Below, piece by piece: positions 1 through 64,000 of a DNA stretch of 64,000 nucleotides. Under the pieces are notes generated by a model. It saw only the letters and a list, made by a program, of their open reading frames with translations. It was not told where the DNA came from and did no database searches. Each line of letters opens with the position of its first letter. Position 1 is the first letter of the stretch. The DNA is from Trichoderma breve (lineage: Eukaryota > Ascomycota > Sordariomycetes > Hypocreales > Hypocreaceae). The stretch spans positions 6,510,001-6,574,000 of the forward strand of contig NC_079233.1 of NCBI RefSeq assembly GCF_028502605.1. Reading direction: 5' to 3'. Position numbers and translations under genes: made by a program.

Positions 1-47
1 GACAAAGCTAGTCTTCCATCTAAGCAGCTGCTAACATTGAACGTTAG

Positions 48-903
48 AATTGTGCTATTAAGCCTCCTCTTTCGACGGCCCTGCGCGAGAGACACCGTCG
101 CCTGTGTGTCACTTGCGCAAAAGCCCCCATTGCGGCGCTCGCATCACCGGCGCTGGATATATCTTTGCCTCTCACCTCTGAGGCTGTACAACGTGCAGTC
201 TGTCAATGCGACACTGAGGGCGTCTGGCTGTGCCAGCCTTGCGGCCATAGTATCCGCAATGCAGACCACGACTATAAAGGGTATGTTTTTGTCCCGACTA
301 CATCTTTTGGTTTTGTCCAAGGTGGCTGCAATTTGAATCTAATGCGACTGTCAAAATAGTATCTGGCGCTGGCGCACCAAGTACGGAGGTTTTACTGGTA
401 TTGGAGACGGCGATCGCGGCGTAATCTGCGGCCGCGAAGAAGCCTGTCTCGCTGCCCGTGAAAAGGAGCAAGAAATCGACTGCGATGCCGAGGATGCCCG
501 GGGTAGCACCCTAGCTCCGTGGTCGACCGGGTCCTCCTCCGGCACCCCGAGCCCGGGCCCACAGCACACCGGCACCCCCCCTGGCGGCGGTTCCGGGTTC
601 CCGTTTCCCGCCAACGGCACCGTCGAATCCATCATTGAGGAGATGCGCCATCAGCGGACGCCTTCGCCGCAGCTGGGGCCGGGCTACGAGAGACACGAAA
701 TCGAGGGCATTGGCGGCATCGTCAAGCGCAAGCTCGTCCGCATGGTGCGGGTGGGGGCTTGCGTGCCCGAATGGGAAGACGAAAAGAACAGCAGCAATAA
801 GATTCTGGCCCGCGAAGTGAATGGCGCTGCACGAAGCTGGTGCGGCTGGTGTTGGCGGGTCATTCCTGGAGACAAAGACAAGCGGCAATGTGCAAAAAGC
901 TAA
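48..903 (+). CDS. Conserved fungal Cys-rich (B-box-like) protein, 3' part only
   Basis: Two exons are visible, 48-280 and 360-903, and the 5' end lies outside the window. The sequence before 48 reads as an intron end: CTAAC branch site at 31-35 and acceptor TTAG at 44-47. The second intron, 281-359, starts GTATGT and ends ATAG, and joining across it keeps the frame (Gly, then IWRWRTKYGG). The visible 258 residues contain paired cysteines (LCVTC, VCQCD, WLCQPC), a Gly-rich stretch, and a conserved-looking C-terminus with YERHEIEGIGG and RSWCGWCWRVIPG. From memory this resembles a family of fungal proteins carrying a B-box-type zinc-binding region; the zinc-binding role is inferred from the Cys pairs. 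It converges on the MRPL20 gene. No molecular function can be given. Confidence 0.72.
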
Positions 904-1346
904 AGGCACAAGGGTACAATAAAGTACAACAAAGGATCAAAGGTACTAGACGGTTGGATATGGTTCATTCTTTTTTATGGGTGATGATGATGATGGTCTT
1001 TATTTTATTTTTCTTGCATTACATCGATTGCATAAAGGCATTTTATCTGGGATGATTTATATAGCAATTGCTTTTCGGTTGAGCACTCTGCTCAACACTA
1101 ATGGTGGCGTCACAATAGAGAAAGGATCTCTCACTCACTTGACTGAATTTGCCCGCATCCATCATGAATGTATATGTTGGTCATGAAGTCTTTATCCCAA
1201 CTTTTGTATATCGTACACCACGCTGAGTCCAATGCCCAATTCCCCTTTATACCCATGCTCATCTCAGCATGACATCTTTTCAACACCCCATGCAACCCAA
1301 AGTTGTGTATCTCCATTGGTCAAATTTTATACAGTCATCCAGCCAT
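904..1346. other. Convergent 3' intergenic region
   Basis: This is the gap between the stop codons of two convergent genes. It is AT-richer than its flanks and presumably holds both 3' UTRs. No gene is seen. Confidence 0.6.
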
Positions 1347-1997
1347 CTATAACTCGCCCCGGTACAGCATCTCGGCTCTCCTCTTCCTATCCTCCCTCGC
1401 CGCCGTCTTCTTCGGCCCCCACCTTTCCATCTTCCTCTCCAGCTTGCCCTTGAGCCACTGCAAGTGCTCCGGCGGCGCCGGCGCAGCCATCTGCACGAAA
1501 ACAGTCGAGCACTCGAACTTGCGGGCGAGCTTCTGCACGCTCCACGTCAGAGGGTCCTCGTTGCGCAGGCGGCGCATCTCCTCGATGTGCTCCTTTGTCA
1601 GGTTGTATTTGGGCTGGCGGCGCTTATAACGCATCTCGGGAGGCAACTCGCCGTTTGTCTGTGAGTATGCCGTGGGGTTGCTTGCGGTGCTGCGTAGGCG
1701 CGTGATGGCGAGGCGGCGCGGGTCGTTGCGCGGGAGGAAGATGAATGGCGTGTGCGAAGGCGAGGCCTCTGACGCGGGAGGATTGTAGATGATGGAGTCG
1801 GCGGCGGGGAATTCGGTGGTGCGGGAGGGTAGGAAGGAGTCGTGGGGGGAAATCTTGAGGGCTCGCTTGGTGCGGGCGGTGGTTTTGTGGCCGCGGGAGG
1901 AGGTGAAGACGGTAGTTACTGCTGCTCTGGGGGCGGAGAGGCAGCGGAGGGGAGTGAGCAGCTGGGAAGCTGGCCGGAGGAGAGATCGGAGATCCAT
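1347..1997 (-). CDS. MRPL20: Mitochondrial large-subunit ribosomal protein L20 (MRP-L20 family, mL58)
   Basis: A single exon of 216 aa. The C-terminal half matches what I recall of the fungal MRP-L20 family (PF12824): a basic block around LPPEMRYKRRQPKYNL, the segment LTWSVQKLARKFECSTVFV, and a charged tail rich in Arg and Lys. The N-terminus starting MDLRSLLRPASQ is Arg- and Ser-rich without acidic residues, as expected for a mitochondrial presequence. The frame stays open upstream to 2186, but that extension is low-complexity and the ATG at 1997 gives a natural presequence, so I chose it. The protein should act in the mitochondrial 54S ribosomal subunit. Confidence 0.85.
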   Translation of the reverse strand: MDLRSLLRPASQLLTPLRCLSAPRAAVTTVFTSSRGHKTTARTKRALKISPHDSFLPSRTTEFPAADSIIYNPPASEASPSHTPFIFLPRNDPRRLAITRLRSTASNPTAYSQTNGELPPEMRYKRRQPKYNLTKEHIEEMRRLRNEDPLTWSVQKLARKFECSTVFVQMAAPAPPEHLQWLKGKLERKMERWGPKKTAAREDRKRRAEMLYRGEL

Positions 1998-4900
1998 AAT
2001 GTTTTGGATGTGGTGTTGAGACTTTGTGTGTGTGTGCGGGGAGGAGATGCCACCAATGGCGCTTCGAATTGACCGACGAAGCACGAGACTTTCTGGGATT
2101 TTGAGATTGAAGGCAATCTCTGGGGGGATTGGATTGACCAGACGGCGGCGAGATTGGTGGCCTGTGTGGCTGCCCCGTGGTATCAAATATCGACTGATTG
2201 CTTGGTCGTGCTCTCTGCGGTTTTGGGTATCTAAGTGAAGGTTTTTGCAAACAGACGATGGATGGTTACGTAAGCGGTGCTTAGGTAAGGCGCTGGAATT
2301 GAGTTGCTTGTCACGTGGGGTCTTGACTCTGGATGATAGGTAGCTACCTAGGTACGAAGAGATTTAATTGAGAGTTTGGCTTAGATCTACAGCATGTTTG
2401 ACAATATTTAGATAATTACTACTACTAAAATATAGACATTTTCATTCGAAACTGGCCGTTATACTGTAAGGACATGTTCGTTGGGATCATATTCGACAAA
2501 TTTAGAAACGTGAGCTTCATTGATCTGCAGTGGGCTTACTAAGGCCTCCTTGAAGATCACCGACTGGCTTTGGACTCTAAACATCAAATCATCTGAACAA
2601 TCTCGACAAATCTAGACTACAGGCATGTGCTATCGTTTCGAAGCGTTCTGACGGATGAGGATGTCAGGCACATGTGCAACAACTCAGCAAAAGAGCTCCC
2701 TTGTTTGGAAACGGCCGGGATATCGATAGTCGATGGGGTGCTCCAGTCAGCACGCTCCACGATGCTCATTCTTACTCACCACGGACCGGACCAGCCAAAA
2801 CTAGCTGTCGGGGACCTTGCATAGTGCCATGTGACGTCGGCAGCCTCAGCGGATGCTAGTGGCATCATCTCAGCAAGGTACTTTTTTCTTTTCCCCTTCT
2901 CTTCTTCTGTTCTGTCTTTGGAGGCCGTCGGCCGCAGCTGGACAAGATGACTGCTCAGAGGCGGCTTTGTATGGATCCCGTCTCCCGACGTTCAACGGAA
3001 GCGAAAAGAAATCACTCAGAGTCAAATCAATCTTGACCACTCTAGCGTCGTTCGACAGAGGATGTGCAGCGCGCGAATGGCAGGGAAGCAATTGAATCAC
3101 GATAGGAGCTAAATTGTCTCTGATACGTGATCACCATCGGCGGCCTTGAAATACCTTAGTCGCTGGTACTCGTACACGTACGACCAAAGCAGGCGACGCA
3201 TGATGCGCAATGCTGGCCAGGGTTTCGTTCGTAGCAGCGCCCTTGTCTCGCCTTGCTCACTTACAAACTCCCTTGAGATGATGCTAGCTATCGACCCGAT
3301 CACCGTTGCGGCGTAGTTTCTTTTAGTGTGCAGCCAATTACGCGGGAACTTTGCCTTGGTGCTAAGCTTGGTGGCTTCGGGCTGGCACGTTGGTTCAGTT
3401 GAGGGGCAGACATCACGAGGACCGAAAAAAAAAGAGGGAAAAGAAAACAAGCTTCGTTATGCAATGCGCATAATGGGTTGCAATGCGTATCCGGCCGGCT
3501 GGAGCAGATGGAGTCCGAGGTCTATTTTTTGCTTTTTCGAATTTGTTCTTTATCGAGTGGATGTGTGTGCCGTGATGATGGATGTCTCTGGATGACATGT
3601 TTGGATTGTCGTCGTTGGAGAGACCATGTGAGTCGCAAGGATCGATATTCTCGTTTCGAGAAGCACCTTAAACATTGGCTAGCCCCAAGAGAGGTGCAAT
3701 CAATTAGATGAGGTATTCAATACCAGGCAGAAGAATACAAAGCGTATCCCTCATTCACACGGGACGCAAAAGAGGGGGCCGATGAGGCTGAACCATGAGC
3801 TTGGTGTAAGTCGTAGTAGACAAAAAGTCTCGATACCAACGTGCATCTCGTCAAGACGCCAGTTCCCTGGAGATTGAGGTAGCACCAGAACGGGCGATAT
3901 GGAAACCCCCAAAAGATGGGGGTTGAAGAAAACCGAGATGATGAAATGAAAGACAAGTCCAAAGAATCAAGAGTGAATCACATGGTTACACTCGTGGGAG
4001 CCTAGCGAGCCAAAGTGAGGCCGAAAATGGCACAGATGTGCGAAGGTGGTCTGCGTTCAGCAACCGGTCCATTTCCCTGCTGCCACGTCTGAGCCCGACT
4101 TAATATAATCTGGATAAGTGAGCGCGCGGATCAATGCGCGAAAAAAAAAAAAAGCCAATGGCCTGTGATTGCAAGAAATCGGCGGGTGCGGGAGCTCCTC
4201 GCATCAACCGAACTGGTGTCATTGTGCATTGCCGGCGGCATCATATTGATCCAATGTTTCTTGTGGTGGTACTCCGTGGCACTTTGGGGCTTTTCAGGTA
4301 CCGGCCCAGCGCAGGTACACGAGAGGTACAAGCGGGACAGCAAGCTGGGAGAACTTGGAGCAGCAACATGAGCAAGTTGGACGCACCAAAAAGGGCTCCT
4401 GTGCCGCAGAGGGTGCGGTACCGGGTACTCACCGCAACCTTGGCAGCTTGGTGGGCGCGGCGCCGGGATTGGGTCGATCGCTGAGGTACTCGGTACCGGG
4501 GGGTGCTATGTACGTCACAGCTGGCGACGGCCCAGGCCGGCATGTCTTGAAAGGTCGCTTCCGCTTCCCTGGGTGTCTGGAATTCTCCCCTCATCACAAG
4601 TCGTCACAATCCTTCGCCCATCGGCTGCGACTCTTGGGGTTTCGCCGTCATCTCATCTGTGCCCTTGGGGGGAGCTATTTTACTTTATTTGATGCTATCT
4701 ATTTGCTCGCAGGGGAGAAGCTCGCATTTGAGAGAGTTTATTCTATCGAAAAAGTGAATCGCCCTTTTGCTTCCTCCAGATAAACTCTATACTGTACACG
4801 TATTGTAGCAGCAGCTGTTATCCACCAGACAGAGAGACCAGACCCCAGCTCTCTCTCTCTCTCTCTCTTTCATCTTCGCGGTGATCCACCAGCCCGCCGG

Positions 4901-5611
4901 CCGACTTCTTGTTCCCATTCCCAATCTAGCGGGATCGCTGCAGTTCTAAGCCCAGGCCAAGCCTCTGCTTTTTGCGTCACGCTGCCTGTGCGAGTCTGGC
5001 CCCCAAACAAGACCAAGAGAGGCAGCAGAACAGAAACAGGCACCGCCAAACAAAGGCCTGGGCTGGTGGTTTGGCGCCTGTCACACCAAAAGCTGTCCTG
5101 TTGCGCACTCAGCGGGTCCGTTCGTGTCATCTGAGGAACGACCGCGGCCCCCCCAGCAGGTACGACGTGCGAAGCAGCATTTGCTTCACCAATATTGGTC
5201 GCCACCCCCGTCTGTTCTTCTTCCCCTTCGCAGGGCAGCGGCGAATGGCGGCCCTTGAATCGCCCAACCGTCGTGCGTGCCGATAAAACACTCGTCAATC
5301 CTCTCTTTTGACTCTCTCTCAATACCATCATCGCCTTCATCTCTCCATCTTCGTCCTCAACCAACGTCTCCTTCATCGCCCGTCTGTCCTTTCCTTGTTC
5401 CACCGATCATCGTCCCTCCTGTCGATCGCGCAACACGGCCCATCTACCTAGTCTGCGTCTTCCATTCCTTGACGACAGCCCTCTTTTTTGTACATACTTT
5501 GTACTAAACCCGAGCGAGCCCGTCTCCGTTGTTACGACGACCATTCCGTAAATCAGCAGACGCGTGCGTCTTTGCTCACCGGCATCCCGTCGACTGTCAG
5601 CACCTCCCACA
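1998..5611. other. Long intergenic region with the 5' leader of the next gene
   Basis: About 3.6 kb between divergent genes. Short open frames occur on both strands, but none shows coding-like composition, splice structure or recognisable motifs. The last kilobase, from about 4.8 kb, is pyrimidine-rich and looks like the promoter and 5' leader of the gene at 5612. A run of 13 or more A residues lies near 4140. Confidence 0.5.
4849..4868. repeat. (CT)10 microsatellite
   Basis: Ten perfect CT dinucleotides in the region upstream of the gene at 5612. Pyrimidine tracts of this kind are common just upstream of transcription starts in filamentous fungi. A role here is inference. Confidence 0.85.
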
Positions 5612-6754
5612 ATGAGCCTCGCTGAACCAGCTCAAATCAATCCCGCCGCTGTTGCCGGCGACCGACGGAGCACAATGGGCGACGAGAGGAGCGTTGGTGG
5701 CGATTCAACGCCACGGGCGATTGATGGCACGTCATCCGACCGTCTGGTGGAGCAGATCAAGAAGGAGAGCAAGAGCAAGAAGCGAAGCCTTTTCGGCTTT
5801 GGCAAGAAGAAGATGGAGGCGTCTCCCAAGGCTGGCCCTGGAAACGAGAGCTCGAGCGTCGCCAAGGAGCCGTCAAAAACACCCACCGCTCGCTCTACCG
5901 CTCGATCAACCACGTCGCCAATCCAGCTCACCCACGGCGAGCATCCATTTGCCCCTGTTTCTCCAACTCGTGCATTTTCCGGCTCTCCGAGAATATCATC
6001 ACCTGCGACTTCCCAAATCTTCGAACGTGACGTGCAAGACTACTCCATCCTGAAATCCTCGTCTCCAGCCATCCCAAGCCACATCCAGACGGAGAACCAC
6101 ATCCCTCCCGTTCTGGATGATGCGTCAGAGGCAATCACCAACAACAGCTTGGATCCCGATAGCGTTGAGATTGTTACACACTCTTCACATCAGCCTGCTT
6201 CGGCAGTCGTCCCTGGCACAAGTGCCATTCACACCCCGTACGATCAAGGCTCGACCGACTGGGCCACCGAGCTCGCCTCATTTGCAGACCGCATTGGTTT
6301 CCCAGCGGACAGTGCCTCCAACTATGGCTCTCTTGACTCTGCTGACGTGCGTCGCCTCTCGTTCATCTCGTTTGCAGATGTCGTCCAGGCAGAGCACAGC
6401 GGCCACCACCTGCCTTCCATGTCATCTCGAGATAACATGCACATTGTCGGTCTCACATCACTTTCCGCATCGGCCATGAACCGGTCGCCGTCACCCATCC
6501 GTTCGCCAGTCTCTAGCCAGGGCCCCGGAACTAGCCCGCCAACAAGCAATCCCGGCAGCATAAAGGGTTTAGATATGAGCCCTTCAAGGAAACCGATAGG
6601 CAGCCCATCCAGCGGGCACTATACTCTGGCGACCCCAGGAGAGCTCAACATTGAGACAATGAGTCAGGCACTGAAACGCACAGGAAGTCGAGATTTCAAC
6701 AACAGCGTGCGCAGCAATCCTCAAAGCCCCATTGAGGCACCAGGTTCGCAATAA
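5612..6754 (+). CDS. Uncharacterised Ser/Pro-rich fungal protein
   Basis: A single exon of 380 aa starting at the ATG of MSLAEPAQINPA. The same frame is open upstream to 5564, but the leader there lacks coding character. The protein is dominated by Ser, Pro and Thr with many SP and TP dipeptides, so it is probably disordered and a target of proline-directed kinases. A basic patch near residues 45-70 (KKESKSKKRSLFGFGKKKM) could be a nuclear or membrane-binding signal. A less repetitive segment around residues 225-290, with WATELASFADRIGFP and RRLSFISFADVVQAEH, is the likeliest conserved element; RRLSF also resembles a PKA-type site. I do not recognise a catalytic domain and assign no function. 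Confidence 0.75.
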   Translation: MSLAEPAQINPAAVAGDRRSTMGDERSVGGDSTPRAIDGTSSDRLVEQIKKESKSKKRSLFGFGKKKMEASPKAGPGNESSSVAKEPSKTPTARSTARSTTSPIQLTHGEHPFAPVSPTRAFSGSPRISSPATSQIFERDVQDYSILKSSSPAIPSHIQTENHIPPVLDDASEAITNNSLDPDSVEIVTHSSHQPASAVVPGTSAIHTPYDQGSTDWATELASFADRIGFPADSASNYGSLDSADVRRLSFISFADVVQAEHSGHHLPSMSSRDNMHIVGLTSLSASAMNRSPSPIRSPVSSQGPGTSPPTSNPGSIKGLDMSPSRKPIGSPSSGHYTLATPGELNIETMSQALKRTGSRDFNNSVRSNPQSPIEAPGSQ

Positions 6755-9700
6755 AGGGAAGAGGAGAGGGGAAAGCTTCAGTGACACGCTACGGACATTT
6801 CCAGTCATAACTGCCAACACAAACCTTTATTTACGACTTCAATTCCTACCATCTTTAATTCTCCTCGTCAATTTGTACGAGCGGGCTTCTTTTTTTCTTC
6901 AGCTATGTTATTTTATTCCCCATTGCTAGCTATATGCATGCAATGCCAAATTTGGACAATTGAGGGTTGCTAGGAGTTGGAAGAGACATGTTTAAATCCG
7001 GCGCTGAGCTGCGGGGTGGCCCTTGTGGCTTTTTTTTTTCTCTATTTTCTCTTCTTTGGTTTGGCTTTTTTTTCTATTTCTTTCTTTTTTTGCTTATTGG
7101 AGAACAGGAAGTTGCTCCTTTTATCTACACAACGTGAAAAGACGGGATGATTATTGACTGCGCTATGGGATGAATTTTGCTTATTTTTTATTATATCTCT
7201 TTGCAGGCAAGCTCGGTGCGAAGGAGTGGGATGCAGCTTGTTTTATATGTCGATTACTTGAATGATTATACTAAGAATGAAGAGAAGTGAAACCAAGGAT
7301 ACCTGATTTACTCTTGGCTGATTGCTCTAGTGATTTTGTGCTTGTGCATTCGATGAGAAGAGGAAAAAGAAGACAGAATATTTGTCAGTACATTGCGTCT
7401 CTCTGTAAATCATGACTCTTACCCTGAGCAGTGGACAATGTCTGCCTTGCCTTGTCTTGTTTTCAACCAAATCTGCATGTCAGAACATCACGGAGAATTC
7501 TCTATACCACTACAGAAAGAATTCCGGACCGCTAGTATACACACATGTCAGTGCCACCCATGCGATGGACGTCTATCATATGCATGCACGTCGAGTCATT
7601 TGGAGTTGGGGCCCCTAGGACGAAAATCGCTAAGATGCCGGCCGTTCCACAGGACGAGATCCATTGGACTGGGTCTCTTGAAATGGGGACGAGAGCCACC
7701 CAAACCCAGTCATTTGTTGAAAGAAGAGAAAAAAGCGAAAGAAGGAAAAAGTATGCGAATTCGTTTTTTGGCCAGGCTGCTGCAGAGTCAGTTGGGTGCA
7801 TCTTCGGGGAGGTATCAGGCCATTTTGCCCTTCCGACGCTGGCAGTGTATTGTTTCTAACTTGGTGCTTGATTAAAGTATCTTATTGCTCTTTCTGTGTA
7901 GGTAGGTAAGTGAATTAATAGGTGAATGTTTTTTCTTTCTCGAAACTTATTTACTACGGCTTGTGTTCTATGCAAGGCATGTCATGTGTGTGTATATCAT
8001 AGGGGGGAGGCGTATCACATCCTTGATTTTTCTCGCCACAATGGCGAAATAAAAGTTGAAAAATTGAATAAGATTATAGAATGAGATTATAGAATTTTTC
8101 GTGTCGCGTGCTAGAGGCCATCTTGTTTCACATTGTGGAGATTCCCTGAGCCAAATGTGTGAGATTTTTTTTTTCATCTCGTCTTTTTTTTCGGGGTCAG
8201 CTTATGTTGGATGTGTCGGAACAGTTTCAGATGGGCGGGAACCAAAGGTGCTACAGTACGATGAATCGGACGGCAAATCCTTACGGGAGACGGAGACCAC
8301 TCTAATTAATTACCTAGTAATTACCTAGTAATTACCTGGTATCATTCATTCACTATAGTCTGCTACAGTACTTGCCTATGGTAGTATCAGGGATTATCTG
8401 TTTTGTTTGGAATGAAGTGTTTACCACCTCCTTATAGTACCTAGTAGCAGTGTATTCCGCGAGTTCATCATGTCTTGGGCTGGAAATTGCGCATCGTGTA
8501 ACGTGTGAGACCAATTTAAAGACAAACGTGGCCTAAATGTCTCGATTTTCCCTTGCCAGAACAATTGCCATGAGGGAGAGAGTGAAAAGAAGAAAAGAAA
8601 AACTTTCCATTGCTGAGTGAGAAGCTAATCAAACGACCCTGCATCCAATGCTACGCTTCCATTCTACTGCCAGGAACGCCCGTGTGATTGGCCCCCATTG
8701 GCCCCCTTCGGACACACTCCGTCCAAAGTATGACAAAGGAGGTGTGAGGTGGTGGTATTTGCTTGTCAACCAGCCTGAAGACGACAAGATGAAATTCTCG
8801 CGGCATTGAGATCTTCTTGTCCTCATCTCATGGCCGATTACTCCGTTTCCAAGCAGGCGAGACGGGTGCCACAGTAGCTCGCATGCATGTCTCGCAGCGG
8901 GAATTACTAGTACTTATTGTCCTACGAGGGACTCAACGCGGTGCTACTGGGCACCACGAGTCCGGATTTTTGCGCTTCAAGTTATTTTGTCACAGGTGAA
9001 GTGTCCCCAGGCGTAGTTGGACCGGCTAGGCCCCGTGTGATAGGCCCTTGATTCGCAACCAAATCCTGTTTCATCTCTCCCATTGTCGCTCACTCCTTTT
9101 TCCCAGTCGTCTATCGCGTCAACCGTGGCATAAATATCAATTGAGAGAAAAATAATCAACCCATCCAGAATGACCATCTGACCGATCCAAAGACGCTACC
9201 AGGGACAGGCCCTCCAGCCTCTAGCGGAGCCACGCCGTAAACAGTCTGGGCCACGGAGCACGCCCCTCTTAAGAAAAGAAAAAGAAAGAAGAAAAAACGG
9301 TTTAACCCTGGCTGGGCTGGTATCTGTGGGGGTGGCTTCTGGTCGAACTGCGAGTGAGTGCCGGCTGTACCTGGTCCCGTCTATCCTATCCTCGCACAGG
9401 TGGTCAGAAATGCTGCTTGGGAATAGTAGCAAGACTAGTCCGGAGCACTATTACCGTCCTGGCAATGCCTGTATCGTACCCAAGGACGAGGCTCGGAGAA
9501 TCCATGGCGGGGATTAGCATGGGAATGATGATCCCTGGGACACTCCCCGACCTGAGATCCAAGTCGACGGTTCGCTCACGGGGGCTCACCGACGAGCCCC
9601 AACATATGGAGTTGCGTACGCAAGACTCGAGCAAGGTTCGACAACAGAGCCCGGCACACCGCTTTTGACCATGTTGAGGATTTCCCGTCCTCTAATCTTG

Positions 9701-12418
9701 TAGCGTCATCCACCAGAGAAGCATATGAGTACTCCGTATTGGTCTGATGCATGTGAGGTGCTTGTATTTCAGCCTCTAGATTCGGTAGGCACCACTGCAT
9801 CACCATTGGTACCAGCTCCATCTCTGCCAGCTTTGCACTGTAGCCACCAATTCTTCCATCGTCTGTCCCAAGAGACGGTGACCAGCCCATCTGATTTATA
9901 ATTAGCATGACGTTGCCTTGAACGCTGACAGGTGCTAGAGCATCTGTCGAGTTGATGCTGTTCTGATCCATGTCGTGCTCTTAGCTCCACCGTGACGCCA
10001 CTAGCCAGCGAGCCAGACATGGTGCTGATGGGCTTACGGCAGTTTGATGCTATGCTATGGCCTCGATGCTGGTCAAGTCGATTGATTGACCGTGTTCCGT
10101 GTAATGCTGCCATTGCCACTGTTCGGCCTCGTCCGGGTTTCCAATGCTTCGGTGCAGGATGGGTCCAACAGGGCATCATCTGTATAACGCATCACTAGCC
10201 GCAGGTAAGACTCTGGTCGCACGAAGCTCCGTTAATACAAGACGGGCACACTCACTGTCACAAGCTCACACGTCCTGTATCATCATCAGCCGCTAGGCTC
10301 TCCGGCCCTGGCGAGGAATATGACATGGACAGGCAGACGAGAGAGCAGTGGCGTCCGGCCCCCAGCTAGCAGCCCAAGATTGATTTGATTTCGTGGCATC
10401 GCTCTCTAATTAGGCGGAACGAACACGGGTCGGTACGGCTGGAGATAGTTTTTGCTAGTGAGACCTCATCCCGTTGATGACAGACGGCCTGCTTGTACAA
10501 AGTATCAAAGCCCATTGCGCACAGCAAAGAGCCTCTGTCCCCGGTGATACCCTGACTTGGTGGTATGCTGCCTGTTGTCTGTTGTCTGTTGCCTGCCTGC
10601 CGGTAGCTTGCGGCCTGGTAGCTGTTGGATATAGCACGGAGTTTCGTACTGTAGTAGTAATAGGAGCAGCCGTTCGGAGTACGGTTAGTAGTAATATTCG
10701 TACGAGGTGATGTGTAATATGTAAGATCCAAGGAACATCGCGTGTATCGACTGACAGCCTCGGGCTGAGCATGAGCCGTCTTCCAGGGGACGGGAAGGCT
10801 GCAACTGAGCATCGTTCCTGCTCAAGTACTGCTGACAGCCCCTTCCGCTTCCGCGTCTCCCATCATAAGATTCTCATCGCACTTGTTCCATTTCTCTTTC
10901 TCTGCACGCAACTAGAGGTCTTTTCAGCTTCACACGTCACACTTCACACACACCTCTCCTCGTGTTTCAATTGGATTTTTTTCTTGGGCTCCGGATCCTT
11001 TTTGGGCGGTTCCTCTCACCTGTCGTTAGCTTCTGGCTTCACCTGCCGGAAGTGTCAAGAGGCCCGGTAGCGGCTTTTGAGGGGGGAGAAAACGAACAAG
11101 GTCTCCAAGGCAGCCAGCCCTCCAATTTTTGAAAAAAGCCAGAATTGCTGCAAAAAGGCAGAGAGAAATTCCCGAAAGCTGACATTGGCCGAGCCAGGCT
11201 GCCGGTCGACACGAGATCAAGTTTTGAGCAGGCCTGCTACGAGGCATCAAATTGCGGCGTTGCTGCTGCACAAACACCAAAAGGTCCTCGTTCTTTTCTT
11301 ACTTCGTACATACGACACCGACTGCATCAAGCCTAGCACCGCACAAAAAGTACATTTTGCGATCCAGCATCGTGCTCGCCAAGGCCACAGCAAGCGGATA
11401 CAGAAGCACGGCGGCCAATTCGGGCCCATCTCGCCAGTCCATTTGTCCGGCCGAACGAACAAAATCCTCCTAGAGCTAGGCTTCAATTGCTTGTGCTTGT
11501 CCACCGCCCAACTGGCCATCCCACCGCTCTGGTCCCGTATCCCCGTAACTTCTCTGGCAGGGGCTCCGTTGGACTCCGTTGGATCGACACCGCAGCACCA
11601 CGAATGCTTGGATGCCCCAAGGGGTCCCCGCTTAAGGACTTTGGTTTGCGCCTGTGTCCGCTGTGGGTATGAGAGCACAGTCGCTGAGACGGACGGGCCA
11701 CTAGCATCCTCACACGACGTCAAGGCCCTTCTCAGAAGCCTCCGGCGACTTTTGGCCGGAACTCTATTCCCAGGGTGCGTCCGGCAGCCATACAGTGACT
11801 CGTACTTGTAAGCACGCCAAAGAGACAGCAAGTCGACTGAGGCGCTGCGCAGCCAAGAAGAGACTACTGCCGGTGCTGCCAGGGACAAGTCGACGGCTTA
11901 CCACGCGAGCTTGCAGCACGCAAACTCTCTCTGTGTGGTGTCTGCGTGTTTGGCAAGGGGATAACCAACCGTGGGCAATCCCGCAGATAGCTGGCACACA
12001 CACTTTCACACACACATACTACAGAACACCACAGAACGCACTCTCCTCCTCCCTCCTCATCTCTCCTCTCTCCCCAAGTCATCGTGGGGAAGGGAACTGC
12101 GAGTACCTATCGTACTGTACTGTACAGACCTAAGATCCAGATCCCTCCCCTCTGGCATCAGGTAAATTCACTCAACGTCTTCCTCCCGCTCCGCCGAATC
12201 AGGTCTAACTGGCATCCTCGGTGTTCCGTCCACAGCACAATACCTACTAGCACCCATTGCTACCCTGCCGCATCCCCATTGTGCCTCCACTCCGGCCCTG
12301 TTGCAACCCCCATCTACGGTCCCCTAGTCCGCAACGTAGCGCCGCGAACAGTCGAGAACCCCGCTACGACCACGGCAGCGGCAGCATCGTCGGTATTGGA
12401 GCGTGAACGGCACGATAC
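6755..12418. other. Very long intergenic region
   Basis: About 5.7 kb between two genes on the same strand. The first few hundred bases are T-rich and look like 3' UTR. The part from about 10.8 kb is likely promoter and 5' leader of the RasGAP gene. Several open frames of 100-240 codons exist (7393-7875, 9576-9971 minus, 11077-11811), but they overlap frames on the opposite strand and have no recognisable motif. I see no supported gene here. Confidence 0.5.
8308..8340. repeat. Three tandem 11-bp units
   Basis: AATTACCTAGT occurs at 8308-8318 and 8319-8329, and AATTACCTGGT at 8330-8340. A one-base-different third copy shows slight decay. No function is known. Confidence 0.9.
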
Positions 12419-15400
12419 ATGTACCTGAGAGTGACAAATGATAGTACTGATACCGGCGCAGCGGACGTTTCAACAAGCAGTCGTCGCCCATCGCCAGACC
12501 CAGTGTTCCGAAGACTGAGCAACGACCGTAACAGCAGCGTCCAAGACGACGTCAGTGCCAACAAGAACAACAACAGCCCGACAAGTGCTACAGGTACGAC
12601 GAGTAGTGGCAATAGTAGCAGCGGCGACGTTCGATGTGGCACTGGAGTCCGCATGGTGTTGAACAATGGCATGAGCATGTCACCGCCAGTCATGGATGGA
12701 TATGCAACCCGCCTGCACGAGGGCGGTAGCGATAGCGAGGACCAGGCCCTGCTGCAGCGGCAGCAGCAACGACAGGCCCAGGATCAGAGCCTAATCCAGA
12801 GTCGGCATTACCACCAGGGCCATATGCAGAAGCAGCGACAGCGGCCCCAAACCCCTCTCGAATTCCACCGGATCAACTTGGAGCGCCTCAGCGCTTCGAA
12901 TCTCAGGTCTTCATTTAGGGTCAATGCCAGCCCGAGACCTGGTCGTTCCATCACACCTGACCTCCCTCCAGGTCAAGGTGGTGCTGCGAGCGCTGCGCTT
13001 TCTGATTCAACCATGGCCCACCCATCCCGCGGCATTGGTTCTCAGCAGGGCTCGCCTAGGTCTATCCCGGGCAGCATTGGCCGTCGCCAAGGTGTCGTCT
13101 TCACCAGCGATGCTGCTTGCGATTCTTCGGATGGCACAGACTCCAGCCCCGCGATTCACCAGCAGAGAAGTTCAAACGGTCCCCCGATACGGCCCAGGAC
13201 GCGCACAATGGACGCCTCTATGCTAGGGCCACGAGGGCCGTCTTCAGCAGCCGAGTTTCGACATCGAGTTAGCAGCGTCTCGTCCGGGTCGCAGCCCTCC
13301 ATCGACGACCCAAAATCGTTGACGCCAAGTTCCGACCCGAGCTACTCGACGATACCGACCGTCAGAGTCCCGGAAATCTCAACCCCAACCTCCGCCTCCA
13401 AGGACAAGAGCAAATCATCTCACCACAATCGACGGCTTCTAAAGCGTCAACCTTCTCGACCGACCTCGCCATTGGTCGCACCCCAGCCCTCTGTCGATTC
13501 CTTCCCGTACCCCATCCCAACCGACGATGCGAACCGCCTAATATCGCTAATGAAGGCTCTGGGCGGGCGAATGCGTGGCGAACTAGAATACCAGGGTGAG
13601 TACCAGGGAACATGGCACACCGGAATGGCGTACATCGACGAGGAGAAGGGCACTCTTATGTTCGGGCTGGGCCATACCGGCCAGAGCGCTTCGTTCCACA
13701 TCCCTCTAGTTTCCGACCTGCGAGGCTGCAAAGTTCACGTCACGGGCTACCCCGATGCCGAGAGGGAATGCCTAGAGATTGTCCCTAACCAACTGGGCCT
13801 GGAGCTTCTGCTTAGGCCCATTATATCGGAGGAGCTGGAGCTGTGGCTCGCGGCCCTCTTGTGCTGGCAGCAGCTCGCGCCTCTCAACCTCAAAGTACCC
13901 AACGGAAAACCCAATAGCCCTTCTGGGCCCATTCGCCCCGAGATGAGGCGGCGGGCCAAGTCGAGCGATGCGGCGAGAGCCACAAACATCATCAAGGTCG
14001 GCAAGTTCATGCTCTGGGACAAGGGCCCTCCAAGGTCAGCACGTGCCGTCGTCCAGCGATCGTCAACGAGGGATCTCATGCACCCTTCCATGTTTTGGAG
14101 AAGGATTTCATGCGTTTTACAGGATAATGGAGAGTTTAGGCTCCTGATGGAGAACGACGTCTCAGTCTTGTCTAGCATCGAACTGTCGCAGCTTTCTCGG
14201 TGCGCCATCCAGGGCCTCGACCGCAGCGTCCTAGAGGAAGAATATTGCATTGCTATTTTCCCCATCTATGCCTCCACGGCCACCCACGTTTCCATTTTCC
14301 GACCCGTCTATCTGGCCGTCGACAGCCGCATCGACTTCGAGGTTTGGTTCGCCCTGCTTCGGACATTTGCCGTTCCCGACATCTTCTGTCTGGACGACCC
14401 TCAGACGGATGAGATTCAGGATGTTGCCGATATCGAGAAAGATCAACCGGGAGAGGTTTTCCGCATGGAGAAAATCATCAGAGTAAGAGTGATAGAGGCC
14501 AAGATCAAGGCCACTCCAAGCGTTGAATGGTTTTCGCCTGAGAAGTGCGGCAGAGTTGGCCCGGATCCTTTAGTCGGAAGCTATCTGGCAGAAGTCATCT
14601 TAGATGGCGAAGTCAGAGCCAGAACGACTACCAAGATGGACACAAAGAATCCCTTTTGGAGAGAGGATTGCGAGTTTAACGACTTACCGCCGATAATTCA
14701 AGACCTCTCCATTGTGCTAAAGCGAGTGGACTGCGGGCCTGACGGGTACTCAAAGTCGGCAAGCTCACCAGAGATTATTTGCGGGAGCGTAAGAATCCCC
14801 TTGAACGACTTGGAGAGAGGCCAGGGACAGGAACAGTGGCAGCCCATCTTGGATGAAAAACAGCAGAATATTGGGTCGATGCTAATCAAGGTGTTTCACG
14901 ACGAGCATGTTGCCCTTCTGTCGAAAGAATACGAGCCACTATCCGAGATTCTGCACCGATTCCCTACGGGCCTGACTACACTCATCTCTGCATCTCTGCC
15001 CGGCCAGCTTCGGACACTATCGGAGCTGTTTCTCAACATCTTCCAGGCCTCTGGTTCTGCAAGCGAGTGGCTAATGGCTCTGGTCGAGGATGAGATTGAT
15101 GGAATAGGAAGCCAGACCTCAATCAAGAAGTACCGGTTCAGCAATAGACTCAAATCGAGTGAATCGATGGAATCATCCAACGAGCGAGAGCTGATGGTCC
15201 GCGACATCCACAGGACACTGGCTGGAGAGGCCAACCTACTCTTCAGAGGTAACTCGTTGCTAACACAGTCTCTCGAGTTCCACATGCGACGCTTGGGCAA
15301 AGAATACCTGGAAGAAATATTACAGGACAAGATATACGAGATTAACGAATTAAATCCGGATTGCGAGGTTGATCCGAGCAAGCTGGCACACACCGGAGGA

Positions 15401-16468
15401 GACCTGGATCAACACTGGGGCCGTCTTATCCACCTCACGACGGAAATCTGGTTGTGCATTGCAGATTCGGCCGAAAGGATACCGGCAGAATTGAGGCACG
15501 TTCTCAAGTACATCCGCGCCGTAGCCGACGACCGCTATGGCGACTTCCTCCGCACCGTCAGCTACACATCCATCTCGGGTTTCCTTTTCTTGCGATTCAT
15601 ATGCCCTGCTATCCTCTCACCCAAGCTGTTTGGGTTACTTCGAGATCATCCTAGACCACAAGCACAACGTACCTTGACGCTCATTGCCAAGGCACTACAG
15701 AAACTTTCCAACCTTTCAACGTTTGGAAAGCGAGAAGAATATATGGAACCGATGAACCGCTTCCTAACTCAACAACGGCAGACTTTCCGAGGCTTCATCG
15801 ACCACGTTTGTGGTATCCCAGCCGATCGAGGCGGCCGCACCCTACCCCCCAGCTACATCACACCTGTCACCATCCTGAACCGCTTGGGGCCTACAGCACG
15901 CGAAGGATTCCCCAGTCTGCCGTATTTGATCGACCAGGCCCGGGGCTTCGCGAGTCTTGTCAAGTTGTGGGTGGATTCGCGTCCCATTGACGTCAAGCAG
16001 TCCCAGGTAGATGGAGAGTTGTTGATATTTAACGACTTGTGCTTTGGTTTGCAAAAGCGCGCCGACGCTTGCCTCGCCAAAGTGGTGGATTTCCGGAACA
16101 GAGAGGTCCCTTCGTTCATGTCTGCCGACCAACTTGCCGAAATCCTGGAACAGGTCAATTTTACCGGCCCGTATCACCCATATTACGTAGGAAACCCATC
16201 CTCTATGCCCAGCAGCTACGAGCGGCCCCCTGGTAGCTCTAGCAGCGATGGGGGCGGGGATTCGAAAGAAAAAAGACGCAGTAAAGAATGGAAGCGCGGA
16301 AGAGACGAAGCGGACTCGAAGAAGGGGAACAGTCCCCGAAACACAAGCGGCTCGGCCACCGGGAGTGTGAAGCAGAAGAATGGAAAAGTTGGCAGGAGTC
16401 TTTTAAGCGGCATCATGAAGATTGGTGGCTCAAGAGCCGAGAGTCCAGAAACCAAAGGGTCAAGATGA
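12419..16468 (+). CDS. BUD2: Ras-family GTPase-activating protein, BUD2/CLA2 type
   Basis: One uninterrupted exon of 1349 aa. Residues 1 to about 360 are Ser/Gln-rich and disordered. Residues about 365-495 and 525-665 look like two PH-type modules. A C2 domain follows at about 683-800 (RVRVIEAKIKA, then TKNPFWREDCEF). The RasGAP domain spans about 900-1200: LLFRGNSLLTQSLEF near residue 940 holds the expected arginine finger, and GFLFLRFICPAILSPKLFG near 1056 is the conserved GAP core helix. The tail is basic and Ser-rich. PH-like, C2 and RasGAP in this order fits yeast Bud2, the GAP for the Rsr1/Bud1 GTPase that sets the site of polar growth; the Bud2 assignment is an inference from architecture. 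An in-frame stop just upstream (12404-12406) supports the start unless a 5' intron is present. Confidence 0.85.
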   Translation: MYLRVTNDSTDTGAADVSTSSRRPSPDPVFRRLSNDRNSSVQDDVSANKNNNSPTSATGTTSSGNSSSGDVRCGTGVRMVLNNGMSMSPPVMDGYATRLHEGGSDSEDQALLQRQQQRQAQDQSLIQSRHYHQGHMQKQRQRPQTPLEFHRINLERLSASNLRSSFRVNASPRPGRSITPDLPPGQGGAASAALSDSTMAHPSRGIGSQQGSPRSIPGSIGRRQGVVFTSDAACDSSDGTDSSPAIHQQRSSNGPPIRPRTRTMDASMLGPRGPSSAAEFRHRVSSVSSGSQPSIDDPKSLTPSSDPSYSTIPTVRVPEISTPTSASKDKSKSSHHNRRLLKRQPSRPTSPLVAPQPSVDSFPYPIPTDDANRLISLMKALGGRMRGELEYQGEYQGTWHTGMAYIDEEKGTLMFGLGHTGQSASFHIPLVSDLRGCKVHVTGYPDAERECLEIVPNQLGLELLLRPIISEELELWLAALLCWQQLAPLNLKVPNGKPNSPSGPIRPEMRRRAKSSDAARATNIIKVGKFMLWDKGPPRSARAVVQRSSTRDLMHPSMFWRRISCVLQDNGEFRLLMENDVSVLSSIELSQLSRCAIQGLDRSVLEEEYCIAIFPIYASTATHVSIFRPVYLAVDSRIDFEVWFALLRTFAVPDIFCLDDPQTDEIQDVADIEKDQPGEVFRMEKIIRVRVIEAKIKATPSVEWFSPEKCGRVGPDPLVGSYLAEVILDGEVRARTTTKMDTKNPFWREDCEFNDLPPIIQDLSIVLKRVDCGPDGYSKSASSPEIICGSVRIPLNDLERGQGQEQWQPILDEKQQNIGSMLIKVFHDEHVALLSKEYEPLSEILHRFPTGLTTLISASLPGQLRTLSELFLNIFQASGSASEWLMALVEDEIDGIGSQTSIKKYRFSNRLKSSESMESSNERELMVRDIHRTLAGEANLLFRGNSLLTQSLEFHMRRLGKEYLEEILQDKIYEINELNPDCEVDPSKLAHTGGDLDQHWGRLIHLTTEIWLCIADSAERIPAELRHVLKYIRAVADDRYGDFLRTVSYTSISGFLFLRFICPAILSPKLFGLLRDHPRPQAQRTLTLIAKALQKLSNLSTFGKREEYMEPMNRFLTQQRQTFRGFIDHVCGIPADRGGRTLPPSYITPVTILNRLGPTAREGFPSLPYLIDQARGFASLVKLWVDSRPIDVKQSQVDGELLIFNDLCFGLQKRADACLAKVVDFRNREVPSFMSADQLAEILEQVNFTGPYHPYYVGNPSSMPSSYERPPGSSSSDGGGDSKEKRRSKEWKRGRDEADSKKGNSPRNTSGSATGSVKQKNGKVGRSLLSGIMKIGGSRAESPETKGSR

Positions 16469-17935
16469 GCCCGCACTTCCTCTTCTTTGGATATATATAC
16501 ACGCGCACAAACATATACATGACTTGGATTGTGGAGAGTATCAACCTACGAAGAATCCACACAAGGGGAATCCCTTTGCACCAGCTTTTGATTATCTTTG
16601 TTTTTTTTTTCCCTTTTCTCTTCATTTTTATTTCTTACTTTCCACTTTTACTCAGGCTATCTACATCTAGCTCTTGTCTGGTTTTTCTTTAGACGTCTTC
16701 CGGTTGGATACACAAAATGGTGTTGGGACATAATGGCTCTTGCATGGAGAAAGTTGTCGAAAGCTTCACTCCCATCTTTCATTACGCTCTTTTCATTTTA
16801 TATATTTTTCCCTCTCTATATCTTTTTGAAAGCTGTCTTTTCCGTATCGGATGGATGGGCTGAATAGATTATGGGGAGTTATCATCATCATCACTGGAGG
16901 TCCTCTCGTTTTCATATATACATTATCGCAGTTCGATCCCTTTCCTTCTTTTCTTTCTTTTCCCTCGCTGTCTAAAAGGGCTTGGCTCGTGTGCATGGTC
17001 CTTGTGATATGGCATCAATGGCTTAGATATACATGAGGGGAAAGAGAAGAAATAAAGGGGTAAAAGATACCAGCTCCGCTTATCACCTAGCTCTCGTTAC
17101 TGTTGTTTTCCTGAGTCCTTTCTTCACTGTTTTTCGCTTTGTCTTTTCCCATTTTGATATCAAAAGGTGCCTTTTGTGAACGGAGAGGTGGTTTCATTCC
17201 CACCCTCTTCTCAATTGTCTTTTCTCTTCTAATTTTCCTTCTGGTCCACAGTTCGCAAATGTTGGATGAGGATTCCCTTGAGATGGTAATCGGGTCTTGG
17301 GAGCATATATGTATTGTTTATGCGGAAAAATCGGCAAAGCATTCCTGTTAGATGGGCTTTTTGTGGCCAGTTGTGTTTTCTTTGGCAGTAAGGGCATCGA
17401 GGTGAGGGGGGAGAAGGGTTTGGAATAAGCAAACGAGATATCCAAATTGCCCTTTTTCTTCTTCTTACTTTCTAGATAACTTTGTTTCTTTCTTCATTCT
17501 TTTCATTCTTCTCTACGTGACTTTTTATCTCCTTTTTGTCGTGCTCTTATGGTTGCTTCTCTCATTTGGCTTTTGTAATAAGCTCTCTCTCGCTCTCTTT
17601 TGTATCTACGACACTTGTTCACTGTGACAACTCTTTTTTGTTTTTGCTTTCACTTGATACGTAATACCATATAAAGCTAATTAAGGCAACACAATTTGAA
17701 CTTTTTTTTTTTAAACTATGTGTATGTAAATAAGTGTGCTGGTGGTATCTTCCCTCCTTCTTCCACGTTAAACTTATCGCAGAGAGCCTGCTGGTTTTCT
17801 TGCTCTAACCTTTACGCCTTCCATGCTTAATAAAGATGTTTTTTTTTCAACCACTTGTCCGCCATATCCCCTGTTTTGCTGTTCTTTCTTGTATGTTTGC
17901 TTGTTTAATCATTTTTAGATACTAGAAATATTCAT
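16469..17935. other. Convergent 3' intergenic region
   Basis: About 1.5 kb of T-rich sequence between the convergent RasGAP and cyclophilin genes, presumably long 3' UTRs. A GTTCGATCCC string near 16931 resembles a tRNA B box, but no tRNA fold surrounds it. No gene is seen. Confidence 0.55.
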
Positions 17936-19199
17936 TTACTGAAAGAACTTCTTGTACGCGGCCTTCTCCTTTGCCGCCTTGGCAGCGGCCTTGGTTCGCA
18001 CGGCGTTGAGCTCGACGTTGACGGCAGAGTCGTTGGGTGCCAGCTTGTGAGCCTCCTCGAGATCCTTGAGGGCCTCCTCCTCGTCCTTTTGACGGACGTT
18101 GGCAAAGCCACGGCGGTAAAAGGCCTTTGCTCGGTCCGCGGGGGCGATGCCGGCAATGGCGAGGGCGGACGTGGCGCTGCGGACGGCCTCTGACCAGGCC
18201 TCTAGCTTGATGTGCAAGAGAGCAGAGTTGTTGTTGAGGGAGAAACGGAGGGCGTCGAGCTGGGCCTTGCCTTCGGGCCAGTCATCCAAGTCAGGCTCCT
18301 CGTTGAGGTACCGCAGGCCCTTTTCGTACTTCTCAAGACCGAGAGTGATGTTACCGGCCTTGAACGCCTTGTTGCCAAAGTCTTTGCAGTCTGAGGCGAT
18401 CTTGTGGGTAGTCTTGGCATCGGGGGGCGTAGCGCAGTCCTCGGGGAAGTCTTCGTGGGGATCGCCCAGAGCATCGGGCTGCTTGACGTCGGCGCTCAGG
18501 GCTTCGTCACCGGAGAGCTCGCCACAGTCGGCGATGACGGCGTCGCGGGAGGGTCGGTCGCCAGCCTCGGTACGGACGTTTTCGATTTGGCGGACGATGG
18601 ACTTGCCGTTGAGGACTTCACCAAAGACCACGTGCTTGCCATCCAAATGAGGCGTGGGGACAGTGGTGATGAAGAATTGAGAGCCGTTGGTATCTGGAAG
18701 AAAACACATTGATTAGATGAAGCTTTGGAGCATATGTAGAAGGATGTAACGTACTAGGACCGGCGTTGGCCATGGATAGCAGGAAGGGCTTCTCATGCTT
18801 CTTGGGGAAAGCCTCGTCCTCGAACTTGGCGCCATAGATGGATTCGCCGCCAGTGCCGTCTCCAGCCGTGAAGTCACCACCCTGGAAAAGCTCATGTTAG
18901 AAAATGTTTTGCGCAGAGGTCGGTTGTGCGACCAGAACAAGAGAGCAATGCAGGTTCGGTCATACCTGAATCATAAATTGCTTGATTACTCGGTGGAAGG
19001 TGGAGCCCTTGTAATGCAGAGGTTTGCCTGACTTGCCCACTCCCTTTTCGCCAGTGCAGAGAGCACGGAAGTTCTCGGCCGTCTTGGGCACGAGATCAGA
19101 GTACAGCTCCATGTTGATTCGACCAAGAGGCTTGCCGCCAAGAGTGATGTCGAAGAAGACGCGAGGGCGCGCGGCCTTGGTCTCGGTTTCGGAAGCCAT
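17936..19199 (-). CDS. CPR6: Cyclophilin 40: peptidyl-prolyl isomerase with TPR domain
   Basis: Three exons on the minus strand, 19199-18966, 18881-18755 and 18693-17936, give 372 aa with the frame intact. Introns are GTATG..CAG and GTACG..CAG. The cyclophilin domain fills residues about 10-175: [15 protein letters not shown] carries the catalytic Arg, and [19 protein letters not shown] has His where cyclophilin A has the cyclosporin-contacting Trp, as in other Cyp40 proteins. Residues about 215-370 form TPR helices ([21 protein letters not shown], then [17 protein letters not shown], then [20 protein letters not shown]), the Hsp90-binding module. The protein should act as a cytosolic Hsp90 co-chaperone and prolyl isomerase. 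It is convergent with the RasGAP gene and in tandem with DTD1. Confidence 0.95.
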
Positions 19200-20641
19200 G
19201 GCGAGAGTTGTGGAGAGAAGTGGAATGTATTAAGGGGGAGAGAATCGAATTGGAGTAGTTTGGGGAGTGAAGGAGGAAAAAAAGAAGAAAAGAGGTTTAA
19301 AAGCTGGCGAATCGTGGATCGGGTGAGGGAAGCACGTCTGCCTGCAAAAGATTCCTTGGGTTTCTCTGGATATGACGATGCGGGGTCGAGCTAGCGATGG
19401 GTGCTTTGGCCAAGCGAGGCAGACAGAGGCGGGCTGGAAATGGGAAGAATTGCGAGAGGAAGAGGAAGAGGGTGGAAGAGGAAGAAAGAGGGAGAGAGAA
19501 AAAAAATTAGGTTGATGGAGAGGAGAAGGAGAGGAGGAGAGAAGAGAGGGGAGCTACAAAGCTACAAAGCTACATATACAGAGCTACGCGATGACCTGAC
19601 CTGATTAGAGGTAGCCGACTGAGAGCGAATCAATTCATCAATCAATCAATCACAGTCAATCGATACCTGCTGCCTCGTACTATTAATATGTACCAAAAGT
19701 ACCTGATTAGGTTGTATTGACTGAATTTTGCCTCAATTCTCACATTACTCTTGGGCTCGTGCTAGTTTGTAGCTCGTATACCTGTAAGCCCAACTGTTGC
19801 TGACATCGGTTCAATGGATTCTTCGACTCAATTTCACTGCCGCTGCCCCTCCATTGATGCTTCCGGGCTGCCCCTCCATCGGCAAGGTCAGGCATCATTT
19901 CAGTGCTTGCAGTGGGGATTCGCCAATGGTGTTAGTGGCAGCGTTAGTGTCCAACCCCCGCCGCCGTGGAAGTTTCTAGCAGAGGTGACTGGCTGGTGCT
20001 TCTGGGCCGCAGCGCATTTGCATGGGTGCGATATGATGTACATGCGGTACAGACACATCATTGCAGCCCTACCTCCCTACCTTTACCATATCAAGCCGGG
20101 CTATATTTGAGTACAATCAATGAGAACCGCTGTAGATTACAAGGGAGCAGCATGTGCATAATCTACAGCATCATGCTTGCGAGTATGTACTGTATGTATG
20201 TAATCTGCATGCATTGGTACATGTATGCATGAGAAGTAACCTTGTCACCAACAACTTGCGGTACAATTATGAGGTAGGATGGGTGATTAGGCTCACGAAA
20301 CAGCCATGTGTCCGAACATTAAATGGCATCGGGGGTTTTTCCTTTCTCCCCATATTACTGCTGTATGGAATAGCACTCAAATTTGAAATCAATTGGATGC
20401 AAGTGACCAGTCACCTGTGGTGGCCTACCTACCTTAGTAGGTAGAACTAACATGCCGCTATTGAATCATCATCATCACCAGCTGTAGCCCGGCACTTGTT
20501 TAGGCATCAAGTAGTAGTCCCAATCGCTCTATATTAACATCTTGTATCCATTCCAAACAAGGCAATCCATATAGTCTATACACTGTATTGAATTCTATGC
20601 CATTCATCGTATGTATCATGTCGCCATCATCCGGTTTCACA
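19200..20641. other. Intergenic region upstream of cyclophilin 40
   Basis: About 1.4 kb. The first 350 bp, which is the cyclophilin 5' leader, is purine-rich on the plus strand (pyrimidine-rich in the transcript). A triple copy of a short AGCTACAAA-like unit lies near 19551-19575. The remainder is AT-rich with no credible open frame. Confidence 0.5.
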
Positions 20642-21391
20642 CTACCTCTCAGACACCGGTGCGCCGGCTTGGAGCTCCAAGGTAACCTAATTTCAACCGA
20701 CATCAGCATCAACGATGAGAGACCAACTCTGGCCCAGCAGTGACTTACCGGTCCATCGTTAACAAGGGCAACCTCCATCATGGCCTGGAATTTGCCGTCC
20801 TTGACTCGATCCACCTGGTACATGTCCTTGACCTTCTGGACAAAGTAGTGATACAGCCGACTCGCTTCTTCGGGATTCGCCGCGCCATGGAAATCTGGCT
20901 TGGTACCCTTCTTCGTCTTTGCCAGCAGCGTAAACTGAGATACTGGATATTTCGTCCATGAGCTTTGAAACATGCCGAAAAGACGGCCAAGCTAGTACTC
21001 ACCGCAGAGAACCTCGCCCTCAATGTCTGTTACACTCCTTTTCCACTGTCGCCAATCACCGCCATTAGCTATGTCTATGTCTCACAGCCCAACAGGGAGC
21101 CTTCACTTACTCGTCCTCCATCCTCGTCGTCCCAAAGTTTCATCTTGACAACTTTGTTGGCCAGTGAATCAGCCTCCTTTTCTGTGTCGCCTGGCGCAAC
21201 CGCGGCAAACACGAGCACGCCTCGGCCAATGGACGACACGAGCTCCTTTTCTACCGTCACAGACGCAGAGAGCACACGCTGGATTATTGCTTCACATTGC
21301 AAGTATTAGATAACATTGTCATGCTACTGTAATTTGTATACATGGAATCTTGTCCAGATAAAAGAGTAGGAAGCTTTTACCTACCCTTCAT
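20642..21391 (-). CDS. DTD1: D-aminoacyl-tRNA deacylase (DTD1)
   Basis: Five exons on the minus strand: 21391-21385 (only 7 nt), 21289-21111, 21045-21003, 20942-20749 and 20686-20642. They join in frame to 155 aa, close to the usual 145-155 for the family. The family start M-K-A-I-I-Q-R-V is rebuilt only if the 7-nt exon ATGAAGG is used. Family motifs are present: the SQFTLLA active-site loop, opening at the start of exon 4, and the Gly-cisPro motif in NDGPVT, split by the last intron. The enzyme removes D-amino acids, and glycine misloaded on tRNA-Ala, from tRNA in the cytosol. The minus-strand frame reads past the TAG at 20644-20642 only if the last intron is ignored, so I end the protein there. 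Confidence 0.9.
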
Positions 21392-22321
21392 TATGACAGC
21401 CGGTCTCGGAACTAGGCGCTTTGTGCCACCAAAACCGCAAAAGGTTGGAATGTTTTAGAGGAAGAATAGGGTAGAAACTTAAATTTGACAGCCTTGCTCC
21501 CCCTCACTCAGCGGGAACCAAAAGAGAGACAGGGTTATCTATCCGCTGGACAAGAAATGTAGTTAAAGAGTACAGATACAAAAGAAGAAACTCCGTAGCG
21601 AGACCGGAGATTTATCAACGCCTTGGCAGGAAAAGATTCCTTAATCACTTTATAAATGCCTTGAATCGCGTATCAAAGTCTTGTGTCATGTGAGTAACGG
21701 CGTAGCCACTTATCAGACATCCCACACGGCGCAAGTACCTCATGATAGAGACAATTGAATTTGATGGGGAAACCCATGCTGAATTCTAAGAATTTTTGTA
21801 TATAAAACAGCCAATTGTGTCATCTGGAAGATCTCATAATCGATAATGTCATTCAAACGGAGTTATACCACATTTTCAATAATTTTCCGCTGCAATCCTT
21901 GTTCGATCGGCTAATTGCCGCACAGCAATCGGTACATGCCGCTTGCTAGCCCGTGCAGCCTCGCGACTTGGCCTCATCAACTTCAATCTCGCACGTCCAA
22001 CGCTTTCAAAGGCTTTTCCAGCTCAATATCGCCACCACGACGTCTGGACAGCGCTCCGGAATCACCTCTCGAGACGGCCGCCTCAGTCGCTTCTTTGCCG
22101 CGCACTTGTGCCTCGCAACTGTCACGTGGCGCATGCCGGATCTCGCCTGCATACCTTTGGCCATAAAGGTTGCCCCACGAAAACGGACCAAGTCTCGACC
22201 TCCCCTCTGACGAAACTCTCACTGCACCCCCTTTGCAGGACCGCTGCGGAAACTTCACAGGCACAAAGCACAAACCGGAAAGGACGCCGCTCGGGCTTTT
22301 CTCCCTCCCCCTCCCGACAAA
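21392..22321. other. Divergent promoter region, DTD1 / NOT3
   Basis: About 930 bp between two divergent starts. The half next to NOT3 (21900-22321) is GC-richer and has overlapping open frames in all three plus frames, which looks like leader sequence rather than a gene. Confidence 0.5.
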
Positions 22322-24480
22322 ATGGCGGCGAGGAAACTACAACAAGAAGTCGACAAGTGCTTCAAAAAGGTGGCGGAAGGCGTTGCCGAGTTCGAGGCCA
22401 TTTACGAAAAGATTGAGCAGTCAAATAACCCGGCCCAGAAGGAGAAGCTGGAAGACAACCTCAAGCGCGAAATCAAGAAGCTGCAAAGACTGCGCGACCA
22501 GATCAAAACATGGGCCGCCAGCAACGACATCAAGGACAAGGCTCCCTTATTGGAGCACCGCAAACTGATTGAGACTGTTGGTGGACCCCCAGTAATGTTG
22601 GGCATTGATGCATGTTCCGGCGCATACTGATGTACTTTTTTTTCTCTCTCGCCCTTTTAGCAAATGGAAAAGTTCAAGGCCGTGGAGAAGGCCATGAAGA
22701 CGAAGGCATACTCCAAAGTGGGCCTCGAGGCCGCCGCGAAATTGGATCCCAAAGAACAGGCCAAAGTCGAGGCATGCGAGTTTTTGAGCAACATGGTTGA
22801 TGAGCTGGAGCTACAGATCGAGACGTTAGAGGCCGAGAACGAATCCATACAAGCCACCCTGAAAAAGGGCAAGAACAAGACCGCCCAAGAGAACCGCATG
22901 GCCGAGATCGACCAGATCATCGAACGACACAAGTGGCATCAAGGCAAGCTGGAGCTGATCCGAAGAACGCTGGAGAACGGAGGCATCGACACCGATCAGG
23001 TCGAAGGCTTGAAAGAGCAAATCAGTTACTATGTGTCCGACGGTATGAACGAAGACTACATTGACGACGAGGAAATCTACGACGAGCTGGACCTGGAAGA
23101 AGAGGAAGGCGTCTTTGGCATGGGCCAGGACACGGAGAAGAACTCATCCCAAGACACCCAGTCCATACAAGACGACGTCCACGATCTCGAACCGCCGCCT
23201 AAAGCGAAGAAGGCCGTCAAGGATACCGACTCCGTGGCGTCGTCAACGCGGGGGAAATCGGCATCCAAGTCCCCCTTACCGGCACTGGCGACACTGCATA
23301 CACCGTTATCAACGATAGGGAATGGGGGGAGCGGTAGCCCTGCCATGAAGCCTGCTTCCATCCCCACAAGGCCGGCAGGGGAGGGGCTCAAGTATGCATC
23401 TGCCGCGGCCGCAGCGGCGGCCAGCGATAAGAACAACGTTGGCATTGCTCCTCTGCCACCACCACCTGGCTTCAACATGGGCATCTCGCCGCTGCCCCCC
23501 GCGCAGTCGAGGACGAGCGCAACCAACTCCCCTGCCGTCTCGTTTGTGCAGCCCGTTCAGGCTCCGACGCCACAATCCTCCGAACCCAAGCAGCCCGCGC
23601 CTGTGGCTGCACCGGTCCCGGCACCCGCACCCGTGGCCAACGAGAATGCCGAGCCTCCAAGTACGAAGCCGACGAAGAAATCAAAGGCATCAGGAAAGCA
23701 ACCGGCTACCTCGGAGGCATCGCAATCGGAGTCTAGTACCGGTAAGTTATTTAGAAGACAAGATTTGTTTCATCTTCATCCCTTCATCAGTCCCATTTCC
23801 ATCTCCATCGTCATCACTTAGGGCGTCTCTGCTGACAGTCCAAACGCAGCCCCTCATACCAACGGATCCACAAACGGTGTCAAGTCTATTACGGAAGAGC
23901 GTGAAGAGGAGTCCATCTACCACCTACCTGCATCTTTACAAGACCTCGTTGATTCGTATGAGACGGCACGAAAACGGCCGTATCAGCCTCTATCGCAGTC
24001 CACTCTGAGTCTTATGAAGTCGAGTCAACTCAGCTATCCAAGTGCCTTCGAAGCCGACATCCCGAGGACGTATCGCCCTGACCTACCTGTGCCGCAAACT
24101 GGATCCGGATTCCCCACACAGCCATTGCCCATATTCGATGACCCCCGGCTTTACTCGAGGATAGATCCCGACACGCTGTTCTACGTATTCTATTACAAGC
24201 AAGGAACAGCACAGCAATACTTGGCTGCAAAGGCGCTGAAAGACCAGAGCTGGCGGTTCCATAAGCAATACCAGACATGGTTCCAGCGACACGAGGAGCC
24301 CAAGAACATCACCGAAGAGTTCGAGCAGGGCACATACCGGTTCTTTGATTACGAGAGCACTTGGTAAGACTACCTCTCGGCTATACCCGAGTTGAACTTG
24401 CGCTAACATACTACAATAGGATGAACCGAAGAAAGGCAGACTTCAAGTTTGCCTACAAATTTCTCGAGGATGACATTTAG
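22322..24480 (+). CDS. NOT3: CCR4-NOT complex subunit NOT3/NOT5
   Basis: Four exons, 22322-22576, 22661-23741, 23850-24363 and 24420-24480, give 636 aa. The N-terminal Not3 coiled-coil domain covers residues 1 to about 230, beginning [20 protein letters not shown] and continuing with [20 protein letters not shown] across the first intron. A Pro/Ala/Ser-rich linker follows at about 260-450. The C-terminal NOT2/3/5 box holds [20 protein letters not shown] and [16 protein letters not shown]. The protein is a scaffold of the CCR4-NOT deadenylase, acting in cytoplasmic mRNA decay and translational control. The first intron has an unusual donor, GTTGGT, but no other donor preserves the conserved ET-QMEKF junction. 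Yeast has NOT3 and NOT5 paralogues while filamentous fungi usually keep one, so either name applies. Confidence 0.95.
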
Positions 24481-26492
24481 GACAGTTGTTGGCTTTTATG
24501 ATGGGACGCACGGGCTAGGCTGGGACTTACATGTTGTTTTCGCTCTTGTTTCCGTGACTTTTCCATGAGGGTTTTTCCTTTTCTTCATCTTTTCTTTATG
24601 GGAGTTCTAAGAGAGCATCATAGTAGCCGCGAGTATGCGCTACCAAAGTTGGGTTTCTCAAACGGGAATAACTAGTGCCAGAATAATCCATATGAGGCGG
24701 CCTTTTTTCATCCGCACAGGGAATTTGTTTGCCCTTTTGGCTTTTCTCCTCCTTCACTCTTTGCTTGTTAGAGTGTGAATGATGCGATACTTGTGGAAAG
24801 AAGTTGTTAGGATGCTAATTGAGTTGATACAACAGGGCCTGACTCGACGACTTGGGGTCATCGGCTTCAGATGCTAACTTTAGGTTGAGTATGCCCTCTC
24901 ATTCCACGACTGGGTTCTTTGGCGCATCACACTTTAGCGCCCTGCAGGGACTATGGAGTCGTTGAGTAACATGCTGGCTCTTGGAACAAAAGAGAGTGTG
25001 GCAAGCACAGCCTCCCCATGCACAGACTCAAAAGGGACTCGAAGCGGACAGAGACCACAACTCAGCTCGAAAGCTGAATGGCAGCTCCCAAAGTCCCTAG
25101 TTCACCCCGGACAGTCGCTAAGATATGCCAAGACCTCCTCACAACGTGGCTGTTGGCACCTATGGCAGCGTCCTCATGATAGCAGTTGACGGGGGTTCTT
25201 ATTAGCTCAAAGGCATAGCCGTGGGGTTGGCGTTGGCGGCTGAAGGTGGCGATTTTGCACGATCGAGATACGAAAGTACGGGAGGCCTATCCCGTCCCCC
25301 CACAGAGTCCCCCTCCTCTCCACCGAGTCAAGATGCTTGCAGATGCCTATCTCGAAACCCCCTCGCGACTTCGGGATTTCAGAGTGAAGCGGGGAAAAAA
25401 ACGGACGCGAGAAAAAAAAAAGGGGGCCAGAATGCTACTGTATCTGCATCATGTCGAGGCATGACTCGCCAAAGTATAATCTCACCACTCTTTTGAGCAA
25501 GTGGAGATGTGCGCTCGCATTCGCATCTGTGTGCGTATGGTATGTGTGTATATACATCCAGATGCCGATGATCTGATCCGCAAATCCCATGTTTTCATGC
25601 TGTCAGCGCGCTCTAGATCTCACATCTGAGTGATAGTTTCCGCGTGTCCACTGCAGGTACGGGCCGGAGAAGAGGCTGTATGTATGTGACAGATTGGGGG
25701 GCAAGGATCCACATGGGATCGAGATTGGCATGTCGGGAGCTAGGTTGTTTAGAGGAACTGTTGTTTTATATGTGTTGTTTTATATGTTTTGCGTGTTGAG
25801 CATTCATCATCTTGAGGTTCACTGTTCTTGGGGGGCTTCATTATCAGCGATGGTTTTACGTGGGATGAGATGCTAGGAGAATTGGTGAGTGGTATTTTAG
25901 TCCTAGCTCTCTGTAATGGTGTTTTCATCACTAAACTTGTGTGTGTTGTTGTTTAGGTTGGAGTTGGTTGGACGTCTTGGCATGGTAGCATCGAGGCGAG
26001 AAAGGAGGGGGTGGAATTGTGGGTATGATGGAAGATCGTACGATGAAGCTCGATCGAGCAAACGAAATTGATGCACTTGAGTACATTGGGAGTCTTGCTC
26101 TACATTGGGAAATCTTGTTATTGGAGACGAAACTGTAGAGTTACGGGATTCTGTTTGCAGAAAGGGGGGCGTGTGGGTTCAGTGGCAGCAACTGTGATTC
26201 ACTACAGGATATCAATTCCGTTTGATGTTGAGGATTGGATGAAATGACGAGTGAATTCACTGTTTTGTGGCTGTTGTGTTTTCGCTTGTTTTCGTTTGTT
26301 CGATCCTGAGAGGATATAAACCATTTCTTCCTCTCGAGTCCTTGGGGTGACGGGCTTCCTCCTACAACCTCTTCCACTACTCTCAAGAGAGATCAAGATC
26401 AGGACCTGAACCTACTTTACTGTGAGTACATTGCCATGTTACCAAGACATTTTTCACAATGGCTAATTCAATGGATTAGGATCATTACAATC
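24481..26492. other. Intergenic region
   Basis: About 2 kb. No coding frame is convincing. The right end holds the leader of the next gene with a probable 5' UTR intron, 26422-26479 (GTGAGT donor, CTAAT branch site, ATTAG acceptor). Confidence 0.5.
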
Positions 26493-27251
26493 ATGGGTAG
26501 CGACTCGAAGGCTGTGTCGTGGCAGGACAACTCGTACAAGAAGGAGCAGAAGAAGGGCTCTTCTGCCAATCAACAAGGAAGAATGACTCCATCCTCTCCC
26601 GAAATCGAGCAAAACTCTAACGAGAGCACTGAAGCCACTGATCCCAGCACCGTCAACCTCAAAGCCAACGTCTTCACCAAGGTTGCCAACACCTTTACGC
26701 TGCTCTTCAACAAGGACACCAGCCGCTACGACCGCCGCCCCGAGACTCCCGCTGGATGGACCACCACAGGCGAACTAGGCTGTCTGCGCGCCGAGCAAGA
26801 TGCGCAGTACGAGCTCATGGAGGAACTGGAGTTGAAGATTGAGGATCTGAAGAAGGAGGTTGACCAGCAGAAGCTGCTTATCAAAGCATACGAGACCAGG
26901 GTCAGCCAGAACGAGGAGCTTCTGCAGCACTGCATGCATTGGATCAGCATGGCCCAGATCTTTGGTGACGTACCTGTTTCCAAGGAGCGGATGAATTGGA
27001 AGGCTGGTCGAGACGCGGCGCTAGTTGGGCCCGCTGGGGAGGATGATGAGGATGGTGATGATGATGATAGTGGTGGTGATGAAAACGGAGAAATTGTTGA
27101 GGATATCAATATCAACAATGGCAGGGATGGCGAGGATATCAACGGTGCCAAGGAAATCAAAGATATCAAAGATACCCAGGTTGGAAAGGCTGCCAAGGAT
27201 GGCAACGTCTTCAAGTGCATCCACGCACTCAATGCAGACAAGGGCATCTAA
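26493..27251 (+). CDS. Orphan coiled-coil protein with acidic tail
   Basis: 252 aa from the ATG of MGSDSKAVSWQD. A likely 5' UTR intron (26422-26479) ends 13 bp upstream and supports this start over the in-frame ATG at 26436, which would lie inside that intron. The N-terminal 60 residues are polar. Residues about 55-85 (VFTKVANTFTLLFNK) are hydrophobic but too short to call a membrane segment. Residues about 105-150 form a heptad-like coiled coil (ELMEELELKIEDLKKEVDQQ). Residues about 185-240 are Asp/Gly/Asn/Ile-rich with a run of Asp and a degenerate KEIKDIKD repeat. It resembles the species-restricted proteins common in Hypocreales. I recognise no family and assign no function. Confidence 0.65.
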   Translation: MGSDSKAVSWQDNSYKKEQKKGSSANQQGRMTPSSPEIEQNSNESTEATDPSTVNLKANVFTKVANTFTLLFNKDTSRYDRRPETPAGWTTTGELGCLRAEQDAQYELMEELELKIEDLKKEVDQQKLLIKAYETRVSQNEELLQHCMHWISMAQIFGDVPVSKERMNWKAGRDAALVGPAGEDDEDGDDDDSGGDENGEIVEDININNGRDGEDINGAKEIKDIKDTQVGKAAKDGNVFKCIHALNADKGI

Positions 27252-30200
27252 ACTCGGCAAGGCTCCTTCATCTCGGATCGAGGGCGGTGTTTGCTGCGGA
27301 GGTCATGAGGCAAAATTTGGAGAGCCAAACGAGACAAGAGAGACAAGCACGAAGGCTTTTGATTCGTATTTGTTCGGGCCATCTGCCGGATGCCACCGTA
27401 GCATGCAAGTCTCATGCAGATGCAGACTTATACAGTAGCACGCAGGTAGCATCAACAAGGATCCGATGACAATATTAGCCTGAAAGAAAAAAGAGAGACT
27501 AAGGCGTCTTCTAGAACCGCCCAGCCCACGTCATAGCGTCGGCCGTACTCCCTGTCTGTGTTGTCTAATGTTGTCTAATACAGAAAAGTACACCCGCAAT
27601 CTGCATGGCTTGTATGCACAGGATTTGGTGTTTGTGGTATTTTCCGGTTTCTCCTAATTAAATCAATCAATCAAAACCTTGTTTTTTCATTTGCTGCTTC
27701 CATTTTCCATTTTCCGCCAGCGTTTGCCGAATGCTCCTTCACTTGCCGTCATCCAAACCGTCCTAGCGCTTTGGGAAGGCGCAACATCTTGCATCCTGTC
27801 ATTTTCTTTCCACTTATCGGAGGTCGAGCCCAAATGCTGCTCCTTGCTGTCTTTGAAGAATTTTCTTTTCCCTTTTTTCCTTTTTTGCTTCTAGCTGCCA
27901 ACCTTATGATAACCCGGGCGTTTTGGGGGTCTTGCGGTTTGAGGCCACGGCAGACGCACCTTGTTTTGCTATTTGTTCCATCCTCTTCTTTGACTCTGAC
28001 CGCCTCCGGTTAGATGGCACGGCTTCGCAAGCTGTTTCCTCGATATCGTGACGTGCCCAGGTTTATTGGCGCACAAACACCCGCTGGAGTGCTAACCTAA
28101 TGCTAACCTAATGCTGATGCTGATGGGTGCTGATGCACGTTGTCTCAGCACGGCATAGTGAGCGAACAAATTAAGGCAAAGTCTGATGCCTTCAAAACCT
28201 CCATTTCTCCGGCATTCAGCCCGGGAAGGACTGGTGCGTCCAACGGCTTCAACTTGCGGGAGGCTGCCGGAACAATCCACCGGCTTCTTCGCCCATCTGA
28301 TAAGCTTCCTTGGGCACGAGGCAACGGGCAGATCATGTGTGGTGTTGCCGCTGTAAGTCTAGGTTGTCAGATCGCCCCTGGCAATTACTGTCCTGGCTTT
28401 TGGCTTTTCTGCAAGACGGCTGATAAAGGGGCTAGTTGCAGGTGATGGGATTCTCCCCCTGTGTTGCTCTGCTACTCGTCCGCCGCCCGCCCAGGCCCAT
28501 ATCACCACCCATGACGGCAAGATTTTATGCCCGCCTGTGCTAGGATGCTTCAGAGGGCCACGAGGACCAATCAATGGGCACGCGCGTACGCAAGACTGCA
28601 TGACGATCACCCAGGCTTGGCTTCGGAAACCCTCCTGATCTACGGCCCAAACCACCCCCCAAACACCACCGAGGCTTGCCGTTGTGATGGCTTCAGGATG
28701 CAGAGATTTTCTGGTGCTTTGCACGCCACGTTGTAAAAAGGGTGGGGGACATAGCCTGTCACCGCTTACTCCATTGCTTGCCCGGGAGCACGAATAGGCA
28801 TTCAACAGACACATTATTAGGGACGGCTCCTTGTTTAGGGCCCGAAATGAGAGGGAAATGGAAAAATCCATCCAGCTTCGAACACGTACGCCCGATGAAT
28901 AACGCTTACACATATCAGCCATCTCGGAGCACGCCGACAAAGAAGGTTCAATCATGAGTGATCCTCTTGACGAAGAAGCAGTCTAGAAGAGGAAAAGAAT
29001 GATGGTGATGTGTGTAAGTGAAGTTCTGGCTTACAGTGTCAACCGCGGTGGTACAAGGCTCAAGAGATCGATTTCAACCACACCCCTTCTATGAGATGTC
29101 GGGTCATCCTGCACCATGCCCGAGATGGGGTACTTTGCATTGCACTGCAGTGCTTCATTGTTGTGTAGTATCATCCCTTCCTGGAAGCCCGCTCTGTTAC
29201 AACATCGAATACTCAAAGTGGCCCAAGCTCGGCATCGGCCGGTATTATAGAACACTTTCGAGCTGTGGTTTCAAGAGACAGCCGCTCGTATGTTGCGGCA
29301 ATCCATCTGGCGCCTACTACTTGTCTTGTAGTAGTCCCACTGGCGAACTGCAGTACAACCAATATTTGATACGAAAACGTCTTCCTCGAGACATCACCAC
29401 ACCAGGTAACTCGTACCTGGATGGCGCCAACTGCACACCCCCCCTCCCAGGACCAACGGTTATTGATCCATTATTGGCTCGCTAGTGGAACAACATCTGT
29501 TGCCGACATGACTGTACAGCCACTAATACTGGTAGCTGCATCTTGAGGCTCACGACCAGGGCTGGCCCCCGTGCTGGCCTTTGGGATTCGGGATTCGTGA
29601 GCTGCATACATACTTCGCACATAAGGTGGGGGTTGAGAGGGGCCCCAGAGGTACTTTTCTTTGAAGCCCAGGTCTTTGTACTAACCCCTACGTAGACAAA
29701 TCTTTTTACCCAAATAGGATCGTTCCATTAGAGGCATGGACGTTCTTGCGTGTTCAGAACATCTGCCGAGCTGGGTACAGAGCAACACATATGTTTGGAC
29801 AGGGTGACTAGCCGCCTGGTGATCTTTGGCCGTGTCGGTGGCTGCACTTCTCGGTCTGAAAACACGACGTTGTTATTTGGGATGACTCCTGTGGATACAT
29901 CCGTCAAGACTACCCGTGTTTTGTATGCATGATGTTGTGATCACAAACCTAGACCTTGGTGCCTTTTCCCTCCTTGCAACGGTTTATTGTATCGTCGCTG
30001 GCCTCGCTGGCCAATGAGCATGGAGCAACATACAGATGTCTAGCGCTGCCGAATGAGCCGAGTCTGAAGTTTTCACGATGAACACTGTGACTTCGATCCT
30101 CGCTAGTTTTAGTGCCCGGCCACTCTGCAGTCGCGCTCCACCAAATGCTGTCCTGGGAGGGCAGTTCAAGATGCCGAATTCGAATGCCTATGGTATATGC

Positions 30201-31491
30201 AACATTACGCATTGCCATCATTTCTGATAGTATCGGATAAGAAGGGGCTGGCAGGGGGTGATCCTGGGAGTGGAACTCCCCAACTATTCTGGCGGAGTCT
30301 GTGCTGCCAGTCCTGAAAAATCGGAATGACCCACGGCAAATATACGATACACGACGTCCTCGACGACTTCCTCGTACTGTAACTATAGTACTAGCGGGAT
30401 AACGGTCCAAGTTCACCACGTTGAGAACAACAGCTGGCACCACGGATGGAAGTGTCGGGTTGGATTGGATTGGCTTGGCTTGAAAGCCATCGCCAGCCAT
30501 AGTTCAGCCGCACGGGCTGTCAAACTCATGAATTAGGATTAAATGGCAACTCCAGCGACGCCGGATGCGGGAACCGTGAAGTCAGAAATAGACGTCAAAT
30601 GGCATTAGCCACATGGCATTGGCTCAAGGTCGCGATGGCTTTGGCTTTGGGAGGGGACCGCATGTGGTTGCCGAGTTGTTGCTGCGTGAGAATAGAGTAT
30701 GCCTCCTCCTGGCTGCTCATTGATGATCTCTCGGCTGTCCCAAACGGTTTCCAGGGTCTGACCATCCATCTCCACATGGCTCTGACCATTCTGCATGTCG
30801 CACAGCGTCCAGTCCCTGCCAAACCTACTGGGCGGTACTTGGCGGAGTCCGGTTTGATACCAAGTTGCCAAGCCCGATACCTCGACTTGCTGGACGCCCC
30901 TCTACAAAGCTGTGTATCGACTAACGTCTTAGTGTGTACTGCTTCTCTACGTCACGCTTTGGAGGAGGTACTTCTGAAGAGGCGCCACGTTTGAGACCCA
31001 TTTCCGCCCTGCCGGGTTCCATAGGCGGTAAATCTAGATAGCTTCTAGAAGCTTGGCACAGATGTTACCCCGAAAGTACGAGGTTCAAGGTTCGTTATCT
31101 GGGTTGTGTCGAAATAAACACAGGCCTTCCCCCTGGTCACGCCCAGATTGGCAGGCCTTGCATATAGACTACCCGCTACATCGTTCCCTCGAGCCATTGG
31201 ACTCATAAGCCACCGACTGCCCTCGTCTCTTGGCTCTCGGTGCCGCCTTATAACTATTCCAATTCACATCCCCATCTTTTCTTTTACTACCTCCAAGAGT
31301 CGTCGCTACTTTGACTTCACTTGGCAATTGGGTTCACCCACATACACACTACACACTACACAGCTTCACCGGACTCACACAAGCGAATTGCTTGCCCCAA
31401 CTGTCCATTTCAGCAGGGACGACAGCAGCTCAGCCTGTTTTTTAGCCATTGTTTGCTCAGTCATTGACGTTCTGTCGTATAACCGGACACC
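27252..31491. other. Long intergenic region
   Basis: About 4.2 kb. Open frames of 150-200 codons (28359-28955 minus, 29018-29485 plus, 29949-30500 minus) lack coding-like composition or motifs. A small direct repeat of GCTAACCTAAT followed by GCTGAT units lies near 28091-28130. The last few hundred bases are probably the promoter and leader of the zinc-finger gene. Confidence 0.5.
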
Positions 31492-32381
31492 ATGACCGAG
31501 GATATGCAACTCAGTACGTACAGCCAGCTCTGCATCGAGGCTCGGCTGTACGACGAGAGCCAGACGTTTGAAGAAGCGCAGCTGTTTGAAGAGAACCTGC
31601 CATATGGCGACTGGTTTTCCTTCGACGTCAACGACTACAATTCCATGGCAGATGTCCCAGAGCTCTGCGATTCACAGCCTCTGTCCCAGTACGGGGGCTC
31701 AGAAATGGGATCAGAAGCGAGCTCCCCCGCATCGCCCATGTCTACAGACTCCTTCTTCACACAGCAGACGTCGCCGACCCCCAGCTTATCTTACCTCCCG
31801 CCTTATGCAAGCGCCAGTACGCCTGCGACGTCTGCTTACAGCAGCCCGGATGCCACTCCCGGCCTGGAGGTGACCTCGCCAACAGTTGAATCGCCAACGT
31901 AAGTTGTGTGCTTCCTTGCCTTGTGCATTTGGGAGGGGAATTTTTGTTGGTGGTTAACCGATTTGAGCATAGATTTGCCTCGAGTGGCCGTGACTATCCA
32001 GTATGCTGCCTCCACCCCGGCTGCGATGCGAAGCCCTTCAAGCGTCGTGCCGATCTGGACCGTCACTACAAGCACAAGCACGCTCCGTCGTCTCAGAAGG
32101 ACTCGTATCATTGCGATTACGCCCGCTGTGGGCGGCGCCGAGATCCGTTCCACCGTCGCGATCACTTCCGCGACCACCTGAGAGACTTTCACAAGGAGGA
32201 CATTGAGAAGCGTGGAGTCGCAGCCAAGGAAGATTGGTTCGAAGGCCGCAATGCCTCTCACACCTGGTGGCGATGCACCAAATGCCTGAAGCGAATCTAC
32301 ATCAGCCGCCATGGTTACGAATGCCCTACCTGCAAAACATCCCTGCAAGCGAAACGAAAGGAGATTCGCCGGCGAGAGTAA
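31492..32381 (+). CDS. C2H2-type zinc-finger protein, putative transcription factor
   Basis: Two exons, 31492-31898 and 31973-32381, separated by a GTAAGT..ATAG intron, give 271 aa. Residues 1-135 are acidic then Ser/Pro/Thr-rich, resembling an activation region. Two C2H2-like fingers follow: CCLHPGCDAKPFKRRADLDR with YKHKH, and HCDYARCGRRRDPFHRRDHF with HLRDFH. The C-terminus has a further Cys4 pair (WRCTKC and ECPTC) that could bind a third zinc, and ends in a basic tail (KRKEIRRRE). Together these suggest a nuclear DNA-binding regulator, though its targets are unknown. It lies about 6.8 kb from the polyketide cluster with an uncharacterised gene between, so I do not assign it to the cluster. 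Confidence 0.85.
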
Positions 32382-35300
32382 CGGAATTCGAAGAGCAGCA
32401 GCAGCTAGCTAGAGAGCTCAGAAGCAAGCCAAATTCGTACTCGGGGAACGGAAACAGTGTGCGGTTCAACCGCCAGCACCAGCACCAGCCCGGCGTCATC
32501 AAGCACCGAGGCCAGCACCCCTGTCCCCCTACCTCCTCCCTCTGACTACATGCATCCACCATCCCACCAAACAGCAGCTGAGCTTGGATCCGTCAGAGTT
32601 TCGACTTACATCTGCCGACATACTATTAGAGCGGTTTACTTCCCAATGAATCTTACGAATGGGTGTATTTTTACCATGTCCTTTTTTATTTTATTACACA
32701 TACACGTTAGCCTGTGTTATTTTTTTTCTGCTTCTAATGCAGGCCGACCCATTGGGTACAGTTGCTATACAGGAAAGATACCTACCTAGTATTACTTACT
32801 AGTCACAAGCAAAAATGTTCAAGTTATCAAAGTCTCTCTCTCTCTCTCTCTCTCTTCTACTCCGAACATTGAGTGCGGAGAAACTGGCTTGCTTTGGTAC
32901 ATTGCTGTCTCTCGTTACTTACACGAGAAGTGCACTACTGCTCCAGGCTAACAGTATTGCGGCATTGCCCTCTTTCTCTCTTCAGCTAAACTACAGCCTA
33001 GCCTCTCAGCTACCCAGTGTGGACTGCGGCTTGTTGGCTCCGTTTGAGCTATCATGATCTTCCCCTCCTCCTCCTCACCCCCTCCTGGGCTGCTTTCTGA
33101 GATATTCCATCTGCCGAAAGTTGGGAACACTCACCACACAAAGGCCAAAGTGTCTATGGTTACATGGTACATACAACTTTGGGCAAAAAGCGGGGAGGGG
33201 CCATGATACGGATAGTTGCACCAGCACAATGAAGACAGAGAGACAGAGAGAGAAAAAAAACTGTGGGACTAGGGATTCATTACACGAAGCGTGCATCGCT
33301 AGCGTTTGAGCTGGCAGCCTCGGGAGGAGGGACATTCATTCTCGGAGTATGACTGGACCAGGCTAGGGGGGTGTGGTTTTTACAGTACTTTACTTACTGT
33401 AGCTGGGCTGGCCAGCAAGGTTATCAAAGGCACACACCATTTTGTCTTTTGGGGCTGATGGAGAGGGGCGGATCAGCCTATTGGACGGCCTTTACGATGC
33501 GCTCGATGCGGGATAGAATGGATACACATGCATGGGCGTTTGTTTGGTATTGGTATCTTTTTTTTCTTTGTCTTTCTTTTATTTGTTCATTGGTGGTGGC
33601 TTTTGGGCAAAAAGGGCTGAAAGGGAGGAGGACAAGAAAAAAAAAGAGAAAGCTCCAAAAGAGCTATTGATTTACATACACATCCTTATTTTTGGGGGTA
33701 ACGGCAACCCATCTTCTTTGGAACAGTCCTATCTTGTATCTACATAGACGAAAAAGTTCTTGGTTTCCCTTTGTCGGCAATTGTTTTTTTTACTTCGGTT
33801 TTTTTACTGGGGTTTCCTATTATTGTTTTTTTGCGGGTTTTTTCTTGCTTCTGATGCCCCCATTCATTTCATCCAAAATAGACTAGACAACAAGAAATGC
33901 ACATGCACATCACACTCACCACCGCAACAACCGCTCGCGACGTCACATCTAAAGGAATGCAAATGATGCGATAATGAGCTTTTTGCACGGATATCGGTGG
34001 CTCGGTTTCGGTTCAGCAGTGGCGGCTGCGTTGGTGCCGGGTTAATATTGGCACGAAAAAAACGGGGGCGCCCCCGGAGCTTCTTCAACGGCTTGGATTG
34101 CTCTATGCTATTCAAAGTGAAGCTCGGCTTCGGCTTGCTAGTCTCGATGCGAAAAGGGCTTTTGGTTATCAGAATCACGGACAAGGCACGGCTGTCGTCT
34201 CTCTTGGTCAGTCTCTTCCATGCCGTATTGCATTGTTCCCTGTCTTGTAAGAGAAGGCCCCCATCCCACCCCGAATCCCCTGTGCACCGTTTCATTGATT
34301 GCCCCCCCGTCCTCCCAATCAGCTCCCGTAGCAAATCAAAATTCCTCCTCCAATCGACTTTGATCTCTTCCTAGCTAACCTGTCAACTTACAGTAGCCCC
34401 CATCCTCAATCCCTCGAGGCCCAGTTGCTTGGCGCCGCCATAGCAAAACTGACTTTGCACCGGCGCACAGCTTGCCTCGCTGCATCGGCTCAAACCCACG
34501 AGAAGCGACGGCGCCCATCGCATGGCCTGGCACACAATCTAGACTTCGACAGCTTCGCGCTTCTAAACTCTGTATGTTTTCCGCGTCTACTCAGTACATT
34601 AGCCCGATACTTGTTCGTTCCATCGTGGCCGGATGGCTGGCACGTTGGGTTGGCAAGGGCATTAGGCTCGTCGCAGGCGGCATGCACCCAGGCCATTTGG
34701 GGCTGGACCTGGGAGCTGAAGTCAAATGATACGACACAGGATAGGCCGGCAAAGTTCCCTCTGTCTCTAAGGGTCCTGATGCAGTAGTGTTGCTCCTTTT
34801 GCCGACCGTGAGGCAAGTGCGTGACTCCAGGGACTTTTTGGACAACGTGGTAGCTTTGGAGAAGCTCTGCTGCAGCGTTCAATCTGCCGCCAAGTGCACT
34901 AACAAGCGCTCCCTACAGATGTCTGACAGCAACGTGTGCAGGAATATTGTCCACAGTGCTTTTTGCTTCTTGTTTCCTCTCGGGGAGTTGCCGTGGAAAG
35001 CCAGAGGAGGAAGAGGAAACAAAACTTGTTGATCTCTGACCTAGTTTTGCCTGTGTTGCTTCGATACATGATAACTCTCGCTTGCAGCCATGAAGCACGA
35101 GACATGCTTTACATCATATCAGGAACTGGCTGCAGCTGAAGTACGCCACTATGATTTGGAATTTGGAGCTTCCTCCCATCGCGTGCGCTTTTCCGTACTC
35201 TGATAGCTGTTTCCTCGTGGCCTTTCAGCAGCAGCCAAAAGTGGCTGGTGATGGCTTCAACGTAGAGCTTGGCGCTGCGTTCCTCCGGCGAATCGATAGA

Positions 35301-36205
35301 CTGGGTGGGCTCGTGAAAACCACTTGGTCAACCCAGGCCTTCCCTGACAAGGACAAGACCCTGCGATCCTCCAATGGTCCAATGGAGCTTATGGCCATTC
35401 AGCCTCCCAAGGCTCAGCGCCCAAACTACCACCGGCCCTTTGTTCGGCCAGACAGGCGCGGCCTGCGGTGGATGACAGCGAGCCGTCGGGGCTCTGGCGC
35501 CGGAACCGCGGTCTTCGGCACGTGGTCCTGGATTGCCTGAGATTGAGCCCAGATGGAACTCCACCTTGCCACTCGGAACGGCGGCCGGTGGAGAAGAGAC
35601 AAGGGAGCTTGCCGCTCTGGTCCTGGGTCTTGTCGTCTCCGCGAAGCGTCAGTGTCACGGTCACGGTCCCGTCTGGTTTGCATCGCTCTGTATCCTGAAC
35701 TGATCATTTCCCATCCAGATCCATGGCCAGATTCTCACCTGCTTTTCATCCTTGCCGACGGGTGGCCTCAAATCCTTGACCCCCACTTGTTAGCTGCGCT
35801 CGTCTGAGCACGTCGTGGTGCCTTTGCAGCTTCTGACCGCACTAAAATTTCGGCAGTTGTGTTTTTCAACTTCGTGTGGGTCTCGTCGTCCCTTAACATG
35901 TGGTTTTCCGTATCACCCCCCGAGCGCTGATGCTGTTACTCGTCCACCACTTCGGCTATATGCTTCGAAAGGGTATATGATACGCGAGTTATGGTCAATC
36001 CTCCGCCAAAGTGACTTTCGGCATATCATCTAGCCTCTGGGTGGAAAAAATCCGTCGCCGGCGCGGTATCGGCAGCCTCCCAGTTGCCAATCCCTGGGCT
36101 GCCATGAAGCACGAGTGATTGTTCCATAGGACTCTGTCAAAATCTGACAGGACCTGTAATTTGGCCTCCGTTTTCTGTTGGCACAGGGTTTACCCTGGCT
36201 GGCCG
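32382..36205. other. Long intergenic region
   Basis: About 3.8 kb with no supported gene. It contains a (TC)11 tract at 32833-32854 and T-rich stretches near 33500-33850. Open frames of up to 130 codons around 34.4-35.6 kb overlap on both strands and look like chance frames in GC-richer sequence. Confidence 0.5.
32833..32854. repeat. (TC)11 microsatellite
   Basis: A perfect dinucleotide tract downstream of the zinc-finger gene. Confidence 0.85.
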
Positions 36206-37339
36206 TTACCCCAGCCACTGTCTCCAAACCCGTTCTTCCTCCGTCTCGCCTTCTGGCGTGATTTCGAAATCACCGACCTGTACGGCTACGCTGCCCGTAG
36301 ACTCTGTTCCGGACGTTGATGATGGCTTTGTTGCCGCTCCACAGGCAAAATCTAGTAGCGGGCGCTCGAATTCTGCCGAAGGCGCGCCTACAATTTTCTT
36401 TGGTGAATTGTACACATTTTGACGTCGAGCCGCTCTATCTCGGCATGGCGACGACAATAGCAGATCGCTGCTCGTACTCGGCGGAGAACAGCCTGTAAAA
36501 GACTCACCGGCAATGTAGGACGCAATATTGGCACCTCCAAGCCGTGTGGTGTGCGTTGTTTGTTCGGCTTCGGGTCCAATGCTTTGGGCTTCCGAGTGAT
36601 CACCGAAAGTGGGATTTCCGATGGCATCTGGCATGGGATTCTGTATGGAATTTCTCGTCTCACTCCATCCAATATCTTGACTGCCGATGCGTATTCTGAT
36701 CGACCTAAGGCTAGGTGGAGGTGTGTTCTGGGTCACTCTTCTTTCTCTTACACCTCTCTGTTTGTCAAGTTTCGACCGGAATTCGCGACGGGCGACGGAC
36801 GTTCTGTGCTGCTGATCCAAGATATGCCTCGAAAGGGGTGGACGCTCAAAAATCTGCCGCGTGGGCTCCTTCACTGAGAGTTTCGGCAGTTTGACTTTTG
36901 CAACATCTCCTTCTTGGAAAGTTTTCCGACGCACAGTTCTTTGATTAGAAGCACCCATGGGGTGATTTTCTAACGACTGATCCAGCACAGGGAATCCACC
37001 TGTCTCGCCAGACGAAGCAATTAATGGCAGTTCGGCAACATCTCCTCGCAATGGTTTTAACGGACTATTCAAGCTTCTTGATGCCTCATCTGCAGCGCCT
37101 GTGGGTTCACTAATCGGCATGGATGCTGGAAATGCTGCTTCCCCTAGGCTCGTGGTAGCTTGTGGCGGAGGTGCATAATTGGGGATGAAATTAGCTGCAG
37201 AGAGCGGTACAGGGCTCGATTTTGCACCCTCACGCTGTCGAGAGCGGGCCTTGGCGAAGTATTCTTTTTGTCGTGCCATTTCCTCCTTCCAGCCCTTGCC
37301 CCGACGGTGCCGAGAGAGATTTCCTCCCATCCAATTCAT
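36206..37339 (-). CDS. Uncharacterised protein with conserved MNWxGG N-terminus
   Basis: 377 aa, no intron. I start it at MNWMGGNLSRHRRGKGWK because short N-terminal motifs of this kind (MNW-x-GG-x-L-x-RH, then RQKEYFAKAR) recur at the start of uncharacterised ascomycete proteins, from memory. The frame is open upstream to 37549, adding 70 residues that include a hydrophobic stretch and an LDN/LDT repeat produced by 9-bp tandem units; I consider that leader sequence. The body is polar and probably disordered, with basic patches (residues about 165-225), and ends GETEEERVWRQWLG, another possible conserved motif. No function can be given. It is the last gene left of the polyketide cluster. Confidence 0.7.
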   Translation of the reverse strand: MNWMGGNLSRHRRGKGWKEEMARQKEYFAKARSRQREGAKSSPVPLSAANFIPNYAPPPQATTSLGEAAFPASMPISEPTGAADEASRSLNSPLKPLRGDVAELPLIASSGETGGFPVLDQSLENHPMGASNQRTVRRKTFQEGDVAKVKLPKLSVKEPTRQIFERPPLSRHILDQQHRTSVARREFRSKLDKQRGVRERRVTQNTPPPSLRSIRIRIGSQDIGWSETRNSIQNPMPDAIGNPTFGDHSEAQSIGPEAEQTTHTTRLGGANIASYIAGESFTGCSPPSTSSDLLLSSPCRDRAARRQNVYNSPKKIVGAPSAEFERPLLDFACGAATKPSSTSGTESTGSVAVQVGDFEITPEGETEEERVWRQWLG

Positions 37340-37380
37340 GCCGAGATCCGTGACAGAGGAAAGAGTTGGCGAGAGACGAG

Positions 37381-37425
37381 TATCGAGAGTATCGAGGATA
37401 TCGAGATTATCGAGGTTATCGAGAG
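37381..37425. repeat. Five 9-bp tandem units containing TATCGAG
   Basis: TATCGAG begins at 37381, 37390, 37399, 37408 and 37417, an exact 9-bp period with two variable bases per unit. It lies 42-86 bp upstream of the chosen start of the minus-strand gene at 37339. Confidence 0.9.
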
Positions 37426-37900
37426 ATGATGGATGGAGAGGGAAAGGTGAAGAGTTGCAGGTTGAAAAGTGCAATAAAAGGATAAGGTAAGGTACGAGAA
37501 TGATGCTGAAGCAGAGGAGGAATAATTGTGTTGAACGCACCTGCTCCATGTCATGTGTTGATTACGCATGCAATTTGGCAAGATGCAGAGGTAGGAGCAA
37601 TCCTAATGATCACAGCATTTCCAAACATTGATACAGAGGTACCCAGTAGGTGCTTCAGGTGTTTCAGGTGCCTGTACTCTAAGGCAAGTGTCCTAAGAGA
37701 TACATATCCTCCTGTACCTGCAAAACCTGCTGGGCATATTACCTAGGACGCATTCTGGTGTCTTTACATGCAAAATAAACAGCGCCAAGCCAACAGTATC
37801 AATCTACTACTTGCTGTGAACGGCAATACGGCACGTTATTTCGATGTTTTGTTTTCGAGAACCGCCGCGATGTCCCTAGAGCGGTGGCGATAAATTAAAT

Positions 37901-38143
37901 AGATACAAGGAGTGATAGCGGGACTTGATTAAACTGTTGTATTTCCATCGATTACAGCGCCTATCTACCAGGATAGCATCATATTTTCATCATGACTATA
38001 GATTCATATGGCCATTTGTAAATTATCTTGACAATTTATGGCGAGATATCTATTGCAACACAATTTGCTCTTATCCTCAGACCCCGTCCATCAGTACAGT
38101 GTAGTGACACAGTGCCCACCAGTAGCACTGTATGAGCTGCAGT
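37901..38143 (+). repeat. Direct repeat copy 1 (left flank of PKS cluster)
   Basis: About 243 bp aligns with 52491-52717 in the same orientation. The ends align best: the first 34 bases (starting TAGATACAAGG) match at about 28 positions, and the last 55 (38089-38143 against 52663-52717) match at 49, with five of six differences being transitions. Short indels lie between. The right end has an inverted repeat, TACAGTG at 38095-38101 and CACTGTA at 38126-38132. Beyond both ends the two loci share no obvious similarity. Confidence 0.85.
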
Positions 38144-39219
38144 AGAATCGCGCGCTCTGCTTCTTCCATCCCCTTCTCCTCATCCCGTCTTACCTCCCCC
38201 GAAAAAGCTAATGGCACTCGCCCGCGCCCTCCAACACCATTCTCGGGGTTCCTCTGCCATTTGAAATTCATTCATGTTAGTGATGATTCAGTAGAAGATT
38301 GGAAGGATTTTTACCGCCGCCAGGATCGATTGCTGTTTTTAGGTAACTTCAGTTACTGTAAAATGCAATACAGACGGAAAGATAACATAAGAATCTGTGC
38401 GTCTTTGCTCTGGGCCGGCCTCTTTTTCAGCTTCAGCCACAGCTTGAGGCCATTCCGAATCAAACATGTCAAGTTCTCATGCACCCGTCGTTTCTATGCA
38501 CATTCACAGGGGTGCTTGCAATGTGGCTTGCTGGCGGAGTGATGCCTAGGTATGCTTACGGTCTTGTACAGCTGTCGGCAAAACTAACCGTTATCTGTTT
38601 CCCAACAAATGGCGGTTAAGATGACATTGATGAGTTACGTCCTGGAAGTCTATGACAAGTTCATTAGGACGAAAGTTTAATGACATGGTCATCAAGGCGA
38701 AAATTCCGCCAGATCTCCCAGAACCCTAGAAGCCCAGCCCTGTCGCGAAATATATGCGGACAATGGATTCGAAGCAGTCAGCCGGTGATGGCAATGCGCC
38801 ATAGGAAGTCATCACGGAGCTGCTAGCTTTTTCCAGACCTCAGACATTGACGACAAAAATGGCTACTGGCTGTGCTGTAGATCGTTTGGATGGCCATTGA
38901 ACTCTGCGTTCTGCGCTCGAGTACTGAAGAGACCTTGGGCTCCGCACCCTATTCATACATGAAACTTCCCGATATGCAGTGAAAATATCATTATACGCCC
39001 AGCGTTGTCTTTCGCCACCTGGTATCTGACAACGACGGGGTAAAGGTTTGAAAAATGGCGCGATGGAAAGCTCAGAATAATGAATCAGCAGTTGAAAGAA
39101 AACAAGGAACAAAAGTTTTATTTCACTGTTTGCCCTGGATATATAGATTATGTATTTGAGAGACATCCCTACTTTAAATAGATATCTTGCTTAGCATGAG
39201 CAATAAATAATTATCAGCT

Positions 39220-42200
39220 CTAATCTTCCGCTTCACCGCCCAATCTATCCTGTTCTTCCATCTCTATCAAAGATTTATCTACAAACTTCGTCTTGGCTGC
39301 AATTTTCAAGCTCAAACCCGTAATGGTACTCCCTCCCATAATGTCAAACACGGGTACATCTGCGTGATAGTCCCGAAACAGCCAATACCTAATCACCACT
39401 GCCACCAGCGAGTCCACTCCATACGTGTACAACGGCTTGTTCACATCAAGGTCATCCGGATTGATGCTCAGAACCTTGCACAGCTTAGCCACAAAAGCGA
39501 CTCGGATCAGTCCGGCAGCCTCATCGAGAGACTTCACTGAGCGTAGAGCGGCGATGGTCTGGGCAGTCAGTTCGCGCTCTTGGTCGTCGCCGCCGAGCGC
39601 AGACGAATTCTCATCCCTGTTGGCAATCTGGAGGTGACTGAAGAACGGATCCTTGAAGTAGTACGGCTTCTCGAGACCCTTGGCGCGCATCAAAGCAGGG
39701 TTTTCGATGCCAGTGACCACTTGACACGTTGTGGGAGTCGGACGAGGCGTGCTGGGGTTGACGCAGTATTCTATGATGGCGAGGAACTCCTCTTCACGAA
39801 TACCCATGAATCCCCATGCGCTGAGGTTATTGTCAATCTCAGCATTGCCGCCCTCCGCCACATATCCAACGGAGAGAACAAAGCCGAGGTCGATGGCGAT
39901 GGCGTGTTGACCTTGGCTGACTCGATGATGTGCTACTGCATCTTGGAACGTGTTGCCTGCAGCATAGTTCGCCTGGCCACGAGTTCCGTTGATGCCAGAT
40001 GAGGAAGACAGCATGACGAAGAAGTCCAGAGAGTCCGGCAGCATGCTATGGAGATTCCAGGTTCCTGGAACTTTGCTGCGCAGGGGCTCTTGGAAGTCGG
40101 CGTATGACATGTTCTCGAAAGTCGAATCCTGCAGACCAAATGTCAGAAATAAATACTACCAGTCATCGAATTTGAATGATCCCAGCACTTACTCGTAATA
40201 CCATGGCTGCTTGTATGCACCCTTTAATTGGGGGCATCTTTCGTGCACAGTCCTCCAACACAGCAGCAAGTTCAATGGCGCTGCTGACATCACAAGCATA
40301 AATGGCTGCATTCACGCCTCTCTCTCGCAGCTCCTTTGCCATCGCTTTGCCCTTGTCACTGTTTGGCCCTGATCGCGAGCATAAGATCACATTCTTCAGG
40401 TTCTTGTCAACCATCCATCTCACCATGCTCCGAGCAAGGCCGCCAAGGCCACCCGAAATCAAGTAGGATGCATTCTCATCAAAGTATCGCGGCATCTTCA
40501 TCGGAGGGAGTGCCTTGAAAGCAAATTAGCATGTTACCCGGAGAAAAAAAAGTTTGTCTTGAAGACTTACTGGTACGACGTCGTCGTCATGAGGTTCAAG
40601 GATAATCTTCCCGATGTGCTTGGCCGCCTGCATGAATCGGAAAGCCACCTCCATTTTCGAATACGGGAAGAGATTCAAAGGTTTTGCAGGCGAAATCTTC
40701 TTCTCCCTTGCCAAATCCATAATCTCTCTCAAGATTCGACCGACCATGTCGCGATTGTCCTTCAACACCACGGCGACAGATGAAAACGTAGCGCCTCTAG
40801 CGAACACACTCATCTCGAGACGCCTGTTCAGATCAATGTCTCGCCTGCCAATCTCGATGAATCGACCTGATGGAGCCATGAGTTCCCATGACTGCCGGAG
40901 TGCTTCCCCAGATAGAGAATTGAGAACAACGTCAACACCACGTTGGTTCGTCAATCGCATGACTCCTTTGGCAAAGGAAAGGTCTCGACTCGAAAAGATG
41001 TGGTCTTCTTTGATATTATACGTCTCCATCAAGAAGTGCTTCTTTTCCGCCGTGCCAACAGTGACAAATATTTCCGCGCCAATGAGCTGAGAAAGCACAA
41101 TGGCTGCTTGGCCAACGCCTCCCGCGGCAGCGTGGATCAGCACACTCTCACCCTTCTTTAACCTAGCCAGCTCGAACAGAGAGTAGTATGCTGTCCAGTA
41201 GACGAGCGGCAATGCAGCGGCTTCCGCAAAGCTCATATGGTCCGATATCCTCTGGAACAAGCGAGCATCGTCCCTGTAGAAAGTTCGGAATGTTCCAACA
41301 CCGACGCTGCAGACCCTGTCCCCAACCGTGAAATCACTCACATCTTTGCCTACCCTGGTTATGACACCTGAGCATTCATTGCCCAGCCAAGTATCGCTCA
41401 GCTGGCCCATTGCAATCATCACGTCCTTGAAGTTGAGTCCTACAGCTTTGACTTTCACCTCGATCTCATTGGGACCGAGTTCAAGACCATATACATCATC
41501 GTCCTTGAAGTGAAAGGTACTCAGTGTTCCTGGAGACGAAATGTCCAATTTCAGAGCTCGGTCATCCTTGCTAAAGGGGACAAGCTGAGTCTCCGGCTTC
41601 GCGTACAAGGAGGTGAAAGTCTCGGCAAATTGATCGTCATGAACTAGTCTGGAGATGAAGAGGTTTCCGTCCTTGACCGCATACTCATTCTCAGTGATTG
41701 CAGGCGACGTTGAGAGACGCATGTACACTTTGGCGATTGAATTCGCTGCCGACTCCACGGTCACATCCTCCTCCAAGTCAAGTCTGACAAATCGGTACCC
41801 TTCACGCTCAGCCCGGACATTGCGTCCAAATCCATTTGATAGTGCAGACAGAGGGTTTTCTGTGGCAAAGGTGCCTCCTTTCGTGACCCAGACTATGGCT
41901 GAAGCAGCCCCAACCATGTGTTGTAGGTCTGCATATTCATCCTCTTTGAGCTTATGGAGCATAGTGTCGTGGAGCTCAGCAATGCAAATGACTGGTTTTC
42001 TGGCAATGTCATGCTTCCTAATTGATGTGAAAGGCAAGATGGTGACTGTTTGACCCTGTCGCTGCAGTCTTCCTTGGACTTCTGATGCGAGAGCCTCCTG
42101 CGGATTGCTAGGGGATGTGACCACTACGACATCTGTTCCGGAGACTTGACGGTCAGGCATATAGGTGCTAACCAGAATACTAGCTTGGTGAAGGCTGGGA

Positions 42201-45200
42201 TCTTCCATATCTTTGATGATATGGTCGCAGGCCTCAAACCCGTGGCGCTGAAGCAAATTATTCCACTCGTCGGCCGTAATGGTAGGTCCCCATTTCCTGT
42301 TCTTCTCTTTGGACAACCACCACCCTGGAAGCAGACCGAAGAGAAACGGCGAGCGCAAGAGGTCCTGGTTCGTGATTTCCACCAGTATGAGCTTACCGCC
42401 CGGTTTCAGCAACTTCTTGGTGTTGTCCAATGTGACATCAAGTCGCGCGGTAGCATGCAAAACGTGAGACGCTACAATCACATCATACTTATTGAGCTCA
42501 AAACCTTGCTCGACTGGGTCGACCTCGATGTTGAGAGTCTTGTATGTCATGACGTCGATCCAGTCTTGGAACTTCTCTTTCGCTTTGTCGAAGAAGCCGC
42601 CTGATATATCCGTGTACATGTACCTGGCAATCCTCACCATTCCTTCGCCGGTAAGTGCATTAAGGATAGTCTTTGTGGCAGAGCCAGTGCCAGCGCCGAT
42701 CTCAAGGATATTCATGTCTGGATTTTTAAAGGCAGCCGTGTCCAAGTAGGTGGCAAGGTGTTGATGAAGCGTCTCGCTGCCAATGGCAAACTCGTAAAAC
42801 CGGTCTAGAAGCTGATCTTCGGCCAACAGCTCCAGGAAACCAGTTTCCTGCTTCAGGATCCGACCTAGATTTCGACCAATCCTCGTCATGGCTTGACCGT
42901 CCACTGAGGAAGCCTCAACCTTTTCTTCTAAGGCGACTCGGTCAACCTCTTGCTTTTCGCCCTGTCCAAATCTCTCCGCCTGGAATCTCATCCAGCTGAC
43001 GTATTTCTCCAAGTGTGGAGGCATATTTATGCTTGAGTCCTGTTCCAAGGCTGCAAGTGTCTCCTTGATATAGCTGATGCCCAACAACTCCAGATCATGC
43101 GTTTCAGTCGTCCAGTCTTTCTGTTTTGCGTCTCCCGACAGTCGAATAAGATGTTTCGTGTCGACAAAGTCCACGTCTGGTTGCCACGCAATGTTGAATG
43201 AACCAACTTGTCTGTTTTGGGACGCTTGGGGTGCCGTGGAAAAGTCCGCAGAGTGCACAACTTTCGAGACAGAGTCTCTGAGGATAACCCATGGCGATTG
43301 GCGATCTTCGTCCATGAGAACACCCCAGCCCCTGGCTTCTCGGGCACTCATCCACCTTGCGTTGCCATAGCCCGAGAAGCTGTAGTCTGCATCGACAGAT
43401 ATTGAAGCTGAGACCCAAAGCTTTCCGATGAGAGTTGGTATGATTGGCTCGTCCAGACTTGCAATGCCACGTCCCATGGCAGGAAGCAATAGCTGCAGTA
43501 AGTTGTCCAGTGTGATTGGATGGATCACCGGCTGGTGATAGTAGCCGTTTGGCATGATTGCCTTTAAATCTGGGTTCTTGATATTTCCAATGGCTTCGTT
43601 GTCAGTGTATCTGATGTTGTGGATTGCCCTGAAGGTTGGACCGTACTGCAGCCCAATAGACTCGTAGTGATCGTACATCTGCTTTCGACCCAGCTCTTTC
43701 TGGCAACGAGTCTCTGCGCCTTTGACGAGCTCTCGGAGCTCCCGTGCCTCGGCTTCAACTTCACTTTCTTTACCAAGAGAATCCGTAGGCTGGGTCTCGT
43801 ACTCAACGGAGACGAGTCCACGGCAATGCTCACGCCATTCATATTCTTCACTGTAAGAATATACGTGGAACTCATTCCATGTCGCAGAGCCTCCGAAGCT
43901 GTTATCACCGTGTGGTCGCATGCAGAACATTGTCTCCACACCGTCGGCTGTTTTTGGTATTGCCAGAGCTTGATGAAGAGTTATCTCACGTAACTGATAG
44001 CCTGATATTGTCCGAGTAACATCAGCAAGTTGGCGCGATGCTTCGATGGCCATGACGAGAGATGCCGCAGCTGGATAAAGCACCACGTCCGTTATCATAT
44101 GGTCCACAAGCCAAGGATTCTCAGAGACCCTGAGGACATTCCGCCATTGAGGCTCGAGCGGGTTCCAGTCAGAGACGGGCGCACCAAGGATATCATGCCG
44201 TGGAAACTTTCGGAACCGAAACCCCTTGCTCATGCGGCTCTCGCACCAGTACTTATTCTCATGGTTCCACGCGTAGCTTGGCAAGTCAATAAGCATCTCC
44301 TGAACACCGGGATTGTTGATGAATTGAAAGTCCAGTTTCGAGCCGTACTTGTAAAGGTTTCCCGCCAACTGCAACGCAGTTTCTACCGCTGATCTGCTCC
44401 GGGATAGCATCGAGAAATACTGCATACCCTTACAGCTGCTCTCTGCAGCCATTGTCTGCTTCATCGGTCCTTGTAGCGCCGAGTGTGGCCCAACCTCGAT
44501 GAGAATATCCAAGGGGCTCTCTTGACTGCCAATCGTGATTCCCTTCTTAGTCGGCCGCTGCGTGCACATGGCCCGAGACGAGTGATGAAACAGCACTGGG
44601 GAGACCAGGTTGGACACCCAGTAATCTGGTGTCGCAACGGACGCCTTGTCGGCAATCGTTCCCGTGACCGACGAAAACATCTCAATCTTGTTCTTTTGGT
44701 CGGACGATGCAAAGTCGAGTGTTTCGAGTTTGGCACGGTATGCCTCTGCGACTCTATTCATGTATGGAGAGTGATACGCAGCCTTGACATGCAGCTTGCG
44801 GGAGAAGATGCCTTCTTCATCGAGGAGAATCTTCAGCTTGTCAACCATGTCCTCGTCTCCCGAAACCGTGACATTGGTAGGACTATTTACGCATGCGACT
44901 ACGAGTATCTTGCTGCTTTCTTCGAGTCTTGCGATGTACTGAAGCGTCACCTGCTCAGATGCTCCGACCGCCATCATTGCGCCAGTGTTCGTTGTGCCGT
45001 CAGAAGAAACAGCTTCCACCACCGCTTCACCACGGTAATAAGCGATGCCCCAGGCACATTCTCTGCTGATTATGCCGGCTGAGAAGGCTGCAGCAATCTC
45101 GCCAGACGAATGACCGACGACCCTCGACGGCGTCAATCCCCAGCTCGAAAGCAGCTCCACGAGCGCTACTTGCAAAGCAGTGGAAAAAGGTTGGCTAATG

Positions 45201-47249
45201 GCCGGATCATGAATCCTAGCTGTGTTTTCATCATCCAGGAATGTGTCTAATAGGGACCACGTGGCGCCTAGGGATTGTCGCAAGTAAACGTCAGCTGCCG
45301 TTAAGCTGTCTGCGAAGATGGGATATCTCAAGTACAGAGCTCTTCCCATGCCTTGCCACTCAGCTCCCTGGCCTGTGAATATAAATCCAATATTTGGCTC
45401 TTGACTAGAGCGAATGGGCTTCAGGGGAGAGTTGTCCATTTCCTGGACGAGTTCATTAACTGAACTTGCCACCGTGAAGGACTTCCAAGGCAGGGATGTT
45501 CTCTTGGTAGACAAGGTGTAAGCAAGCCTCTCCAGAAACGTTGTTTCTCGTTGTTTATCGGCGTCGTTCCGAAGGAATTTTGAGTATTCCTTCACCACTC
45601 GTTCTATTCCCTTTTGATCCGAGGCGGACCACAAGAATAGGTTCGCAGAGGTGAAGTCTGTAACATTCACAGGGGTGCCATTATGCAAGTCGCCATTTGT
45701 ATGCGTTCCATTGACACCATTCAACGGGCCACCGGGGCCTGCAACTGTGTTGTGCCGACATTCGAGCCTGTGCTGCTGCAGATAGTGGTATGCATCGTCA
45801 AGAATGACGTGAGAATTACTTCCTCCGTACCCGAAAGAATTGATCGAGGCCCGCCTCAATCCGCTGCATGGCCACGGAGTATTGGACGTGGGAAACTGCA
45901 AATGATGTCAGTAAGGTTCTATTCTCCTTTTCAGGCCAAATTCTTACCTTGAGTTTCCATTGCTTTGCTGGAATCTTGGGATTGACCTTCTCCATCCAAA
46001 TGTTAGGAGGGATATTGCCAGTCTCCAACACCATAATGGTCTTGATTAGCCCAGCCAAACCACTTGAACCTTCAAGATGCCCGATGTTGGATTTGATTGC
46101 CCCGACGATGAGTGGTTCGCCATCATCCTTTGTTCTAGCCTCAGCAAAAGTCGCTGCTATAGCTCCAGCTTCCAGAGGGTCACCAGCCGCTGTGCCTGTA
46201 CCATGTGCCTCAAAGTATCTGGTTTGCTCTAGCCCGAGTCCAGCTTTGGCATATGTTTCTCTAATCAAGGACCTTTGTGCTTCTTGACTTGGAAGTGTAA
46301 TGCCTGGTGTGCGACCATCTTGGTTGACGCCTGTTCCTCGCACCACGGCACGAATTGTGTCGCCGTCACGGATGGCACTGGAGAGCCTTTTTATAATTAC
46401 TGCTCCAAGCCCTTCGCCTCGAGCGTAGCCATTTGCCCGGTGATCAAAGGAGTAACACTTGCTATCAGGGGAAAGGAAGCGCATGGCTGTTGAGGGAACC
46501 ATCTGGTCGGGATTGTAGAAGAGATTGGACCCTGCTACGACCGCCTGTGAGTGGATTAGATTAGTGAGGCATCTTTACGGATTTGGTGGTTCTGACCATT
46601 TCTGCTTCTTCATGCTGCAAGCTTCGGCAAGCTAGATGAAAAGCTGTCAAGCTGCTTGAACACGCCGTATCGAGACTCATGCTAGGGCCTTTGAGATCGT
46701 AAAACCAGCTGACTCTGTTGGAAAGCATCGCCATTCCATTCCCCGTTGCCTGATATGCCGAAAGATTCTCCGGGTCTCGACCCAAGAGTCCTTCGTAGTC
46801 GCGAGTAAAAGCGCCGACGAAACACGCTGTGCGCGAAGACACGTATTTGCTCATAGGAATGCCCGCATTCTCAAAGCCTTCATAGACCACCTCTAACAGC
46901 AAACGCTGCTGTGGATCCATCGTCTTTGCTTCATCGGGAGAAATTGAGAAGAACGGGGCATCAAAAGCTGATATATCTTGCTGTAGGTAATGGCCACCTC
47001 GAAAGTTCACCTGCGTTGCGTTTCAGTTAACTCAAAGCGCCTCAAGTGTGGTTTACTTACGGTACCGCCATGATCGGCATTTGGGTGATAAAATGCGTCG
47101 ACATTATATCGATTTTTGGGAGTCGGCGTAAGAGCTGAACGCCCATCGCATAACAATTCCCATAGACCTCTGGGGCTTGAAGCGTCTTGAGGGAAGCGAA
47201 CTGAGATGCCAACGATCACAACAGGATCGTCATTAAGGGGAGCATCCAT
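39220..47249 (-). CDS. Highly reducing polyketide synthase (KS-AT-DH-MT-ER-KR-ACP)
   Basis: Six exons on the minus strand: 47249-47061, 47010-46597, 46544-45948, 45895-40571, 40513-40193 and 40128-39220. All join in frame to 2584 aa. KS (about 8-430) has DTACSSS with Cys180, EAHGTGT with His315 and KSNIGH with His357. AT has GHSSGE with Ser663. DH has His near 999 in DHMITDVVLYP, where the usual Gly of HxxxGxxxxP is Asp. MT has ILEIGAGTGSATK near 1465. ER has HAAAGGVGQAA near 1988. KR has YLISGGLGGLARS and later GQANYAAGNTF with the catalytic Tyr. ACP has YGVDSLVAV near 2518 for the phosphopantetheine arm. No thioesterase, reductase or carnitine acyltransferase follows the ACP, so release needs a partner; the divergent hydrolase at 47794 is the candidate. 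The expected product is a methylated, variably reduced linear chain, but its structure cannot be read from sequence. Confidence 0.96.
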
Positions 47250-47793
47250 CTCAACAAGAACGAATATAAACAGAACACTCCACTGAGATTAAATTTGAAC
47301 GAGAGAACGAGAGATGGATTCCTCGAATTCAGCAGTCTTTCTCTCCTTTAAGAGATACTAACAAGTAACTAGTAGATCCCAAGGCTTTACTATTATAATT
47401 ATTCAGGGGTTATCATGTATTTGCGAGAATCATTTGCTACGTGTCTGTAAAGCGTTGATTGCAGTGTTCACCGCTCCTGAGCGCACTTGTGCACTTGGTG
47501 CTGATCCAACAAATGTTCATGTTACATTATCCAGAGTCAGGCTTTTACTTGTGGGATATATCATACTCGTGCTAGAAGCACATTACCTGCTATGCTTGAC
47601 AAGCGGAATGGAGCTGGTAAGCACTAGATGAAAGCAGACCCCCTGGAGTTGTTGACAAGGTACCGAGTGTAAGTCCTCCAACCAGAGCACTGCAGTCCAA
47701 AGACAAATCCGAGCTTAAAGACATTCAATCGTTCACTTGAGTTACAACCAACTTACTTGAGATTAGCGACGATACCTACCTAGTAGCCACAAC
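47250..47793. promoter_or_regulatory. Shared divergent promoter, PKS / serine hydrolase
   Basis: 544 bp separate the two divergent start codons, with no open frame of note. Such a shared promoter would allow co-regulation. I found no binding motif I can name with confidence. Confidence 0.5.
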
Positions 47794-48633
47794 ATGAACA
47801 TCTTGTGCCTACACGGAACAGGAACCAATATATCGGTAAGGTTCGCCACATGATCTCGTAGGCAATTCTCTAACAACCAGAAGATTTTCCAACTGCAATC
47901 GGGTAAGACTTCAATGGCAAGTCCAGAAAGCCAGTTCTAATTAATTAGCGGCTCTACGACACGAACTCGAGAGAGATGGCATGTCCTTTGAATACGCGCA
48001 GGGTGGCCTCAGATGTCCCGCGGCAGAAGGTAAGTAATAGTGGTTCGTCCATTGCTCGAAGCCAAGCCTGCAGACTGACACATAGCAGAGATAGCGGGCT
48101 TGTTTCCGGACTTTTGCGACTTTTACACGTACTACGACCCACGAGAAGCTCATACAATCGTCGAAGCTGAAGATCAACTATTGGAGATGCTGAAAGAGCA
48201 GGAAGGGAAATATGACGGAATACTGGCCTTTTCCGAATCCGCCGCGTTGGCTGCTGCTCTCATCATCCGGCACGCTCGAGAAAACCCATTCAAAGCCGAG
48301 GGGCTTTTTCGATTTGCTATTTTTATATGCGGGCTGGCTCCATTCGATCATGAGACACTGGGCGTTGCTGGAGCGTCCAAGCCAACGCGTGTCAAGCCGG
48401 ATGACAACAAGTCAACGGAAGAGCACCTCATCAACATTCCCACGTATCATATAATGGGCAGCGAGGATGAGTTGTATCCCTACGGGCTGGCATTGTATAA
48501 TTGCTGCGATCCTGAAATGGCCATCAAGACGATACATCGTGGAGGACATGAGATACCCAGTCAGGTGGAGCTGGTGAAGGAGATGACCAGGAACATCAAC
48601 GCTACCATTCAGCGAGCAAATTTCATGTGTTAA
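47794..48633 (+). CDS. FSH1-family serine hydrolase, LovG-like candidate polyketide-release thioesterase
   Basis: Four exons, 47794-47835, 47881-47902 (22 nt), 47949-48029 and 48089-48633, give 229 aa in frame. It starts MNILCLHGTGTNIS, the first strand of an alpha/beta hydrolase. The nucleophile is Ser97 in DGILAFSESAALAA; family members usually have FSQGA, so Gly is replaced by Ser after the Glu. Asp175 in MGSEDELYP and His202 in RGGHEIP complete the expected triad. Known relatives such as LovG release the chain from a highly reducing PKS that has no thioesterase. The PKS next door lacks one and shares this promoter, so the same role is a strong inference. A general esterase is the alternative. 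Confidence 0.88.
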
Positions 48634-49115
48634 TACCGTACTCGTACACATTTGTTGACAAAATTTTCGGTGCCTGGACGTGACTGATGATGAGTCGTAT
48701 TGCTTTAGTTTGAGGTTACCTTACCTACCTCATTGAGGAAGTCGACTTCCCTGCTTCGTTTCCCTAGATGGTAGATCGACATGATGACGTGAGATTCTTG
48801 TGGTTGGGATCGGGATGTTGTCAAATCTCCGAAGGGGTAATCGCTCGATTCGGAAGTTAAGTTCTCGTATTAGATAGACGAGAACGCTAGAAACCTTCTT
48901 TACCGGAGCTAAGGCCGGGATATGTTCATTCGGATTCGGACCCTCACCGCCCAAATACCGGGTTGCCTTGACCGTGTAAGTCCCTTGGATGTTTAGGTTC
49001 GCTTACAGTAGGTCCATGTAATTATAAGGTCACTTGTAGAGTAGAGTAAAAAGTACGAGTGCTGATTGGATTTGACATTCAACCTTGGTAGCCTTCCAAG
49101 CAGAGCGACGAATGT
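48634..49115. other. Intergenic region within the cluster
   Basis: About 480 bp between two same-strand genes. No gene is seen. Confidence 0.5.
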
Positions 49116-50945
49116 ATGGCTACAGTAAACATCTCTCTTGGGCCGATGATGCTCAACGAGTATTCGGTCGTTCTGCCAGTCGTTGTATTGTGCGTGTCGC
49201 TGTATCTTGCAACGAGAAAACAGCTGGCCCTGCCCGTTGTCGGTAGATTGACCTCGCCCGGTCTTTTCGGATTCTGGTTTCCCGGAGTGGTTGCGAATAT
49301 TCTCAACACAAGGGAAGTTCTAGAAAAAGGATATAGAAAGGTGTGACTTTCTTTAGCTTTGGGACAAAGTTCGAGTTGGGATCTGCGCTTACCCGTTCGT
49401 TTTGCAGTATAGTCTAAATGACAAAGCATTCTTTATTCCACAGCTCGAGGCAAACAACATCTTGATCCCACCAGCGTGGATCAAAGCATACAAACGAGCT
49501 CCGACGTCCGATCTGAATCTAGATGGGGCAATTGAAGATGTGAGAGGCCTTTGCTATCATTGCATCCTATCCTTATCCTAACCCTTTTGAAGAATCTTCA
49601 GATCAGATATCTTCTCGGCCCTCAAATACGACAAAACTCATACCATATCGAATGGACGCGCGACAGCCTGACCCCCTTCATGCCATCCGTCTTGGACTGG
49701 CTTCACGAGGAAATCGCAGACTGTTTAGACCAGGTTCTGGGCAAAGATAATCATGACTTCCACAAAGTCAAGATCTTTCCGTTTTCACTCTCTCTGAATT
49801 GCAGAATCGCGGCCAGAATCGTGGTGGGAAAGCCTTTATGCCGGGATGCCAAGTTCCAACATCTTTGCGAGCAGCATTCTCAGCTACTAGTTGTACTCAG
49901 CATGATCCTCAAGTTTTCTTCCAGACTGGTGCAAGCCTCTGGTCGTGAGAATGTCGCCTTTGCGAGGAGTCCAGCGTCAAATTACCGACTTGGTTCGACC
50001 ATTGGTGCTAGAAAGCTACAGAAAGCTGAAGCAAGGCGGTCAAGATTCTAAAGGAACTACAAGTGAACCACCCGAAGGCGAACAAGAATCATTGATGGAT
50101 TCTCTTGTTCGCACGGCTGTATCGAGGACGCCGTCTCTGACCGTTGAGGAGGACATTGCCCACGAAATTACTATGCGATTTCTTAGCATCTTATTCCTCT
50201 TTTCGGGGAGTCCGACATTGACGGTTGCGAACATGGTTCTTGACCTTGTCAGCGAGCCACGGGAGCTATACTTTGATGCTCTACGTTCCGAGGTAACGTC
50301 TGTATTCGAAAAGTACGGCGGCAGATGGACGTTGGAGAATCTCAAGGAACTTGATCTCACAGACAGGTAAGTAGGGTGGGGTTGCCTCGAAGACTTCCAC
50401 CGCCTGCTAATAAGGTATATACAGCTTCATTAAAGAGTCGATGCGCTTACGTCCAGCAGCTTTTACCATAGCTGGCCGCAAAGTTATCAATCCTCGGGGA
50501 TACACTCTCCCAGATAACTCAGCCACGGTGCCATTCGGCTCCTATTTGACTCTTCCCATGTACGCCATACATCACGATCAAAACCACTACCCTCCTCGAA
50601 CTGGAGACGGGTCCGATTTCGATGGTTTTCGGTTTAAGGGGACGGAGAACAATGAAGCTGTGCCACTTGTGGGAAGTAGTGAAACATTTCTCTCTTGGGG
50701 CGCCGGCCGTCACATCTGGTAAGCATATCTTTTTCCTCTTCAGCGTCGGAGTTCTGCTGTCTAACATGCTGCTATTTAGTCCGGGGAGATTTGCAAGTGC
50801 TGCCATACTCAAAATGTGCCTAGCTGAACTGATACGAAAATGTGATTTCAAGCCTCGTAGTCGGATATCTGATGTCACATTTGCGAATATCTATGTACCG
50901 AGCAAGACACTGACGGTGGAGATGCGGAGGCGGAACTCGCAGTGA
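49116..50945 (+). CDS. Cytochrome P450 with an apparent one-base frameshift
   Basis: Five exons are visible: 49116-49340, 49408-49539, 49593-50366, 50425-50718 and 50780-50945. They would total about 529 aa, normal for a microsomal P450, but exon 3 changes frame: coding character runs in one frame to about 49916 and continues in the +1 frame from 49918, across a TTTT run at 49914-49917. The original frame stops at 50049-50051. No plausible intron explains the shift. Features: an N-terminal membrane anchor (residues about 17-32), ESMR (the ExxR motif, about 381), FDGFRF, and a heme-binding GAGRHICPGRF with the Cys codon split by the last intron. The enzyme would oxidise the polyketide at the ER membrane. 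The gene is either newly inactivated or carries a sequencing error; every other splice site and motif is intact. Confidence 0.85.
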
Positions 50946-51561
50946 ATACATATAGAGGGCAACAAATCAAGAGACTCCAGTATACCTTAGTATCTAATAG
51001 ATAATGAAACAACTACCATATTCATGGGCCAACGAAGTAAGGGGGGACAGTTTCCCAGACTTGACTAACATACCAGGAGACAGGCAGACCATATCGGCTC
51101 AACTACACTTCCTCCAACCTGAGATACCGTCCTCCGTATTGCTCTTTGCAGCATTTTCTCCTTCTTTCTTAAGCTAGTAGCAGATCCGGCCGGTTTTTTT
51201 CTTTCACCCTGTTACGAGTATCAGTTCCAATGGATTCATAAGCACTAGAATATAGCAATACCATGCATACTGTAGATCTAAAACCCCTTTTTGCAGGGTT
51301 GTCTGCCCGCTCATTAGAGGTAATATCGCCGACAGGTAGCCTGCATACTCGTACTTGGCAAGGCGATTTATATTCTCCGGCGTGGCGGTGTAAGTGACAT
51401 GGAACGTCTCATTACGAGGCCCAGCTCATCAGCCTTGATAAGTTGTCCCCCCAACCACAGCCAACAACGACGAGTACATGTATTAGATTCTGTATAGCAT
51501 ATGCCGTCGTGAGTCAACATCATTACGATTGGAGGTTTGGTCAACGATAATACCATACGGT
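50946..51561. other. Intergenic region within the cluster
   Basis: About 615 bp with no supported gene, probably the promoter of the next gene. Confidence 0.5.
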
Positions 51562-52464
51562 ATGGCTGCGATTGACGTTGAAACATTCACCACTGGCCAG
51601 ATCGGCCTGTGGAATGGAACACAGGACGGCAAGGATGGCATCGTCGACTACAAGAACGGGCAAGCAAGCGCCGAGACGAATCTCCTGTTTCCACGAGATG
51701 TGGATATCACGGTCCAAGACATGCGATATCTGAGTCCTTCGCCGCAACTCATGAAGAATGGATATCAGCTCATCACAAGTCCAACGGCCATATCCGAGCA
51801 AGACTTTGAAGCCGCCGACTCAACGACCAAAGACGTAATCGAGAGCGATTATTACGAGGAAGTGAGCAGAGTGGTTCGAGAAATGACGCAATCCGACCAT
51901 GTGTTCCCGTACAACTTTGAGACTCGAAACCAACAGGCCAAGGTGCAGGACTACTTGAGGGACGCAATAGACCAGCCAGGACCGCGCCCCGTTGCCCACG
52001 TCGACCGAGATCTGCCAAATGCCATTGTATCGCTGCAATGCGCTCTGGGCAAGGAGAAAGCCGCGGACCTCTTAAAGCGGCACAAACGGTGGGCGCAGGT
52101 CAATCTCTGGAGACCCATCGGCCGCCCAGTTGTCAAGTGGCCGCTCGTCTTTGCGAATCACGATGCGATTCCAGACTGGGACTACGACACGCACATGGCC
52201 CGCGTCTACAGCGTCAACGATCCCCGGATCGCCGACCGAGGGGGCAAGAGTCACAACTGCATCTTGATCGACGACGATCGATACGCTTACCACTATGCGA
52301 GCAACGTCGCTCCGGATGAGGCGCTGGTGTTTTTCTCGTTTCACTCGGATCCCAAGATGGTGCTGCCGCATGGAGCGTTTTGGGATAACAAGACGCCGGA
52401 CGATGCGCCGCCGAGGCGATCCCTGGAGGTGCGATGCTTTGTATTTTTCGATGATGTGGAATAA
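51562..52464 (+). CDS. asaB/CmcJ-like hydroxylase/desaturase family protein
   Basis: A single exon of 300 aa starting MAAIDVETFTTGQ. Near residue 190 is VNLWRPIGRPVVKWPLVFAN, the signature block of the fungal asaB hydroxylase/desaturase family, related to CmcJ-type cephem-methoxylase partners and GA4-desaturase-like proteins. Before it lies the familiar N(F)ETRNQQAKVQDYL region, and after it HYASNVAPDEALVFFSFHSD, then the C-terminal RRSLEVRCFVFFDD. Family members are oxidative tailoring enzymes in secondary-metabolite clusters, so oxidation of the polyketide is inferred; the exact chemistry is unknown. It is the rightmost cluster gene, and repeat copy 2 begins 27 bp after its stop codon. Confidence 0.85.
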   Translation: MAAIDVETFTTGQIGLWNGTQDGKDGIVDYKNGQASAETNLLFPRDVDITVQDMRYLSPSPQLMKNGYQLITSPTAISEQDFEAADSTTKDVIESDYYEEVSRVVREMTQSDHVFPYNFETRNQQAKVQDYLRDAIDQPGPRPVAHVDRDLPNAIVSLQCALGKEKAADLLKRHKRWAQVNLWRPIGRPVVKWPLVFANHDAIPDWDYDTHMARVYSVNDPRIADRGGKSHNCILIDDDRYAYHYASNVAPDEALVFFSFHSDPKMVLPHGAFWDNKTPDDAPPRRSLEVRCFVFFDDVE

Positions 52465-52490
52465 GGATGATCGATAGCTGGATTATATAG

Positions 52491-52717
52491 TAGATACAAG
52501 GTGTGAAAGCGGAACTGAACTAAATAGTAGCATTTGCTTCGATATCTGTCAAAATAACATATATTTTGATCACGACTGTTGATTGAAATGGCCGTTTGTA
52601 CATAATCCTGGCAATTCGTCTGTTGTAAGACAGTATGTTCTTCTTATCCATAGAACTTCATCCATCAATACAGTGCAGTGACACAGTGTCTACCAGTAGC
52701 ACTGTATAAGCTCCAGT
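52491..52717 (+). repeat. Direct repeat copy 2 (right flank of PKS cluster)
   Basis: About 227 bp, partner of 37901-38143. Its right end has a perfect 9-bp inverted repeat, ATACAGTGC at 52668-52676 and GCACTGTAT at 52699-52707, also mostly preserved in copy 1. It fills most of the 368-bp gap between the oxygenase stop and the next gene's ATG, so it may overlap the promoter of the coiled-coil gene at 52833. Confidence 0.85.
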
Positions 52718-52832
52718 GGCCACCTATGACGAAGGTCCCGCTAACACAAGGGCGACGGCACCGCGTATCGTCACCAGCAAAGAGAGCTTCGAAACAAATT
52801 GCAATAGCTGCCTCTACCTCGACGAATTGACA

Positions 52833-54702
52833 ATGGCAGACGCAGACGAAAAGGAGCGCCAGAAGCAGGAGAAGCTTGCCGCCGCGAGGAAGCGCGTGAG
52901 GATCCCGAGCTTAGCTACCCTGTCTTGTCTGGGTCCATCAAGGTATCTGTTGGCTGACACGGCTTTCTCCAGGTCGAGCAAATGAAGAAGAAGAAGAAGA
53001 AGGATGCGTCTTCTACAAAGGCAGAGCCCAAGGGTGAAGCAGAGGCATCCGCTGCCGACGCTGTTGAGGACACCCCAGAGCAAACACAGCAGACGACAGA
53101 TGACAGCGCCATCGCAGACGACAAGGCTACCGAAGATGACAAGGCAGTCGAAGAACCCAAAGTCGAAGAAGAAGCAAAGTCTGAGGAAGAACCCAAGGCC
53201 GAGGAAGAACCTTCAGAAAAAGCTGTCGAGTCGCCCCCCTCCTCCGACACACCATCCCTTGCGCAACAATCAAAGCTCAGGTCCACCTCTTTCCGCGCCG
53301 GCTCGATCGTAGGTCCAGGACCAATGTCGCCTGGACCATTCAGTCCCGAGGGTGACACAGCCCCTGATATCTATAGAAAACATGTGGCTAGAATCGAAGA
53401 GCTGGAGAAGGAGAACAAGCGACTCGCAAAGGATGCAACCGACTCGGAGAAGAGGTGGAAGAAGGCAGAGGAAGAATTGGCTGATTTGCGCGAGTCTGAC
53501 GGCAAAGAAAGCAAAGATGGTCAAACGGAGAAGCTGGTATGTGGAAGAGACAAGGAGAATCATCTCTTATATGCGCAAAGTTTACATACTTACTAACGGC
53601 GTCGTAGAAGGAGGAGATTGCGTCTCTACAGCGCCAAAACTCTCAACTACAACAGCAAGTGTCTCGCACCTCTGGTCACGCACATCGACAATCAGTGTCA
53701 ATAAACTCTCCCCCTCCGTCACTCCAAGCTGAGCTGGACGCCAAATCAGCCACAATTGAGTCCATGGAAATCGAACTATCAAAGCTCAAGGCTCGTGTCG
53801 AACGCCAAGAGAGCGGGGCGTCGTCAGAAAAAGAGCAGATCACCGCGCTGGAAGACAAGCTTGCCCGCGCCGAAGCCGCAGCTGGCAAGGCTCAGCGTGA
53901 GTTGCAAGACTTGAAGAAGAACCTCGAGCGGACCACCGAGAAGGCTGTCCGCGAAGGCAGTGAGCGAACCAGCGCTGAGACAAAGGCAAAGACGTTGGAA
54001 CGCGAGCTAGATGAAGCAAACAAGGCAAAGGAGGAACTGGAGAAGAAGGTTGAGGCGCTTGATAAGAAGGTCACAACATTGACTACGCTGCATAAAGAGC
54101 AAGACGCACGATCACAAACTCTAAGGAAAGACAAGGAGAAGGCAGAAAGCGAGGCTCAGGAGCTGCGGTCCAAGGTTGAAAAGCTAGAGAGCGAAAACGC
54201 CAAGCTTGCAAGCCGCAAGTCAACAGAGGGCGGTGGCGGCCTTGATGATGAAGGCGTTGATGAGCTCGAGGACGAGGGCAGGCTCAAGCTCGAGAAGAAA
54301 ATTCGCAGCCTCGAAGCTGAGATCCACGAGCTTCGCAGCGGTGCCTGGATCGAGAGACGGCGCGAGATGGAAGCCACCAGTCCAGGGTTCGACGATGTAG
54401 ACCTCTCGGGCAACAACTACCCTCCTGCACACAAGAAGGGATCAACAGGTGGCATTGGCGATTTTATTGCACATGGCCTGAATGCTCTGGCTGGAGGAGG
54501 TGATGACGAACTGCTGGCTGATGACGATGTGGAATTCGACGAAGAGGCTTTCAGAAAGGCGCACGAGGAAGAGGCCAAGAGGCGGATAGAGAGAATCAAG
54601 GAGATTAAGCGGTCACTGAAGCACTGGGAAGGATGGAGGCTGGACGTTGTGGATGTGCGGAGAGGTGGAGGGCAGGGAATTGGAGATATATTTGACATTT
54701 AG
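52833..54702 (+). CDS. Long coiled-coil protein, golgin-like (M protein repeat type)
   Basis: Three exons, 52833-52895, 52973-53536 and 53608-54702, give 573 aa. The N-terminus, MADADEKERQKQEKLAAARK followed by RVEQMKKKKKK, resembles the starts of golgin-type proteins (KLAAAKK-x-V/L). Residues about 35-130 are an acidic Glu/Lys/Pro low-complexity region. Residues about 155-455 are heptad-rich coiled coil with breaks. A conserved-looking tail follows: GGIGDFIAHGLNALAGG, an acidic stretch, then IKEIKRSLKHWEGWRLDVVD. A Golgi tethering role is inferred only from the N-terminus and coiled coil; fungal homologues are often annotated simply as M protein repeat proteins. Its long reading frames and ordinary introns suggest a core gene rather than part of the cluster. 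Confidence 0.8.
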
Positions 54703-55865
54703 TCCCTAGCTTCTGCTCTCATTTGATAATACGAATAAATAAAGACAAGTGCATTTTAAATCTTGTAGAACCTCGTTCAGTGAGATGCTATGAAAGCGAG
54801 ACCGCAAAATAGAGACATAATAGCAGTCACTGGAGAAATATAAACATAGTAGGAAATATAAGTCGTGACGTGGGAAATGTAGATATAGCAGCTACTCCTT
54901 TTGTAGGCGTATAATTTAACTCGTGGGTGTTCGAAATCTTCCTGGTCTCGCTTTTTCTGTCCTCCACTTGCCAGGGTAGCTCCTTGATCAAAGTGACGCA
55001 GAAAGTCCAAACTTTAGCTGACCAACCATACAGCAAGACTCGCGCATGAATCCGTCATTGTCCAGACCTGCTCAGTTCAACATAGCCAAGGGGATAAAAC
55101 AAACAGTCCAACCGCAACGACCAAGATGGCAAAAGCCGCGATTCATAATACCGCTGATGCCAACCCCAAGACTCGCAACGAGAACGTTATCATGGCGCAG
55201 GGCTATTAGCGATTTGCTGCTGCCGCCGCTGCCCATCCTGCTCGATAGGTCGCTAAGGACCCTGCATCATTGATAACGCTCTCATTGCGAGTCGTGATGT
55301 TGGAATCATCGGCATCCCATTATCGACAGCCTTTTCCTAATATTGGTCGCTGCGGAGGGCTGATCGTAAAAAAGTGTCGGAGAATTGCAGATGAAAATTG
55401 CCTCGGGGTCTGGGGGGTAGCTCGCAGCCTTTATATACCTCGATAAATGAGCGCAATGTTGCTCAATGAGTCACATGTGGAATTCTTGCCGAACTTTGTT
55501 GATTGCCATAAACTCTATGCTTGGGTCCAGAAAGGGGGCCGTTGAGTCATCACCGAATCCGGTGAGTTGGGCCTACAGAACGGTGGGTTTTGATATCGCT
55601 GCGGTGTTTCTGATGAGTAAAATGCCTTATTGATGCGGTAACCGTCCTTTAAAGTCATTATGGCCGAAAACTTCATGTTAGCAGTCCAAAACGCTGTGAA
55701 GTTTTAGGAGTTGAAGTGCATGTTGAATATGCCAAGTGACATCATTGGCCGTGTGTAAAAAGGTATGTAAGCGGGGAGGGGAGTAAAAGCTTCATTCAAC
55801 TTCCGTCTCAGTTTCTCATCTCCACTTTGCGTGGCTTTCTCTCTCTCATCTCCAATCTCCAAGCA
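54703..55865. other. Intergenic region
   Basis: About 1.2 kb between two same-strand genes. No supported gene. The last 150 bp is pyrimidine-rich and reads as the leader of the dehydrogenase. Confidence 0.5.
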
Positions 55866-56660
55866 ATGGCATCGGGTCAAAAGACGTTCCTCATCACCGG
55901 CGCCGGGCGGGGCATCGGCCGGGGTCTGTCCCGGATCCTGCTCCAGACCGGCCACCGGGTCTTCCTCCTAGACAGCAACAAGGCCGAGCTGGACCACACC
56001 GCCGGGCTGCTGGCAAAATCACACCGGCGCGGACAGGACTTCGAGACGGCGCTATGTGACCTTCGACAGCCGCGGGAGATTAGCGCGGCGGTGCAGCAGG
56101 CGGACAAGCTGTTTGCAAGCCGGCTGGATTGTCTAGTGAACAACGCGGCGTACACGGGCGGCGTGGGCGGCACGAGCCTGGCGGACATGACACTGGAGGA
56201 GTGGAACAAGAGCATCGAGACGAACCTGACGGCGCCGATGCTCATGACGCAGGCGTGTCTGGGGATGCTGCGAGCGGCAAAGGGCTGCGTGGTCCACGTC
56301 TCATCCACTAGGGCTGTCATGAGCGAGCCCAACAACGAGCCCTACTCGACGACAAAGGCCGGGATGCTGGGCCTGGCGCAGAGCATGGCGGTTTCTCTGG
56401 CGCCGGACGGCATCCGCGTGAGTGCGGTGCTTCCTGGCTGGATTCACGTCTTGAACGAGAGCCGCGAGGCGGATGAAAAGGGCGTCAAGTGGGAGGACGG
56501 GTTGAGCGAGGCGGACATGAGGTGGCAGCTTACAGGGAGGGTGGGAAAGGTGGAGGACGTTGCAAAGGCGGTGCTGTATCTGGCTGAGAGCGAGGGCGTG
56601 ACGGGGGTGCAGATGGTGGTGGATGGAGGAGTGACAAGGAAGATGGTGTATCCAGAGTGA
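55866..56660 (+). CDS. Short-chain dehydrogenase/reductase (classical SDR)
   Basis: 264 aa, no intron, starting MASGQKTFLITGAGRGIG. The nucleotide-binding TGxxxGxG motif is at residues 11-18, the NNAA motif at about 92-95, catalytic Ser147 in VHVSSTRA, and Tyr160 with Lys164 in PYSTTKAG. The C-terminal VTGVQMVVDGGV is also typical. It is an NAD(P)-dependent alcohol or ketone oxidoreductase, probably cytosolic; the substrate is unknown. An in-frame ATG at 55827 would add 13 residues before the Rossmann strand, so I prefer 55866. It sits 3.4 kb from the cluster edge beyond an apparently unrelated gene, so membership in the polyketide pathway is possible but unsupported. Confidence 0.9.
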   Translation: MASGQKTFLITGAGRGIGRGLSRILLQTGHRVFLLDSNKAELDHTAGLLAKSHRRGQDFETALCDLRQPREISAAVQQADKLFASRLDCLVNNAAYTGGVGGTSLADMTLEEWNKSIETNLTAPMLMTQACLGMLRAAKGCVVHVSSTRAVMSEPNNEPYSTTKAGMLGLAQSMAVSLAPDGIRVSAVLPGWIHVLNESREADEKGVKWEDGLSEADMRWQLTGRVGKVEDVAKAVLYLAESEGVTGVQMVVDGGVTRKMVYPE

Positions 56661-58382
56661 TGGGCATGTGGGCAAGACACGGAGTATCCGGGGTGGAAGG
56701 GGGAAGCGTGTAGAGGATATGACAGGTTACGATGGTGGCACAATATTCGAAGACATCATCTCCTAATATTGGAGGAGAATCAGAACCGGGCCGACACGAA
56801 ACAACGAGCCAAGCTTCGGTGCAACAAGATGCGAAATAGTGTGCAGCAGGCGATCATGACGACGGCGGAAGACTCGGTGCTTCTCCCCCTTGCATCGCCT
56901 TGCATCACTCACGCGAGAAGAGGGGGAATTAAAGCACAGCTGCATTGCTGCATCTCCAACATTTCCTCATTCGACATCTGGCAGGGAACCCCGCACGCGC
57001 CGCACGGGTTGGTGTGCTTGTTTATAGCAGCTGGTTATTTGCTTGGTCGCGCGGCTGAGCCCGGATAAAGGGATGTGTGTGTGTGGTGGTGCATTGCGTG
57101 AATTTGGGGGAGAATCAGGAAGTTGGAGAAGAAGAGGACAAGTTGGCGTTTATTTTGGTGTTGAAGTAGTTGAGCCTCACGACAACAACGCGAGCACTGA
57201 TACTCGCCTGTAAGCTGTACTGCACTGCACTGTATTGCTATTGACGTCAGTTACTTAGTCATGTAATATGTAGCAAAAGACAGGCTCCTACATCGGCGTC
57301 GACCGAGACATGCCATTCAAAACCCACGCCCTGCTGTATGCAAATCACCCTGCTAGAAGCAAGTAATAAAATCTCGTCGAGTTAGTAATAACTCGTCCCT
57401 TGCAGTGGATCCCCAACTGTGGGGGAGACACACACAAAGACACTGACAAGGACAAGGACAGGCGTGGGAAAACGGAGAAGCTGGACTTGGAGTAGTATTC
57501 CGGCTTAAAAAGTCCGAGGGGGGGAAGAGAGAGAGAGAGAAACACCTCGCTTATTACTCTGGTTTACTGTCCAGAAGCATTGGCATATTGTAGACAATCC
57601 TGTACTCTGAAGCAGACAAAGCATAGAAAAGATCTTGTAATAGTTCATAGTAATATCTGCATCGCCGTAGTGAAATTATGGGCTTCTCATGGGTCCAGCT
57701 CCGTTTGTCGGCGCCCGTCATATCGATATCGACTAATTGATAACGACGATTGCTTCTCTCAATCTTTTTTTTTCTCGCGTCTCTCTTATTCCCGGTCTCG
57801 TTGGCTGTCACTCTCCAAAAAGGTATGTTGTATGCGTCACACAATTAGACATATAAACCCCCATCAATTCCCGTCCTCCTTCGCTAACCTCGACATTCTT
57901 CCCCCCCTCAGCAGCGTTGTACTGTAATCGAAAAGTCGATCTCCGTTCGGCTCCCCGCGCGTTCTCCGATCCGTGTTGCTGCACCCCACCTTTTGATCGC
58001 ATCGCATCGGCTATCGTTGTGCTTCGGCTTCGCCACCAAAATAAACAGCTTGAGCCAACAGCTTGGTCGCAACAACGCCTCCGGTTTCGCCTTTGATATA
58101 CGCGCTGTCGCAAGACAGAATCTGTACAAAGCGAATCATACGAAACAAGATTAAACCATAAAAAAAGACAAAAGAGGAGGAATACAGCTAGCTACCTCTG
58201 GCATCTTCCGGCTATACCATAGATCGTCCCGCTATCGGCTTCATCTTTTGCGACAGTTACCTCGGGAAACACTCGCCCACGCCAATTATACCGAGCCTCT
58301 TGGTCCAAGGCTAAGCAGCCTCTGATTCTTTGAAATAACCTATATTCACATCCACTTCTTCCTCTCCCCTTTTTCGCCCATC
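56661..58382. other. Intergenic region upstream of isocitrate dehydrogenase
   Basis: About 1.7 kb. It contains a GA-repeat tract near 57529-57541. The final 500 bp is the likely promoter and leader of the IDP gene. No supported gene. Confidence 0.5.
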
Positions 58383-59880
58383 ATGAGTGCAGCTCCTCGC
58401 CTCCTCGCCTCCCTCTCCCGCCGCGCCGCCCTCCGTCCTCTCCAGCCTCTCCGACCTCTTCGACCCTCCTTCGGCGCAGTCCAGACTCTGTCCATGGCCG
58501 CTCGCACCATGGCCACCGCAAGCAAGATCAAGGTCCAGAACCCCGTCGTCGAGCTGGACGGCGACGAGATGACCCGCATCATCTGGCAGAGCATCAAGGA
58601 CCGCTTCATCTACCCCTATCTCGACATTGACCTCAAGTACTACGACCTGGGGCTCGAGTACCGTGACGAGACAAACGACCAGGTCACTCTGGATGCGGCC
58701 GAGGCCATCAAGAAGTACTCTGTCGGCGTCAAGTGCGCCACCATCACCCCTGATGAGGCCCGTGTCAAGGAGTTTAACCTCAAGCAGAGTAAGTTGCTTC
58801 TCCTGAAATTCTTGTCAATTCCTCTTATAAGCTCCTCTAACTCATATTCTAGTGTGGCTCTCTCCCAACGGCACCATCCGAAACGCTCTCGGCGGCACCG
58901 TCTTCCGCGAGCCCATCGTCATCCCCCGCGTCCCCCGTCTCGTCCCCGGCTGGAAGCAGCCCATCATCATCGGCCGTCACGCCTTTGGCGACCAGTACCG
59001 CGCCAAGGACCGAGTCATCCCCGGCCCGGGCAAGCTGAGCATGGTCTTCACCCCCGAGGGCGGCAAGCCCGAGGAGATTGAGGTCTTCCAGTTCAAGGAG
59101 GGCGGCGGTGTTTCCCAGACTCAGTACAACACTGACGAATCCATCACCGGTTTCGCTCACGCCTCGTTCAAGCTGGCCTTGGACAAGAAGTTGCCCCTGT
59201 ACATGAGCACCAAGAACACCATCCTCAAGAAGTACGACGGCCGCTTCAAGGACATCTTCCAGGAGATTTACGACACCAAGTACAAGTCCGAGTTCGAGGC
59301 CAAGGGCATCTGGTACGAGCACCGTCTGATTGACGACATGGTCGCCCAGATGATCAAGAGCTCTGGCGGCTACATCATGGCTCTCAAGAGTAAGCATTCT
59401 CCCTCTTTCTATCCCCCTTGATTCCAAAAATGGGCAAAATGACTGACTTTTGCAGACTACGACGGCGACGTCCAGTCCGACATTGTCGCCCAGGGCTTCG
59501 GCTCCCTCGGCCTCATGACCTCGGTCCTCATCACCCCCGACGGCAAGACCTTCGAGTCCGAGGCCGCCCACGGCACCGTCACCCGCCACTACCGCGAGCA
59601 CCAAAAGGGCCGCGAGACCTCCACCAACCCCATCGCCTCCATCTTCGCCTGGACCCGCGGCCTCGTCCAGCGCGGCAAGCTCGACAACACCCCCGAGCTC
59701 GTCGCTTTCGCCGAGAGCCTCGAGAAGGCTTGTGTTGACACTGTTGATGTTGACGGCATCATGACCAAGGATCTCGCCCTGGCGTGCGGCAAGACTGGTC
59801 GTGAGGACTATGTTACTACGAATGAGTACATGGATGCCGTTGAGAGGAGGCTCAAGTCTATGCTTGGCGCTAAGCTGTAA
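58383..59880 (+). CDS. IDP1: NADP-dependent isocitrate dehydrogenase (mitochondrial presequence plus PTS1)
   Basis: Three exons, 58383-58788, 58853-59389 and 59456-59880, give 455 aa. Both introns interrupt codons after the first base. Residues 1 to about 42 form an Arg/Leu/Ser-rich presequence with no acidic residues. The enzyme core starts at [20 protein letters not shown] and includes [30 protein letters not shown], then [20 protein letters not shown] and [15 protein letters not shown], all diagnostic for the dimeric eukaryotic enzyme. It converts isocitrate to 2-oxoglutarate, making NADPH. The last three residues are AKL, a standard peroxisomal targeting signal. In-frame ATGs at 58494 and 58509 could start a form without the presequence. 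Convergent with Iec3. Confidence 0.97.
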
Positions 59881-60762
59881 ATTGGGATTTTGATATCTCG
59901 GTTTACTAAGACGATGAGCGTGATTTGACACAAAGAAGAAAAAAGCACACAATAACCGAATCTCTGCTAGGATAGAGAGAGGAGGGAAAAAACAACAAGG
60001 GAGATGATGTTTAAAAGAGGGGACGAAATGAGCGCAATTGTATACCACTATGTATCAAGTATTTCTATAGAGATGTCATGTACATAGAATTGTTTTGTTC
60101 AAAGACCATTTGTTGAGTTGTCTAGAAATGAAACACAGCGTTGAAGAAGCAAAAAAAAAAAGGCATTCAGTCCGACAGGTCCAACATTATCGTCTCAGTT
60201 TTCGTGTGTATAAGCTACAGTCATCACTTTACTTCATATCAGGATTGATTGATTCCTCGTGGTTTCAATTTCTGTTTTTTGCTAGAGTACATCTATTATT
60301 ACCAACACATCCGAGTTTTTTAGGGAATAAAAAAGAAGAAAAAAGAAAAAAGAAAGCGGCATGAAGAATTACACGTAAAGTAAAAAACATCCGACAGTTC
60401 CCCTCTGAAGAGGGCATCCAAACACATCCGCCTCCCGCCTGAAGCCCGAGGTTTTCATTAGCCTTGTTGGCTCCTCTCTCTTCTTGTGAGTCTGGCAAAT
60501 GCAAAGGTTAGTTCTTCTTAGGAAGAAAAACCAACAACGTCCTCGCTTTGTTTCCATGCCAATTGGCAGGATAACAAAGGGGTGGTAACAAATCTGCGAG
60601 AGCAGAAACAAAGGCAATTCCGATTTCTTCCAGACGTCATGAGTAGAGCCGAGACCAGATAACAGCATAAAACTTTGATGATAGTGCATGCCATTATGGC
60701 CGCGCAAATAACCATATCTCTCAAGTGCATGATCCCCAAAGAAATGATCACCAGGGAACTCC
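59881..60762. other. Convergent 3' intergenic region
   Basis: About 880 bp between convergent stop codons. Open frames here on the minus strand are shadows of, or continuations past, the Iec3 stop. No gene is seen. Confidence 0.55.
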
Positions 60763-61883
60763 TTATTCGTCCTTGCTCGCTGCCGCAGCGTCCTTCTTGG
60801 ATTTACGCGCTGTGGGCGTTGCCTCGACATCACTCTTCCGCTTCTTTTTAGTCGGCCGGCTTGAAGACCCTCTGGGCTTGTATCCGGTATCGTCGTCCCT
60901 CTTGCGCTTGCTGCTGCGGGCCGCGGGTGTCGCTCCGAAATCGCCATCGTCGTCCATGCTGGCATCGCCGTCTCCGCGCTCAGCCGCAGCACTGAGCCGC
61001 GCCGCCGCGCCAGCCTTCTTGCCCTTGCCGCTGGCTTTACTGCCGCCGCGCTCGCCTTTAGCACTTCCGCGTGGCTTTCGCGCGCTGGCGTGACTGCTTC
61101 CACCGCCAGCGCCCGTGCCAGCGCCCGCGGCCTCGTCGTCGCCATCACCATGCGTCTCTCCGTCTTGGAGGAAGATCTTTGGTGCATGTTTCCGCAGCCA
61201 ATTTGTGACACTAGTAGGGTTCTTGGTCTGAGGATTTGAGGGGGGACGCGCAATGGGGTGGGCGAGCGGCGCCATCGTGGGCAAGGTTGAGTCAGGGTCG
61301 ATTCCCGTATCGACGAGGTAGATGTAGTCGTCAATATCGTCGGCCGAGAGGAAATGTGCAGGATGGGACTCGCCATCGGGAGCACCCAAGTCGGCAAGGA
61401 ACGAGGATTTGGTCTCTTTAGCTGAGTCATAAGTCGAATGGGGGATGTCGCTGAGCAACTGCTCGAGTTTCTTCATAGCAGCCTCCTTGTCCTTGCTGCG
61501 ATCACGGTCCATGGGCAAGCAGAGGGCGTTGTCGTCTGAGGGAGGCTTGAGAGACAGGTCTATCCGTCGGTCTGTAGGAATCTGCGGAGAATTGTTGACT
61601 TCGAGGAGAAGGTCCAGTAGCCGGCTGCAGGTAGGGAATGACGGGTTAGAATGTAATTCCGACTCGTGGTGATTAAGGACTGCAGGAATTGCACATACTC
61701 ATTCTCTATGGCCAAGCGCTTCACCGTGTTGGCGGCCTTGGCCTCTTGCTTGTGCAGCTCCTCGCACTCGTGCATCTTGTGGTCGAAGACGATACGCATC
61801 TTCCGATACTTCTTTTTCCACGACTTGTAGCCCGCTGGCCTCCGCTCGGAGCCGCCGTCGGCTTTGGCTGGGGAATCAGCCAT
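60763..61883 (-). CDS. iec3: INO80 chromatin-remodelling complex subunit Iec3
   Basis: Two exons on the minus strand, 61883-61699 and 61624-60763, joined by a GTATGT..GCAG intron, give 348 aa. Residues about 18-75 (YKSWKKKYRKMRIVFDHKMH, then ANTVKRLAIENDRLLDLLLEV) match what I recall of the Ino80_Iec3 family (PF14612), including the junction restored by splicing. Residues about 130-165 (FLSADDIDDYIYLVDTGIDP) and 185-200 (TSVTNWLRKHAPKIFL) are the other ordered segments. From about residue 205 the protein is Gly/Ala/Ser-rich and then Lys/Arg-rich with nuclear-localisation-type clusters (KRKRDDD, PTKKKRKS). It should be nuclear, an accessory subunit of INO80. Confidence 0.88.
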
Positions 61884-62808
61884 CGCGGCGGCTGGATGGG
61901 GGTGGATTGGCAGGGTTGATGAAGCTATCGTGAATGCGGTGCGGAATGCGCGATTCCGGCGTTGATTCGAGAGCAGTCGCGCGATGTATCCGGAGCAACA
62001 AATGCGTTTTCAAAATGAACGACTATGAGTTCGTAGCAGACCCGAGAAGAGATGTGTTGGCCGATGGCATTGACGATGGAAGAGGAAAAAGAAAGGAAGA
62101 GAGAGAGGTCGTTAACGCATTATGACAGAAAAGAAAAAAAAGTGGGTGGTAACGAAAGGATGAAGCGTCAAAGGAGGCTGATGGAAAAGCAAAGGGGCGT
62201 TCGGCGCGATGCTCTTCGTTAGCATCAATTCATTGGATCAACCGACTCGATCAAATTCAATTTTTGCCCGTCTTGAGACGCGCTGGAGGTTGGCGCTACT
62301 GGCGAGTGCTGCAGGTGCTCCAGGGCCTGCACAGGCACTAAAGGGCGCTGTTTCAACGGCATTTCGATGCAGCTCGTGTCATTGAGGCGACGCCAGGCTG
62401 CAGTAGCGTCCGTTGGTCAATTTGGATCAACAGCTTCCAACGCTGCAATTACAGGGTAACATAGCAAACATTGAATTACAGATCAATGACCAAGAGACCG
62501 AATTCACATACTTGCATCAGTATTAGATATACCATTTGATGTCAATTAGCAGGTATTTCATCATATTCACATCTTCAACTTAGACAATGGTTATTTGTTT
62601 GAGCCTTGCTTCATTTCTCTGTCGGCTCTTCTAATATTATTCGTCCATTACTGTATATGCTTTACATAGTGCTCAACACCACCACATTTTAGCTTGATAT
62701 CAACTAACCCGCCGTTGGAACTGTTTCCTTTGCCTGACACCTGTCATTGTTTTTTCTGCTGCTCTCCATCTGCCGTAAATGCAACTCATCCCAATCCTCT
62801 CTCACCAA
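61884..62808. other. Intergenic region, Iec3 promoter
   Basis: About 925 bp between the Iec3 start and the Sly1 stop, both on the minus strand. AT-rich on the right half. No supported gene. Confidence 0.5.
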
Positions 62809-64000
62809 TCACGATGATACCTCCTTGCCCAGCCTCTCCAACTCTTCGCTGATGAATTGTGAAGCGTTAATCATCTCCGTGCTGCCGTATACTACCCGCT
62901 TGCGAGCACGATCCCCGCTTGTTCTGCTAACCCACTCGTGTAGGTTTCCATATTCCTCCATGCTGCCGCCGCCAACTGTGAAGACGACCGCTTCACTAAA
63001 GCCCTGCCGTCGTTGTCCAAAGCTTGCCGTTTGGCCAGCTTGTGATCCCGGGAGGCCGCCCGGTGCACTTCCTGCCCCGCCGGATCGAATGGCGCTCGGT
63101 GGTGGCATGGTACCTCGCGCATTGGCAGAGCGAGGATCAAAGTACAGGTAGTTCTCCGTCTTGGCAATTGCCGAAGATGAGGCCGTGGAGGGCTCCATAA
63201 TAGACTCGACAATCTTGGTAATCGTGAGGTCACGATCCGCTGGTAAAAAGTTCTTAACTCCGCTAATCAGAGAATCAAAGTTCGATGTTAGGCCAGATGG
63301 GACACCAGTCTCCTTGAGGCGGTCTGTCAAGCGGGAGGAAATGGAGGAAAATCGTCCAAATAGGTCAGACGAAGCGGCTTGCTGGTTGGAGTTGTTGTTG
63401 ATGGTGGTCAGTTGTGTCATCTTGGTAGTAGCCCGTACTCTAATTCATTGTTAGCAAACACACTCGTAACCATAGTTGCCATAAGCCATCTATAACTCAC
63501 TGTCGAACGTAGGACAGAGATGAAACATCTGCGCCCGCTGCTTCGAGAGCCTTCTCAAACGACTCAAAATCGGCCCGCCCGACTTCTTGTTCCGTGCTCA
63601 GGAACCAAATGATAAACAGCCGTAGCTTGTCTGTAGGATTGTTGCCCTTATTCTCGTCCTTGATGATTTCCAAAATCTGAGCCTTTGTTTGCTTCATAAC
63701 GTTTTCCTCCGTCTGGAAGTAGTTATCCAGCTGTCGATCCTTGATACCAGATAATAACGCCGCCAGAATGTTCATGTGCATGTCCAGAATGCTTTTACGC
63801 TCCCGCATCTCTGGCAACAATGTTATCGCAGCCTTGAGGTGCTGTGCGCTTGCACTCGTATCGTTTTGCAAGTCTTCCAAGCTCGACACTCCCGTCGTCT
63901 TCGTGATGGCAGCTGTTTCCTCCTTATACTTGGTTAATTCTGCGTCGATATCCTCTGCCACCTGCGGGAATGGGACACCGGCATTCTTGATCCAAAAGAA
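62809..64000 (-). CDS. SLY1: Sly1, Sec1/Munc18-family ER-Golgi fusion protein (C-terminal part)
   Basis: Partial: two exons are visible, 64000-63501 and 63439-62809, giving the last 376 aa of a protein that normally has about 700. The N-terminal part lies outside the window. The intron is GTGAGT..TTAG, and the split codon gives YVRQ then VRATTKM. Sly1-like features are KNAGVPFPQVAEDIDAELTK at the edge, LRLFIIWFLSTEQEVGRADF, ENYLYFDPRS, and the ending RKRVVYGSTEMINASQFISE. Sly1 clasps the syntaxin Sed5 and promotes SNARE assembly in ER-Golgi transport; it is cytosolic and membrane-associated. The upstream frame is open to the window edge with 13 whole codons after 63961. Confidence 0.93.

Follow-up and report, generated by a model that had tools for sequence, protein, structure and literature searches.

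A four-gene polyketide cluster of Trichoderma breve lies between two copies of a sequence of roughly 240 bp, and these copies (R1 and R2) are homologous direct repeats, found at two places in the 38.5-Mb genome. A feature absent from the original prediction, a frame-broken 93-bp match to the 3' end of a gene on another contig, starts at the inner border of R1. In our reading, R1 and R2 are best explained as an insertion scar, in which the cluster was inserted with duplication of its target; we assign this explanation a probability of about 0.6. The window, as the term is used here, is the whole 64,000-nucleotide stretch that was analyzed (contig NC_079233.1, positions 6,510,001 to 6,574,000). 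The features considered, in window coordinates, were as follows.

36206..37339, minus strand: gene A, left flank, 377 aa (frame; no Pfam or NCBIfam family)
37900..38143, strand (.): repeat copy R1 (alignment with R2 and blastn in its own genome)
38143..38235, minus strand: frame-broken gene fragment, 93 bp (DNA match to the 3' end of C8:555173-556615)
39220..47288, minus strand: highly reducing polyketide synthase (PKS) with KS, AT, DH, MT, ER, KR, and ACP, in several exons (family matches; upstream end approximate)
48079..48633, plus strand: frame with most of an FSH1-type serine hydrolase (PF03959, E 1.1e-20)
49536..50945, plus strand: cytochrome P450, ends approximate (PF00067, E 2.1e-8, domain match in 50414-50722 only)
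51559..52464, plus strand: CmcJ/NvfI-family oxidoreductase, 301 aa (NF041278, E 5e-40)
52491..52717, strand (.): repeat copy R2 (alignment with R1 and blastn in its own genome)
52833..54702, plus strand: right flanking gene, long coiled coil (frame; in Pfam a sub-threshold Filament match only)

The repeat pair and the genes around it

R1 and R2 lie on the same strand in direct orientation, with starts 14,591 bp apart. This agrees with the original prediction of two same-orientation copies about 14.6 kb apart, whose coordinates were right to within one base (R1 begins at 37900, not 37901). In a global alignment of 37901-38143 with 52491-52717, 177 of the 222 ungapped columns were identical; transitions (28) outnumbered transversions (17), and 26 columns held gaps. 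With base 37900 included, identity was 178/223 and K2P was 0.24. Using blastn within the genome, the two copies matched each other at 72% over the gapped length (E of 1.1e-28 in the search at E <= 0.001 and 2.6e-29 in the search at E <= 10). Across all 38,549,885 bases, each copy matched only itself and the other copy at both thresholds; these counts are lower bounds (at least two places), and the many-copy outcome considered in the original prediction was not found. A 29-base pattern taken from R, allowing up to 3 mismatches, also occurred at two places, and its reversed control at none. With R at two places only by both blastn and the 29-base pattern in its own genome, we rejected a dispersed repeat.

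Chance similarity was ruled out: the local alignment score of R1 and R2 was 139, mononucleotide shuffles scored at most 26, and 0 of the 300 shuffles attained the observed score. The similarity ends sharply at both borders, as had been predicted; the 400-bp flanks beyond R scored like shuffles (observed value reached by 142/300 and 52/300). We used as a repeat control 294 kb of the genome, consisting of the window, four stretches around other ketosynthase matches, and one stretch of contig C8. At E <= 1e-6, R was the sole direct repeat in this control whose copies lay in one stretch and were separated by more than 1 kb. Also present were one tandem-like pair, 171 bp apart, and, on contig C1, one diverged inverted pair (65% over 549 columns, with ~7 kb between its members); the inverted pair shows that diverged repeats do occur in this genome. 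The right-end 57 bp of R were better conserved than the rest (51/57 versus 127/166; nominal Fisher P of 0.036 for a segment chosen post hoc), and this part of R may retain a regulatory role.

The original prediction described the differences between the copies as mostly transitions, compatible with repeat-induced point mutation (RIP). The excess of transitions (28:17) stood, but only 10 of the 28 were in a CpA context. TpA/ApT was 0.76 and 0.91 for the two copies and 0.65 for the window. With transitions not biased to CpA and RIP indices not raised, a RIP-mutated repeat was not supported. We also rejected a structured RNA gene: an Rfam scan of the window at the gathering cut-off gave no match, a tRNA search found none, and the best-conserved 71 nt of R, folded on both strands, showed no significant structure (z of -1.4, -0.8, 0.2, and 0.5).

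R1 is separated by 560 bp from the presumed start codon of gene A and by 1076 bp from the stop of the PKS. R2 lies 26 bp past the stop of the oxidoreductase (the stop codon ends at 52464 and R2 starts at 52491, hence the predicted start 27 bp after the last cluster gene) and 115 bp ahead of the start codon of the coiled-coil gene. Both copies are thus 5' of outward-facing neighbors and beyond the 3' ends of cluster genes, and given these spacings and the strands of the genes, R is upstream of both neighbors and not of the cluster genes.

The repeats had been described as enclosing four biosynthetic genes and nothing else. Family matches to a highly reducing PKS, an FSH1-type hydrolase, a P450, and a CmcJ/NvfI-type oxidoreductase bear out the genes, but the insert also holds the fragment at 38143-38235. 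The FSH1 frame spans profile positions 81-209 of 211, its N-terminal part not being delimited. Three frames adjoining the P450 domain match at 50414-50722 gave no P450 match in the family scans; the neighboring frames are tentatively assigned to this gene by eye, from a motif. The oxidoreductase matches NvfI structure chains 7emz (E of 2.9e-16) and 7de2 (E of 4.6e-16). Ten frames in the gaps of the insert gave no family above the curated cut-off.

Outside the repeats, a protein search with gene A found 31 relatives, 26 bearing a Trichoderma name and 5 without a name, the closest (93% identical) being named T. harzianum; by this match, the genome most likely belongs to the Harzianum clade. The coiled-coil gene on the right is presumably RUD3-like. 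Among 10 further window frames that were scanned, 5 had family matches, all of housekeeping type (MRP-L20, RasGAP, cyclophilin, NOT3, and isocitrate dehydrogenase), and 5 had none.

A gene fragment at the inner border of R1

When the stretch between R1 and the PKS (38144-39219) was searched against the genome, it matched, besides itself, one place, C8:556519-556616, on the minus strand. The match starts at the base where the similarity between R1 and R2 ends, and corresponds to the final ~30 codons of a gene on another contig (C8:555173-556615). Aligned to its source, the fragment is frame-broken and shows 85 matches with 6 mismatches and 10 gap columns. The same search with five other window stretches gave no match elsewhere for four and a dispersed repeat for one. 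The fragment, a lysine-rich tail, has little trinucleotide variety (0.61), although low-complexity filtering was on when it was detected. In a protein-level genome search for the fragment's gene, C8:555173-556615 was the only match, and the short fragment itself was not recovered.

We regard the fragment as a candidate junction filler, and its position at the border suggests that it would date from the time of insertion. Ungapped differences amounted to 6/91 in the fragment versus 45/222 in R, so the two may differ in age, though the source of the fragment is a coding gene.

Kinship of the cluster proteins

Among the best 120 of 5452 matches in the PKS protein search, the closest kin was a Trichoderma cluster of 25 member sequences (95%), followed by Xylogone (68%), a protein without a name (64%; sources jgi, lgn, and ena), and then matches of 43% and less. 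The oxidoreductase search returned 69 proteins, with 7 at 64% or more: two from Trichoderma (one covering 54%), one from Xylogone, and four without a name. A member of the Hypocreales, Stachybotrys, appeared at 44%. For both proteins, the nearest named kin outside Trichoderma is therefore Xylogone, of the Leotiomycetes (for the PKS, among the best 120 of 5452).

The oxidoreductase tree was built from the query and 44 of the 69 matches, leaving out four partial and 21 low-scoring sequences. In this tree, Trichoderma grouped with Xylogone and sequences without a name (support of 100/98), and a clade with Stachybotrys was rejected (p-AU of 3.6e-5). For the PKS tree, 44 of the 120 listed matches were added to the query and a quick method with no mixture model was used; the query grouped with Xylogone and one sequence without a name (support of 100). 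A clade uniting the query and its orthologue P0001 with four further PKS sequences of Trichoderma was rejected (p-AU of 2.7e-48). Since those four are paralogues, this rejection does not speak for transfer.

Contigs of equal length point to linkage of gene A with the oxidoreductase in two other Trichoderma genomes, and of the PKS with the oxidoreductase in Xylogone and on one contig of 77,925 bp. The pattern of nearest kin among these sequences suggests that the cluster was acquired horizontally, although such a pattern gives neither proof nor direction. Old paralogy with losses may be an alternative to transfer, and the two gene trees are compatible with it. The insert has a GC content of 0.495 versus 0.514 and 0.524 in the flanks, and the GC3 of the PKS (0.567) falls inside the range of six other long frames near ketosynthase matches (0.507-0.610); by these comparisons of GC and PKS GC3, a foreign composition of the insert was not found. 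Two of the ketosynthase regions of the genome, C1:7171523-7178096 and C2:584851-591380, share several stretches at 66-74% DNA identity and are probably related PKS genes.

Like horizontally acquired fungal biosynthetic clusters, this one is compact, lies among housekeeping genes, and has two proteins whose nearest named kin outside Trichoderma are in another class. Unlike them, it is bordered by a long direct duplication, now diverged, and by a gene fragment. None of the titles and abstract openings listed in the literature searches gave an account of this cluster, its repeats, or such borders, and the accessible part of PMC10735191 makes no mention of the cluster. The PCA cluster of T. harzianum, reported from the Harzianum clade of Trichoderma, was suggested by its authors to have been acquired horizontally (PMC12855858). 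It is a different cluster, having seven genes and no PKS among those described in the accessible part of that report.

Explanations for the repeat pair

If the cluster was inserted with target duplication, gene A and the coiled-coil gene would have been divergent neighbors in an ancestor in the Harzianum clade or shortly before, with one intergenic R between them. Foreign or relocated DNA with the four-gene cluster would have been captured at R during the repair of a break. Both chromosome ends would have retained R, either because a staggered break ~240 bp wide was filled in before joining or through an equivalent replication-based event, and the long target duplication that resulted would have placed R on either side of the insert. 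At the left junction, a short piece copied from a gene of another chromosome would have been added; end joining is commonly accompanied by such filler DNA. The outward genes would thereby each have kept the upstream DNA that they had shared. The repeat, its two places, its borders, the gene fragment, and the grouping of two cluster proteins with Xylogone and proteins without a name are observed, whereas the empty ancestral state, the direction in which any transfer went, the route of repair, and any promoter role of R are inferred.

We favor insertion with duplication because it accounts at once for the number, orientation, borders, and neighbors of R. The same sequence stands on either side of the insert in direct orientation, with similarity ending at the insert's borders, as is expected of a target duplication. 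The original prediction of a duplicated divergent intergenic region is thus supported in part, and provides the best fit to the two copies, their orientation, their 5' positions, the sharp borders, and the fragment. Target duplications of this length are unusual, however, and the ~240 bp seen here count against the insertion reading. Also counting against it are the possible difference in age between R and the fragment, the fragment's low trinucleotide variety and its absence from the protein-level search, and the unremarkable composition of the insert; loss of the cluster elsewhere may be an alternative. Tandem target duplication from staggered-break repair is reportedly treated in a 2014 paper by Vaughn and Bennetzen. 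Repair of staggered breaks with CST/Pol alpha fill-in likewise leaves target sequence on either side of the join, but the tandem duplications in mammalian cells given in the accessible part of PMC8355091 came from overhangs of 43 and 50 bp, versus ~240 bp and a 14-kb insert here.

The main rival is that R came with the incoming DNA: a circle or an element carrying an R-like segment would have recombined with a resident R in a single homologous crossover. Such a crossover would yield the same R-cluster-R anatomy, and two copies that differed from the outset would account for their divergence. It requires, however, an R-like sequence in the donor, and there is no third R place in this genome; it does not by itself account for the gene fragment at the border of R1, and there was neither a DUF3435 match near the window nor a curated family in the ten frames in the gaps of the insert. 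We consider this crossover improbable. Somewhat less probable still is that R is a cis-regulatory or insulating element, duplicated and selected at both edges of the cluster independently of any insertion. The position of R2 only 115 bp ahead of a start codon would suit such an element, as would the better-conserved right-end 57 bp, at the nominal P of 0.036 for a post hoc segment; but each copy lies upstream of a gene outside the cluster and at the 3' end of a cluster gene, no further R places were seen in the genome, and R gave no Rfam match and no significant fold (71 nt).

Relic solo LTRs or MITEs, which the original prediction had listed as alternatives, are very improbable. The length and direct orientation of R are compatible with such elements, and a dispersed MITE-like repeat lies nearby, but R occurs at two places only and its ends show no TG..CA and no short target duplication. 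Terminal inverted repeats were likewise absent from R (276/500 and 330/500 shuffles gave equally good ones). A search similar to that which found two copies of R gave 39 strong matches for the repeat 2 kb away. Starship giant transposons can also carry fungal biosynthetic clusters between direct repeats, but they have a 5' captain recombinase and repeats of 2-12 bp, according to the accessible part of PMC12153272. DUF3435, the captain family, had no match near the window; with the captain family at neither end of the insert, a Starship was rejected. The sole DUF3435 match in the genome, at 1.53 Mb on C8 (C8:1530687-1532192), has a stop inside its first part.

The route by which transferred fungal clusters enter chromosomes can seldom be seen, since their borders have generally decayed or are the work of transposons. 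At this locus, with two repeat copies and a gene fragment of known source, it may still be possible to read the borders. Should sister genomes have an empty site with one R, the locus would provide a case of cluster integration through DNA repair that could be dated, and it would put to the test the notion that an insertion into a divergent promoter survives if the shared upstream DNA is duplicated. More tentatively, we propose a fuller account, which we consider less likely than not: a horizontally transferred cluster would have been captured by break repair in a promoter region shared by two divergent genes, with duplication of a ~240-bp target and a templated filler from another chromosome, and would have left a readable scar of transposon-free integration. 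The duplicated upstream DNA may explain why this insertion survived in a housekeeping block.

Two further features lie to the right of the coiled-coil gene. Between this gene and an SDR gene, at ~54806-54978 and 2 kb from R2, is the dispersed, MITE-like repeat of ~170 bp, with at least 39 strong matches at other places of the genome (74-94% identity; E <= 1.4e-19; 40 of 68 candidates scored). At 55112-55355 is a 244-bp fold-back with an RNA z of -7.5; none of 200 shuffles was as stable, and among the 40 of 68 candidates scored it had no other copy.
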